IMG/VR virus record: IMGVR_UViG_3300008267_000102
Coordinates: 1-43,858 of that record
Reading direction: 5' to 3' (one strand)
DNA from: a virus
DNA length: 43,858 nt
Below the pieces are notes generated by a model. That model saw nothing but the letters and a program-made list of their open reading frames with translations. It was not told the origin of the DNA and searched no databases. The position numbers and the translations under genes were made by a program. Of the stretch, positions 1-43,858 are shown one piece after another; positions within the stretch are counted from its first letter, which is position 1; every line of letters begins with the position of its first letter.

Positions 1-4
1 CCAG

Positions 5-64
5 TACCGAAATCAGGTAAGAAATACCGAAAACGGGTAAAAAATACCGAAAACGGAAACAACC
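5..64. repeat. Three tandem 20-bp repeats, candidate packaging (cos/TerS) site
   Basis: Three copies of a 20-base unit start at 5, 25 and 45. Each begins TACCGAAA, and the first two continue with (T/A)C(A/G)GGTAA(G/A)AAA. They lie between the HNH gene (ends 172) and, if the ends are joined, the small terminase gene (starts 43854). In HK97-like phages this interval is where cos and the terminase-binding repeats are usually found. The repeats are seen directly; the packaging role is inference from position. Confidence 0.55.
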
Positions 65-171
65 CACCCGAAGCGTTGTTTCAGAAAAACCGGCCTGGAT
101 CGTCGCTGCCAAAAATAGGGGTGGCACAGTTGGAACAAAAAATTAGGCGTTACCTGGGTAGCATAGTCACG
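65..171. other. Non-coding spacer between HNH gene and left end
   Basis: About 107 bases with no convincing ORF on either strand. Together with the repeats at 5-64 it forms a 171-base gap upstream of the terminase operon on the joined map. Apart from those repeats I see no strong hairpin or promoter. If the phage is cos-type, the cleavage site could be here. Confidence 0.4.
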
Positions 172-588
172 TCAAAAATCTGAGATATTTCCAAATCCAC
201 CATTGTCAGCCTTTTTACGGCGCTTAACGGCTTCACGGGCTGTTTTCTGGTTGTGACAGGTACGGCAGAGATACTGAAGGTTATTGATGTCCCAAACTGG
301 GCCACCGTCCTCGATTTCAATGATGTGGTCAACGATAATGCCAGGTGTGACGATACCGTAAGCAAGGCAGTGTTGACAGGTGATTTGCTGGCGGATCACT
401 TCAGCTCTGAGCTTTACCCAGCGCTGTGATTTATAAATGTTCTTACCGTCGATATGGTGATGCTCGTAAACACGCTCAGAAGGCGTTACAGCGCGTCTGT
501 GACGCTCACAGCGGGGCGAACCTCTATACCCCACTGGAACGTCCACAATTTCTTTGCAGCCGCTGTAGGTGCAAAGGCGCTTTGACAT
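172..588 (-). CDS. HNH endonuclease (terminase-associated)
   Basis: A 138-residue HNH nuclease. The core is visible: CQHC at about residues 72-75, VDHIIEIEDGG (DH of the first strand), then NNLQYLCRTCHNQKT, which supplies the conserved N, the second CxxC and the last H. An N-terminal Cys/His set (LCTYSGC...CERH) may bind a second zinc. Its start overlaps the stop of the upstream proline-repeat gene (TAATG). In HK97 and relatives the HNH protein encoded beside the terminase is needed for specific cos cutting and stimulates terminase. On the joined map it lies directly upstream of terS, which fits that role. The alternative, a free homing nuclease, is less likely given the position. Confidence 0.9.
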   Translation of the reverse strand: MSKRLCTYSGCKEIVDVPVGYRGSPRCERHRRAVTPSERVYEHHHIDGKNIYKSQRWVKLRAEVIRQQITCQHCLAYGIVTPGIIVDHIIEIEDGGPVWDINNLQYLCRTCHNQKTAREAVKRRKKADNGGFGNISDF

Positions 589-863
589 TACTGAACCAAC
601 TCTAGGTCAGATTCATACGCCTGATAATACTCGTCGGTTACAACGTGTAACTTTCGAGTGTGTTTGTGGCGAACGTAACGCTGGCCTTCGCATAGCTCAA
701 CGGCTTCAACCGGTAAAACTGACTCAACCGGTAAAACTGGCTCGACAGGTAAAACTGGCTCGACAGGTAAAACTGGCTCGACAGGTAAAACTGGCTCGAC
801 AGGTAAAACTGGTGCTGGCGGCGTTACCGGTAATTCTGGTACAGGTGGTGTTTTCTTGGTCAT
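588..863 (-). CDS. Proline-repeat protein of unknown function, first gene of the late operon
   Basis: A 91-residue protein in two parts. The N-terminal half is low-complexity, with six copies of a VLPVEP-type hexapeptide encoded by an 18-bp DNA repeat. The C-terminal ~35 residues ([20 protein letters not shown]...DLELV) resemble a short module often found at the ends of phage head-region proteins, typically with a [VY]xHxxT...V...Y...DxE pattern; this is from memory of the pattern, not a search. The start at 863 has a good AGGAT ribosome binding site 8 bases upstream and a promoter just beyond it. The repeat number probably varies between relatives. Function unknown; an extended spacer plus a small binding module is the simplest reading. 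Confidence 0.7.
712..820. repeat. 18-bp tandem repeat, six units, in the proline-repeat gene
   Basis: The 9-mer GGTAAAACT recurs at 712, 730, 748, 766, 784 and 802, exactly 18 bases apart, with CTCGACA between the inner copies. On the minus strand each unit encodes VLPVEP. The inner copies are almost identical at DNA level, which points to recent slippage or unequal exchange rather than selection on protein alone. Confidence 0.95.
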
Positions 864-893
864 GAAATTTATCCTCTTGGTTAACCGCCGTTG

Positions 894-921
894 ATTCTAA
901 ACCAACGGTTGATTTATGCAA
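894..921 (-). promoter_or_regulatory. Leftward sigma70-like promoter for the HNH/terminase operon
   Basis: On the minus strand, TTGCAT (916-921) is separated by 16 bases from TAGAAT (894-899), about 30 bases upstream of the start codon at 863. An inverted repeat CCGTTG...CAACGG (889-894 / 904-909 region) straddles the -10 box and could be an operator. It is the only clear promoter candidate found upstream of the packaging/structural genes on the joined map. Confidence 0.6.
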
Positions 922-1110
922 GGTTTTAAATTGTTATTTATTTTTTCCAAAACGGTAAACCTTTTCTCTTTGTAGTAATTTTTATAATTCTATTATTTAC
1001 TTTTTTTTCTAAAGAGTTTAAGAAAATAGAAAAAAGAAATAACAAATTATAAGTGGTTGATTTGTAAGGAAATTAATTAACGAAAAAGAGTAAAAAGCTT
1101 AATTTGTTGT
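905..1110. other. AT-rich intergenic region with inverted repeat, possible replication origin
   Basis: This part of the 352-base divergent gap (864-1215) is very AT-rich, with long A and T runs. A 16-base inverted repeat with one mismatch is formed by 931-946 (TTGTTATTTATTTTTT) and 1030-1045 (AAAAAAGAAATAACAA). No ORF is convincing here. AT-rich DNA with inverted repeats between divergent early and late units is typical of a phage origin or a nucleoid-protein-controlled promoter region. The origin role is inference only. Confidence 0.35.
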
Positions 1111-1111
1111 T

Positions 1112-1174
1112 GCGTATTAACGATTAAAAATTGTTTCAACCTCGACAGTAACATTGACACCATTGTTAATACGC
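1112..1174. promoter_or_regulatory. 10-bp inverted repeat at the early promoter, possible operator
   Basis: GCGTATTAAC (1112-1121) and its exact reverse complement GTTAATACGC (1165-1174) lie 43 bases apart. The right arm sits inside the spacer of the early promoter. Two copies of a half-site flanking a promoter are a common repressor or activator arrangement. The binding protein is unknown; the PapB-like and HTH proteins of this operon are candidates. Confidence 0.45.
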
Positions 1175-1187
1175 TATACAGTATTCT
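1154..1187 (+). promoter_or_regulatory. Rightward early promoter candidate
   Basis: A perfect TTGACA (1154-1159) is followed by TATACA at 1175-1180 (15-base spacer) or TACAGT at 1177-1182 (17-base spacer). It is about 30-40 bases upstream of the first early gene at 1216. It differs from the TTTACAAAC promoters used elsewhere in the genome, as expected if it is read first after infection. Confidence 0.55.
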
Positions 1188-1215
1188 AGATTTTACGAAA
1201 AACAGGCATAAAAAC

Positions 1216-2109
1216 ATGGTTTTTGACCTCTATAATGCGAAGGCTGGTGATGTTGTTAATTTATCAATTGACCAGTCATTTTTACTATCTAACATTTACG
1301 CTGAAGCGCTGTCCTATAACTTGGTTCCGTATATTGAATACGCTGATTTAGGTAAAATTTACGTGGCGAGACTGGTTAATTCGGCTGATTCAAGTGTTGC
1401 GGAACTGTCCCACACGCTGGCCCGCGCCACTCTCAACCAGGATTACCCTGTCATCTTCGACATCCCTGACTGCTTCAATATCCCTAACCTTATCCGTACA
1501 ACCCGCCGCGCAATGTGTAACCTTGGTATGAAAGGCACACACACGTTAACCGGATCACTGTTGACGCTATCACACAAGCCTGATTTGGTTGATACCATCG
1601 CTACACTGAAGGCGCTTAAACCAGGTGAAACGATTATCATTAGTTCAGTGGTAGGAATGACAGATACCAAACTGCGGTCACTGATTTACCGCTTAGGTAA
1701 TGAGCGTGGGTTTAGTGTCAGTGCCGTCGCGTGTGACGATGGATTCAAGGTAACGTATAAAGGCGGCAAACATGCGAAACCGGTAAGGAGAACACATAAG
1801 GTGCCAATGACCTCACGATTCAACAACACCGTTGAGTTAATGCAATGGGATGTACCTTACCCGTTTAACGACCTTGAGCCTGACCATTTACGTGTCCTCG
1901 CCAGTAAACACCCATTAAACTGCCTGACAGTTACCGGTAACACATTAGTTAAGCGGTCACTCATGGTCGGCAAACACGACGGCAAGGTCGCTGTACTGTT
2001 TAAAGGTGAACCAGTCCTAACACTGGACGCCACTCATAAAACCCGCCTGAATGCCAGCCAGCAGGTCCAGATTGACGATACATTAGCAGCGTACAGAGGT
2101 AAGGCATGA
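1216..2109 (+). CDS. Unknown early protein, first gene of the rightward operon
   Basis: A 297-residue protein I do not recognise. The middle (about residues 137-180: ALKPGETIIIS, then LRSLIYRLGNERGFSVSAVACDDGFKVTYKGG) has the rhythm of small phage DNA-binding modules, where a helical segment ends in basic residues before a beta strand. That suggests a DNA-binding role, but weakly. No signal peptide or membrane segment. The start at 1216 has a modest AGG-containing ribosome binding site, and the stop overlaps the next gene (ATGA). Being first after the early promoter, it may be a host-takeover or regulatory protein. Confidence 0.75.
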   Translation: MVFDLYNAKAGDVVNLSIDQSFLLSNIYAEALSYNLVPYIEYADLGKIYVARLVNSADSSVAELSHTLARATLNQDYPVIFDIPDCFNIPNLIRTTRRAMCNLGMKGTHTLTGSLLTLSHKPDLVDTIATLKALKPGETIIISSVVGMTDTKLRSLIYRLGNERGFSVSAVACDDGFKVTYKGGKHAKPVRRTHKVPMTSRFNNTVELMQWDVPYPFNDLEPDHLRVLASKHPLNCLTVTGNTLVKRSLMVGKHDGKVAVLFKGEPVLTLDATHKTRLNASQQVQIDDTLAAYRGKA

Positions 2110-2471
2110 AAAAGTCAGAATCACTTAAACTCGCCGGTCAGATATATGACACTGTGAAAAGTGAAGGCATAGTGTCAGTGTACGTTGGTAAAAATTATAC
2201 TGACGTTTTCAATCGTGTTCGGATGTATCTTGGCCACGCTGACATATCTGTCAATTCTGATTATGTGATGACTGTCAGTACAGCCACTATCGATAAAGCC
2301 CGTAAGTTAGTTGCCGACGTGACCCGTTACGGTATCGAATCGCTTTACGTCGGTAACGATTACGAGAATTTACTTAACCGGCTGCACCAAGTCAGTATCG
2401 ATAAAATGCTAGATTTAGATATCACTGTTGAAAACGGTGTAATGACTATTAAACGTAAGGATAAGGTATGA
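2106..2471 (+). CDS. Unknown protein made of two tandem repeats
   Basis: A 121-residue protein with a visible internal duplication. Residues 21-38 (GIVSVYVGKNYTDVFNRV) match residues 76-93 (GIESLYVGNDYENLLNRL), each preceded by a helix containing a KL pair and followed by a strand with D-I-[ST]-V. The two halves are about 45-50 residues each. This looks like a two-domain alpha/beta fold that arose by duplication. It overlaps both neighbours by 4 bases, so it is translationally coupled. Function unknown. Confidence 0.75.
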   Translation: MKKSESLKLAGQIYDTVKSEGIVSVYVGKNYTDVFNRVRMYLGHADISVNSDYVMTVSTATIDKARKLVADVTRYGIESLYVGNDYENLLNRLHQVSIDKMLDLDITVENGVMTIKRKDKV

Positions 2472-3310
2472 TCACATTCACTGAGCGCCCGACATTCGAA
2501 CAGGCCTGGGCTTCTACCACTTTCAGAATAGTCATGGGTGGTATGGGTGACGACACCGCAATGATGATCGCTGAGATGTATAAACGTGGGTATGAACCTG
2601 ACGAAATTATTTTCTGTGACACTGGTAGTGAATTTCCTCACACTTATAAATTCATCGAACACCTTAAACAGTGGTGTGAACAGCGTCAGTGGTCAAAAGT
2701 TGTGGTGTTGAATAAATTCGACAAAAGCGGCAAACCGCTGTCACTGATTGAAATGGTAGAGAAGGAGAAAACACTACCCGCTGCCGCGTTCGGCTCAAAG
2801 TCATGTAGTATGAGATTTAAAACCGAAACGGCTGACAAGTATCTGAATAATCATGCCGGCGTAATGAAAGCTTTAGGTATTACTAAGAAAGGTTCGTTAC
2901 TCAGTAGTCACAAAGGTCAGATTTTACGCTGTGTTGGTATTAATTATGACGAACCTAGCCGCGCAGATAAATGGAAACCAGAGCATAAATGGATTCAAGT
3001 GTTTCCACTATATGACTGGGAGATAGGTGAGAAAGAATCATCCGCCGTTGAAGAAGTCGGCTTGTATTACCCAGGTAAGTCCAGTTGTGTAATGTGTCCA
3101 CACTTAACAGGTAATGAATTTCGTATGTTACGTGACACTTACCCTCAAATTTTTATACGTGTACTGCTTATTGAAAAGCGTTACCAGATGACACAGATGA
3201 CACCCGAATCAAGCACAATTGGTTTGTGCCGCCGTGAAACTATCGAAATGAAGTTAAATAGTAAAACCTGTAACGCTTTCGAGTCACAACAATGCGGGGA
3301 ATGTAAATGA
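2468..3310 (+). CDS. PP-loop ATPase, PAPS reductase-like
   Basis: A 280-residue member of the adenine-nucleotide alpha-hydrolase (N-type ATP pyrophosphatase) fold shared by PAPS reductase, DndC and QueC. The PP-loop is at residues 23-30 (MGGMGDDT, where SGGxDS is canonical, so it is divergent), followed by IIFCDTGSEFP (47-57), KSCSMRFK (111-118) and CVMC (207-210), with more Cys residues at the C terminus (CGEC). Phage members of this family are common but mostly uncharacterised. Sulfur transfer to nucleic acid, base modification or sulfur metabolism are all possible. The CVMC and C-terminal cysteines could bind metal or an Fe-S cluster. Confidence 0.8.
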   Translation: MITFTERPTFEQAWASTTFRIVMGGMGDDTAMMIAEMYKRGYEPDEIIFCDTGSEFPHTYKFIEHLKQWCEQRQWSKVVVLNKFDKSGKPLSLIEMVEKEKTLPAAAFGSKSCSMRFKTETADKYLNNHAGVMKALGITKKGSLLSSHKGQILRCVGINYDEPSRADKWKPEHKWIQVFPLYDWEIGEKESSAVEEVGLYYPGKSSCVMCPHLTGNEFRMLRDTYPQIFIRVLLIEKRYQMTQMTPESSTIGLCRRETIEMKLNSKTCNAFESQQCGECK

Positions 3311-3477
3311 CAACACCGAGCCACCCACACCACTGTTTACGCCAGTACAGTGACCAGATGACATGCCGCCAATGCGGTAAAACGTGGGACGTTAACGACC
3401 CTGAACCGCCAGCATGTAAGATCGTTAAAACACCACAGCAGCATATTGCGGCATTACGGGAGATACTAAAGAAATGA
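3307..3477 (+). CDS. Small zinc-ribbon-like protein (56 aa)
   Basis: Start and stop both overlap neighbours by ATGA, which strongly supports this short gene. The sequence contains HPHHC, then MTCRQCGKTWD and a later C, a typical small zinc-ribbon or knuckle with CxxC followed by an aromatic residue. The C terminus is a short charged helix (QQHIAALREILKK). Function unknown; probably a nucleic-acid- or protein-binding accessory factor. Confidence 0.7.
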   Translation: MTTPSHPHHCLRQYSDQMTCRQCGKTWDVNDPEPPACKIVKTPQQHIAALREILKK

Positions 3478-3593
3478 AACCATTGATTAAGAAGCGTCGC
3501 GGCCGGTGGATTGTTATAGGCAGACATGGTTTTTGGGGTGAGGCAATGGCTTGGTGTCACCTTCGCAACATTAAAGAGGGTAACTACCGATGA
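3474..3593 (+). CDS. Very small basic protein (39 aa)
   Basis: A 39-codon ORF that overlaps both neighbours by 4 bases (ATGA at 3474 and at 3590), so it is positioned exactly as a coupled gene. It begins MKPLIKKRRGRW, is strongly basic at the N terminus, and contains several Trp residues. No recognisable domain. The basic start suggests binding to nucleic acid or to an acidic host protein, which is inference. Confidence 0.6.
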   Translation: MKPLIKKRRGRWIVIGRHGFWGEAMAWCHLRNIKEGNYR

Positions 3594-3883
3594 AACACCT
3601 GATACCAGGCACGTTAAACGCTGAACGATTGGTTTTGTTAATCAGCCTCACCAGTATTCGCAGTGAGGATATTATCGAGGGTCTGAACTGGCATTTATGC
3701 CGAGGCCACCAGTTAGCAACGGCGGCAGCACTCGCACAGGTGCCCCAGAATAATTTAAGCCGCGCCTTAGACAAGGTTGAGGCCGTGGCCGACATTGTAG
3801 AACAGATTAAACAACATGACCGGTTTTCACGATTTGTCGATTCTGGACCTGATGACGTGGTTGTTACGGATAGTGAGGATTGA
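3590..3883 (+). CDS. PapB-like transcriptional regulator
   Basis: A 97-residue protein whose core (SLTSIRSEDIIEGLNWHL, then CRGHQLATAAALAQVPQNNL and SRALDKVEAVADIVEQI) closely follows the PapB/FocB adhesin-regulator pattern: a SIxSExxI helix, an RG turn, then a helix-turn-helix with an Asn/Leu/Ser recognition region. PapB-family proteins bind AT-rich DNA as oligomers and control fimbrial operons. In a phage early operon this protein could regulate the phage's own AT-rich control region at 905-1110 or alter host surface gene expression. The match is by eye; confidence in the HTH class is higher than in the exact family. Confidence 0.65.
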   Translation: MKHLIPGTLNAERLVLLISLTSIRSEDIIEGLNWHLCRGHQLATAAALAQVPQNNLSRALDKVEAVADIVEQIKQHDRFSRFVDSGPDDVVVTDSED

Positions 3884-3885
3884 TG

Positions 3886-4491
3886 ATGAATGTATTAATA
3901 GCTTGCGAAACCAGTGGCGTTGTCCGTGATGCGTTCCGTGCTGCCGGTCATAACGCTATGTCTTGTGATCTGTTACCGACCGAGCGCCCAGGCTTCCATT
4001 ATCAGGGTGACGTCAGGGACGTACTATACTGGGGTTGGGATTTAATGATTGCGCACCCTGACTGTACCTATCTGACCTGTTCAGCGGCTTGGGCGTTCAC
4101 CGATGGACCATACCACCAGAAAGTTAAACCAGACACACTGACCGGCGCGGCCCGCCGTCAGGCCCGTGACGACGCAATGCAGTTTGTTGAATTATTAGCG
4201 GCTGCACCGATACCACTGATCGCAATCGAGAATCCTGCTGTTAATTTCATGAATAAAACCATGGATTTTAAGCAGTATGGTTTCAGAAGTAATTTCCCGA
4301 CCCAGGTAATCCATCCTCACCAGTTCGGCCACGATGCAAGTAAACAGACCGGATTGCTGTTGAAGGGTTTACCTGATTTAACACACACACACACACAGTA
4401 TCACCGCGAATGGTTGACGGTCGGCCACGTTGGGCTAATCAGACTGACACCGGTCAGAACAGATTACCACCAAGCGCTGACCGCTGGTTAG
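3886..4491 (+). CDS. Cytosine-C5 methyltransferase-like protein, frameshifted near its C terminus
   Basis: Reads 201 residues from the ATG at 3886, which has GAGG 7 bases upstream; TTG 3880 and ATG 3883 are poorer starts. Motif I is LIACETSGVVRDAFRAAGHN, a PPC-like motif IV is HPDCTYL, and motif VI is IENP. This resembles a phage family usually annotated as DNA cytosine methyltransferase, without an obvious target-recognition domain. After KGLPDLTHTHT the frame runs out through an (AC)8 tract into unrelated sequence. Removing one AC unit restores the expected ending RWANQTDTGQNRLPPSADRW, followed by RTYQGWADAMATQWG, up to a stop at 4557-4559 (225 aa). The gene is therefore inactive, altered at its C terminus, or phase-variable, or there is a sequencing error. 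Confidence 0.8.
   Translation: MNVLIACETSGVVRDAFRAAGHNAMSCDLLPTERPGFHYQGDVRDVLYWGWDLMIAHPDCTYLTCSAAWAFTDGPYHQKVKPDTLTGAARRQARDDAMQFVELLAAAPIPLIAIENPAVNFMNKTMDFKQYGFRSNFPTQVIHPHQFGHDASKQTGLLLKGLPDLTHTHTQYHREWLTVGHVGLIRLTPVRTDYHQALTAG
4381..4396. repeat. (AC)8 dinucleotide tract in the methyltransferase-like gene
   Basis: Eight uninterrupted AC units within coding sequence. With eight units the downstream frame is wrong; seven or ten would restore the conserved C terminus. Such tracts are mutation hot spots used for phase variation in bacterial methyltransferase genes. Confidence 0.95.
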
Positions 4492-4559
4492 ACCGCGCCA
4501 GAACGTATCAAGGATGGGCTGATGCGATGGCAACACAGTGGGGTAAAATAATCCTGTAA
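4397..4559 (+). pseudogene. Out-of-frame C-terminal segment of the methyltransferase-like gene
   Basis: Read two bases out of phase from the preceding ORF, this stretch encodes SPRMVDGRPRWANQT, DTGQNRLPPSADRW and ARTYQGWADAMATQW, which is the usual ending of this phage family. The stop is TAA at 4557-4559. The intact coding quality suggests either a very recent frameshift or a switchable one. Confidence 0.8.
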
Positions 4560-4565
4560 AACGTG

Positions 4566-4594
4566 TTTACAAACAGAAATTACAGGTATATATT
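4566..4594 (+). promoter_or_regulatory. Internal promoter of the TTTACAAAC type
   Basis: TTTACA (4566-4571), a 17-base spacer and TATATT (4589-4594). A second TTACA-type element (ATTACA, 4579-4584) lies 13 bases after the first. The same layout occurs at 15318 and 22300. It sits in the gap before the gene at 4633. Confidence 0.75.
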
Positions 4595-4632
4595 TACCTC
4601 ACTCACTTAACTGATAAAAACGAGTGTATCAA

Positions 4633-4983
4633 ATGAATAATTATGATTCTGCAAAAACTGCTGGTGAACTGCTCGAAAGGATGGGGCTGTTTGAAAACGT
4701 GACTTATGTGGTGACAGGTGCGCCATTGGGAAATTCCGACAAAATAGGTCAGAAGGCAATTTTTAACGCTCACTATCAAGAAATTCAACTTGTCGATTTG
4801 GAAGGTAAGAGAAATATCCCTTTGTTTAAATTCATCATGGCAGGATGGTCGGTCGAAAACCGGATACACGTATCACCTGAAAAACTCGAAAGGCTAAAAA
4901 GTATGGCACAAATAACGGACATGATGGCCAAGATGGTTGATAAAGAACTTAAGCGAAACGAGGTGAAGTATGTCAGACGTTAA
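4633..4983 (+). CDS. Unknown early protein
   Basis: A 116-residue protein starting MNNYDSAKTAGELLERMG. The ATG at 4633 has a GAG element 8 bases upstream and is preferred over the in-frame GTG at 4624. The N-terminal half looks like a small alpha/beta domain; the C-terminal third is a charged amphipathic helix (SPEKLERLKSMAQITDMMAK). No family recognised. It is the first gene after an internal promoter and overlaps the next gene by 14 bases. Confidence 0.7.
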   Translation: MNNYDSAKTAGELLERMGLFENVTYVVTGAPLGNSDKIGQKAIFNAHYQEIQLVDLEGKRNIPLFKFIMAGWSVENRIHVSPEKLERLKSMAQITDMMAKMVDKELKRNEVKYVRR

Positions 4984-5398
4984 AATAGTTTTCAGTAATA
5001 TCGTCGGCGGGTCAGGTGTTGCTAACCAGATCCGGTCATTAGCTGAACAGTTAATGACGAGTAATCAGTTAAATGTTGGTGACATGACAGTTGTAGTTGA
5101 TTCGTTTTTTGCATCGGAACATCTAACCGACCAGACTTTTAAACCTAAGTATGTGGTTAAAGGTCGGGTCGTGGAAAAACCAGCCAGTAAACCACAGTGG
5201 ACCAACGCCGACACCACACCACCAACCGAAGAAGGTTATTACTGGGTCATACTGGTGCCAGGTGGTAAACCGGTGCTGACAGAATACTGGCCACACTGGA
5301 AACAATGCGGCCCCTGCTGGTTACAGCCTCACGATGAATATGGTAGTAAGTTCGAAGGCACTCATTACATTAAAATTAACGAACCGGAGTCATTATGA
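4970..5398 (+). CDS. DUF551-like modular small phage protein
   Basis: A 142-residue protein. The second half has PPTEEGYYWVILVPGGKP, then a Trp/Pro-rich stretch (EYWPHWKQCGPCW) and ends THYIKINEPESL. This tryptophan-rich layout, ending in THxxxxxEP, resembles DUF551-type modules common in enterobacterial phages. The role of these modules is unknown. The N-terminal 60 residues form a separate region with no recognisable match. It overlaps both neighbours. Confidence 0.65.
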   Translation: MSDVKIVFSNIVGGSGVANQIRSLAEQLMTSNQLNVGDMTVVVDSFFASEHLTDQTFKPKYVVKGRVVEKPASKPQWTNADTTPPTEEGYYWVILVPGGKPVLTEYWPHWKQCGPCWLQPHDEYGSKFEGTHYIKINEPESL

Positions 5399-6102
5399 AT
5401 AAGATCGATTGGAGTAAAGCCCCTGCTGGTGCTATTGACATCAGCAGAAATGCTGTAGGAGTGGAATATTGGACTAATGGTAAACAGTATTGGAGTGAAC
5501 TACATAAAGCTTGGTGCGGCGATACTTCAGATTGGCAAGTCATTGAAACCCGCCCATTATCAGACCCGTTAGGCGGTTATCACTGGGGTGTTGAATACCA
5601 CGTTAACGGTATCAAACCTGACATTGCTGATGATATTTTGGTGCAATATACCGGAAATGACGGTTTTACTGACGAACGTCCGTTCGGTGAAATATATTGG
5701 AAAGGTGACACGATTAAAACCATCCGTATCATCGATCCACGTTACGCACCAACAGCGCCACCAGCGCCAGCAGAACCAGACTGGTTTGACTGGGGCAAAG
5801 AGGTTGCAGTTAATTGGCCCCCTGAAGGTACTGAGTGTGAATACTACACCGGTGAGGGCAGCAATAACCGTTACATTAAACTTAAAGTAATGGCCGTGCG
5901 TGATGGCATTGCATGGTTGCGTAACGTCGATGACGGTCGTGACGCTATTTCTGACGACTTCACTGATATTCGACCTGTGGATTATGTGAAAACAATGCGT
6001 GAACGTCGGTTACTCGCTGACATTAAAACCGATGCACCAGGTATCACCGATGAAATGGCAATGTTATTAATTAAAGCAGGCTGGGAGAAACGAAATGTTT
6101 GA
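5395..6102 (+). CDS. Modular phage protein with repeated Trp-rich beta domains
   Basis: A 235-residue protein built of several short modules. Residues 3-55 begin DWSKAPAGAIDIS, a pattern seen in many phage accessory proteins. Residues about 60-120 contain a second Trp-rich module, followed by a Pro/Ala linker (PTAPPAPAEPDW). Then VNWPPEGTECEYYTGEGSNN...FTDIRP corresponds to a widespread phage module (PPxGTxCE...FRPI). The C terminus (APGITDEMAMLLIKAGW) is helical. I know these modules from pattern memory and none has an assigned function. It overlaps both neighbours by 4-8 bases. Confidence 0.7.
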   Translation: MNKIDWSKAPAGAIDISRNAVGVEYWTNGKQYWSELHKAWCGDTSDWQVIETRPLSDPLGGYHWGVEYHVNGIKPDIADDILVQYTGNDGFTDERPFGEIYWKGDTIKTIRIIDPRYAPTAPPAPAEPDWFDWGKEVAVNWPPEGTECEYYTGEGSNNRYIKLKVMAVRDGIAWLRNVDDGRDAISDDFTDIRPVDYVKTMRERRLLADIKTDAPGITDEMAMLLIKAGWEKRNV

Positions 6103-6328
6103 AATTCTAATCGTAGTTGCTGGTTTTATATTCGCTGGTGGCGCACTGATTATGTTCGTGCGTGAAGCCACTAAAAACGACCATGACGATGAAATTAGTC
6201 ATGCGGATCTGAAAGATGCCGCCGGTAAAGGCCAATCACTGACACTGACACCTGACCAGTGTGGTCAACTGTATAACCAGTATCGTCGTGCTAACCATGA
6301 CATGTATCGTGTTAAGGCAGGTAAATAA
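6095..6328 (+). CDS. Small membrane protein
   Basis: A 77-residue protein with one clear N-terminal transmembrane helix (residues 3-22, ILIVVAGFIFAGGALIMFV) and a charged cytoplasmic tail. It overlaps its upstream neighbour by 8 bases and abuts the next gene. The end of its coding region (GTTAAGGCAGGTAAATAATG) carries the ribosome binding site of the next gene and is repeated at later junctions. Possible membrane-acting early protein, for example superinfection exclusion, but nothing specific supports that. Confidence 0.65.
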   Translation: MFEILIVVAGFIFAGGALIMFVREATKNDHDDEISHADLKDAAGKGQSLTLTPDQCGQLYNQYRRANHDMYRVKAGK

Positions 6329-6687
6329 TGAATAAGCTTACCCGCCAGCAACAGATCGATAAACACAACGCTAAGCATGTCCTAAACCAGTTCATTAAAA
6401 TGTCAGCCGAACGCGACGCACTGTTGGCACAGGTTGTTATTTTGCAGGAGTGCGTTATAGAGGCTGCTGAGCAGTTATGGAATGCCATTGGAGGTCACGC
6501 AAAATATATAACAATTGACGAGGTAAGGCGCATTCAAAAGATTGCGGAAGAAACACCAAACCAATGCCTTCGACAGATAAAGGCAGAGGCAATACTTGGC
6601 GCTATTGAGTTTTTTAAACCAGTTCTCGACATTGATACTGAAGCACTGGAATCATACGCTGAGCGCGTCAGGGCAGGTACGTTATGA
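6328..6687 (+). CDS. Unknown helical early protein
   Basis: A 119-residue, mostly helical protein (NKLTRQQQIDKHNAKHVLNQ...SAERDALLAQVVILQECV). It resembles a class of small coiled-coil-like proteins common in gammaproteobacterial phage early regions, where an N-terminal helix with AERDALLAQ is followed by a variable region and a Tyr-Ala-rich C terminus (ESYAERVRAGTL). No function known. Its last codons form part of a repeated junction sequence shared with the next gene. Confidence 0.7.
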   Translation: MNKLTRQQQIDKHNAKHVLNQFIKMSAERDALLAQVVILQECVIEAAEQLWNAIGGHAKYITIDEVRRIQKIAEETPNQCLRQIKAEAILGAIEFFKPVLDIDTEALESYAERVRAGTL

Positions 6688-6917
6688 GTTTATTCACCAC
6701 TCACTGTTTTACCGTTGACGTTTCGGTAATTTCGTCTATTCAGCATGTTAAAGCTATAAGTCGTACTTTTCCTGCAAAGATAGTCATTCATAACCGAGAA
6801 GGTTTAAAAATAGTCGAGGCCGAGTATCAGAACACAAATGAACTTGCCGAGATTTATGTAGAACTTAGGGCCGCTTGGTTAGCATATACCAAGCGCGTTA
6901 AGGCAGGTACGTTATGA
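6684..6917 (+). CDS. Unknown small early protein
   Basis: A 77-residue protein (MSLFTTHCFTVDVSVISSIQ...). It overlaps both neighbours by ATGA. It ends TKRVKAGTL, almost the same as the ERVRAGTL ending of the previous gene, and the DNA repeat continues into the ribosome binding site of the next gene. No domain recognised. Confidence 0.65.
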   Translation: MSLFTTHCFTVDVSVISSIQHVKAISRTFPAKIVIHNREGLKIVEAEYQNTNELAEIYVELRAAWLAYTKRVKAGTL

Positions 6918-7330
6918 CACTAACCTATCGTGAACGCTGTGATAAGGCTGAGCAAATGCTTAAAGCAGGTGGTACGACTTACAAAGCGGTCAATGCTGTA
7001 ACAGGTATCAGCATACCTAAAATCGCAGCGCTGGCAGAAGCATTGAACGTGTATTCTGTCCGTAAGCATATGCGTGATAGTGACCGCACTAAATTGCTTG
7101 AGATGGTTGAGCAAGGTAAGAACGACACTGAGATCGCAGAGGTAATCGGAGTCCATAAAAGCACCGTGTTAATGTATCGCCGTGCCAATGGTATCAAGTC
7201 GGGTGTCGTTAAAAAGCGGGAACTGATTTACGCATATAAGCGCCAGCACCCGAGAACAACACAGGCTGAGCTGGCCAAGATTTTCAACTGTTCACGGTGC
7301 CAAGTAGGAGTTGCGATTAGAAATGGATAA
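6914..7330 (+). CDS. Multi-HTH DNA-binding protein
   Basis: A 138-residue protein that appears to hold three helix-turn-helix units. The first is about 15-45 (YKAVNAVTGISIPKIAALAE). The second and best is about 55-92 (RTKLLEMVEQGKNDTEIAEV, then IGVHKSTVLMYRRANG), of the resolvase/HTH_38 style. The third is about 100-137 (KRELIYAYKRQHPRTTQAEL, then AKIFNCSRCQVGVAIRN). The third resembles the HTH of the next gene. Likely a transcriptional regulator; its late position in the early operon would suit control of the early-to-middle switch. Confidence 0.75.
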   Translation: MTLTYRERCDKAEQMLKAGGTTYKAVNAVTGISIPKIAALAEALNVYSVRKHMRDSDRTKLLEMVEQGKNDTEIAEVIGVHKSTVLMYRRANGIKSGVVKKRELIYAYKRQHPRTTQAELAKIFNCSRCQVGVAIRNG

Positions 7331-7574
7331 CCTAACACTGACTGAATATCTGGATGATAAAAAGAGGATCAAGCAGTTAGAGAAACAGGTTAGAAAATTA
7401 CAGAATGAAAACGCGGCACTGAGGGCGCTAACTGGGAGGGTCAGACGGAAGTCACGTAAAAACAAAGTGCTTGATGCGTATAAACCAGGGATAACCGGTG
7501 CAGAGCTTGCGAAAATTGCAGGATGCACCGTTCGTTATGCGAATCAAGTCAAACGATTTATCGAAGCCGGTTAA
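7323..7574 (+). CDS. Coiled-coil HTH protein (zipper-like dimeric regulator)
   Basis: An 83-residue protein. Residues ~12-40 form a basic leucine-zipper-like coiled coil (KQLEKQVRKLQNENAALRAL), and residues ~50-83 an HTH (LDAYKPGITGAELAKIAGCT, then VRYANQVKRF) close to the last HTH of the upstream protein. ATG 7323 is preferred over TTG 7311 because AGGAG ends immediately before the TTG, leaving no spacing. The stop codon lies inside the loop of the convergent terminator at 7563-7583. Probably a dimeric DNA-binding regulator. Confidence 0.7.
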   Translation: MDNLTLTEYLDDKKRIKQLEKQVRKLQNENAALRALTGRVRRKSRKNKVLDAYKPGITGAELAKIAGCTVRYANQVKRFIEAG

Positions 7575-7583
7575 TCCGGCTTC
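7563..7583. terminator. Bidirectional terminator holding both stop codons in its loop
   Basis: GAAGCCGG (7563-7570) and CCGGCTTC (7576-7583) form a perfect 8-bp stem with loop TTAAT. The loop holds the plus-strand TAA (7572-7574) and the minus-strand TAA (7571-7573). T-rich flanks follow in both directions (TTAAATTT on plus, TAAATCGTTT on minus). Confidence 0.85.
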
Positions 7584-7897
7584 TTAAATTTACTGGTGAA
7601 CATGGTTTCGAAAGCGTCAATACTGCGACCGCCGAGGTGTCCAGAAATCGCCACCAGCGCATAAGTCATTAATGGGCTAATGTCCATTTCCTGACAAATC
7701 AAAGCGGTCACAACGCCAGCGAATGCCGATATAGACCATTCACCGACAAGCTCATAAATATTGAACTTGGTTTCTTTAGATTTAACGCGACGGATGTAAT
7801 TCACAGTACCACCCCACGCAGCTAAGACAACAAACCAAACATAGCCAGCACCGGTGGTAACGATCTGGCCCAGTAAGTTATTCTCACCATTGTTCAT
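7571..7897 (-). CDS. Holin (three-helix, LydA-like)
   Basis: A 108-residue inner-membrane protein with three likely transmembrane helices: about 12-35 (TTGAGYVWFVVLAAWGGTV), 54-70 (WSISAFAGVVTALICQE) and 73-92 (ISPLMTYALVAISGHLGG). The charged C terminus (FTSKFKKPD) is typical of holins. The GHLGGRSID segment matches a phage holin pattern I know from LydA-like proteins. It is the last gene of the lysis cassette, after endolysin and the spanins, an order less common than holin first. It would time release of the endolysin. Confidence 0.85.
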   Translation of the reverse strand: MNNGENNLLGQIVTTGAGYVWFVVLAAWGGTVNYIRRVKSKETKFNIYELVGEWSISAFAGVVTALICQEMDISPLMTYALVAISGHLGGRSIDAFETMFTSKFKKPD

Positions 7898-8376
7898 TAA
7901 AACCTCACGGCTGCGACGTATTCGGCTTCACAGGTGAGACCCCTGAGTCTGGATTCATCAGCAATTTTTGCAAGCGCGATAGCTCGTTGGTTAACGATGT
8001 TGAACACGTAGGACTGCACAAGGCTGGTAGTGGCGTCTGCCGCGCCATCGGTGATAGTGCTGGCGGTAGTGGCTTTACTGGCGGGTTTACACAGGCTGGC
8101 GGCGTATTGCTGCTGCAAGCTGTCACCAGCATTAACAGTAACAGCATGATCAGCCGTGAGGCGTTCGAGTTCGGTAAGTGCTTCATCGTTAATTCTCTCC
8201 AATTCAGTGACACGTAGATTGTGCAACGTGGTTAGGTGTTCAAGTGCCTGACGGCTTTCATTAGCGGCCTGTAATTTAGCCGTGGTAACATCGTTTTCAG
8301 TAACGCTGATACCGGTCCATGTTCCTAATAAAAAAACCGCCAGCAATAGGCCGAATACAATCCGTAAATCAATCAT
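7897..8376 (-). CDS. Rz: Rz-like inner-membrane spanin
   Basis: A 159-residue protein with an N-terminal membrane anchor (residues 5-22, RIVFGLLLAVFLLGTWTG) and a long periplasmic helix (residues ~30-80, rich in Leu, Glu and Thr heptads). This is the i-spanin plan. It overlaps the endolysin start by 8 bases and contains the whole of the Rz1 gene in another frame. Together with Rz1 it would fuse inner and outer membranes in the last step of lysis. Confidence 0.85.
   Translation of the reverse strand: MIDLRIVFGLLLAVFLLGTWTGISVTENDVTTAKLQAANESRQALEHLTTLHNLRVTELERINDEALTELERLTADHAVTVNAGDSLQQQYAASLCKPASKATTASTITDGAADATTSLVQSYVFNIVNQRAIALAKIADESRLRGLTCEAEYVAAVRF
7905..8186 (-). CDS. Rz1: Rz1-like outer-membrane lipoprotein spanin, embedded in Rz
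   Basis: A 93-residue protein encoded in another frame entirely inside Rz. From the ATG at 8186 it reads MKHLPNSNASRLIMLLLLML, then VTAC, a classic type-II signal peptide with lipobox. The mature part begins CSSNTPPACVNPPVKPLPP, Pro-rich as in other Rz1 proteins. The ATG at 8186 has GGAGAG 8 bases upstream; the upstream in-frame Met at 8213 has no such site. Embedded Rz/Rz1 pairs are a well-known arrangement. Confidence 0.88.
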   Translation of the reverse strand: MKHLPNSNASRLIMLLLLMLVTACSSNTPPACVNPPVKPLPPALSPMARQTPLPALCSPTCSTSLTNELSRLQKLLMNPDSGVSPVKPNTSQP

Positions 8377-8821
8377 TTTGTTTCCACCGTTGATAATCAG
8401 TTAAGTATTTTTCCGGTGTGGCCTTGCCGCCAGCATTCCAGAATCGTTTGCAAAATTCGGCTTGTTCTTGTGGTGTTGATGGCAGTGGTGCCAGGTCCAT
8501 CGCAAGACGCGCCCGAATAAAGATAATAGCAAGAGTGTCATCATTTTCCAAATCGGAAAATTTAACAGTGTCAGGGTTATAACCTGCTTTTTTAAGATAA
8601 CCTTTAATCCGGTCACTGTGTTTCATGACGTCGTTAAATGTCGGTTCTTCCATCTGACCTAAGCCGAGTGCTGGTTTATCAGCGCCGACTTGACGCCGGT
8701 ATTTACCTAAACCAGATTCATGAGCCACGATCATCAGTGTCACGTCACGGGCATTAGTGGTGTAAACCGCCAGCGTCATATAAATACTTTCGATTAGTTT
8801 TTTACATTCAGTGAATTTCAT
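8369..8821 (-). CDS. Endolysin, lytic transglycosylase type
   Basis: A 150-residue protein with the SLT-like catalytic start: IVAHESGLGKYRRQVG with Glu35 as the likely catalytic acid, then GLGQMEEPTFNDVM, the conserved GxGQM segment. It would cleave peptidoglycan glycan strands with anhydro-muramic acid formation. No signal peptide or anchor, so release depends on the holin. The distance from the previous gene (8868) includes a hairpin with a CGGA loop about 20 bases before the start codon. Confidence 0.85.
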   Translation of the reverse strand: MKFTECKKLIESIYMTLAVYTTNARDVTLMIVAHESGLGKYRRQVGADKPALGLGQMEEPTFNDVMKHSDRIKGYLKKAGYNPDTVKFSDLENDDTLAIIFIRARLAMDLAPLPSTPQEQAEFCKRFWNAGGKATPEKYLTDYQRWKQND

Positions 8822-8840
8822 AAATATACCTGGTGAAGAT

Positions 8841-8856
8841 GCGCCGTCCGTGGCGC
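8841..8856 (-). promoter_or_regulatory. Hairpin with ACGGAC loop before the endolysin gene
   Basis: On the mRNA strand GCGCC-ACGGAC-GGCGC forms a 5-bp GC stem with the loop ACGGAC. It lies 12 bases after the fibre gene stop and 20 bases before the endolysin ATG. No T-run follows, so it is not an intrinsic terminator. The loop fits the ANGGAN pattern bound by CsrA/RsmA proteins. The same loop occurs at 11891. Confidence 0.6.
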
Positions 8857-8867
8857 TGGGTTGTTAG

Positions 8868-11468
8868 TTAGTGGAACATTCTACAGGCTTGCACACGTAC
8901 CGAATAACCGGCAGATTGACCGGCAATACCTGCGCCAATATCACGGCTTGCACCTGAGTCTTGGAATGTTTTAATCTCGAAAAATCCACCATCATCTAAA
9001 CAGATAGTGGCGCTACCGTTCAGAATAGGATCATTTGCATCAGAACCAGCTTTAATATGCTGTGCAAATCTGTTACCAGCGTCACCGGCGACCTGAATCC
9101 ACGCCAGTCGATTACCTGACGAATTACCTGCCTGATAACTTACAACATAACTGACCTGCCATACACCTCTGCGACCTGTATTGTTTGTAAATTTACCAGT
9201 GCCGCTATCATACGTTAAACCGGACGAACCGGCATTGTATGAACCGAACGTATCATCTGAATCAAACAATACTGTAGGATTACTACCAGTTGTGACAGTC
9301 TGAACCACATTTCGACGCTTACCAATCGTTGAGCCGATCAGCGGAGTAGTCCAACCGCCAGCACCAGACAGGAACTGGTTACGTGCCGCACTCAACGGTT
9401 TAGGTACAAAACCTTGCCGACCTTCCGCCGTTGCTGTTGCACCAACTAACACGTATTCACCGTAATGAACGCCATTGGCGTTATTGATGATTGGACTACA
9501 TGCCGACACACCTACACCGCCGACGTTCATGACGTCTGTCCAGAATTGATCACTGTCAGTCGGCCTACCGCTAGCAGCAGTGAACGATGCAGAAACTCGG
9601 AATATTGGTGCGTTCCACCAACTACCCGCAACGAATACATCTTTGTCTGCGTATGACGCGCCTTTCGTGTAAACGCCACGCCAGTTCATCGTTGCTTCTA
9701 AAACCGGTTTCCACACAGCGCCTGTAGTACCATAAGCAAAAGCAGTGCCGCCAGTTATAGCTGCAACAGCTTCAACCATTATCCCGCGCATCATTACACG
9801 TTCACCGGCGATGTAAGCGTTAGCCTGCACCCATTGCGGTAAATAAACGCCCCACGTTGCTTGAGTAGCGCTAACAGCAACAGGCACTTGACCGGCAGTT
9901 GGTGCATTCGTGGTTGTGATAGTGCTTGGTGTTACAGCAGTCTGTGTAGGTAACTGAACAATCTCTAATTCAGAGAAGTGCCCAGTAGCAGTAACCGATG
10001 TCTGTAATGAGCCGCCCGAGGTCTGGAAAGTGTGCAGGTCAATTAAATCACCTACAGCAAGTCCCATAGTTTCTTCAACATGAATTGTTACTGTATTCAC
10101 ATCAACAGGGGCAGATGCTGCTGTTGTTACTGTTACCCCATTTTTCTGAATGAAGGCTTGGCGGATACCATTAGAGTTACCATCATAACTTACCCTACCC
10201 CTAACTCTGTAGAGTCCAGTCTGGGTAATAGCAAATCTGTTGTTGGCGCTATCCCAAGCTGCGGATGCGTTTACAGCAGTAAATCCTGTAACTTTAGTTG
10301 CCACGTTATGTGGTATGGACTGTTTGGCCGCTTGCTTATATGTACCTAGATCTAATGCAGTACCTGACAGTGTAGATCCTACCTGCCTCCATGTAGCGCC
10401 AGATGTACCAGTGGTCCATGCAGTGTTAGCCGCAATATCAGCATTAGCCATGTAAACCAGGTTATCAGTATAGCGAACCAGTGCGCTTGATTTGTACGCA
10501 TTGGCAATAGCCCAGGTCGGTGCAATAAACGGGTGAGCGTGGTCAGACCGCGCGGCAGTATCAGCAGTACCTACAGCGCCAGCGGCAGATGCAGCAACAC
10601 CAGCAGTGCTACCGACAGCGGCTTTAGCGTCAACCAGCGCTTTTAACGCTTTACCTTGTTCAGCAGATAGCGCCACACTGGTTCCGCCATCAGCAAGGTT
10701 ATTGACCAGCGGTAACGTGTTAGGCACTCGTTGCCATGCTGTGCCATTACTAATCAGCCAATCACCGATACCGAAATCGACTGATGTACCAGTGATATTT
10801 CTGGTTCCAGCAACATCAACACGGTAGAAAAAACCGTTATTAGCAGGTGCGGCAGCGGCAATAGCAGGTACGTTAGTACTGGCATTCCATGTGCCTTGCC
10901 ATTTCAAACCAGCAAGTAGTGAATCAGGGATCTGACTCGCTAATAATTTACGGTCAGTACCTAGCGTTGCAATACCTGATGGCTGGTCCTTTTCAGTAGC
11001 AGGAATACCGGCATCATTACCCCACGGCATAATATTACTACCTACAACACCTGTATCGTTGAAGCGGCGTAAATTCCAGATTTTACGACCATTCGCGGTG
11101 CCTTCTCGCGCATAAACACTTACACCGGCTTTAAGCACAGTGCCGGTACGCATATCTATGGATCGTGTCCATGTACCGTTAAATAACGTACCAGGTGTTA
11201 TGACTGTAAAGATACCGTCTAAACCACCGGTTGCATGTAATACGCGATCACCAGCAACCAGCGTTACACCATCAACAACAGCGGGTGCATTAATTGCATC
11301 GTTAGTGCCATCTGCAATAGTGCCGCCAGTGTGAACAACTCGCACTGATTGCAACATTGCCATTGCTTGCAACGCTGCAACGAAGTCGTACAGTTCAGTT
11401 GCATTATCATTGGCTTTCGCCATTTCAGCACCCCAGGTACTCGGGGCTGAGTGTATTTGTTTTGGCAT
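8868..11468 (-). CDS. Large tail fibre with C1q-like and carbohydrate-binding-like modules
   Basis: An 866-residue protein. The N-terminal ~160 residues hold a repetitive beta region (GDRVLHATGGLDGIFTVITP) like those near tail attachment domains. A first C1q/TNF-like jelly roll is at about 385-510 (ITQTGLYRVRGRVSYDGNSN, IQKNGVTV). A second closes the protein at about 720-866 (GVWQVSYVVSYQAGNSSGNR, LAWIQVAGD). Between are three short Trp-rich modules resembling CBM5/12 (WAIANAYKSSALVRYTDNLV, WVQANAYIAGERVMMRG and WRGVYTKGASYADKDVFVAG). C1q-like ends and CBM-like modules are common in receptor-binding fibres, so this is a strong candidate adhesin. Confidence 0.75.
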   Translation of the reverse strand: MPKQIHSAPSTWGAEMAKANDNATELYDFVAALQAMAMLQSVRVVHTGGTIADGTNDAINAPAVVDGVTLVAGDRVLHATGGLDGIFTVITPGTLFNGTWTRSIDMRTGTVLKAGVSVYAREGTANGRKIWNLRRFNDTGVVGSNIMPWGNDAGIPATEKDQPSGIATLGTDRKLLASQIPDSLLAGLKWQGTWNASTNVPAIAAAAPANNGFFYRVDVAGTRNITGTSVDFGIGDWLISNGTAWQRVPNTLPLVNNLADGGTSVALSAEQGKALKALVDAKAAVGSTAGVAASAAGAVGTADTAARSDHAHPFIAPTWAIANAYKSSALVRYTDNLVYMANADIAANTAWTTGTSGATWRQVGSTLSGTALDLGTYKQAAKQSIPHNVATKVTGFTAVNASAAWDSANNRFAITQTGLYRVRGRVSYDGNSNGIRQAFIQKNGVTVTTAASAPVDVNTVTIHVEETMGLAVGDLIDLHTFQTSGGSLQTSVTATGHFSELEIVQLPTQTAVTPSTITTTNAPTAGQVPVAVSATQATWGVYLPQWVQANAYIAGERVMMRGIMVEAVAAITGGTAFAYGTTGAVWKPVLEATMNWRGVYTKGASYADKDVFVAGSWWNAPIFRVSASFTAASGRPTDSDQFWTDVMNVGGVGVSACSPIINNANGVHYGEYVLVGATATAEGRQGFVPKPLSAARNQFLSGAGGWTTPLIGSTIGKRRNVVQTVTTGSNPTVLFDSDDTFGSYNAGSSGLTYDSGTGKFTNNTGRRGVWQVSYVVSYQAGNSSGNRLAWIQVAGDAGNRFAQHIKAGSDANDPILNGSATICLDDGGFFEIKTFQDSGASRDIGAGIAGQSAGYSVRVQACRMFH

Positions 11469-11636
11469 TTAATTTTCTCCGATTAATTCAGTTGGAATGT
11501 CCAGCACCGTATCGAGTAACAAAATAGTGTTAGTAACAGGAGGTTGTATCGAACCTTCGCCGGATATTAACGACAGTTCAGTTATTTCAGGTTCTGACAA
11601 ACCCCGAGTAGTTAAACCAGCTTTAACTAAGCTCAT
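11469..11636 (-). CDS. Small unknown protein (55 aa) upstream of the fibre gene
   Basis: MSLVKAGLTTRGLSEPEI is followed by LLLDTVLDIPTELIGEN. The stop codon is directly followed by the ATG of the fibre gene at 11468, and the start is two bases after the stop of the preceding gene, so it is tightly packed in the operon. No domain recognised; perhaps a fibre-linked or chaperone-like protein. Confidence 0.65.
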   Translation of the reverse strand: MSLVKAGLTTRGLSEPEITELSLISGEGSIQPPVTNTILLLDTVLDIPTELIGEN

Positions 11637-11637
11637 G

Positions 11638-11871
11638 TTACACCAGCCTGAATGTTGTACCGTTTAAAGGCGTGAATTTTAATGGTACTTGCATGGTCAA
11701 CCGGTAATTACCTGTTGCAGTAATCGCGGTATCAGCAATAGTGTAATCAGCAGGATCACTGCTGTTATCAACCATAGAGGCTTTAATGGTTAGTGAGTTA
11801 CCCGATACAATAAGTGTCCGGTTAATACCAACATAATCTTTAGGCCATAAAATTACTTCAGAGTTGTACAT
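11638..11871 (-). CDS. Small tail-region protein
   Basis: A 77-residue protein starting MYNSEVILWPKDYVGINRT. The ATG at 11871 has a strong AAGGGG site 7 bases upstream; the in-frame upstream ATG at 11907 is inside a hairpin and is rejected. The composition (strands, ADYTIADTAITATGNYRL) suggests a small beta domain, as in many fibre-adjacent proteins of siphoviruses. Function unknown. Confidence 0.65.
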   Translation of the reverse strand: MYNSEVILWPKDYVGINRTLIVSGNSLTIKASMVDNSSDPADYTIADTAITATGNYRLTMQVPLKFTPLNGTTFRLV

Positions 11872-11890
11872 AGTTTTACCCCTTAGAATT

Positions 11891-11908
11891 GGTGCCATCC
11901 GTGGCACC
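11891..11908 (-). promoter_or_regulatory. Hairpin with ACGGAT loop between tail genes
   Basis: GGTGCC-ACGGAT-GGCACC on the mRNA strand, with an A-T pair possible at the loop edge (7-bp stem, CGGA tetraloop). It starts six bases after the deacetylase gene stop and ends 20 bases before the next ATG. No T-run follows. It matches the hairpin at 8841 in loop sequence and position. Confidence 0.65.
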
Positions 11909-11913
11909 GGTAT

Positions 11914-13284
11914 TTAGAAATCACCGTAAATTGTATCGGTTGCTACAAAATCACGCATATGAACGGCTTCTAGACGACCCGCGTCAATTTCCGCTTTCAC
12001 AGCATTTGCTAGTGTAGTCATGTCTGATACTCGAATGTCAATTTCACCCATAGCGTTTTGAGGTGTGTCACTAGGCTTAACTTGATGGAACACTAAGAAG
12101 AAATCTAAACCATATAATGCACACTGCTGGATATAACTAACAATGTTTGAAATGTTAATTGCTTCAAGTGCATCAGTACCCGCCCATTTATGACCAATGC
12201 GAGGCATAGCTAATCGCTGATACTTACTTACAACATCCTGATTGTAAACAAACGGTCGTTGTGAAATAGGCATTATTGTTGCAGAGCGGGCAGCGTTAAC
12301 CATACCATCTTCAACCATTGCATCAAGCAAACTTAAATCATTTGGAAATCTTTGAAACTCACCCTGGGGATAAACATAACAACGGTCGTCACCGTTTTCC
12401 ACCAGGTTGTTATCTCTGAGATATTTAATGTTGTAACGTATATCGTCGATAGCAGCCTTAGGCCAATTAAGACCCGCATATTTACTAACGAGTGAACCAT
12501 TACCACCGATTGGGCCATGCGCCACACAGCTATTACCAGAGCCTTTCCACATCTTTAATTCGTCTAAACTCATGTAAGTAGAGTTTTTGTTAACTTCGGA
12601 TGCAATCACGGCCATTGTTTGTGGTACACCTACTTTTTTCCATACTGCGTGACCTAATTTATAGCTAGACGTGTAACCGTCGTCGTACATTACGCAAACA
12701 CGCCCGCGTTTAGGTTGTTGACCTACACCTACGGCGAACAGCCACACTGAAAACTCACCTGCTGTTGCAGGATTTAACTGTAAGCGTAGTTGGGACATTT
12801 CAAAACTGGTTGGTGTAGCGATTGTGCCAACGGTGTCTGTGTTACCTGCGTTAAAATGATAAGTTAAAGCGCCACCCTGTTCTAAGCTGCTATTCTGCTG
12901 TTCCGAAGTTGCCTGAATTGCACGACGTCCACGACGGTAGTTAGCTGCTGGTGTACCAAATATTGCTAATAATTCTACTGTACCTAAGTTGGTCAATGAT
13001 TGCGAACCGTATAAACTTAGGAACATATCGCCTTCATATCTTACACCCGCCATACTTGTAATATTCAAAGCGCAATACGCTGAGGCTGTCACCTTTATGC
13101 CTTTCATACCGTTAGGCGCAACACCTTCAGTTATGACCGGTGCCCCTGCTAACACCGCATAATTGAAGGTGTTTGATGGTATTAATTGTGTGTAAGGTAA
13201 GTTTTTAGCGCTAATTTTTTCCTGAAATAAAGGATAGCCACCAGCAATACCTTTAGCTGATTGTAAGTTTCTTAAATTTGTCAT
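11914..13284 (-). CDS. Tailspike with NodB-type polysaccharide deacetylase domain
   Basis: A 456-residue protein. The N-terminal ~180 residues are beta-rich and resemble a jelly-roll/particle-binding region. From about residue 190 the chain enters a NodB homology domain: RGRVCVMYDDGYTSSYK carries the Asp-Asp pair of motif 1, and SCVAHGPIGG holds a His in the position of motif 2. Further on, RCYVYPQGEF matches the Y(F)xxPxG strand of motif 3. NodB enzymes remove acetyl groups from polysaccharides using a metal. In a phage the likely substrate is an acetylated capsule, O-antigen or exopolysaccharide. Motif 2 looks imperfect, so activity is not assured. Confidence 0.8.
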   Translation of the reverse strand: MTNLRNLQSAKGIAGGYPLFQEKISAKNLPYTQLIPSNTFNYAVLAGAPVITEGVAPNGMKGIKVTASAYCALNITSMAGVRYEGDMFLSLYGSQSLTNLGTVELLAIFGTPAANYRRGRRAIQATSEQQNSSLEQGGALTYHFNAGNTDTVGTIATPTSFEMSQLRLQLNPATAGEFSVWLFAVGVGQQPKRGRVCVMYDDGYTSSYKLGHAVWKKVGVPQTMAVIASEVNKNSTYMSLDELKMWKGSGNSCVAHGPIGGNGSLVSKYAGLNWPKAAIDDIRYNIKYLRDNNLVENGDDRCYVYPQGEFQRFPNDLSLLDAMVEDGMVNAARSATIMPISQRPFVYNQDVVSKYQRLAMPRIGHKWAGTDALEAINISNIVSYIQQCALYGLDFFLVFHQVKPSDTPQNAMGEIDIRVSDMTTLANAVKAEIDAGRLEAVHMRDFVATDTIYGDF

Positions 13285-13292
13285 GACACTTT

Positions 13293-13508
13293 CTAACCTC
13301 TCAATTGATAAAATTGTCTCACAGCATTATAAGCCTGCAACGGAATAACTGCATAGTACCCATCAGTATTGTGAGTTAAATAATCACCGGTAGCTGGTCT
13401 GTATTTACAAAACCAATCGTCGGTCATGTGAACACTGACAGATCCTGTGTGAATTTTCCAGCCGTCAATTTCAGACACAACGGCTGTGATACGTGTAATG
13501 AATGACAT
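13293..13508 (-). CDS. Small unknown protein between helicase and spike genes
   Basis: A 71-residue protein, MSFITRITAVVSEIDGWKIH..., predicted beta-rich with aromatic residues (DDWFCKYRPATGDYL). It overlaps the helicase stop region (start 13508, helicase end 13508) and is separated from the spike gene by 8 bases containing AGAGG. Unrecognised; the sequence style is like small phage head-tail or accessory proteins with a single beta barrel. Confidence 0.6.
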   Translation of the reverse strand: MSFITRITAVVSEIDGWKIHTGSVSVHMTDDWFCKYRPATGDYLTHNTDGYYAVIPLQAYNAVRQFYQLRG

Positions 13509-15250
13509 TATTTAACCTCATTAAATTTATGTTGAATACGCGCAACCAATTCGGTCATCTGGCTGGCGGTTTGGGCCTGAGCTTTAAAGATGTTAATACC
13601 GAAAGTGAGTTCGAAATCTATCTGTACCAGTGGCACTGACTGACCGGTTAAAGTGTGGCGCTGTAAACACCATTCCTGTATCCAGTGCCTGAGTATAGAC
13701 AGTGCGTGTTGTCTGTTGGCATGGTTGTTAACTGCCGCGTGAACAAATGGCGCGTGTTGAACGGTCTTTCTAAATTCCTGCACTGATACCATCGCATTGT
13801 TACGTTGTTCGATCAGTGTCTCGATAATGTCGAAAGATAGTTCCTGTAATACACCTGCTTGCACTTTTAAATCCCGCTGGCGTGACTCTTTTTCTTTTTC
13901 AGTTTCGTGCCAACCGCATTCAGGACAGGTGCCGTCGATAAAAACCATTGCCATTTCGTCAAATTCAGGCACGTATCCCGCTGGTTTGACAATACCTTGT
14001 AACTGGCAATTACCACAGGTAATAGTGTCAGGAATATCACTATCTTCAACCAGTTCACCTGACTTTTTAACTTTAGGTTCTACCCTTTCGAGGGTCCATT
14101 CAGGATCATCATGAGGATAACGCAACCCCATTCTTGTCATGAAAAACTGAGTATTACCAACGTGGTCGAGTAGTATACCGTGTGATTTACCATCGGCAGG
14201 TCGAAGCATACGACCAAGCTGCTGTTTGAATAATGAATAAGATTGTGTGGGCCGTAGCATGATAACCACGGTAACGGCAGGGCAATCGTAACCTTCACCT
14301 AACAGATCGACGTTAACCAGGTTCAGTATCCGTCGTGCCTTGAAATCTTCCATTGCTCGCTTGCGTTCAGCGAGTTCGGATTTACTTGATATGGCAATCG
14401 ACGGTACACCCGCTTCGTTGAATTGTGCAGCCACGGCCTTGGCGTGTTCGATATTGACGCAAAAAGTGATAGCGGGGACACCATGCGTGTGCTTAAGATA
14501 GTGTTCAACGGCGTCACCGATAATTTCACGGTTATTAACTTTCATTACCAGCTTTTTCTGGTTGTAGTCACCGCCACCAGTGACGTCACACGATTTAGCG
14601 TCAAACTTTCCAGTAGCATAAATCTTATACGGTGTCAGCATTGATTTTTTAATCAGGTCAAACATGGTTGTTGTCACTGATAAAGCGTCAAAAACACCGT
14701 CAGCCTTTCGGCCTAAGCCTTTTTTATCACCGCGAATCGGTGTAGCAGTAAAACCAATTCCTTTGGCGTTAATCATTGGGTCGATGCAACTAAACCAGGT
14801 CGTACCCGTGACTAAGTGGTGAGTTTCATCCTGTAGCCACAATTTTACTGACTGTAAAAACTGCACGGGGATTTTACCGGCTTTAAGTCTTGCCGCAAAC
14901 GTCGGCGTTGAGGACACAATTACCGGTGAATTTTCGTTATAAAAACTATCACCGAACAATTCTAAGTTGTTGTTGGTTATGTCACGACGCGCCTTATCAG
15001 AACAAATAAAGCTATGTGACACACCCATTTTGCACAGCGCTTCAGATAACTGTGAGATCAGCACGTCACGATGTGCAAACACTAATGTTAATTCATTACG
15101 TTCTAATGCCCGTTTAGCGAATGACGCCAGTGTTAGTGACTTACCAGCGCCGGTCGGTAATACACAGCATACGTTTTTGGCCCCTTTATCAAAGTGCCGG
15201 TTAATATCTTCACAAGCAGTAATCTGATGCGGTCTTAAATTTATTGCCAC
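13508..15250 (-). CDS. SF2 DNA helicase with C-terminal zinc ribbon
   Basis: A 580-residue SF2 helicase. Motif I is PTGAGKS (residues 32-38), motif II DETHH (about 140), motif III GFTATP, and motif VI QQLGRMLRPADGKS. A C-terminal zinc ribbon follows (CGNCQLQ...CPECGWHE). These RecG/UvsW/type-III-restriction-like helicases unwind recombination or replication intermediates in phages. The start is GTG at 15250, preceded by AGGG. It is coded on the late strand, facing away from the replication operon, so its expression is separate from the polymerase and primase genes, via the promoter at 15284-15312. Confidence 0.9.
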   Translation of the reverse strand: MAINLRPHQITACEDINRHFDKGAKNVCCVLPTGAGKSLTLASFAKRALERNELTLVFAHRDVLISQLSEALCKMGVSHSFICSDKARRDITNNNLELFGDSFYNENSPVIVSSTPTFAARLKAGKIPVQFLQSVKLWLQDETHHLVTGTTWFSCIDPMINAKGIGFTATPIRGDKKGLGRKADGVFDALSVTTTMFDLIKKSMLTPYKIYATGKFDAKSCDVTGGGDYNQKKLVMKVNNREIIGDAVEHYLKHTHGVPAITFCVNIEHAKAVAAQFNEAGVPSIAISSKSELAERKRAMEDFKARRILNLVNVDLLGEGYDCPAVTVVIMLRPTQSYSLFKQQLGRMLRPADGKSHGILLDHVGNTQFFMTRMGLRYPHDDPEWTLERVEPKVKKSGELVEDSDIPDTITCGNCQLQGIVKPAGYVPEFDEMAMVFIDGTCPECGWHETEKEKESRQRDLKVQAGVLQELSFDIIETLIEQRNNAMVSVQEFRKTVQHAPFVHAAVNNHANRQHALSILRHWIQEWCLQRHTLTGQSVPLVQIDFELTFGINIFKAQAQTASQMTELVARIQHKFNEVK

Positions 15251-15283
15251 GTTATAACCCTATCGTCTGTTATCAATGACACA

Positions 15284-15312
15284 AATATACACTGATAAAA
15301 TATTTTTGAAAA
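15284..15312 (-). promoter_or_regulatory. Leftward promoter for the helicase operon
   Basis: On the minus strand TTTTCA (15307-15312), a 17-base spacer and TATATT (15284-15289), about 35 bases upstream of the GTG at 15250. Its -35 box lies 6 bases from the rightward -35 box at 15318, so the two promoters are back to back and may be controlled together. Confidence 0.7.
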
Positions 15313-15317
15313 CACAC

Positions 15318-15346
15318 TTTACAAACTAAATTTACACCATTACTAT
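15318..15346 (+). promoter_or_regulatory. Rightward promoter of the TTTACAAAC type for the replication operon
   Basis: TTTACA (15318-15323), 17-base spacer, TACTAT (15341-15346), and a second TTTACA (15331-15336) exactly 13 bases after the first, as at 4566 and 22300. It is about 40 bases upstream of the ATG at 15388, which has an AGAGGA site. Confidence 0.75.
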
Positions 15347-15387
15347 TCATCTCGTCAGTTCGACAAATTAACTTAGTAGAGGATTTT

Positions 15388-16218
15388 ATGGGTTTATTAG
15401 AAAAGTTATTAGCACGTCTTGAACGTGTTGAACAGGAATTAAACTTACCAGCTATTGACGAATGCACAGCAGATGTTGACCCTGTAGTGTTACCAGTAAC
15501 ACCAGCAGCACCAGCAGCACCAGTCACACCAGCAGCACCAGTCACACCAGCAGTAACCGGTGACGAAAGTCTGGTTAACGAACACGGTATCCCGTGGAGC
15601 GCTGAACACCATGCCAGCACTAAAACCAAAACACAGGATGGTCATTGGACGGCTAAACGTGGTGGCGATAAAGCGGCACTGGTTGCGTATAACGCACAGT
15701 TTACACAGTCATTACCGGTAACACCGTCAGCGCCAGCAGTGCCAGTCGTACCTGCTACACCAGCGTTACCAGCAATTCCGGCCGTACCGCTAACACCAAT
15801 GGCACCAGCGTTACCGAGCTTACGCACTGAAGTAGCTTCACAAATTAATCTGCTGATGGAAGATTTTAAAGTCCCTTATCAGATGATTATCGCTGAGTTA
15901 GTAACCAGCCGTGGTGCTAACAGTTTTGATGCTGTTAATGACAACGATTTACCGGCAATTAAAGCTGAACTGGAAAACTGGTACGACCTTGCCAACCAGA
16001 TGGAACAGGCCGTGGTGTTGCTAGATAAAGTTGACGCTAAAACAGGCCGTCAGCATAACTTACCAGGCAATGCACTTGCCGTACTGAAGGCCACTGCCGG
16101 TGTCAACGCCATGGGTGCTACACCTTATGACAAGCTGGAAGCCACAGCCACAGCGTTAACTACTTATGCTGACCAGTGGAATGAATATTGCCGTCAAACC
16201 ACGGGCGCTGGTTTCTAA
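15388..16218 (+). CDS. Proline-repeat protein with a conserved phage module
   Basis: A 276-residue protein. A short N-terminal helix (LLEKLLARLERVEQELN) is followed by two Pro/Ala/Val-rich stretches (residues ~33-55 and ~110-148). Between them is a module GIPWSAEHHASTKTKTQDGH followed by WTAKRGGDK, a pattern (PWDxxxHxSxKxxxxDGxWxxKRG) I recall from many phage early proteins of unknown role. The C-terminal ~120 residues are mainly helical. It is first in the replication operon, overlapping the next gene by TAATG. The N-terminal helix suggests oligomerisation. Possibly a scaffold for replication or recombination factors. Confidence 0.7.
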   Translation: MGLLEKLLARLERVEQELNLPAIDECTADVDPVVLPVTPAAPAAPVTPAAPVTPAVTGDESLVNEHGIPWSAEHHASTKTKTQDGHWTAKRGGDKAALVAYNAQFTQSLPVTPSAPAVPVVPATPALPAIPAVPLTPMAPALPSLRTEVASQINLLMEDFKVPYQMIIAELVTSRGANSFDAVNDNDLPAIKAELENWYDLANQMEQAVVLLDKVDAKTGRQHNLPGNALAVLKATAGVNAMGATPYDKLEATATALTTYADQWNEYCRQTTGAGF

Positions 16219-17390
16219 TGGCTGCGCACAGCGTTTACAGTTTCAGCGCGTCGGATCGTTGGATGAAATGCCCTGCTGCGATACGCATGTCACGGGGTTA
16301 TCCAAACACCACGAACGACGCTGCTGAACTGGGTACGGCTGTGCATATGCTTGGTGAATTTTGTATCAAAATCGGTTGCAGTCCAAAACACTGTATCGGT
16401 ATGAAATTCAACGGTATCGTAGTGACTGAAAAAATGGCTGATGATGCCAGTTTGTACCGTAATTTTAGCGATAATCTGACGTTACAGACTGGTGTTAAGC
16501 CACTGATTGAACAGCGCGTTGTTATGTCGTCACTCGGTCGCACCGATGTTTATGGTACGTCTGACCTGACTCACATAGCGCTGTCAATGCGTAAAGTGTT
16601 CACCAGTGATTATAAAAATGGTTATGGTCTGGTCGATGTCAACGATAACAGCCAGTTAGCCGGTTATTCGGTTGCTACGCTGGACACGTTTGACTTATGG
16701 GATAAAGTTGATGAAGTGGTTAACACGATCATTCAACCAAACTACCATCATATCGACGGGCCAATTCGTTCGGTTGTTTATACCATCCCCGAGTTGCGCC
16801 AGTGGCAACAGCGTTACGCCATTGCTGTGAAACGGGCTGAAGATCCGAACGAAAAACCTGTGGCCGGTGAACACTGTCACTACTGTCCAGCACAAGCTAA
16901 CTGCCGTGCTCGATTAGAATATGCGTTAAATATTGCTTACACCGATGTTCCAATGAATGAAATCAGTGTCGGTGAACTGGAAAGGCTTTACAGTGAGGTC
17001 GGTTCTGTTGAAACGTGGCTAAAAGCCATTAAAGGCAGAATGCTGACTGAAGCCAGAAACGGCGTTAATTTCAAGGCATTTAAGCTGGTTGAGTCTTATT
17101 CACGGGCTAATGTTGACGATGTAGCTGGTCTGGTTAAAGAGGCCGCTGCTGCCGGTGTGGACGTAACTAAGCTTTACCATGACCCTAAAGTCAAAGGTAA
17201 AACAGAGTGTAAAAAGTTTTTACCGGCAAACCTGATCGACAAGTATTTCAAAGTGCCGCCTAAATCGACCACAGTCGTCGATATGACGGATAACAGGCCA
17301 GCAGTTCGAGTAGGTAAAGCCGAAGGTATCTTCGCACCTATTGACGAACCAAGACCATCTGCTGAAGGTATTTTCGGGGCAATTGTATAA
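16218..17390 (+). CDS. RecB/Cas4-like nuclease (DUF2800 family)
   Basis: 390 residues from the ATG at 16218, which overlaps the previous stop; the alternative upstream start at 16188 lies inside the preceding gene and is rejected. The protein begins AHSVYSFSASDRWMKCP, the usual opening of DUF2800. PD-(D/E)XK features are GTAVHMLGEF, GRTDVYGTSDL (Asp), TSDYKNGYG (D-x-K) and NSQLAGYS. A Cys cluster (CHYCPAQANC) near residue 225 and an upstream Cys may hold an Fe-S cluster, as in AddB/Cas4 nucleases. This family usually neighbours DUF2815 and VRR-NUC genes in phage replication modules, as here. Likely a DNA-end-processing nuclease. Confidence 0.85.
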   Translation: MAAHSVYSFSASDRWMKCPAAIRMSRGYPNTTNDAAELGTAVHMLGEFCIKIGCSPKHCIGMKFNGIVVTEKMADDASLYRNFSDNLTLQTGVKPLIEQRVVMSSLGRTDVYGTSDLTHIALSMRKVFTSDYKNGYGLVDVNDNSQLAGYSVATLDTFDLWDKVDEVVNTIIQPNYHHIDGPIRSVVYTIPELRQWQQRYAIAVKRAEDPNEKPVAGEHCHYCPAQANCRARLEYALNIAYTDVPMNEISVGELERLYSEVGSVETWLKAIKGRMLTEARNGVNFKAFKLVESYSRANVDDVAGLVKEAAAAGVDVTKLYHDPKVKGKTECKKFLPANLIDKYFKVPPKSTTVVDMTDNRPAVRVGKAEGIFAPIDEPRPSAEGIFGAIV

Positions 17391-17587
17391 TGACACCTAT
17401 CCGGTTAAAGCATGATTTAGTTGAAGTTACTGAACCAGATTCAGGCTTAGTATGGCAAGGTTATTTCATGACTGACAGCCGGTTAGGTATCATCTTCATG
17501 ATTACCGATAAATCAAAATTGTACTGTGCGTTAACACTCGAATCATTAATAAACGGTAATTACACCGTTTCAGTAAAAGGTAAATAA
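17390..17587 (+). CDS. Small unknown protein in the replication operon
   Basis: A 65-residue protein, MTPIRLKHDLVEVTEPDSGL..., likely a single small beta barrel of alternating strands (GYFMTDSRLGIIFMI). Start overlaps the upstream stop (TAATG). Unrecognised; its position between nuclease and SSB suggests a minor replication factor. Confidence 0.65.
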   Translation: MTPIRLKHDLVEVTEPDSGLVWQGYFMTDSRLGIIFMITDKSKLYCALTLESLINGNYTVSVKGK

Positions 17588-17588
17588 A

Positions 17589-18719
<1,131 letters not shown>

Positions 18720-18762
18720 CTAAACCAATGGCCAAGGATGGCTGTTAACTCAGGTGTTAATT

Positions 18763-18948
18763 ATGAAAGTAGTAGTGACGATTGAATCAGACGCATATCA
18801 GTATGCTGAATACAGTTATGCTACTGACAAATATTCTAAAGTATTTGAGTTAGATGCCAGTATCGGTGAAATGCTTGAATGGGCTAAAAAAGCAATAGGT
18901 AAACCGGTGCCATTAGGTCGCTTGATTATCAGTGAGTTAACAGAGTAA
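18763..18948 (+). CDS. Small unknown protein (61 aa)
   Basis: MKVVVTIESDAYQYAEYSYA... ends ELTE. The ATG at 18763 has AGG 8 bases upstream; the in-frame GTG at 18754 is rejected. The stop overlaps the next gene (TAATG). Beta-beta-helix-like, acidic; not recognised. Confidence 0.6.
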   Translation: MKVVVTIESDAYQYAEYSYATDKYSKVFELDASIGEMLEWAKKAIGKPVPLGRLIISELTE

Positions 18949-19382
18949 TGGCTAAATACGAAACGCCAGAAACAACGGCGAAACGACTGGTACTACTCAG
19001 AGCTGGCCAGTACCGTGCGAGGCTGTTCAAAAACAATACCGGTGTGGCCTACACTCAGGATGGTCGTCCTGTTTTCTTTGGTTTAGGTAATGAAGGTAAA
19101 AAAGACGACGAATCTATCAGAACACCAGATGACGTAGGTTTTACGATCATCACTGTGACACCTGACATGGTAGGAAAAGAAATTGCAGTTTTTACAGCGA
19201 TTGATTCCAAAAAGGCTGGTTTTCGTGTAAAGTCAGATTACACTAAAGGAACCCGCGAATATGGCCAGAATAAATTTTTCGAACTGGTCAAGAAACACGG
19301 CGGCATTGCTGGCTTTGCATCCTGTGCCGCCGACGTTGACGCGATTTATAACGAATTTAATATAAGGGTCACACAGAAATGA
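18948..19382 (+). CDS. VRR-NUC nuclease
   Basis: A 144-residue VRR-NUC protein. Visible are RLFKNNTGVAYTQDGRPVFF, PDDVGFTIITVTPDMVGKEI, a D-x-K position (AIDSKKAG) where E-V-K is canonical, and HGGIAGFASCAADVDAIYN. VRR-NUC nucleases of phages cut branched DNA such as Holliday junctions or flaps and often neighbour primase-helicase genes. The E-V-K to D-S-K change keeps Lys but alters the acidic ligand; activity may still be present because Asp often replaces Glu in this fold. Confidence 0.85.
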   Translation: MAKYETPETTAKRLVLLRAGQYRARLFKNNTGVAYTQDGRPVFFGLGNEGKKDDESIRTPDDVGFTIITVTPDMVGKEIAVFTAIDSKKAGFRVKSDYTKGTREYGQNKFFELVKKHGGIAGFASCAADVDAIYNEFNIRVTQK

Positions 19383-19618
19383 ACCTGCAAGAAATTAGAC
19401 AACGTGCCGCTGAGTACGACGAAACCAACAAAACCAAACGTGGTGACACTCTGCCGCGATTATTGGCATTAGTTGAAAAACATGGCACGTCAGCGGTATC
19501 TGCCGCCAGTGGCCTAACTGAAGCAACAATTCTGGTCTATTGTCGCAATAAAGACGAAAGCAACCGGACCTATCCGAGCGAATACGCTGTTACTAAAGCC
19601 GAGACAATCTTAAATTAA
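19379..19618 (+). CDS. Small HTH-like protein
   Basis: A 79-residue protein, MNLQEIRQRAAEYDETNKTK..., with a likely HTH in the second half (AVSAASGLTEATILVYC, then YPSEYAVTKAETIL). It overlaps the VRR-NUC gene by 4 bases. Probably a small DNA-binding factor placed between nuclease and primase genes, perhaps helping loading or autoregulation of the operon. Confidence 0.65.
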   Translation: MNLQEIRQRAAEYDETNKTKRGDTLPRLLALVEKHGTSAVSAASGLTEATILVYCRNKDESNRTYPSEYAVTKAETILN

Positions 19619-19633
19619 CGTCGGGGTAAATCT

Positions 19634-22111
19634 ATGCACGACGTTAAACAAGCCCGTGAGTTTGTCGAGGCGCTCACGGGTTCAAGCGATTCTATCGTTA
19701 CATTTCAGGCATTCTATGACCCGAAAGGGATTACACCACCAGCAGGTGTAGCAAAAGTATGGCATAGCACCATTGACGCCAGCGTTGAATTTATTGACTA
19801 TAAGCAGTCACAGCTTGCCGGTATTTACGTCTGTATCAATGGTACGGATTTAAAAGGCCGTGAAATTTACAATATCAATCATCTGCGAGTCCTGTTCGCG
19901 GATTTCGACGGTATTGAACAACCTGTCTGGAATTTACAACCGCATCTGACACAACAGCGGGACCAGACTCACGGCCATGCGTTTTGGTTGATTGACGCCG
20001 GTGATTTAACTCATGATGAATGGTCAATCCTGCAAAAACAGATCGCATTGTATTACGGTACTGACGAACAGGTGCATGACCCGTCACGGGTGGTACGTCT
20101 ACCAGGCTCATTGCATTTAAAGAACCCGCAATCACCACAAACGTACAGTATCACCAGTAATGTCAGTAAATCTGTGCCACGGTACACGATTGAGCAGATC
20201 CGTTCGGCACACGTATTGTCTGCTGAAAAAGACGCGATATTAAACCAGTGGGCCGAGAAACGTGCCGGTATTGATAACGGTGTAGGGTATGAAGATGACC
20301 CGATAGAGACACGTAAATTCATTAATTTTATCAGCAATGCGGCATTACCGGCTGTACTGGGAACCGGTTCACATGAACTTTTTCGCGTTGCTTGTTTTGG
20401 TCATGATCATGGGATAAGTCTTGAAAATGCTAAAAAACTGCTTTGGGAACATTATAACCCTCGCTGCTTGCCAGCATGGACTGACGACGAGCGTCACCAT
20501 TTCGATGGGGTCGTGTATCGAGGCTACCATTACGCAACGAGCGCTGCGGGCTGTAAGACAGCACGAGCTGAGTTCATGGCATTACCACCGCTACCTGAAC
20601 CAAATTGTGGCTGGCAGAATGAAGCGGCTCAATTTAATGTCGTGCAGACGTTACAACCAGAATCGCTGGCGGTTACAACGACACCGGCAGCACCGGATAA
20701 AATCGGTGACATCTTCAGATGGGAACACCGACTCACTAAAGACCAAGGTTTAATCGTTGCAGCACAACTGACGGTTAAAAGCAGTCACTATGATTTTGCA
20801 CGAGTGTTCGACGGTATCAATTATGACGGTGTGAGACTAATTCGCTGTGCCAAACAATTTTATGTGTTTAACGGTAAATCGTGGGGTGTTGTTGATGACG
20901 ATGTGATCCGGTCAGCGATTCAACGGGCATTCGCGGTATTTAAACCAGCGGATAAGTTTACCAGTGGTGTTTTTAACTGTCTGAAAGACCATGTTAACGT
21001 CCCTGCCGTTGAAAACGGTACGTGGCTATCCGAGCGTAAAACATCGACGTCAAACTATACCGTTTTCGCCAATGGTATTGTGGACCTCAATAGTGACGTG
21101 TTAACGCTGATGCCTCACACACCGGAGTTTTTCACGCTGAACGAATTAGAACATGACTTTAATACTGGCGCTAAATGCCCGAACTGGTTGAGTTTCTTAA
21201 CAAGTGTTTGGGACGACAACGATGATATGAAAATGCAGTTGCAAGAGTTTTTCGGGTACTGCTTAACCAGCGATGTATCATTGCAGAAATTTGCGGCACT
21301 GGTCGGTAAGTCTCGCGCCGGTAAAGGTGTAATGACCGACGTCATGACCGCTATGGTTGGTAGCAAAAACATAGCTGCACCAGCATTGCCAAACCTTGCC
21401 AGCAGCACCGCATTGCATGAAATGTCAACCAAGTCCCTCACACTTATTCCTGACGCGCACAACGTCAACGGTAACGCTAAAGACCTGGTGTTGAGTAATT
21501 TAAAGGCCATTACCGGTGGTGACAACGTATCGTTCCACGAGATCTATAAAGGTAGCCGCAACACTAAATTTAAAACAAAGCTGGTTCTGTCAACCAACAA
21601 TGTGCCAAATTTTAATGACCCGTCGGGCGCACTGGTGAATCGTATGCTGGTTTTTATCTTTTACAAATCCTTTGCTGACAATCCTGATACGTCACTGAGA
21701 ACTAAACTACTGGCGGAAATTGCAGGTATCACTCAATGGGCCATTGAAGGTTTACGCCGGTTACGTCGTAACGGTGGTAAGTTTACTGAAGGTCGCATAG
21801 GTTTAATCCAGAAAGAGCGGATCAGAAAGGATATGTTTCCCCTGTCTGAATTTGTGGAGTCGTCGTGTTCGATGCAACAAGATGAATTTACGATGCTGGA
21901 TGACCTTTATAACGCTTATCGGTTATGGGCTGCTACCGAAGGGCTTAAAAATCCACTGATTAAAAACGAGTTCGATAAGTCACTGCGAAACTCTGCACTT
22001 AACATACAGCCTGACGACACTGGTCGCCGTGGATTCTACGGTATTACCGTTAAAGTCCACCTGTCCAGCGGTAATGTTATCGGCTTTCCGCCAGTCGGTA
22101 ACGTGCAATGA
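19634..22111 (+). CDS. Primase-helicase (PrimPol + D5 + SF3 helicase)
   Basis: An 825-residue replication enzyme. The N-terminal part has LFADFDG (about residue 87; acidic primase motif), THGHAFWLIDAGDL and DPSRVVRLPGSLHLK (RepB/PrimPol-type). The C-terminal SF3 helicase has Walker A GKSRAGKG (residue ~557), a Walker B-like SLTLIPDAHN, and motif C STNNVPNF (~652), with D5-type surroundings. It would unwind and prime the phage origin as a ring. Ribosome binding site GGGG is 8 bases upstream of 19634. This is the central replication enzyme with the DNA polymerase downstream. Confidence 0.9.
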   Translation: MHDVKQAREFVEALTGSSDSIVTFQAFYDPKGITPPAGVAKVWHSTIDASVEFIDYKQSQLAGIYVCINGTDLKGREIYNINHLRVLFADFDGIEQPVWNLQPHLTQQRDQTHGHAFWLIDAGDLTHDEWSILQKQIALYYGTDEQVHDPSRVVRLPGSLHLKNPQSPQTYSITSNVSKSVPRYTIEQIRSAHVLSAEKDAILNQWAEKRAGIDNGVGYEDDPIETRKFINFISNAALPAVLGTGSHELFRVACFGHDHGISLENAKKLLWEHYNPRCLPAWTDDERHHFDGVVYRGYHYATSAAGCKTARAEFMALPPLPEPNCGWQNEAAQFNVVQTLQPESLAVTTTPAAPDKIGDIFRWEHRLTKDQGLIVAAQLTVKSSHYDFARVFDGINYDGVRLIRCAKQFYVFNGKSWGVVDDDVIRSAIQRAFAVFKPADKFTSGVFNCLKDHVNVPAVENGTWLSERKTSTSNYTVFANGIVDLNSDVLTLMPHTPEFFTLNELEHDFNTGAKCPNWLSFLTSVWDDNDDMKMQLQEFFGYCLTSDVSLQKFAALVGKSRAGKGVMTDVMTAMVGSKNIAAPALPNLASSTALHEMSTKSLTLIPDAHNVNGNAKDLVLSNLKAITGGDNVSFHEIYKGSRNTKFKTKLVLSTNNVPNFNDPSGALVNRMLVFIFYKSFADNPDTSLRTKLLAEIAGITQWAIEGLRRLRRNGGKFTEGRIGLIQKERIRKDMFPLSEFVESSCSMQQDEFTMLDDLYNAYRLWAATEGLKNPLIKNEFDKSLRNSALNIQPDDTGRRGFYGITVKVHLSSGNVIGFPPVGNVQ

Positions 22112-22293
22112 CGGGCTTACTAGAAACGATTCAACGCCGGTTAGACCGGCTTGAGTTTATCCTTACCACTGCTGAACAGATGACACTAGAAACAGGTCGT
22201 GACGTTGACATTGAGTTAATCCGCTTCGCAGCTAAAAAGGCTACGGAGTGGAACCGTAAACGGGTGGTAATGGGTTTACCAGAATATTGGTAA
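22108..22293 (+). CDS. Small helical protein after the primase-helicase
   Basis: A 61-residue protein, MTGLLETIQRRLDRLEFILT..., with a helix suitable for a coiled coil (LLETIQRRLDRLEFIL), overlapping the primase stop by 4 bases. It ends MGLPEYW. It may assist assembly of the helicase. No family recognised. Confidence 0.65.
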   Translation: MTGLLETIQRRLDRLEFILTTAEQMTLETGRDVDIELIRFAAKKATEWNRKRVVMGLPEYW

Positions 22294-22299
22294 TTTCAC

Positions 22300-22328
22300 T
22301 TTACAAACAGTGTTTACAGTATTATATT
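22300..22328 (+). promoter_or_regulatory. Internal promoter of the TTTACAAAC type
   Basis: TTTACA (22300-22305), 17-base spacer and TATATT (22323-22328), with a second TTTACA at 22313-22318, 13 bases after the first. It is 33 bases upstream of the ATG at 22361 and would give extra transcription of the polymerase end of the operon. Confidence 0.8.
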
Positions 22329-22360
22329 TAAGGCTCATTTTAACTGATAGAGATTTAACC

Positions 22361-22792
22361 ATGAACGTAACTACCACGTATTACAGCAGTTTACACAACT
22401 CACAATGGTACACCCGCATAGGCAGCTATGGTTTTTACAGTGTGGCTAAACCAACTGCCCGTCAGATCCGACGCTGGAAAAAGCAGGTAAAGCGGTTCAG
22501 TTGGCCTGAGTATAAAATCATGGTCAACGGTCACTATGGTAAATTAGGTAAGGTTTCTCTTATACACGGCTGTAAGCTTGGTCCAAGTTATACTTATCAA
22601 GCTGATATTTTAGAAAAGCTGAAGTCTATCACAGGCACAGCGGAAGGTATGGTTAACTACAACTTTCCTGATTATGACGTGTGTAGTATGTATCGCACCT
22701 CTGTACCTGACGCGATTACGTTAGGTAATAAAATTCATGAATTGGCCAACTCGCAAGCAGAATTTATCGAACAGTATAAACAGGATTTCTAA
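22361..22792 (+). CDS. Unknown protein downstream of an internal promoter
   Basis: A 143-residue protein. The ATG at 22361 follows the TTTACAAAC promoter; the earlier in-frame start at 22310 lies inside the promoter and is rejected. N-terminal beta segments (TYYSSLHNSQWYTRIGSYGF) are followed by a basic helix (ARQIRRWKKQVKRF). Basic character suggests nucleic-acid contact. No family recognised. Confidence 0.65.
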   Translation: MNVTTTYYSSLHNSQWYTRIGSYGFYSVAKPTARQIRRWKKQVKRFSWPEYKIMVNGHYGKLGKVSLIHGCKLGPSYTYQADILEKLKSITGTAEGMVNYNFPDYDVCSMYRTSVPDAITLGNKIHELANSQAEFIEQYKQDF

Positions 22793-22794
22793 CC

Positions 22795-23094
22795 ATGCGT
22801 AGATCAGGTAAAACATTCAGACTTATTTTAAAAGCCCTGCACGAAATGAGCATGGGCAAAGAAGTAGTGGTTAATTGTTACCGTATGGAAACTGCACATA
22901 GCGTTTTCAACCAGTTATTACACATGATCGAAACGTATATCAGCACTCGTGAACTCAGTATCGACTCATCAAGCAGAACACTGAAAATCACCGGCTGTAA
23001 AGGCTCATTACGTTGTGTCAGTGATACTGAAGCACAGGCTTACGTTGAACACCGAAACTCTGACCATTATGTTTATTATACGGATGCACAATAA
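22795..23094 (+). CDS. Small protein with truncated P-loop
   Basis: A 99-residue protein beginning MRRSGKTFRLILKALHEM, a Walker A-like end (SGKT) missing the first Gly of GxxxxGK[ST]. The following helix-strand (GKEVVVNCYR) has the spacing of the P-loop fold, and the upstream frame closes five codons earlier, so it is not simply a missed start. Small phage P-loop proteins starting GRRTGKTxRML are common; this one is a shortened relative. It may bind nucleotide weakly or have lost that function. Located between two unknowns and the polymerase. Confidence 0.65.
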   Translation: MRRSGKTFRLILKALHEMSMGKEVVVNCYRMETAHSVFNQLLHMIETYISTRELSIDSSSRTLKITGCKGSLRCVSDTEAQAYVEHRNSDHYVYYTDAQ

Positions 23095-23684
23095 TGCACT
23101 ACATAATGAATTTATTATCATCGGCTTCAGACAGTGACCTAATGATGTCTCGAAAAAACTGTCACATTAAAGGTCTGCACAGTATTGTTCTTTATAAAGA
23201 TAAGTTCAACAGACTGTTAAGACTCTATTTGACTACGCCTGACCATGAGTTACACAACTGCGCAAATGATGACCTTGTTGTTAATTTAGGTGTCCACAAC
23301 CACAGGTATGATTTAATTCTTTCCGGTGTGCACGGTGAGGCCATTAATATTGAATATGTTAAATCAAGGTACGAAAGGGCTTACCGTCAAAAAGTTGATT
23401 CGTATGTGTTTCATGATAAAGATACTGTCAATTACTGCGGTAAAGTATTTCTCAGTCGTGGTAAGTCTGAAAAAATAGAAAAGCTTTTCCTTAAAAAAGA
23501 CAAGCTACACACTGTATTTGTTAAAGAAAACAACACTGCATCATGGCTGGTTCAGGAAGGGTTTCAGGAACGTGACTACACAATGCTTTACACCAATAAA
23601 CCTGTAAATTGCCAGTCACATGATTTTTTCAGTTCTGCTGATGAAGTCAGGGCATTTGTCACTAACTATTATCAGGATAAATAA
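23094..23684 (+). CDS. Unknown protein upstream of the DNA polymerase
   Basis: A 196-residue protein, MHYIMNLLSSASDSD..., with VHNHRYDLILSGVHGEAINI in the middle, a conserved-looking histidine-rich strand pair that hints at a cupin-like beta fold. It overlaps the polymerase start by one base (TAATG) and shares the start ATAATGCACTACA with it. No assigned family; given context, possibly a polymerase accessory or nucleotide enzyme. Confidence 0.65.
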   Translation: MHYIMNLLSSASDSDLMMSRKNCHIKGLHSIVLYKDKFNRLLRLYLTTPDHELHNCANDDLVVNLGVHNHRYDLILSGVHGEAINIEYVKSRYERAYRQKVDSYVFHDKDTVNYCGKVFLSRGKSEKIEKLFLKKDKLHTVFVKENNTASWLVQEGFQERDYTMLYTNKPVNCQSHDFFSSADEVRAFVTNYYQDK

Positions 23685-25867
23685 TGCACTACACCGGTCA
23701 TTACGTGTACGACGTGGAATGTTTACCTAACTTCTTTTCTTTCCGGTGTACGCGGTGGGAAGATAAAGCGAAGTGGTGTTATGAAATATCGGACTGGAAA
23801 AACCAAGGGTTCGAACTCTATCAATTCTTGGAACAGATCAAACATAGTCGTGGCCGCATGGTTGGATCCAACAATGAGAACTACGACTACCCGATGATCC
23901 ACATGCTGTTTGATTATCAGGGTCGGATTAATAACGCCATTTTGTATAACAAGTCACAGGCCATTTTTGCCGCTCGTGATACTGATGACCGGTCACATTT
24001 CATATGGGCTGATCAGCGGCATATACCGCAAATCGACCTGTTTAAAATCCACCACTTTGACAACAAAGCCAAGATGACGTCGCTAAAGCTGCTGCAATTC
24101 AATATGCGGCTAGATAACATCATTGAGCTACAACACGACTGGTCTAAGCCTGTTGACCGTCCCACGGCTGACAGGACGCTGTTTTACAATGACCATGACG
24201 TCTATTCTACCGGTATGTTTTTCGACCACAGTAAAAAACAAATCGAGTTCAGAGACCAGCTTACCGAGAAATACGGTAAGGACTTCACGAACCACAACGA
24301 CACCCGCATCGGTCAAGACTTCTTCGTCATGGAGCTGGCTAAGCACGGTGTCAGGGCCAATAAGTACAACCAGACTTACCGCCAGCAGATAAAACTTGCC
24401 GATGTACTGTTGCCTTACATTCAGTTCGAGACACCAGGTTTCCAGCAGATCCACGAGTTTTTTAAACAAACCGTTATGAACCCTGAACAACTAAAAGGGT
24501 TCTTTGGTTCTCGTGACGCCGGTAAAACTAAGTGTACTGCCAACGTGACTGAAACGCTGGCGGCTACGATGGACCCGAATGACGTCAAGGTCTATTACAC
24601 TGACGGCACTGTCAGTAAATACAGTGACCGTGACTGGTCAAAACCGGTGAAGTATTTAAGGCCGGTAAATATTCACACCGTCGTCAATGGTTTCAGGTTT
24701 GATTTCGGTGCTGGCGGCATTCATGGTTCAGTCCACAACCGCATTATCGTACCGACTAAAGGTTGGACGTTACGTGATTCTGACGTTGCTAGTTATTACC
24801 CGAACTTATCCATAGCTAACGATTTCTTCCCGCAACACTTAACCAAGGTATTCTGTCAGGTTTACCGGAGCATTTATGAACAGCGTAAGACTTACAAAAA
24901 GGGTAGCGCTGAAAACAACATGTTGAAACTGGCCCTGAACGGCGTTTATGGTAAATCTAATGATAAACACAGTCCGTTTTATGACCCTCAATACACGATG
25001 GCAATTACTATCAACGGTCAATTGTTACTCTGTATGCTGGCGGAACAACTGATGAAAATACCTGGTTTAGAAATTGTCCAGATCAACACAGACGGTCTGA
25101 CGTATCTCTGTCCTGATGAATATCTAAGTCATGCTGATGCACTTAATAACTGGTGGCAACAGCTTACTAAACTCGAACTCGAACACGTTGACTATATCCG
25201 CATGGCCGTGAAAGATGTTAACAATTATTTAGCAGTTACTAAACCTTACATTGACAAAGCCGGTAAACTGGTGCCGCCGAAGATTAAGCGCATCGGTGCC
25301 TATGCTTACGAACGTGCCGCCGAAAACGACGGTACAAGGGAATTACCGTGGCACAAAGACCAAGGTGGTATCGTCGTGGCCAAGGCCGCTGAAGCCGCGT
25401 TAGTACGTGGTGAAAACATCGAACAGTTTATCCGGCGTCACTTAATATCTCAACCAATGGATTTCATGATGCGGGCCAAAGTCAACCGTAACGACTGGTT
25501 GTATTATGGTGATACCGAGGTGCAACGCATTACCCGTTATTTCGTCAGCAACAGTGGTGACTACTTGGTCAAACATATGTTACCGACTGCGGATCAGAAA
25601 GCTGAATGGCATACTAAAAAATTCTGGCGTCACACTGTCAAAGGTACTGTCCAGATGTCCAGTAAAGCACCGTCGAAACTGTGGATAGCGTGTCCACCGC
25701 CAAGCGCTGAGCCACCAATACGGACAATAGGTATCGACTCCGGCTATCGCGTTACTATCTGTAACGATTTAACCGGACTCGATATGTCTGACGTGGATAT
25801 TAGTTATTACGTGGCACGGACTAGAAAGCTGGTTGATGAATTAATTCTTTCCGATAGCGCGGCGTAA
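23684..25867 (+). CDS. Family B DNA polymerase with proofreading exonuclease
   Basis: 727 residues. Exonuclease: ExoI YDVECLP (D10, E12), ExoII NNENYDYP (~64-70) and ExoIII YNDHDVYS (~168). Polymerase: motif A DSDVASYYPNLS (~365), motif B KLALNGVYGKS (~415), motif C QINTDGLTYL (~467). Motif C has NTDG where most family B enzymes have DTDS, so the first Asp is Asn while the second remains. The enzyme would replicate the phage genome with the D5-type primase-helicase. The arrangement is unlike that of many phages with this replication module, which carry family A polymerases. Confidence 0.9.
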   Translation: MHYTGHYVYDVECLPNFFSFRCTRWEDKAKWCYEISDWKNQGFELYQFLEQIKHSRGRMVGSNNENYDYPMIHMLFDYQGRINNAILYNKSQAIFAARDTDDRSHFIWADQRHIPQIDLFKIHHFDNKAKMTSLKLLQFNMRLDNIIELQHDWSKPVDRPTADRTLFYNDHDVYSTGMFFDHSKKQIEFRDQLTEKYGKDFTNHNDTRIGQDFFVMELAKHGVRANKYNQTYRQQIKLADVLLPYIQFETPGFQQIHEFFKQTVMNPEQLKGFFGSRDAGKTKCTANVTETLAATMDPNDVKVYYTDGTVSKYSDRDWSKPVKYLRPVNIHTVVNGFRFDFGAGGIHGSVHNRIIVPTKGWTLRDSDVASYYPNLSIANDFFPQHLTKVFCQVYRSIYEQRKTYKKGSAENNMLKLALNGVYGKSNDKHSPFYDPQYTMAITINGQLLLCMLAEQLMKIPGLEIVQINTDGLTYLCPDEYLSHADALNNWWQQLTKLELEHVDYIRMAVKDVNNYLAVTKPYIDKAGKLVPPKIKRIGAYAYERAAENDGTRELPWHKDQGGIVVAKAAEAALVRGENIEQFIRRHLISQPMDFMMRAKVNRNDWLYYGDTEVQRITRYFVSNSGDYLVKHMLPTADQKAEWHTKKFWRHTVKGTVQMSSKAPSKLWIACPPPSAEPPIRTIGIDSGYRVTICNDLTGLDMSDVDISYYVARTRKLVDELILSDSAA

Positions 25868-26227
25868 AGCGTCGCGTTCTACTTTCACGATGTATTTATA
25901 GTCACTGGTTTTGCGCAATCTCAGTTTACGGCGGTTATCGAACTCATAACCGTCTACAACTAACACAGTGTGCATTTCATCGGTTTCGGTGCGAACTAAC
26001 CAGAACTCTGGTTCATATCCTTTCCCAACCAGCAAGAAATAACTGAACAGTGAAAAGTCCTCACAGTCACCTGTCAAACTTATTACCCATTTATCGTTCA
26101 CACCGTACTGATCTTGGTCACTGACATAAGTGTGACGCGCCAGTAATTCGGCGTGAACGTACTCAATGGCCTGCACCGGAGTACAGACCATGAGTAATAA
26201 GAGTGATAGTGCTGTGAGTGTTTTCAT
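25841..26227 (-). CDS. Secreted transglutaminase-like cysteine protease (BTLCP/LapG-like)
   Basis: 128 residues. A signal peptide (MKTLTALSLLLLMVCTPVQA) is followed by a papain-like fold of the BTLCP type. The triad is visible: TGDCEDFS (Cys55), MHTVLVV (His86) and YEFDN (Asp97). This family includes LapG, which cuts surface adhesins in the periplasm. Here it lies at the end of the structural operon, after the tailspike gene. It overlaps the end of the polymerase gene by 27 bases. It might process host surface proteins or a phage tail component. Confidence 0.8.
   Translation of the reverse strand: MKTLTALSLLLLMVCTPVQAIEYVHAELLARHTYVSDQDQYGVNDKWVISLTGDCEDFSLFSYFLLVGKGYEPEFWLVRTETDEMHTVLVVDGYEFDNRRKLRLRKTSDYKYIVKVERDALRRAIGKN
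25858..25876. terminator. Convergent hairpin after polymerase and protease genes
   Basis: CGCGGCG (25858-25864) and CGTCGCG (25870-25876) form a 7-bp stem with one G-T wobble and loop TAAAG. The polymerase stop codon is in the loop. A pyrimidine-rich stretch follows on the plus strand (TTCTACTTTC). Weaker than the terminator at 7563. Confidence 0.5.
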
Positions 26228-28465
26228 TTATACCATATTAATTATGTTAAACTGTCTGACATTAACAGGTGCATCAGTTGTTGCGCCAAGCCTAACAGGT
26301 GTTGCAGGGTCACCATCACAAAAAACATCACCTACAATATGATTTGTTCCTCTGACCAAGTATACACCATGTATAGTGGCACCTTTGACACCTTGAATCA
26401 AAGTATTATCACAGTCAGTAAGTTTAACTGCTACCCCTGCCGAATTTGTTTGCACTTCTCTAACAACCACGCCGCAAGAGATCAGCGATAATGCCACGTC
26501 ATAAATTCCTGAACCATTCATTTTAATGTCGTTAATTTGAACGTCAGACACACCTTCCGCACCTATATTGTTGTAGTAATTCTCGTTACTCATTTTACCA
26601 TTTTTAATATGCACCGAACCAAGGGTGCCGCTTTCTTTTAGACACCAGAAATTTCTGTAAGCCTGTGTAGTTTTTATGTCAAAGCCATCTACTGTAACCT
26701 CACCTATATCGTTTCCTGTTGTCAAACATCTTACGACGAAAGATTCACGCTCGGTCACACCTTCTGCACCTCTTATGTTAACTTTACTGATGTCACCATT
26801 TTCAGGAAATATTCTACCAATATTCCAAGCATTCTTGACTTTGACGTCGGTGATTTCACAAGAACCCTTTGCAACTTTGAACCCCATCGACAATAAACCT
26901 AAGTTGTAAATATCCCTCAATCCGAAAAAGTTACCTTCAAGGACTCGTAGTATGTTATCGTCACCTTCACTGTCACAAATTGTTCTAGAACTACCTATCA
27001 CCTCGACGCCAACTGCACTACAATCACCTTTATAAAGCGAAACTGCTGACCACATAGGCCATTCATTATTTGACGCATCAGCATAAACATTTCTCACTTT
27101 AACGCCTCGGGCTTGTATTTTGACAACCCTTTTGCCGATATTTACACCGTGTATGTTTTGAATTTTAATATTGAAATTTTTACTGTCTGAATTTGAGATC
27201 AGGTGAACAAGATCCGCATCTTCCTGTGTTAATACATCTTTGCCGGTAATATCTTTGATAATCCCAGATGAAGGTTTGGTAAGGTCACTAGCTAAACCAG
27301 GTTTCATGTAAATCAGTCTGCAAGAACCGTTATTGTTACCGACAACCCCATCAGGCAAAGCATAAAGATTTTCACCGTGGATGTCATGAAACTTAAACCC
27401 TGTTACGTTTTCTTCCGAAAATTGTAGCGCCCTCACAAAAGTTGTACTGTTAAAATTCTTAAAAGTCAGACCTTTTAAAATAGGCTTCTGTACGTTTTTA
27501 AGTATGTCAAACATCGTTACTACGTTTTTGTTTTCGGCATCAAAAATACCACCTGTCATTTTGAAATTGTCGGCATTCAGTGTGAACACTTTGTTTAAAG
27601 AGTTAGTGACTTCACAGTCTTTCGCGTCAATATTTACACCGGCAGTTTCTATTGTAACTTCGTCAGTGAAATGGCATTTATTTTGAAGCCTGATTCTCTT
27701 AATTACCCTGACCATGTGACTCACTATAGTTGACGAGTTGACACCATCTATGGCACCAAATTCATACTGATTTGGTTTGTGTGATTCCTTCACAAAACAA
27801 CCGCTACCAGAACCAGCCCAGTTAAGATACGTCGATAAACCGGCATGAGTACCATCCCAAGCTGTCAACGCTTCAGGTGCAATCACAGTGCCACCATTAT
27901 GGTCAGCCTTATTACGTGTTGCGTCCCACACAAACAAACCGCCACCGACAGTATTACCATTATAAAAACTGGCAACGCTGTACTGTTGACCACTTACTAA
28001 ACCTGACACCGGTAACGCTTTAAGATGTCCGACCTGAACAACCGTTTCAGCCAATCGCTTGGCCGGTAAACCTGCAATAATTTCAGCAGTATCAGCGGCT
28101 GCTAATGACGTTTTAAAAGCACCATCATTCCTATTAGTCCAACCATTAACGGATTCACCGCCAGTACCGGCGACACTAGAACCAGCGGGAACGACTTTAG
28201 GTAATGCACCACCCCAACTGAAAAACGCTGCTGGTGCCGTTGAGCGTAGCAATACTTGGTTGCGTTCAGTCAGAGTGCCGCCAGTCTCAAAACTACCAGC
28301 GACAGGATAGTAACCGCCAGCGGCAACAATACCTGCCAGCGTTAATTTAGTAATACCGTCACCATCGACAAACGTGCGTTCGAGTGAATGGGTGAACGTG
28401 TTAATGTCCTTTACGTCACGTTTGGCCTGATATAAATCCGCCAGCGTTGGAACCTGATCAGTCAT
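26228..28465 (-). CDS. Beta-helix tailspike
   Basis: A 745-residue protein. The N-terminal ~160 residues (TLADLYQAKRDVKDINTFTH...) resemble a conserved spike attachment region. From about residue 230 the chain is a parallel beta-helix, with regularly spaced turns such as NIDAKDCEVTNSLNKVF and VKVRNVYADASNNE. The fold is shared by phage depolymerases that cleave or bind surface polysaccharide (pectate-lyase-like). No unique catalytic residues can be assigned by eye. It directly follows the tail tip gene. The stop is immediately followed by the ATG of the secreted protease. Confidence 0.8.
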   Translation of the reverse strand: MTDQVPTLADLYQAKRDVKDINTFTHSLERTFVDGDGITKLTLAGIVAAGGYYPVAGSFETGGTLTERNQVLLRSTAPAAFFSWGGALPKVVPAGSSVAGTGGESVNGWTNRNDGAFKTSLAAADTAEIIAGLPAKRLAETVVQVGHLKALPVSGLVSGQQYSVASFYNGNTVGGGLFVWDATRNKADHNGGTVIAPEALTAWDGTHAGLSTYLNWAGSGSGCFVKESHKPNQYEFGAIDGVNSSTIVSHMVRVIKRIRLQNKCHFTDEVTIETAGVNIDAKDCEVTNSLNKVFTLNADNFKMTGGIFDAENKNVVTMFDILKNVQKPILKGLTFKNFNSTTFVRALQFSEENVTGFKFHDIHGENLYALPDGVVGNNNGSCRLIYMKPGLASDLTKPSSGIIKDITGKDVLTQEDADLVHLISNSDSKNFNIKIQNIHGVNIGKRVVKIQARGVKVRNVYADASNNEWPMWSAVSLYKGDCSAVGVEVIGSSRTICDSEGDDNILRVLEGNFFGLRDIYNLGLLSMGFKVAKGSCEITDVKVKNAWNIGRIFPENGDISKVNIRGAEGVTERESFVVRCLTTGNDIGEVTVDGFDIKTTQAYRNFWCLKESGTLGSVHIKNGKMSNENYYNNIGAEGVSDVQINDIKMNGSGIYDVALSLISCGVVVREVQTNSAGVAVKLTDCDNTLIQGVKGATIHGVYLVRGTNHIVGDVFCDGDPATPVRLGATTDAPVNVRQFNIINMV

Positions 28466-28467
28466 AA

Positions 28468-31245
28468 TTACTCCGGTAATGATAAATCGTTTTTGTAAAA
28501 GTCAGGACTGTAGTTAGTCGCGTTAACCGTGATAATCTCACTGCCATCATCTGCAATGGTACTTTCAATGGTTTGTGGCAACAGTGCAACCGACTGCCTT
28601 AATTGTTCTGACATTAATGTGAATTTAGTGCGGTCACGGTTGTAACCATCATAAATCGGTTCAATCGGCAATGCTGATAATAATACACGGTATTTATCGA
28701 CTTGCGTACACTGAATGGCTTCACTGTTGTCACCGTTTTCCTTCGTGAAAATAATGTAATGGTCCTCACCAGCAGTAAAAAACACTGGTTCAGATAGCTC
28801 CACGGTAAGCCCTGTGACCTCAATCACCTCACCATCAAATACACGGTAGCCGTCAGTTGTGTCGGCGCGTCTGGTGAATCTGGTGCCGTCTGGTGAATCA
28901 ATGCGCTTACCAGGTATGATGTTTCGACCGAACTCGTCAAGCTCGAATTTAACAAATTCATTCTGATAAATCTGTTTGTTGTAAATTCTGGCCCCATAAC
29001 GGTAAGCCTGCAATTTAGTGGTGCAACCTCTTAACTCTTTGCGAATGGGATTTCGGGCTGACCGGTCAGCAGGTATATAAATCGTGTCAGTGGTGCCAGT
29101 GTCATTGCTACGATAAGTGATTTCTACGCCGTCGTGCTTTCGGGTGTAGTCGGTGCGTCGGATCTCAGAACCAGGTATTTTATTCCGGCAAGTCACTTGC
29201 ATTGACGAAACTAGTTGGGCCTTTTCAAAGAAGCAATCGTAAATACCGGCCTGCACGTAAGGAATACACATAACCGTTTCACAGACTAGCGTAAATGTGT
29301 CCTGTGCTGTCAGGTCATCGGTATCGAAGTTATAGCCGAACTTAGCCATGTCAACCTGACCGAAATACGCAATAATTTCAGCTTTAGTCTGTGTGAATGA
29401 GTCAGCGGCAATGTTACTGAGTGACATACGGCCGATGAACGGATCTAACATCATGTGTATCAAAATCAGGTCAAAATCATTCGTGACATACGATTCAGCC
29501 GGACCCAATGCACCGTTACCGAGGTACTGTGTGATTTTACGTGTCAGAGTGACATTCTGTTTCCGTGATTTAATCAGTCGTGACTGACTGTTTGACGGAA
29601 TTAAAACGTGCGCTGTGGTCACGTCACCGAAACCTGTGGTTGAGACTGGTTCAAACGAATACAAGTCACGCCATTCAATTGTATCGACGTTACTGACGCC
29701 ACCATTTTTGTCGCGCTCTGTCAGTCGTTCAGCACTGATTGTGCAACGGCTGTACGGTACTGTCAGCCTGACCGTTTTAAATACTGAGTTTCTGACACTA
29801 TCGTTACTGGCGTAACTGACTGTGTGTTCAACATCAGGGCCAACATTATCAATGTCAGTAAACTTAACGCGAATGCTGGCGGTGATTTTAGTCTCTTGGT
29901 TATCGACCAGTTTATAAAATCCGTTGCTGCTGACAAAATTTAATAGCACTTCTGTTGCACCAGTTGGCACAAATAACGGACCCACTTCGGGATCGAACGG
30001 TACACCGGTTGCCGGTCTCCAACGATTATCACCGACTGTTATCACATCATAAGTATGGCCACCGCCACTAACGGCATGTTTGTCATACCAGACACCAGAT
30101 AACATACGTGTGTCTGTAGTCCACTTATCAAGCCCGTTCGCAGTCGTTAATCTGATTGCATAGGATGGTGGCATGTAATACGAAACCAAGTTGTTTAATG
30201 CGTTCACGACTTCAGTCGGTGCATTGCTCGGTATCGACAATAACAAGCTGTTCCAGAATACCTCAACAACGGTGTAAACAAGCGTACCGGCAACACCGAG
30301 GTCAACGGGTGTGGTGATAAGGTCTATGGTCTGTGACGACGAACCTTGATGGTCCAGATAGACCGAATAAGTACCATCTGCACTGATATAATACATATCC
30401 GCTAAACGTACTTCGTCACCTGGCTTAAAGAACTCAAGGAAGTCGAAGCCTTGCGGAATGTAGTAACCTTCCATTGCCAGATTAAAGCCTTGTTTACGAA
30501 TACGCCAACTGACACCGGTTGTATCGCGGTCATTCGGTGGCGGCAATTCTGACGGGTTGAGGTCGTTAGATTGACGGTAAATACCGATAGGCTGATTAAT
30601 TAATTCACCGATAGTTAACGACGGTGAACCGTTACCAGGGTGTGTACCAGGCTCATAAACATTGACGGCTGCACCATTAATATTCATGACAGGTGTGTCA
30701 CCATCAAACCAGTTCTGTGCATTGATCTGATATTTACCACGACCCACACATAAAAACAAAACTTCAGTTTCTTGGTTGTTAACACCAATACGGTAAGGCA
30801 CCTGCCATAACGGTGGGACGTGTTTAGTCACTGTACCAAATATATCGTCGATACGTTGGTTGATTCGTGGCTCGTTACTTGTGTCACCTAACCGGTTTGT
30901 CGCTGACTGCTGTTTACCGTTACCACCCGCGTTAATCTGTGGCGCTTTCGGCATTAACAATATGGTGGCGGCAAGTACCACTGCAAAAATCACCAGTGCT
31001 GTGGTGATGGGATCACGCGGTAACATCGAATCATGAGTGATGGCGACAGTGCCATCGTTAATATCTAAAAACTCACCATCAGCAGTGCGCAATTCATGAC
31101 CTAAGATTTCCTCGTCAAAAAACCGTAAGTCTAGTAATTCTTCTCGGGTGCTAAACCGTGATAACAGAAAATCTGCCACGGTATTAAACTCGGCTGTAAC
31201 CTCTGCCGGTTTAGTCGGATCAGGATAATATTTTATTTTGACCAT
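28468..31245 (-). CDS. gpJ-like tail tip / host-specificity protein
   Basis: A 925-residue protein. The region from ~70 to ~150 has the typical gpJ start: a hydrophobic helix (ALVIFAVVLAATILLMPKAP), then SATNRLGDTSNEPRINQRID and DIFGTVTKHVPPLW. Lambda J-type proteins form the tail tip hub and contact the receptor. It overlaps the NlpC/P60 gene by 13 bases and precedes the tailspike by 2 bases. Mutations in such proteins usually change host range. The C-terminal region is not a lambda-J type adhesin tail and may dock the spike. Confidence 0.85.
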   Translation of the reverse strand: MVKIKYYPDPTKPAEVTAEFNTVADFLLSRFSTREELLDLRFFDEEILGHELRTADGEFLDINDGTVAITHDSMLPRDPITTALVIFAVVLAATILLMPKAPQINAGGNGKQQSATNRLGDTSNEPRINQRIDDIFGTVTKHVPPLWQVPYRIGVNNQETEVLFLCVGRGKYQINAQNWFDGDTPVMNINGAAVNVYEPGTHPGNGSPSLTIGELINQPIGIYRQSNDLNPSELPPPNDRDTTGVSWRIRKQGFNLAMEGYYIPQGFDFLEFFKPGDEVRLADMYYISADGTYSVYLDHQGSSSQTIDLITTPVDLGVAGTLVYTVVEVFWNSLLLSIPSNAPTEVVNALNNLVSYYMPPSYAIRLTTANGLDKWTTDTRMLSGVWYDKHAVSGGGHTYDVITVGDNRWRPATGVPFDPEVGPLFVPTGATEVLLNFVSSNGFYKLVDNQETKITASIRVKFTDIDNVGPDVEHTVSYASNDSVRNSVFKTVRLTVPYSRCTISAERLTERDKNGGVSNVDTIEWRDLYSFEPVSTTGFGDVTTAHVLIPSNSQSRLIKSRKQNVTLTRKITQYLGNGALGPAESYVTNDFDLILIHMMLDPFIGRMSLSNIAADSFTQTKAEIIAYFGQVDMAKFGYNFDTDDLTAQDTFTLVCETVMCIPYVQAGIYDCFFEKAQLVSSMQVTCRNKIPGSEIRRTDYTRKHDGVEITYRSNDTGTTDTIYIPADRSARNPIRKELRGCTTKLQAYRYGARIYNKQIYQNEFVKFELDEFGRNIIPGKRIDSPDGTRFTRRADTTDGYRVFDGEVIEVTGLTVELSEPVFFTAGEDHYIIFTKENGDNSEAIQCTQVDKYRVLLSALPIEPIYDGYNRDRTKFTLMSEQLRQSVALLPQTIESTIADDGSEIITVNATNYSPDFYKNDLSLPE

Positions 31246-31571
31246 TGCCAGAATCTAACCTCTTTATAATTTCTCTGTGTGACCGACAAGGGCCAATGAA
31301 CCACGGAACCAGCGCGGTTGCCTATTTTGTGGTTATGATAAACACCATAGTCAGCATAAACGCCAACGTGTGCATCCCTATGCTGTTTCATAGTGACAAG
31401 ACAATTCTCGACCGGTTGACTGATTTCAACGAAGTGTCGAGCCATCCACCGGCTAAATGATAGCTCGAAAACACTACCGTCAGGGATATTAATACCAAGC
31501 TTTTCACGATACCATTCTGCGACAAAATGAGCGCAGTTATAGTTATGGTAGTCGTAGTGCTTTCCAATCAT
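31233..31571 (-). CDS. NlpC/P60-like tail tip peptidase
   Basis: A 112-residue protein. YNCAHFVAEWYREKLG holds the catalytic Cys of the NlpC/P60 fold, and AHVGVYADYGVYHNH the His strand. In lambda the related gpK/L region cuts peptidoglycan peptides during entry. Here it is short, which suggests only the catalytic domain is present. It overlaps both neighbours by 4-13 bases, in the usual order tape measure, minor tail, NlpC/P60, J. Confidence 0.8.
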   Translation of the reverse strand: MIGKHYDYHNYNCAHFVAEWYREKLGINIPDGSVFELSFSRWMARHFVEISQPVENCLVTMKQHRDAHVGVYADYGVYHNHKIGNRAGSVVHWPLSVTQRNYKEVRFWQWSK

Positions 31572-32089
31572 ATGAAGCCTTTCAGCATCGGCACACGACT
31601 GATGGTTGCGATTTCACCCGTAGCACTATCGTTAGCCGGTTTGCTAGATATACGAATGGTACTACTGTAGTTCTCACTGTTTCTAGTAATGTCCCTGACA
31701 TACGTCGTGACCACACTACCTTGAACATTACTGAAAGTACCGTCAGCATAACGGATATACACTCGCGACTGAACATATTGACTATCAGGATTATGCACGT
31801 TCGGATTAAAGTTAGCCTGTTCAGCGGCCAGAATATCATTCACTTGGCTGACAATCACATTCCGCTCGTAATTCAGATCAGCATTACTACTGGCGCGACT
31901 TAGTGACATCGGAGCATATTCAGCGTCAACGTATACACCGGTTTCTAACCTGACACGGATAGTTTCGGTAAACACGTTTTGCAGATAGTAGACGCGACTA
32001 AACCATGGTGCGTGAATGCTTGCGACCTCAAATTCAGTCGTGACCACTGGCGCTGAAGCGTACAGTTTTCTCAATTCTTCGCTATTCAC
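31568..32089 (-). CDS. Minor tail protein (DUF1833-like)
   Basis: A 173-residue protein starting MNSEELRKLYASAPVVTTEF, close to the DUF1833 opening (LRxLYASAPxxxxxxETLEI). The rest is beta-rich. Proteins of this family sit at the tail tip between tape measure and J in many siphoviruses. It overlaps the next gene by 4 bases and the previous one by 8. Confidence 0.75.
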   Translation of the reverse strand: MNSEELRKLYASAPVVTTEFEVASIHAPWFSRVYYLQNVFTETIRVRLETGVYVDAEYAPMSLSRASSNADLNYERNVIVSQVNDILAAEQANFNPNVHNPDSQYVQSRVYIRYADGTFSNVQGSVVTTYVRDITRNSENYSSTIRISSKPANDSATGEIATISRVPMLKGFI

Positions 32090-32579
32090 GGGGTATTAAC
32101 TCCACAATGTCATGTAAATACAGGAACAACCCCATGACCTCAACGCCAACCGACTGGTACAAATTAAACAGTAGGTCATCGGCTTCACGATCACGGACTG
32201 AGTAAATCTCCATCGTCATCGTCGCGTTGGAGTCTTTCGCTGTGACGTCAGAGTAATTAACTTCACTAATAATCTGCACCACGTAAGGCTCTACAATTGG
32301 CCTGTCAGCCTGCAAATGACAGATGAACCGTTTACCCTGGTTACGTTCGACAAACAGTTCAAAATAATCCTGATGCGCCTGTGTCTCAAGATAAAAGCTA
32401 ACTTCAGCAATATGCGTTGTGCCGAAGTATTTACGACGCTGACGCATTGCACCGCCAGCAGTATCGCTACGCACCACACCAGATTGTTTAGACCGACTGT
32501 AATCGACGGCAAGCGGTATCATTGGTTCACCGCCGAACGTCAACACGTCAAGGCCGGTAATATCGCCTTTAGTTGCCAT
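32082..32579 (-). CDS. Minor tail protein
   Basis: A 165-residue beta-rich protein, MATKGDITGLDVLTFGGEPM..., located directly after the tape measure gene, where lambda M/L-like distal tail proteins lie. It ends with a hydrophobic helix (YQSVGVEVMGLFLYLHDIVE). No enzyme motif. Function by position only: distal tail / baseplate component. Confidence 0.7.
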   Translation of the reverse strand: MATKGDITGLDVLTFGGEPMIPLAVDYSRSKQSGVVRSDTAGGAMRQRRKYFGTTHIAEVSFYLETQAHQDYFELFVERNQGKRFICHLQADRPIVEPYVVQIISEVNYSDVTAKDSNATMTMEIYSVRDREADDLLFNLYQSVGVEVMGLFLYLHDIVELIPRE

Positions 32580-34995
32580 TATTTAAATTCCTTCCCACAT
32601 TATAGTTAGACCGCATTGACCGCGCAGCTTTGCTGTTAGGATTAGCGATTGCACTGCTAACACCGGTGTCAATGTTCTGGTCAAACACCTGTTTAGCGAT
32701 TATCTTAACTTCTTCAGGGCTGATCTGTCTAACATCGTACTGAGCGCCTTTGATGTTATTTTCAATACTGACCTTCATGTTGACAGCGGTGCCGCCAGCA
32801 TTACCGGCATTATCCAGTAGTTTAGCAGTGTCCTCGCGGCTAGTAACTCTGGCCGGACCTTTAACAAGCATACCGTTAACAAGCTCGTCACCGTATTCAG
32901 AAACGATACCGAACTGACCTGCTGGCACGTTACCGCCTTCGTCGAATGCACCGGCAATGGTGACACCCATGATAGCACCAGCTTGAGCTGCACCAATTGC
33001 TAAACCAGTTGAGATCATTGCCGGTGCTGCGAGTGGAAACATTGCCGCCAGTTGTGAACCTAACGAAATACCCGCGATAACAGCATTTGCCGCTGCAATC
33101 GTTTGCGAGATAACAAACATCGCTTTCTGTGCTGCGTTCATGTCTTTGGTACGGTTACGGACGTCAGCAGCGCCATTACTCATTAAATCAACCAGGCTTG
33201 TCATCTGTTGCGCGGCCATGCCGAATAGCGCCAACTGGTTCTGATAACTCTGTAAGTTCAGTTGGTCCATAACACTGTTATGTCGAGCTATTTCACCTTC
33301 AATTAACGCATTAATTCTTGCCCGTTCTTCGAATTGACTTTCGTGTAAAGCGTTAGCTTGTTCGGCCAGCGTAATCATGTTACGTGCGTAAAGCTGCGTT
33401 TCAGCGCCTTCAGGATCTTCGGTTCTACGTTGCTTGATTTGAGCGTTTTCTATCTGGCGGCGGATGCGTTCGCGCTTGTCGTACTCCTTTGTTACTTCTT
33501 CAGTTTTCCATGCTTCTAAAGCTGCATAGGATTCTGCGGCTTGGGTGTCAACTGAACCAACTCGCTTAACATGATCGTCAATAATAGCTTTCTGGCGGTC
33601 GTATTCCTGGTCCACCGTATTGGTTTTTTTAACGATGTTACTGTAAAAATTCTGAAAATCTTTATCGAGTTCGGTAGCGCGCCACTGGTCAAGGGCTGCA
33701 TACGCGGCCTTTGCTTCTTCGTTGGTTTTGCCGATATGTTTGACATAATCGTCAATAATAGCTTTGCGCCGGTCATACTCTTGCTGTGTTGATTCAGTTT
33801 GTTTGACCAAGCTTTGGTATTCAGATTCAAAAGCTTTCGTTATTTCGTCGATTGCGTCAACAGCGTTTTTACTGATCGGTTCCCAACCATTGGCAGTGTC
33901 TTTCAGTATTTCTTTACCTTTGGACAACTCATAAAACTGATCTAATAGTTTTTGCTTCAGGTCATCTAAACCAGCTTCAGCGCCTTTGGCTTTCGGGTTA
34001 ATCATTGCTATTGCGTCAGCAAAATCTGACAATGAAGTGTCTGTAACTTCTTCTTTTAAATTTTTTATTGCCCGTTGAAATTCAATATAATTATCGGCAG
34101 ACCCTAAACCAAGCGCTTCACGCAAAGTGCCGCCGAACGGTTTGATGTCCTGAATTTCTTTACTGATTACTTTTAGGCTTTCAGCCTGAGCCTTTAAAAC
34201 ACCACCTTGAGCCAATCGCAATTGTTCATCGGCAGCACGTTTACTGTACTGTGCCAGTTCATTTAACTTACTGCTTAATTCGGTGACACCTTCAGCATTG
34301 ACTGTCAGATACTTACTGTATTCTTCAGTCAATTTGTTCAATCGGTCCAAGGCACCGGCCGCACTGTTCATAGCCGTATATACTGAACCGGCCAGAACAC
34401 CGCCAAGCGCAATGACGGCACCGAGTACAGCACCTGTTGGACCAAAAGCTGATGCAAACTGTGACGCCTGCTGTGAAAACACAACAAAACCGCTTGTACC
34501 CATTTGCAATTGCACGATAGTATCTTGTAATTGCCAACCTGCATTCTGTGCTGTACCGCGTAGGTCACGAAATGAGCCGGAAGTATCGTCAACAGCCCCA
34601 CGCATCTGCTGATATTGCTGGACAGCCTGCAACACTTGTTGTTTCTGTGCTTCGGTGGCATTAGAACCAAGGCGCTGAACAGCGTTTAACTGCTCAATTT
34701 CGTCAGCAGTTTTACCGACCATCGCGGCCATGTTTTTGTATTGTTCGGTGATATTTTCAGTGAGTTTATTATTTCGCTCGAACTGATTCGCAACCAATCT
34801 GGCCTGTTGCGCCAGTTCCTTTTTGCTCTGCACTGTTTTATAAGTGACAGTGGCATTCTGACCTAACTGAGCATTTAGCTCGGCAACAGTGGCGTCAGCG
34901 TCTTTGACGGCTTTGGTAAATGTCCTGACGCCAGTAATGCCATCGGCACCGTTGAACTCTAATTGAAACGTGGTTGAGCGAAGTACATTACTCAT
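32569..34995 (-). CDS. Tail tape measure protein
   Basis: An 808-residue protein with long coiled-coil stretches and a hydrophobic middle (SAFGPTGAVLGAVIALGGVL). Residues ~395-510 contain two similar ~55-residue repeats (EYDRRKAIIDDYVKHIGKTN and EYDRQKAIIDDHVKRVGSVD). At ~0.15 nm per residue it predicts a tail of about 120 nm. A second hydrophobic segment is near residues 640-690. It overlaps both neighbours, as usual for this gene. Confidence 0.9.
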   Translation of the reverse strand: MSNVLRSTTFQLEFNGADGITGVRTFTKAVKDADATVAELNAQLGQNATVTYKTVQSKKELAQQARLVANQFERNNKLTENITEQYKNMAAMVGKTADEIEQLNAVQRLGSNATEAQKQQVLQAVQQYQQMRGAVDDTSGSFRDLRGTAQNAGWQLQDTIVQLQMGTSGFVVFSQQASQFASAFGPTGAVLGAVIALGGVLAGSVYTAMNSAAGALDRLNKLTEEYSKYLTVNAEGVTELSSKLNELAQYSKRAADEQLRLAQGGVLKAQAESLKVISKEIQDIKPFGGTLREALGLGSADNYIEFQRAIKNLKEEVTDTSLSDFADAIAMINPKAKGAEAGLDDLKQKLLDQFYELSKGKEILKDTANGWEPISKNAVDAIDEITKAFESEYQSLVKQTESTQQEYDRRKAIIDDYVKHIGKTNEEAKAAYAALDQWRATELDKDFQNFYSNIVKKTNTVDQEYDRQKAIIDDHVKRVGSVDTQAAESYAALEAWKTEEVTKEYDKRERIRRQIENAQIKQRRTEDPEGAETQLYARNMITLAEQANALHESQFEERARINALIEGEIARHNSVMDQLNLQSYQNQLALFGMAAQQMTSLVDLMSNGAADVRNRTKDMNAAQKAMFVISQTIAAANAVIAGISLGSQLAAMFPLAAPAMISTGLAIGAAQAGAIMGVTIAGAFDEGGNVPAGQFGIVSEYGDELVNGMLVKGPARVTSREDTAKLLDNAGNAGGTAVNMKVSIENNIKGAQYDVRQISPEEVKIIAKQVFDQNIDTGVSSAIANPNSKAARSMRSNYNVGRNLNNGN

Positions 34996-35546
34996 TTGAT
35001 TTTATCCACCAGGCTATTAAACTTAATTTTAAACTGCTCGTTTTGCTCGTCAATCGAGCCATAAAACGCATTGGCAAGAAATGGTTTTGCCGCTATAGGT
35101 ATTAAATCTTCGTCAGAGTATTCCTTACCAGGCACTTTACGACCACCGGCTTTTAGTCGTGACGTACCGTATTCGACCCAATAGGCTATCTGTGGGGCAT
35201 TCATGTCAGCGTTTCTTACTTTACCTTCCGCGTCCATTGTCGTGGTGAATATCTTACCATGTGCAGCGGCCACCGCGTCCATATGATAAACACCCATCGT
35301 GCCAACGACTGTATGAGGATCAGTTTTACTGAACTCATTTGATTTACCTATTGAGTCATAAACGTAACTACCGGCCTTGCCACCAACTACAGATACCCAG
35401 TTTTGCCTGATACGCTCAATAACCGGTTCTTGCATAGCACTGACCGACTCACGGATTATAGGGTCGAACTGATCCGCCAGCTTTTCTAAATAACTGGCGA
35501 TTTCAGTGAGGCCGGTATTTTTGACACTGACAAAACCACGGGGCAC
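34992..35546 (-). CDS. HK97 gp10-like tail completion protein
   Basis: A 184-residue protein, GTG start at 35546 (MPRGFVSVKNTGLTEIASYL). It contains WVEYGTSRLKAGGRKVPGKE, the segment with YGTSR typical of HK97 gp10/neck-type proteins. It would join head and tail. Its place after the chaperones and directly before the tape measure is unusual for this class, which more often lies upstream of the tail tube. The ribosome binding site is weak. Confidence 0.75.
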   Translation of the reverse strand: MPRGFVSVKNTGLTEIASYLEKLADQFDPIIRESVSAMQEPVIERIRQNWVSVVGGKAGSYVYDSIGKSNEFSKTDPHTVVGTMGVYHMDAVAAAHGKIFTTTMDAEGKVRNADMNAPQIAYWVEYGTSRLKAGGRKVPGKEYSDEDLIPIAAKPFLANAFYGSIDEQNEQFKIKFNSLVDKIK

Positions 35547-35548
35547 GG

Positions 35549-35749
35549 TTAATCTCCAAATAGTCGTTTAAATTGCGCTTTACTTTCTTCAACCGTAACT
35601 GTAGCAGGATTGCGCTTTTCAATGATAGGTTTGTCTTTGGGTGTGATAGAAAAAAATAAAGACCAGTATTCAAGTTCAGATGCGGGCCACCGCATTACCT
35701 CAAATACTGGCCTTCTAAGGTGCATGCAAATTTTACGCACCAACAGCAT
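35549..35749 (-). CDS. Tail assembly chaperone, frameshifted downstream part (T-like)
   Basis: 66 residues from the first ATG, but it is mainly the C-terminal part of a fusion made by -1 frameshift from the gene above. The sequence VMRWPASELEYWSLFFSI matches the W-P-x-S-E-x-x-x-W pattern of tail chaperone T domains. The frame is open back through the A9 slip site at 35772-35780, so the fused protein (about 200 residues) is the likely product. Confidence 0.8.
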   Translation of the reverse strand: MLLVRKICMHLRRPVFEVMRWPASELEYWSLFFSITPKDKPIIEKRNPATVTVEESKAQFKRLFGD

Positions 35750-35760
35750 ATACCCGTCGC

Positions 35761-36150
35761 TTAGGAGTCGCTTTTTTTTTCCTTAAGCGATTCCACTGGT
35801 TTCAACGGGTTCAACTCCCAATTGGCAACCATTAGCGCTTCCAGCGTTTCGCGATTAACCGTGGTGTGGAACTGTTCTAACTGATCTTCACGTAACAGAA
35901 AGTTACCGGTGTCAGGACATACCATGACTGACATTAAACTTGCAATGGTCAGTAAAGCGGTTTTACCTGTGTCATCGAGTGATTCATTTGACATAATTTT
36001 ACGTTGCAAACTATTCATTCGAATTGAACCGGCAATCGTCATTTCAGTGACCATAATTTCAGCACCCTTGCCGAATTGTGGTACTGACACCAGTAAGAAT
36101 TTACGCTTAGTGATTTCTCCTGACGTTAAGTTTAACGACTTTAAAATCAT
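35761..36150 (-). CDS. Tail assembly chaperone (G-like)
   Basis: A 129-residue protein ending SLKEKKSDS. In the ORF end, the mRNA reads GGAAAAAAAAAGCGAC, and a -1 slip at A_AAA_AAA puts the ribosome into the frame of the next ORF. The pair thus behaves like lambda G/GT, two chaperones coating the tape measure. Position between tail tube and tape measure is as expected. Confidence 0.8.
   Translation of the reverse strand: MILKSLNLTSGEITKRKFLLVSVPQFGKGAEIMVTEMTIAGSIRMNSLQRKIMSNESLDDTGKTALLTIASLMSVMVCPDTGNFLLREDQLEQFHTTVNRETLEALMVANWELNPLKPVESLKEKKSDS
35772..35780 (-). promoter_or_regulatory. Programmed -1 frameshift site (A9) between tail chaperones
   Basis: Nine A residues on the mRNA. In the upstream frame they read A AAA AAA A; a tandem -1 slip yields AAG CGA CTC ... 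which joins ORF 35549-35749 without a stop. The fused product has about 126 + 74 residues. In this class of gene the frameshift is a well-established feature. Confidence 0.85.
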
Positions 36151-36812
36151 GATACAGTTACCGCCAGTGAACCAACAACGCCACGAACTTCAGCGGTGAT
36201 GGTAACAGCACCAGTACCGACCTTAGTCACTAAACCAGATGCGCTAACGGTTGCTTTAGCGGTGTCACTTGATTTCCAAGTCACAGTACCGATTTCAGCG
36301 GCGTTCAATAACGGCACGGTTTCGATTGATAACTGAGAACTCGTAGTAATTGCGGCAGTACCATTAACCGTTACTGTCCATACTGGGCGGCTATTCTGCT
36401 TACCGGCCACTTCCCACATCTTCCAATCTTCCTGAGTACCGTCAGTGATTTTAAAGCCGAAAGATTTAAACAGGAAACCGGCCACGGTGTTATCTGGCCA
36501 CTTGACCCGCATGTTAAATTCTTCTTCATTGCGGCAACGCTGAATAAACGCCTGTTGTAGCACGTATTCGTCATAGTATTCACCGCCAACTTGTTGAGCG
36601 GGAATATACTGACCTTGCAACGTCTTATCGGGTGCATCGCGCAGACCGGAACCATAGCGCTTCATTCGGTCAGCTAATGTTGTTTTTTCTTTCGGTTCGG
36701 ACATTTCGCCTGTCTCACCGATACTGGTGAGGCTTGGCGCTACGGCCCATACGCCTGGTGCTGTTTCGTGTTCAACGACAGTACCCGCGAGTAATGTTAC
36801 ATCTTCTGCCAT
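36147..36812 (-). CDS. Major tail tube protein with C-terminal Ig-like (BIG2) domain
   Basis: A 221-residue protein. Residues 1-145 have the tail tube character (TLLAGTVVEHETAPGVW..., then MRVKWPDNTVAGFLFKSF). The C-terminal ~80 residues form a BIG2-type domain (TVTWKSSDTAKATVSASGLV, then GTGAVTITAEVRG). Such decoration domains project from the tail and may bind cell-surface glycans. It is followed by the chaperones with 4-base overlap. Confidence 0.85.
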   Translation of the reverse strand: MAEDVTLLAGTVVEHETAPGVWAVAPSLTSIGETGEMSEPKEKTTLADRMKRYGSGLRDAPDKTLQGQYIPAQQVGGEYYDEYVLQQAFIQRCRNEEEFNMRVKWPDNTVAGFLFKSFGFKITDGTQEDWKMWEVAGKQNSRPVWTVTVNGTAAITTSSQLSIETVPLLNAAEIGTVTWKSSDTAKATVSASGLVTKVGTGAVTITAEVRGVVGSLAVTVS

Positions 36813-36821
36813 GATAGACCC

Positions 36822-37181
36822 CTATTTAGGATAAACGGTGACGTCAATAAACGCCCGTTGATGCGGTTCAGTCGGTGCCTTTGGCTCTACTAAAGTCAAT
36901 TGCACAAACAATTTTTGAAAATACTGGTTGCTAGTATTGTCCAGTAATTCTACAGCGTCAATGGTTTGCTGTAAATGCTGTACGGTGTCGATAACCGTGA
37001 TACGCCAGTTAGACAGCCGTTTGGTCTTGCTGCCTGCCAGAACTCGGCTACTGCTGTGTGATACGTTATACAGCGCAATTGCAGGCACTGCTGCGTTACT
37101 CGGTACGACACCAGAATAAACGCCAACGCCTGGTAAGGCCGTTTTTAATGTGGCGATCAGTTCGTTAACCGTGGTTGTCAT
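36822..37181 (-). CDS. Tail completion / terminator protein
   Basis: A 119-residue protein (MTTTVNELIATLKTALPGVG, then VYSGVVPSNAAVPAIALYNV) of the size and place of lambda U / HK97 gp10-type tail terminators. It overlaps the previous gene by 4 bases and is followed by the tube gene after 9 bases. Confidence 0.75.
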   Translation of the reverse strand: MTTTVNELIATLKTALPGVGVYSGVVPSNAAVPAIALYNVSHSSSRVLAGSKTKRLSNWRITVIDTVQHLQQTIDAVELLDNTSNQYFQKLFVQLTLVEPKAPTEPHQRAFIDVTVYPK

Positions 37182-37513
37182 GTGTCACGCTCCACCTTGG
37201 CTGTGATAATCATGGCCTGTCTGGTTGCACCTGGTCTGACATGCTGAATTTTATAGACGATACCTGTCTGCATGTCACGCAACCAACCGGCATTGACTGC
37301 ACGGTCATCAAAATACATCAGGCAAGTAATGACCTCACTGGTTAATGTCTCACCCATCTGGACAAGTTGGGAGCCATTTTTGACGTCAATGTCAGCCCAC
37401 GCCTGAAACAATGGCGTCAGCGGTAACGGTTGACCATATTCGTCTGATCCGCTTGGTTGAGTCATAAACTCGACAGGTCCACGTAACCGGCCTGGATTTA
37501 AGTTAAACTCCAT
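37178..37513 (-). CDS. Head closure protein
   Basis: A 111-residue protein (LNPGRLRGPVEFMTQPSGSD ... WADIDVKNG) matching the size, beta content and position of SPP1 gp16-type head closure (Hc1) proteins. It overlaps its upstream neighbour by 11 bases and the next gene by 4. It would seal the portal after packaging. Confidence 0.8.
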   Translation of the reverse strand: MEFNLNPGRLRGPVEFMTQPSGSDEYGQPLPLTPLFQAWADIDVKNGSQLVQMGETLTSEVITCLMYFDDRAVNAGWLRDMQTGIVYKIQHVRPGATRQAMIITAKVERDT

Positions 37514-38012
37514 AAAATTTTACCGTGTCTAATAACATTCGTGACGTCAGTGGCATTTCAGCAACGGTGACGCCTGTTACTGTGTCCTGCCGGTTATTAT
37601 AGAGTGTGCTGATCATCATCAGGATGCCTTGTTTCACCGCTGATGGTACTACAGTATAACCGCAATTATAGGTTACTTTAGCGCTACTGTAAGGCGTAGT
37701 GATTGTGATTTTCTGTGTAACGTCGTCGAATGTGTAATCAGTGCTGGCGGAACCGTCTAATAACAACTCTGTCACGGCAGTAGCATTACCGAACGGTAAT
37801 TGGACCTCACCGGTGTATTCTTCGACAGCAATCGTTACAGAACCAAGGGTCAGTAGCCGGTTACTATACGTTTGGGCCAATTCAGCCGCCACGGTTATCA
37901 GCGCAGTGATGTAACTATCTTCCATCGTGTGAGTGACACGGCATTGAGTTTTAGCCTCGGCCAGTGTCACAACAGTCGATAATGACGCTTGTGAGTTAAT
38001 TTTTTTATACAT
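37503..38012 (-). CDS. Head-tail connector (gp6-like)
   Basis: 169 residues from ATG 38012 (MYKKINSQASLSTVVTLAEA KTQCRV). The upstream in-frame ATG at 38024 is directly after the terminator's T-run with no ribosome binding site; GGGG lies 7 bases before 38012. The AKTQCRVTHTMEDSYITALI segment is the conserved start of HK97 gp6/DnaB-like connector family proteins. It bridges portal and head closure. Confidence 0.8.
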   Translation of the reverse strand: MYKKINSQASLSTVVTLAEAKTQCRVTHTMEDSYITALITVAAELAQTYSNRLLTLGSVTIAVEEYTGEVQLPFGNATAVTELLLDGSASTDYTFDDVTQKITITTPYSSAKVTYNCGYTVVPSAVKQGILMMISTLYNNRQDTVTGVTVAEMPLTSRMLLDTVKFYGV

Positions 38013-38024
38013 GGTGTACCCCAT

Positions 38025-38051
38025 ATAAAAAAGCCACCGGTTAAGGTGGCT
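38025..38051 (-). terminator. Intrinsic terminator after the major capsid gene
   Basis: On the minus strand AGCCACC-TTAACC-GGTGGCT is followed by TTTTT. A 7-bp perfect stem (38045-38051 / 38032-38038), 18 bases beyond the capsid stop. It likely lowers transcription into the connector genes, matching the high capsid requirement. Confidence 0.88.
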
Positions 38052-38069
38052 CTATTATTACCGACCAGA

Positions 38070-39485
38070 TTAACCGGCGTTAGCTGTAGCAGCACAGACC
38101 AGAATGGCGTCTGACTTACCAATGATTTCAAAGAACTCTTTGTCCATCTTAACCACGGTACAGCCGTCAACGGTGTATGGGTCTAACAGTAATTTATCAA
38201 TGTCACCGTTGTTCAATAAGAACGCTTGTGACAAATCACCGAAGATTGCGAAAGTGCTGTTTGCAGCTACGTTCGGCATGGTGTCATCAATGATCACAGG
38301 ATAACCATTCAACACCAGACGTTTACCTGGCAAGCCTTCAATATATTCATACATGAACAATGGACGACCATCAGCATCTTTTACTTTTTCGAAGATACCT
38401 TTGGTATTCCGGTTCATGTACCAAGCGGCTTTACCTAAATACATCGTCGGCAGTTTGTTACAGGTATCAATTACCCAGTTCACGATAGCGTTACTATCGG
38501 CACCGATGGCACCTGAAATACCCGTTTTAACAACAGGATAAAAGTCAGAATCACGACGACCTGCACCTAATGTCGGTTTCCAGCTTTGGCCCGTAGTTGC
38601 TGTGATGTCAACACGTTTCGAACTCAGAATACCACGGCAGTTTTTACCGATACCGTTACCAAACAGAACTTGCGCAGCCAGATAAATACCTGACGACACA
38701 CCCATCTGATTAACTAAATCGGCGTAAATGTCAAGGTCTGAACCACGCATAGCTTCGTCGGTAATGCGAGGCTTCATGTTCATTTTGAACACGTTCGACT
38801 TAATTTCGACAAATTCACTGGTTGAAGTTTCAGGAATAGTCGTACCAGCTACGTTTTCAATACCTTCCTGCACTGAAGGATAGCTGATCTCAATCACTTG
38901 ACGGTAGTCGCGAGTTAACGATGGTTTGTAACCGATATGTGTTAAAATCGGTGAGAACTCACGCGCATAGTGCATAATGTCACTAGCAAGGATTTCAGCA
39001 ACAGCCATACCACCTTGAGCGGCAACGGTTAAGTTTAGTGTCTTAACCTGTTCAGGTGTATGCTTCGACTTGAGCTGAATATTTAAGCCCATTTCTTTTA
39101 ACTGGATTTCAGCATTTTCACGGATGAACTTAAAGAACTGGTCGCCTTCTTTACCGTCTTTTGTCTTAATGAACGCACCAATGGCTTTTTGCGCAACCAG
39201 ACGTAAAGCATTTTTTTGCTGTTCGTCAGTAACTGCTGCGATTGCCGGTTTTTGCTTACTGCGAAGATCAGACATTTCAGACTGAACTTCCGCCAGTGAT
39301 TCAACCAGCTTCTTCATGCCTTCAACGTCGCCACCTTCTTTCAGCTTGTCGAACTTGGTTTGTAAGTCCTCATGCTTTTGTGTCAGCGTTTTGAACTGTT
39401 GTGCCAGTTTTTCGTTTTCGTCATTCTGTGCGCTGAATTTCTTCAACGCTTCTTCGATCATCGCCTTGATTTGTTCAATGGTCAT
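38070..39485 (-). CDS. Major capsid protein, HK97 fold, with N-terminal delta/scaffold domain
   Basis: A 471-residue protein. Residues 1-95 are a charged coiled coil (EEALKKFSAQNDENEKLAQQ ... LVESLAEVQSEMSDLRSKQK) acting as a scaffold and removed by the protease, as in HK97. The rest has the phage_capsid pattern (GMAVAEILASDIMHYAREFS, TIPETSTSEFVEIKSNVF, KAAWYMNRNTKGIFEKV). Ribosome binding site TAAGG is 8 bases upstream of 39485. The 5' untranslated region is the structured RNA at 39486-39781. Confidence 0.93.
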   Translation of the reverse strand: MTIEQIKAMIEEALKKFSAQNDENEKLAQQFKTLTQKHEDLQTKFDKLKEGGDVEGMKKLVESLAEVQSEMSDLRSKQKPAIAAVTDEQQKNALRLVAQKAIGAFIKTKDGKEGDQFFKFIRENAEIQLKEMGLNIQLKSKHTPEQVKTLNLTVAAQGGMAVAEILASDIMHYAREFSPILTHIGYKPSLTRDYRQVIEISYPSVQEGIENVAGTTIPETSTSEFVEIKSNVFKMNMKPRITDEAMRGSDLDIYADLVNQMGVSSGIYLAAQVLFGNGIGKNCRGILSSKRVDITATTGQSWKPTLGAGRRDSDFYPVVKTGISGAIGADSNAIVNWVIDTCNKLPTMYLGKAAWYMNRNTKGIFEKVKDADGRPLFMYEYIEGLPGKRLVLNGYPVIIDDTMPNVAANSTFAIFGDLSQAFLLNNGDIDKLLLDPYTVDGCTVVKMDKEFFEIIGKSDAILVCAATANAG

Positions 39486-39781
39486 GGTTATTACCTTATG
39501 TGAAATTTGAGTGATGGTTTTTGGTTGCGCTTATCCAAGCGGTACTGTGTATCCACACAATGAGGTTTGAGCTGATGCGTGTCTTGCCAGTTGTAATCGG
39601 ACCTTCCCGCACAGACGATTACTATCTTCAGCTCATTGGCTTTGGTGTTTTTATTGCTACGGTAGCACGACGGCATGAATAGCTGGGTACGAAAACACCA
39701 AACCAATAAGCACTGACATTGCAGGTGTTAGCAAGGAGAACCCCTTCAACCTGTTTGACCTGCAATGTCAGTAAACTAAGA
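39486..39781 (-). ncRNA. Structured RNA between protease and major capsid genes (undescribed)
   Basis: On the mRNA strand, in 5'->3' order, five consecutive elements fill the gap: F, a perfect 15-bp stem (39758-39772 / 39712-39726); E, a 16-bp stem with a one-base bulge (39692-39707 / 39635-39651); C (39628-39634 / 39569-39575, 7 bp) enclosing D (39616-39622 / 39593-39599, 7 bp); B, TGTGT-GGAT-ACACA (39546-39559); A, CGCTT-GGAT-AAGCG (39528-39541). Adjacent elements are 0-9 bases apart, and A ends about 30 bases before TAAGG of the capsid gene. No T-run follows any stem. An ORF that can be read across it lacks a ribosome binding site. Function unknown. Confidence 0.75.
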
Positions 39782-40441
39782 TTACTTAAACAATTCTGAT
39801 TTTGCAAGTAATTCAGCTAATTCTTGCAATTCTTTTTCTTCATCGTCAACGCCTGGTTGATATGCACCGGTAATTTTCTCGATCTGGCGCTTACTCAACC
39901 AGCCGACTGAATCAAGGATTTCTCGCAGTTCGGATTTGGTCGGTAGTTTACCTTCTTCGAGATGCGATTTAATTGACTGTAACCGTGATTCTTCATTACA
40001 GGCAGCGACAACCCAACTGGTTTCGACTATATCGAGCTTGATTAAATCGTTACAGCGTTTTTCACTGTTCCACTTTTCCTCGATAACGCGATAGCCGATA
40101 CTGAAACTGTCTAACGCACCATCTTTAGCAAGTGCCAGAATATCGCGGCCCATAGTGGTATCAGCCAGCTTACCACGCATAAATAAACCTTTACTGTCCT
40201 CTTTCATTTCGAGCCAAGTACCGACCGGCAAACCGTACTTGTTGTGCATCCAGAACATTTTTGGCATGGTGCCATTGGCTTTATGCTTATCAATACTGTC
40301 CTGATATGCGCCATCTAAAGTACGATCAAGCGCATGGTCAATATTACCTTTCACATTGCCATAGCATGTAAACTCGCCAGTTTCTTTATCCATTTTAAAG
40401 TCGATAACACCGACGTTAAATGATTTATTTTTTACTGTCAT
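39782..40441 (-). CDS. HK97-type prohead protease (U35)
   Basis: 219 residues from the ATG at 40441, preceded by GGGAG; upstream start 40591 lies inside the portal gene and is rejected. His66 (FWMHNKYGLPVG) and Ser114 (DSFSIGYR) are in the positions of the U35 catalytic pair. It would cleave the delta domain from the capsid protein in the prohead. It overlaps the portal stop by 17 bases. Confidence 0.9.
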   Translation of the reverse strand: MTVKNKSFNVGVIDFKMDKETGEFTCYGNVKGNIDHALDRTLDGAYQDSIDKHKANGTMPKMFWMHNKYGLPVGTWLEMKEDSKGLFMRGKLADTTMGRDILALAKDGALDSFSIGYRVIEEKWNSEKRCNDLIKLDIVETSWVVAACNEESRLQSIKSHLEEGKLPTKSELREILDSVGWLSKRQIEKITGAYQPGVDDEEKELQELAELLAKSELFK

Positions 40442-41708
40442 CGGTATTACTCCCGTTATCCTGGTTATTTTGGTTATTGGCCTGACCGTATAGCTGAGCC
40501 TGAATTTCTTTAATATCGGTCCACAGACCATAAGTGACGTTATTGTTGTCGATGGCGAATACGTCACCGCCTTCAATGGTTTCACGGCCAAGGTCGATAC
40601 GTCCTTCGTTAATCGACGCTAGGCCACCTTTGACCTCGCGTTCAACCGCTTCCACCAGTCGCCACGGTGAACCGGCATAAAACGACTTACGGTTAAATTC
40701 GATACGCATACCGTCTGGCAATAGTGCATTGAAAGCGTATTCAAGCTTGACCAAGATCGGATTTAACGAGTCACGCATGTACGCTTCGTCCAGTTCGGCC
40801 ACGGTACTTTTAGTACCTGGATCACTGGCGATACCGGTGCGGTGCGGTGGCACTCGGGTCATCCGGCAAATACGATTTAAGGTAAACTCTTTATTCCCGA
40901 GTAATTCAGCATCTTTCGGGGTTAGTCTCAAACTGATTGGTGTTAACCCTTGTTCGAATACAGGAATGAAGTCAGCACCTTTGGCCCCACGCATTTTCTT
41001 CATTTCTTCGCGCAGACGTTCCTGAGCGCCTGGATTATTAAACACTTGCTCGGTTTTAAGTGCCATCTGTGACGTGATGCCATTGGTCTGTAATGACTCG
41101 TAAGCATCATCCTGTGCGTTGGCAATATTCAGCAATTGCGCACAGGCTTCAATCGGTCTTACCGGTCTGTAACCGTCTGTGGTAAACATGCTGATAATAA
41201 ACAAATCTTCAGGATAAGCGGCAATAACCGGTTTACCGTCATTCGTCGAATACGTGTAATACACGACGCCGTTAACGTCCATCATCGGACATACGTTACG
41301 CTGGTTAGCGAACGGTATGACCTCCATGACTTCGCCACGGTCATTACGCGCCAGATAAGCGTAAAAGACGCCATTGGTTTCGTAACATGCAATAGCCATT
41401 TCTAGAAACTGTTGCATGGTGAGGTAGTCACACGGCCGCTGTGTGAATATCCGGTGATTCCGGCCTTGCAAAACCAGCTCCCGTGCGTTGCGGCTGGTCT
41501 TATACAGTTTAATTGGCAATTGACCGATGGTTTCAGCTTTATCCCGAACACAGGAATAAAACGCCTCAATTTTCATTGCTTTGCTTTCAGTGATAAACAA
41601 TGACGAGAATTTACCTAAGACGTCGATACCAAAGCTTTCGCTAGATTTAGTATCAACGCTTTCGCCGCCAGCACTGAACCAGCTTTTTAATCTGGTCATC
41701 ATTTTCAT
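40425..41708 (-). CDS. Portal protein (HK97 family)
   Basis: A 427-residue protein. SKAMKIEAFYSCVRDKAETI and GQLPIKLYKTSRN are the typical start of HK97-type portals, with a later PPHRTGIASDPGTKSTVAEL segment seen in this family. It forms the dodecameric gate used for DNA packaging. It overlaps the large terminase gene by 4 bases. Confidence 0.93.
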   Translation of the reverse strand: MKMMTRLKSWFSAGGESVDTKSSESFGIDVLGKFSSLFITESKAMKIEAFYSCVRDKAETIGQLPIKLYKTSRNARELVLQGRNHRIFTQRPCDYLTMQQFLEMAIACYETNGVFYAYLARNDRGEVMEVIPFANQRNVCPMMDVNGVVYYTYSTNDGKPVIAAYPEDLFIISMFTTDGYRPVRPIEACAQLLNIANAQDDAYESLQTNGITSQMALKTEQVFNNPGAQERLREEMKKMRGAKGADFIPVFEQGLTPISLRLTPKDAELLGNKEFTLNRICRMTRVPPHRTGIASDPGTKSTVAELDEAYMRDSLNPILVKLEYAFNALLPDGMRIEFNRKSFYAGSPWRLVEAVEREVKGGLASINEGRIDLGRETIEGGDVFAIDNNNVTYGLWTDIKEIQAQLYGQANNQNNQDNGSNTDDSKK

Positions 41709-43468
41709 ACTAAAAGCATTCCTCTGTCGTTATAGACGTTTTGTTCGACTCTGATCAGCGTAGCGCCTGACAGTGTGATAATTGTTGATATTAACGGGTC
41801 AATCTTATCCACCTTATCGTTTTCGCGCCATACTTCCATATTGTTTTTTCTAGTCATTGACATCATAGCACACTCACAAGCGTACTCAAATAACACACTA
41901 TCGTAACGGAATAAACCCTCTTTAATCAAACCTTCCAGCGATTTGGCTGGTTCACTCATGTTACCGGTGCCGTTACTTACTGCAACCATTGGTATGCCTA
42001 ATTCCTCCATATCTTCGCAGACTTCTCGCATATGCCACGGGTCATAGTGGAATGCTTCAGGCCGTAACTCGTCGTTCAGTTTAGTGATAACTTTCTTTAT
42101 ATCATCATTCTTAACTGTCGGGGTGTAGACCATTTCTAAATCACCGGTTTCAATGGCCTTCAGGTATTTACTGCGAAGGTAATCACTCACACTGTCAACA
42201 GTGGCTTTCGGTAAAATGTTGATATAGAAACAATCAACGCCGCCGTCATCCATCGGGAACATTACACAGAAACTGGTTATGTCATGCACCCGCGCACGGT
42301 CGATGCCGATATAGACTTTACGGTCTAAATAAATCGGGTCAAGGTAGCTTGCTCCTGACGGTTTACGACAAGCTTTGACCTCACTCATGTCCAACCATTT
42401 ATCAGAACCGCTGACGAAAATATTGCAATGCTTAGTTAAGAAGTTTGCTTTTTCCTCTTGGGACATTGACGCTTCAGCATAGCGGTCACGTAAATACTTC
42501 ATCGACGGCAGGCCGTAAATCAGCCCAGGATTCGATTTAAACCATGTTGTCTCGTCAGTCCAGTCGTCACCCTTGTCGATGGTGAACATCGCGTAAAAGT
42601 AGTTATCTTGCACGATAGGATCATTCACATCTAACACGCGACAACCGTTTTTATAAATATCCGTGCAAAGACCGTCGAGAATAAAACCAGCCGTGGTAAT
42701 GGTTATCATCAAATATTCAGGCTGTGCCCCGAACGCCGATATGATTACACCGTACAGATTACGGTCCTTAATTGCATGGCATTCATCAAGTGAGGCAGTA
42801 ATAGGGTTGAGACCATCAAGCGATTTACTGTCACTGGCAAGCGGTCTGAACTCACCTGATTTACTCGGCATTAAAATATCGTTGGCCCGCGACTGAAAGA
42901 ATTGGTTTAACCGTGGTGATAACCGGATCATCTCACACGCTGTCGCCCACACCTCTTTAGCCTGGTCACGTTTTGTTGCTAGTGAAAACGCACGTGGCCG
43001 GTGTCCTGACTTATACATGAGATAAAGCATTATACCGGCAGCGAGGGTTGTTTTTCCTCCCTTGCGAGATACTAACACAAAGCATTGGTTAAACCGGCGC
43101 GTACCTTTAGCGCGAGTCTGCATCATCTGGTCGAATACTTCTTCGAACCTGTCATCAGACCATCGCCAAGCGATTAACGACACGACTATGAATATTTGCC
43201 ACGGCAAAAGTATCGTGGGTTTACCTGCATGGATACCATCGGTGATCGGGACGAAACGGAACCAATTCACAATCGAAGCGGCGGCGGATTCATCGAAATA
43301 AAATTCAGGATTTTCCAGATCACGGAAATGACGCTCTGCCGCCTGCTTCATGGTTTTGCATGATGGAATGCGGTCAGTCAGAATGTCATAACAATACTTA
43401 TGACACCAGCGCCAGTCTTGGTCCTTTGGTTTCAGTTCGGGAAAAGCATAATCTTCAATATCAATCAT
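41705..43468 (-). CDS. terL: Terminase large subunit
   Basis: A 587-residue packaging motor of the HK97-like terminase family. Walker A VSRKGGKT (133-140), Walker B-like ASLDECHA (~228), C-motif region SAFGAQPEYLMITITTAG, and nuclease start YIGIDRAR (~380). The Walker A has RKGGKT, a variant common in this family. It overlaps both neighbours by 4 bases. Confidence 0.95.
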   Translation of the reverse strand: MIDIEDYAFPELKPKDQDWRWCHKYCYDILTDRIPSCKTMKQAAERHFRDLENPEFYFDESAAASIVNWFRFVPITDGIHAGKPTILLPWQIFIVVSLIAWRWSDDRFEEVFDQMMQTRAKGTRRFNQCFVLVSRKGGKTTLAAGIMLYLMYKSGHRPRAFSLATKRDQAKEVWATACEMIRLSPRLNQFFQSRANDILMPSKSGEFRPLASDSKSLDGLNPITASLDECHAIKDRNLYGVIISAFGAQPEYLMITITTAGFILDGLCTDIYKNGCRVLDVNDPIVQDNYFYAMFTIDKGDDWTDETTWFKSNPGLIYGLPSMKYLRDRYAEASMSQEEKANFLTKHCNIFVSGSDKWLDMSEVKACRKPSGASYLDPIYLDRKVYIGIDRARVHDITSFCVMFPMDDGGVDCFYINILPKATVDSVSDYLRSKYLKAIETGDLEMVYTPTVKNDDIKKVITKLNDELRPEAFHYDPWHMREVCEDMEELGIPMVAVSNGTGNMSEPAKSLEGLIKEGLFRYDSVLFEYACECAMMSMTRKNNMEVWRENDKVDKIDPLISTIITLSGATLIRVEQNVYNDRGMLLV

Positions 43469-43854
43469 ACGTCCTCGAAACCGTCTGATGTGTTACCTGA
43501 TGTCGGTCCGTAAGTTTTAGCACCACGGCTGTTCGGTGTCATCTTAAATTCTTTCATTAATCTGAATACGGCAGGACGCAATTTTTCTAGTGCATCTCTA
43601 GCAGGATTCTTTTTAGTGACAACATTTCTTTCACCTTGAACCTCACGACTTTCACCGTTAATTTTTAAATCTTGGCGTAAACGGTTGGTTTCGCATAAAC
43701 TAACCGCGAGTTCACCTAATGCGACCCTATCTTGGTATTCTAAAATTTCGCCATTGTTGGTTATGTCATCCAGGAATGACCAGTATTGCTCATGTTCTTC
43801 CATGCTCACTACTGACTTAGGCGGGTTAGCCCTTATTCTGTCATGTACATCCAT
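43465..43854 (-). CDS. terS: Terminase small subunit (P27-like)
   Basis: A 129-residue protein, MDVHDRIRANPPKSVVSMEE, with helical middle and a C-terminal segment LRPAVFRLMKEFKMTPNSRGAKT, which matches the F-G/x-x-T-P-x-S-R ending of P27-family small terminases. It would bind the packaging site. The start codon is 4 bases from the window end; its leader must lie at positions 1 onward on the joined map, where no strong ribosome binding site is seen. Confidence 0.85.
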   Translation of the reverse strand: MDVHDRIRANPPKSVVSMEEHEQYWSFLDDITNNGEILEYQDRVALGELAVSLCETNRLRQDLKINGESREVQGERNVVTKKNPARDALEKLRPAVFRLMKEFKMTPNSRGAKTYGPTSGNTSDGFEDV

Positions 43855-43858
43855 AAAT

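Follow-up and report, generated by a model that had tools for sequence, protein, structure and literature searches.

The window, i.e. the whole 43.9-kb virus record analysed here, carries its head and tail genes on the minus strand, among which a large terminase, a portal, a prohead protease and a major capsid protein (MCP) were recognised with Pfam and PHROG. The prohead protease gene (S78; 39782..40591; PF04586, 3.6e-20; PHROG 80), whose listed ORF begins upstream of the likely real ATG, is followed by that of an HK97-fold MCP (38070..39485; PF05065, 5e-28; PHROG 10; AlphaFold and Foldseek). The protease stop (39782) and the MCP start (39485) are separated by a gap of 296 nt and, because the genes here all lie on the minus strand, the leader RNA corresponds to that strand, read from 39781 to 39486; the features described below are all on it.

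A putative sigma70 promoter, TTGCAA-N17-TAATCT (39779..39807), was called by consensus match at the protease end of the gap; the protease stop TAA forms the start of its -10 box and its predicted +1 falls at ca. 39772. Three structures found only in this lineage follow. These are a hairpin with a perfect 15-bp stem (39712..39772; arms 39772-39758 and 39726-39712) that begins at about the predicted +1, a long hairpin folding as 20 pairs with one bulge (39632..39711; arms 39711-39692 and 39652-39632), and a nested inverted repeat read from the sequence, CAATGAGCTGA...TCAGCTCA-AACC-TCATTG (39558..39641), which contains AATGAGCTGA...TCAGCTCA (39637-39558) with an inner TAATCG/CGATTA. The 3' end of this repeat overlaps the base of hp1 (39544..39561; AUUGUGU-GGAU-ACACAGU, 7 bp), the first of two small hairpins that share a GGAU loop and that form the conserved core according to sequence and arm-pair counts (see below); the second, hp2 (39528..39541), has a stem of 5 bp (CGCUU-GGAU-AAGCG). 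Next come an A/C-rich, G-poor linker (39498..39527), probably unstructured as judged by its base composition, and a segment (39486..39497) made of a Shine-Dalgarno motif, AAGG (39497-39494), and its spacer to the MCP ATG (39485). Directly 3' of the MCP gene, an intrinsic terminator is formed by a hairpin and a U-tract (AGAGCCACC-UUAACC-GGUGGCUUUUUU; 38027..38053).

The RNA of the gap folds at -86.1 kcal/mol against -70.9 +/- 4.7 in shuffles (z = -3.2), with none of 200 shuffles being as good, which bears out the first-pass annotation in holding so much pairing to be unlikely by chance; the plus strand gives z = -3.55 against shuffles, as expected of inverted repeats. The perfect 15-bp stem and the nested inverted repeat that it had listed are both present, and its 16-bp stem does have a single bulge but is longer than proposed. 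Of the two 5-bp GGAU hairpins that it described, the tandem arrangement, the common loop and the length of hp2 were retrieved, whereas hp1 has 7 bp. The structured part does end upstream of the capsid ribosome binding site, yet not just before it, the 3' end of hp2 lying ca. 30 nt upstream of the Shine-Dalgarno motif (AAGG, 39497). No other GGAT-loop hairpin of at least 5 bp occurs on either strand of the whole window. The minimum free energy fold of the full leader does not clearly form hp1 and hp2, and the isolated pair has a stability ordinary for its composition (z = -0.97). Within the leader, the sequence CAATGAG (39632-39638) is complementary either to CTTATTG (39710-39704) of the long hairpin or to CTCATTG (39564-39558) at the base of hp1, an alternative pairing that makes it a possible candidate for a structural switch. 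A 71-aa ORF with a TTG start also runs across the leader (39491-39706); it probably arose by chance, since the compact gaps of ca. 80 nt seen in relatives leave no room for a counterpart.

When the gap was used in a DNA search, distant Vibrio and Aeromonas phages matched over 34-37 nt only, a segment that corresponds to the two GGAU hairpins and that likewise lies between the protease and MCP genes of these phages. Their MCPs are only ca. 45-49% identical to that of the window, indicating that the hairpin element is strongly kept. A match in Pseudoalteromonas TW1 (H2, H3) falls inside a gene and was dismissed as chance. MCP neighbourhoods were gathered from named phages and from IMG/VR and the sequence before each MCP was read, which revealed the tandem hairpin pair in ca. 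40 loci belonging to a group of marine and lake phages, down to ca. 35% MCP identity, with a conserved element of ca. 40 nt (39528-39561 in the window). Two neighbouring hairpins are present at this position in almost every member. Of 51 distinct upstream regions, 29 contain a tandem whose loops are exactly the same, against 0.22 expected from dinucleotide shuffles. The pair is absent upstream of the MCP in L081-L084 and in the remote MCP relatives Pseudomonas phage VW-6S and Yersinia phage YeP2 (MCP ca. 24%, gap of 10-15 nt), and in L077-L079 and L090-L092 no second hairpin of similar loop could be clearly recognised there. MCP relatives were not found in bacterial genomes, and the plasmid search gave remote MCPs only. 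Two annotation points concern the MCP genes themselves: the frame is broken in L007:3001-4343 and L059 (10 stops in one frame), which is probably a sequencing or assembly frameshift, and the product is labelled "coil containing protein" in MG592391, MG592661, OX241569, OX241561 and similar records, a label that presumably reflects the N-terminal coiled-coil domain of the MCP.

The loops fall into several classes. The commonest is U[GGAU]A, in which some hp1 loops are GGAG or GGAA, and the others are G[GGGA]C together with U[GGGA]A, the pentaloops GGGAU and GGGAC, with one subclade having GAGAU or GUGAU in hp2, and G[UGGU]C. Both hairpins of one phage usually carry the same loop while the loop type (GGAU, GGGA, GGGAU or UGGU) differs between phages; the match is imperfect by one base or more in some subclades (GGAA or GGAG with GGAU; GGGAU with GAGAU or GUGAU). 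Among relatives of ca. 100-kb phages the tandem is often kept, with loops that have diverged more (GCGA, UAGU). The clearest exception to loop matching is the mixed pair, GGGAA in hp1 and UGGU in hp2, observed in L076 and L085 (IMGVR_UViG_3300006316_000001), a phage contig of ca. 107 kb. A covariance model of the GGAx class (R1) recovers that class at E values of 1e-12 to 1e-18 and misses the GGGA and UGGU classes, as its sequence content would lead one to expect. Kissing between the two loops was considered and dropped, the loops not being mutually complementary by eye, as was pairing of the loops with the anti-Shine-Dalgarno sequence, the likeness of the loops to the Shine-Dalgarno motif being limited, by eye, to matches of ca. 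3 nt.

Base pairs were counted on the hairpin set A3 and on the GGAx class A4; the all-class MAFFT alignment (A2) misaligned the loops between classes. Across classes, none of the 26 distinct arm pairs of hp2 has lost any of the 5 bp, and each position shows two to four pair types; the inner 4 bp of hp1 are kept in 25-26 of 26, each with two-sided changes. For 29 distinct tetraloop hairpins, 94.5% of the stem cells are paired and the covariation score reaches 0.90, compared with 62.3% and 0.31 after shuffling; two-sided changes are seen at all 5 pairs, and the signal is destroyed when the partner is slid by 1-3 columns. These counts ignore relatedness, and the number and spread of pair types exceed those of the slid controls. 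In the GGAx class, where both hairpins are in register, 99.4% of positions are paired and compensatory changes occur at 6 of 9 pairs, hp2 alone having them at 2 of 5 with the other pairs invariant; RNAalifold applied to this class returns exactly hp1 and hp2. Within one phage the arms of hp1 and hp2 differ and the loop is common, with a closing pair that is only U-A or G-C, a situation that fits recognition of the loop in RNA or single strand better than a palindromic double-stranded DNA operator.

The geometry of the element was compared over 42 loci. Spacing between the two loops is 18-34 nt (median 20), and the hp2 loop lies 38-66 nt from the MCP ATG, for a distance of 0-566 nt between the protease stop and hp1. 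Long insertions are all located upstream of hp1 and none between hp2 and the MCP; with the fixed distance to the MCP, this indicates that the element belongs to the MCP gene. The linker between hp2 and the Shine-Dalgarno motif contains 5.1% G in 38 distinct loci and is for this reason probably unstructured. In 33 of the 42 loci the gap is 78-103 nt long and holds hp1 and hp2 alone.

This last observation goes against the view of the whole gap as one RNA, which was rejected: the long stems are lineage-specific and absent outside close relatives, and the shared structure with compensatory changes that had been proposed as a check was found in relatives for the tandem hairpins and not for these stems. 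In the window, ca. 210 extra nt, comprising the 15-bp, 20-bp and nested stems, separate the promoter-like site from hp1. Among the fetched loci the perfect 15-bp-stem hairpin occurs only in the window and in L006/L018, and the contig of these two is the only other place in IMG/VR with an exact match to a 20-mer of the long hairpin. L006, whose MCP is 99% identical to that of the window, has an identical 3' block (the last 79 aligned columns) and a longer, rearranged 5' part with an extra whole module and a one-sided change that breaks a pair of the 15-bp stem. Different stems, particular to each, are present in L007, L036 and L040; in all other members the region holds either no stems or unrelated inserts. 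The region upstream of hp1 thus appears as a hypervariable, modular hairpin array (39558-39641 in the window, 2557-3000 in L006), with one copy of the outer repeat CCAATGAGCTG...CAGCTC in the window and two in L006 that enclose different sequences, the inner content of the nested repeat also differing between window and L006, as if modules had been gained or swapped. An apical AAGGGGTTyTyC is common to four 5' long-hairpin stems, three of which are otherwise different (39726-39758 in the window, L006, L007 and L036). In L048, L056 and L058, with gaps of 430-647 nt, DNA is inserted between the protease and hp1 and a promoter-like site is located just before hp1; after the protease, the inserts of L048 and L056 open with a strong hairpin resembling a terminator. 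Such a pattern would be expected if accessory DNA had been inserted and the MCP promoter relocated.

Promoters and terminators were called by consensus matches, and transcript ends are predicted. In most members a sigma70-like promoter with an N17 spacer has its -10 ending 8-13 nt before the hp1 core, and the upstream promoter score reaches p<=0.05 against shuffles in 27 of 41 loci. Taken alone the site of the window is unremarkable, with 72 equally good ones on the same strand, and the call is supported because most relatives show the same N17 arrangement. In compact phages the protease stop TAA is often the start of the -10 box, an overlap for which protein constraint could be an alternative cause; in D63, L048, L056 and L058 the promoter lies just before hp1 and outside any protease sequence. 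In the window it has stayed at the protease stop, so that the long stems come between it and hp1. A GC hairpin with a U-tract is found directly after the MCP in most members. No sigma70 promoter was found before hp1 in L026, L027 and L076, where hp1 either overlaps the protease stop or lies directly next to it; the hairpin 3' of the MCP is without a U-tract in L026 and L027, and the tandem hairpins persist in these cases. Their retention without such signals in ca. 100-kb phages favours a post-transcriptional role. In most members the element would correspond to the leader of a dedicated MCP mRNA within a promoter-leader-MCP-terminator unit, as far as conserved sequence signals tell.

Loop type provides some indication as to what may read the hairpins. 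Among Vibrio phages, Artemius has GGAU, LMAVpS1 GGGA, and 1244 and D63 UGGU, and one loop class is common to Vibrio and Aeromonas (KLEA5) phages. A loop that varies within a host genus and matches within a phage is probably better explained by a phage-encoded partner than by an invariant host factor. Loop class agrees with that of the nearest neighbour in 34 of 35 cases for the protease, 30 of 35 for the MCP N-domain, 27 of 31 for the portal, 14 of 16 for the terminase and 26 of 35 for the MCP shell domain; nearest neighbours by MCP N-domain are weak (37-46%) where the class disagrees. The shell domain of L048 (UGGU) is 82% shared with GGAU phages, its protease and N-domain being nearest to those of UGGU phages, that of L055 (GGAU) is 83% shared with LMAVpS1 (GGGA), and the terminase of L052 (GGGA) is 92-93% identical to those of GGAU phages. 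These mismatches make the shell domain and the terminase poor candidates, and the protease and the MCP N-domain fit. The latter two flank the RNA and would travel with the loop class anyway, so that their agreement does not name the partner. MCP residues 1-131 are modelled as long helices preceding the HK97-like shell (AlphaFold, mean pLDDT 71, i.e. moderate confidence; Foldseek) and are predicted to be scaffold-like, arranged as the scaffold domain of HK97, in which the equivalent N-terminal domain acts as the scaffold (PMC10275583). A further loop-reading protein considered was RegB. Its specificity is for GGAG/GGAU; the search for it gave no match, and none in control genomes either, which makes it uninformative.

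Several other explanations of the hairpin pair were weighed. The main rival, somewhat unlikely in our estimate, is a stabiliser of the mRNA 5' end that requires no specific ligand. GGGA, GGAA and GCGA are stable loops of the GNRA type, and the usual position of the promoter-like -10 would make hp1 nearly 5'-terminal, or place the 15-bp stem at about the predicted +1 in the window, on a transcript closed by a terminator after the MCP in most members. Stem-loops at the 5' end are indeed known to protect mRNAs (PMC7509114), and the likeness to stabilisers of the ompA type resides in the location of hairpins close to the predicted 5' end of an mRNA that is presumably abundant. Unlike in these, loop identity is conserved here, and hp1 and hp2 are retained even where other strong stems are closer to the predicted 5' end (the window, L006, L007, L036 and L040), as well as in L026, L027 and L076 where hp1 is not promoter-proximal; stabilisation would also leave the matching of loops unexplained, GGAU and UGGU not being specially stable. 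A promoter-like site followed by tandem hairpins and, ca. 1.4 kb downstream in most members, by a strong terminator also evokes a promoter-proximal antiterminator of the lambda nut or HK022 put type, by which the polymerase would read past the MCP terminator into the connector and tail genes. HK022 put consists of two tandem stem-loops just after the promoter, and lambdoid boxB loops are phage-specific; put and nut share with the present element hairpin(s) in the first transcribed stretch and terminators downstream. We nevertheless regard antitermination as distinctly unlikely, given that the window genome has a single site where nut and put serve two operons, that the position of the hairpins is tied to the MCP start and not to the promoter, and that L026 and L027, among ca. 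100-kb phages, keep them with neither a promoter found nor a U-tract on the MCP 3' hairpin.

The nearest analogue is provided by the CsrA/RsmA leader hairpins of E. coli flhDC and glgC and of Pseudomonas hcnA, with two GG(A)-loop hairpins ca. 20 nt apart, and a host CsrA/RsmA could in principle protect or repress the MCP mRNA as in flhDC or glgC. Most of the loops contain GGA and their spacing (18-34 nt) would suit one dimer. Near the 5' end of flhDC, CsrA occupies two sites and blocks RNase E; its sites and those of RsmE are ANGGAN hexaloops in which the A and the GGA are contacted, with ACA and GGA 100% conserved in SELEX (PMC7652899). Here, the base two before GGA is an A in only one of 19 GGA hairpins, so that neither the hexaloop nor the ANGGAN/ACARGGA rule is observed, GGA is altogether missing from 8 of 27 distinct hairpins (UGGU, GAGAU and GUGAU loops), those of UGGU phages included, and phages of one host genus differ in loop type, making this reading very improbable; no CsrA gene was detected in nine phage records. 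As for the view that no regulatory RNA exists and that the inverted repeats are kept for DNA reasons (a transcription-factor palindrome, a hairpin mobile element or a recombination junction), the hypervariable and modular character of the upstream stems in the window and L006 resembles mobile or recombining hairpin DNA, and for these stems only it is plausible. Applied to hp1 and hp2 it would be the least credible of all, their differing arms and shared loop being the reverse of a dimer operator and coming with strong covariation and a fixed distance to the MCP.

Tandem structure, covariation and a fixed distance to the MCP start all emerge from the comparison of the loci, and the last of these fits the role in capsid expression that the first-pass annotation had put forward among several functions. 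Its suggestion of a packaging RNA comparable to the phi29 pRNA is unsupported: the element appears as a cis leader that follows the promoter-like site and precedes the MCP start, to which it keeps a fixed distance, and no pRNA match was obtained in Rfam. The reading that we tentatively favour, as one that may hold, is that of a protein-bound cis-regulatory leader of the MCP with a phage-encoded partner, unassembled MCP being the leading candidate. The 5' leader of the MCP mRNA would present two matching loops ca. 20 nt apart, followed by a G-poor linker and then by the capsid ribosome binding site, and a dimeric or oligomeric protein reading both loops would act post-transcriptionally. Were this protein the unassembled MCP, binding through its N-terminal coiled-coil scaffold domain, free MCP might repress its own translation until subunits join proheads and the protease removes the N-terminal domain. 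Neither hairpin extends over the ribosome site, and activation or stabilisation is as conceivable as the putative repression. The more specific proposal of a capsid-gene operator, in which an undescribed leader-RNA family with a matching-loop pair is read by a phage capsid-assembly protein (MCP scaffold domain or protease) in loop "dialects" (GGAU, GGGA, GGGAU and UGGU), is possible but rather doubtful.

Some precedents exist for such an arrangement. As for autogenous operators, a conserved hairpin lies near the start of a structural gene, at a single site in the window. The coat-protein operators of the RNA phages MS2, PP7 and Qbeta likewise consist of a hairpin near a phage gene, with a loop that varies between phages; they differ from the present element, in which the hairpins form a tandem pair, belong to a dsDNA tailed phage, are located upstream of the ribosome site and not over it, and have a structural-protein reader that is proposed only. 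The scaffolding protein of P22 autoregulates, and the likeness there is that a free assembly protein would limit its own synthesis post-transcriptionally; in the present phages, however, the scaffold is the N-terminal domain of the MCP and autoregulation is a proposal.

In agreement with the statement that no named RNA class is known in this place, none of the 4227 Rfam families (release 15) matched above the gathering threshold in the window and 8 related loci, and only chance-level matches of the snoRNA type were seen at E<=5. Searches of the open-access literature on phage structured RNAs, capsid-gene leaders, CsrA, put/nut and scaffold autoregulation likewise turned up no account of it. 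It is therefore rated as a new family within a known kind, that of phage leader hairpins and translational operators.

Tailed phages need hundreds of MCP copies per dozen portal subunits and, to our knowledge, little is known of how this ratio is set post-transcriptionally in HK97-type phages. The conserved, covarying tandem hairpin with its lineage-specific loops represents a concrete candidate element for MCP dosage, and it probably sets the amount of shell protein made. Its naturally diversified loops, usually matched within a phage, offer a source for new RNA-protein pairs. Should a capsid-assembly protein read it, the element would represent a DNA-phage counterpart of the RNA-phage coat operators, and capsid synthesis would be fed back to assembly in HK97-type DNA phages.
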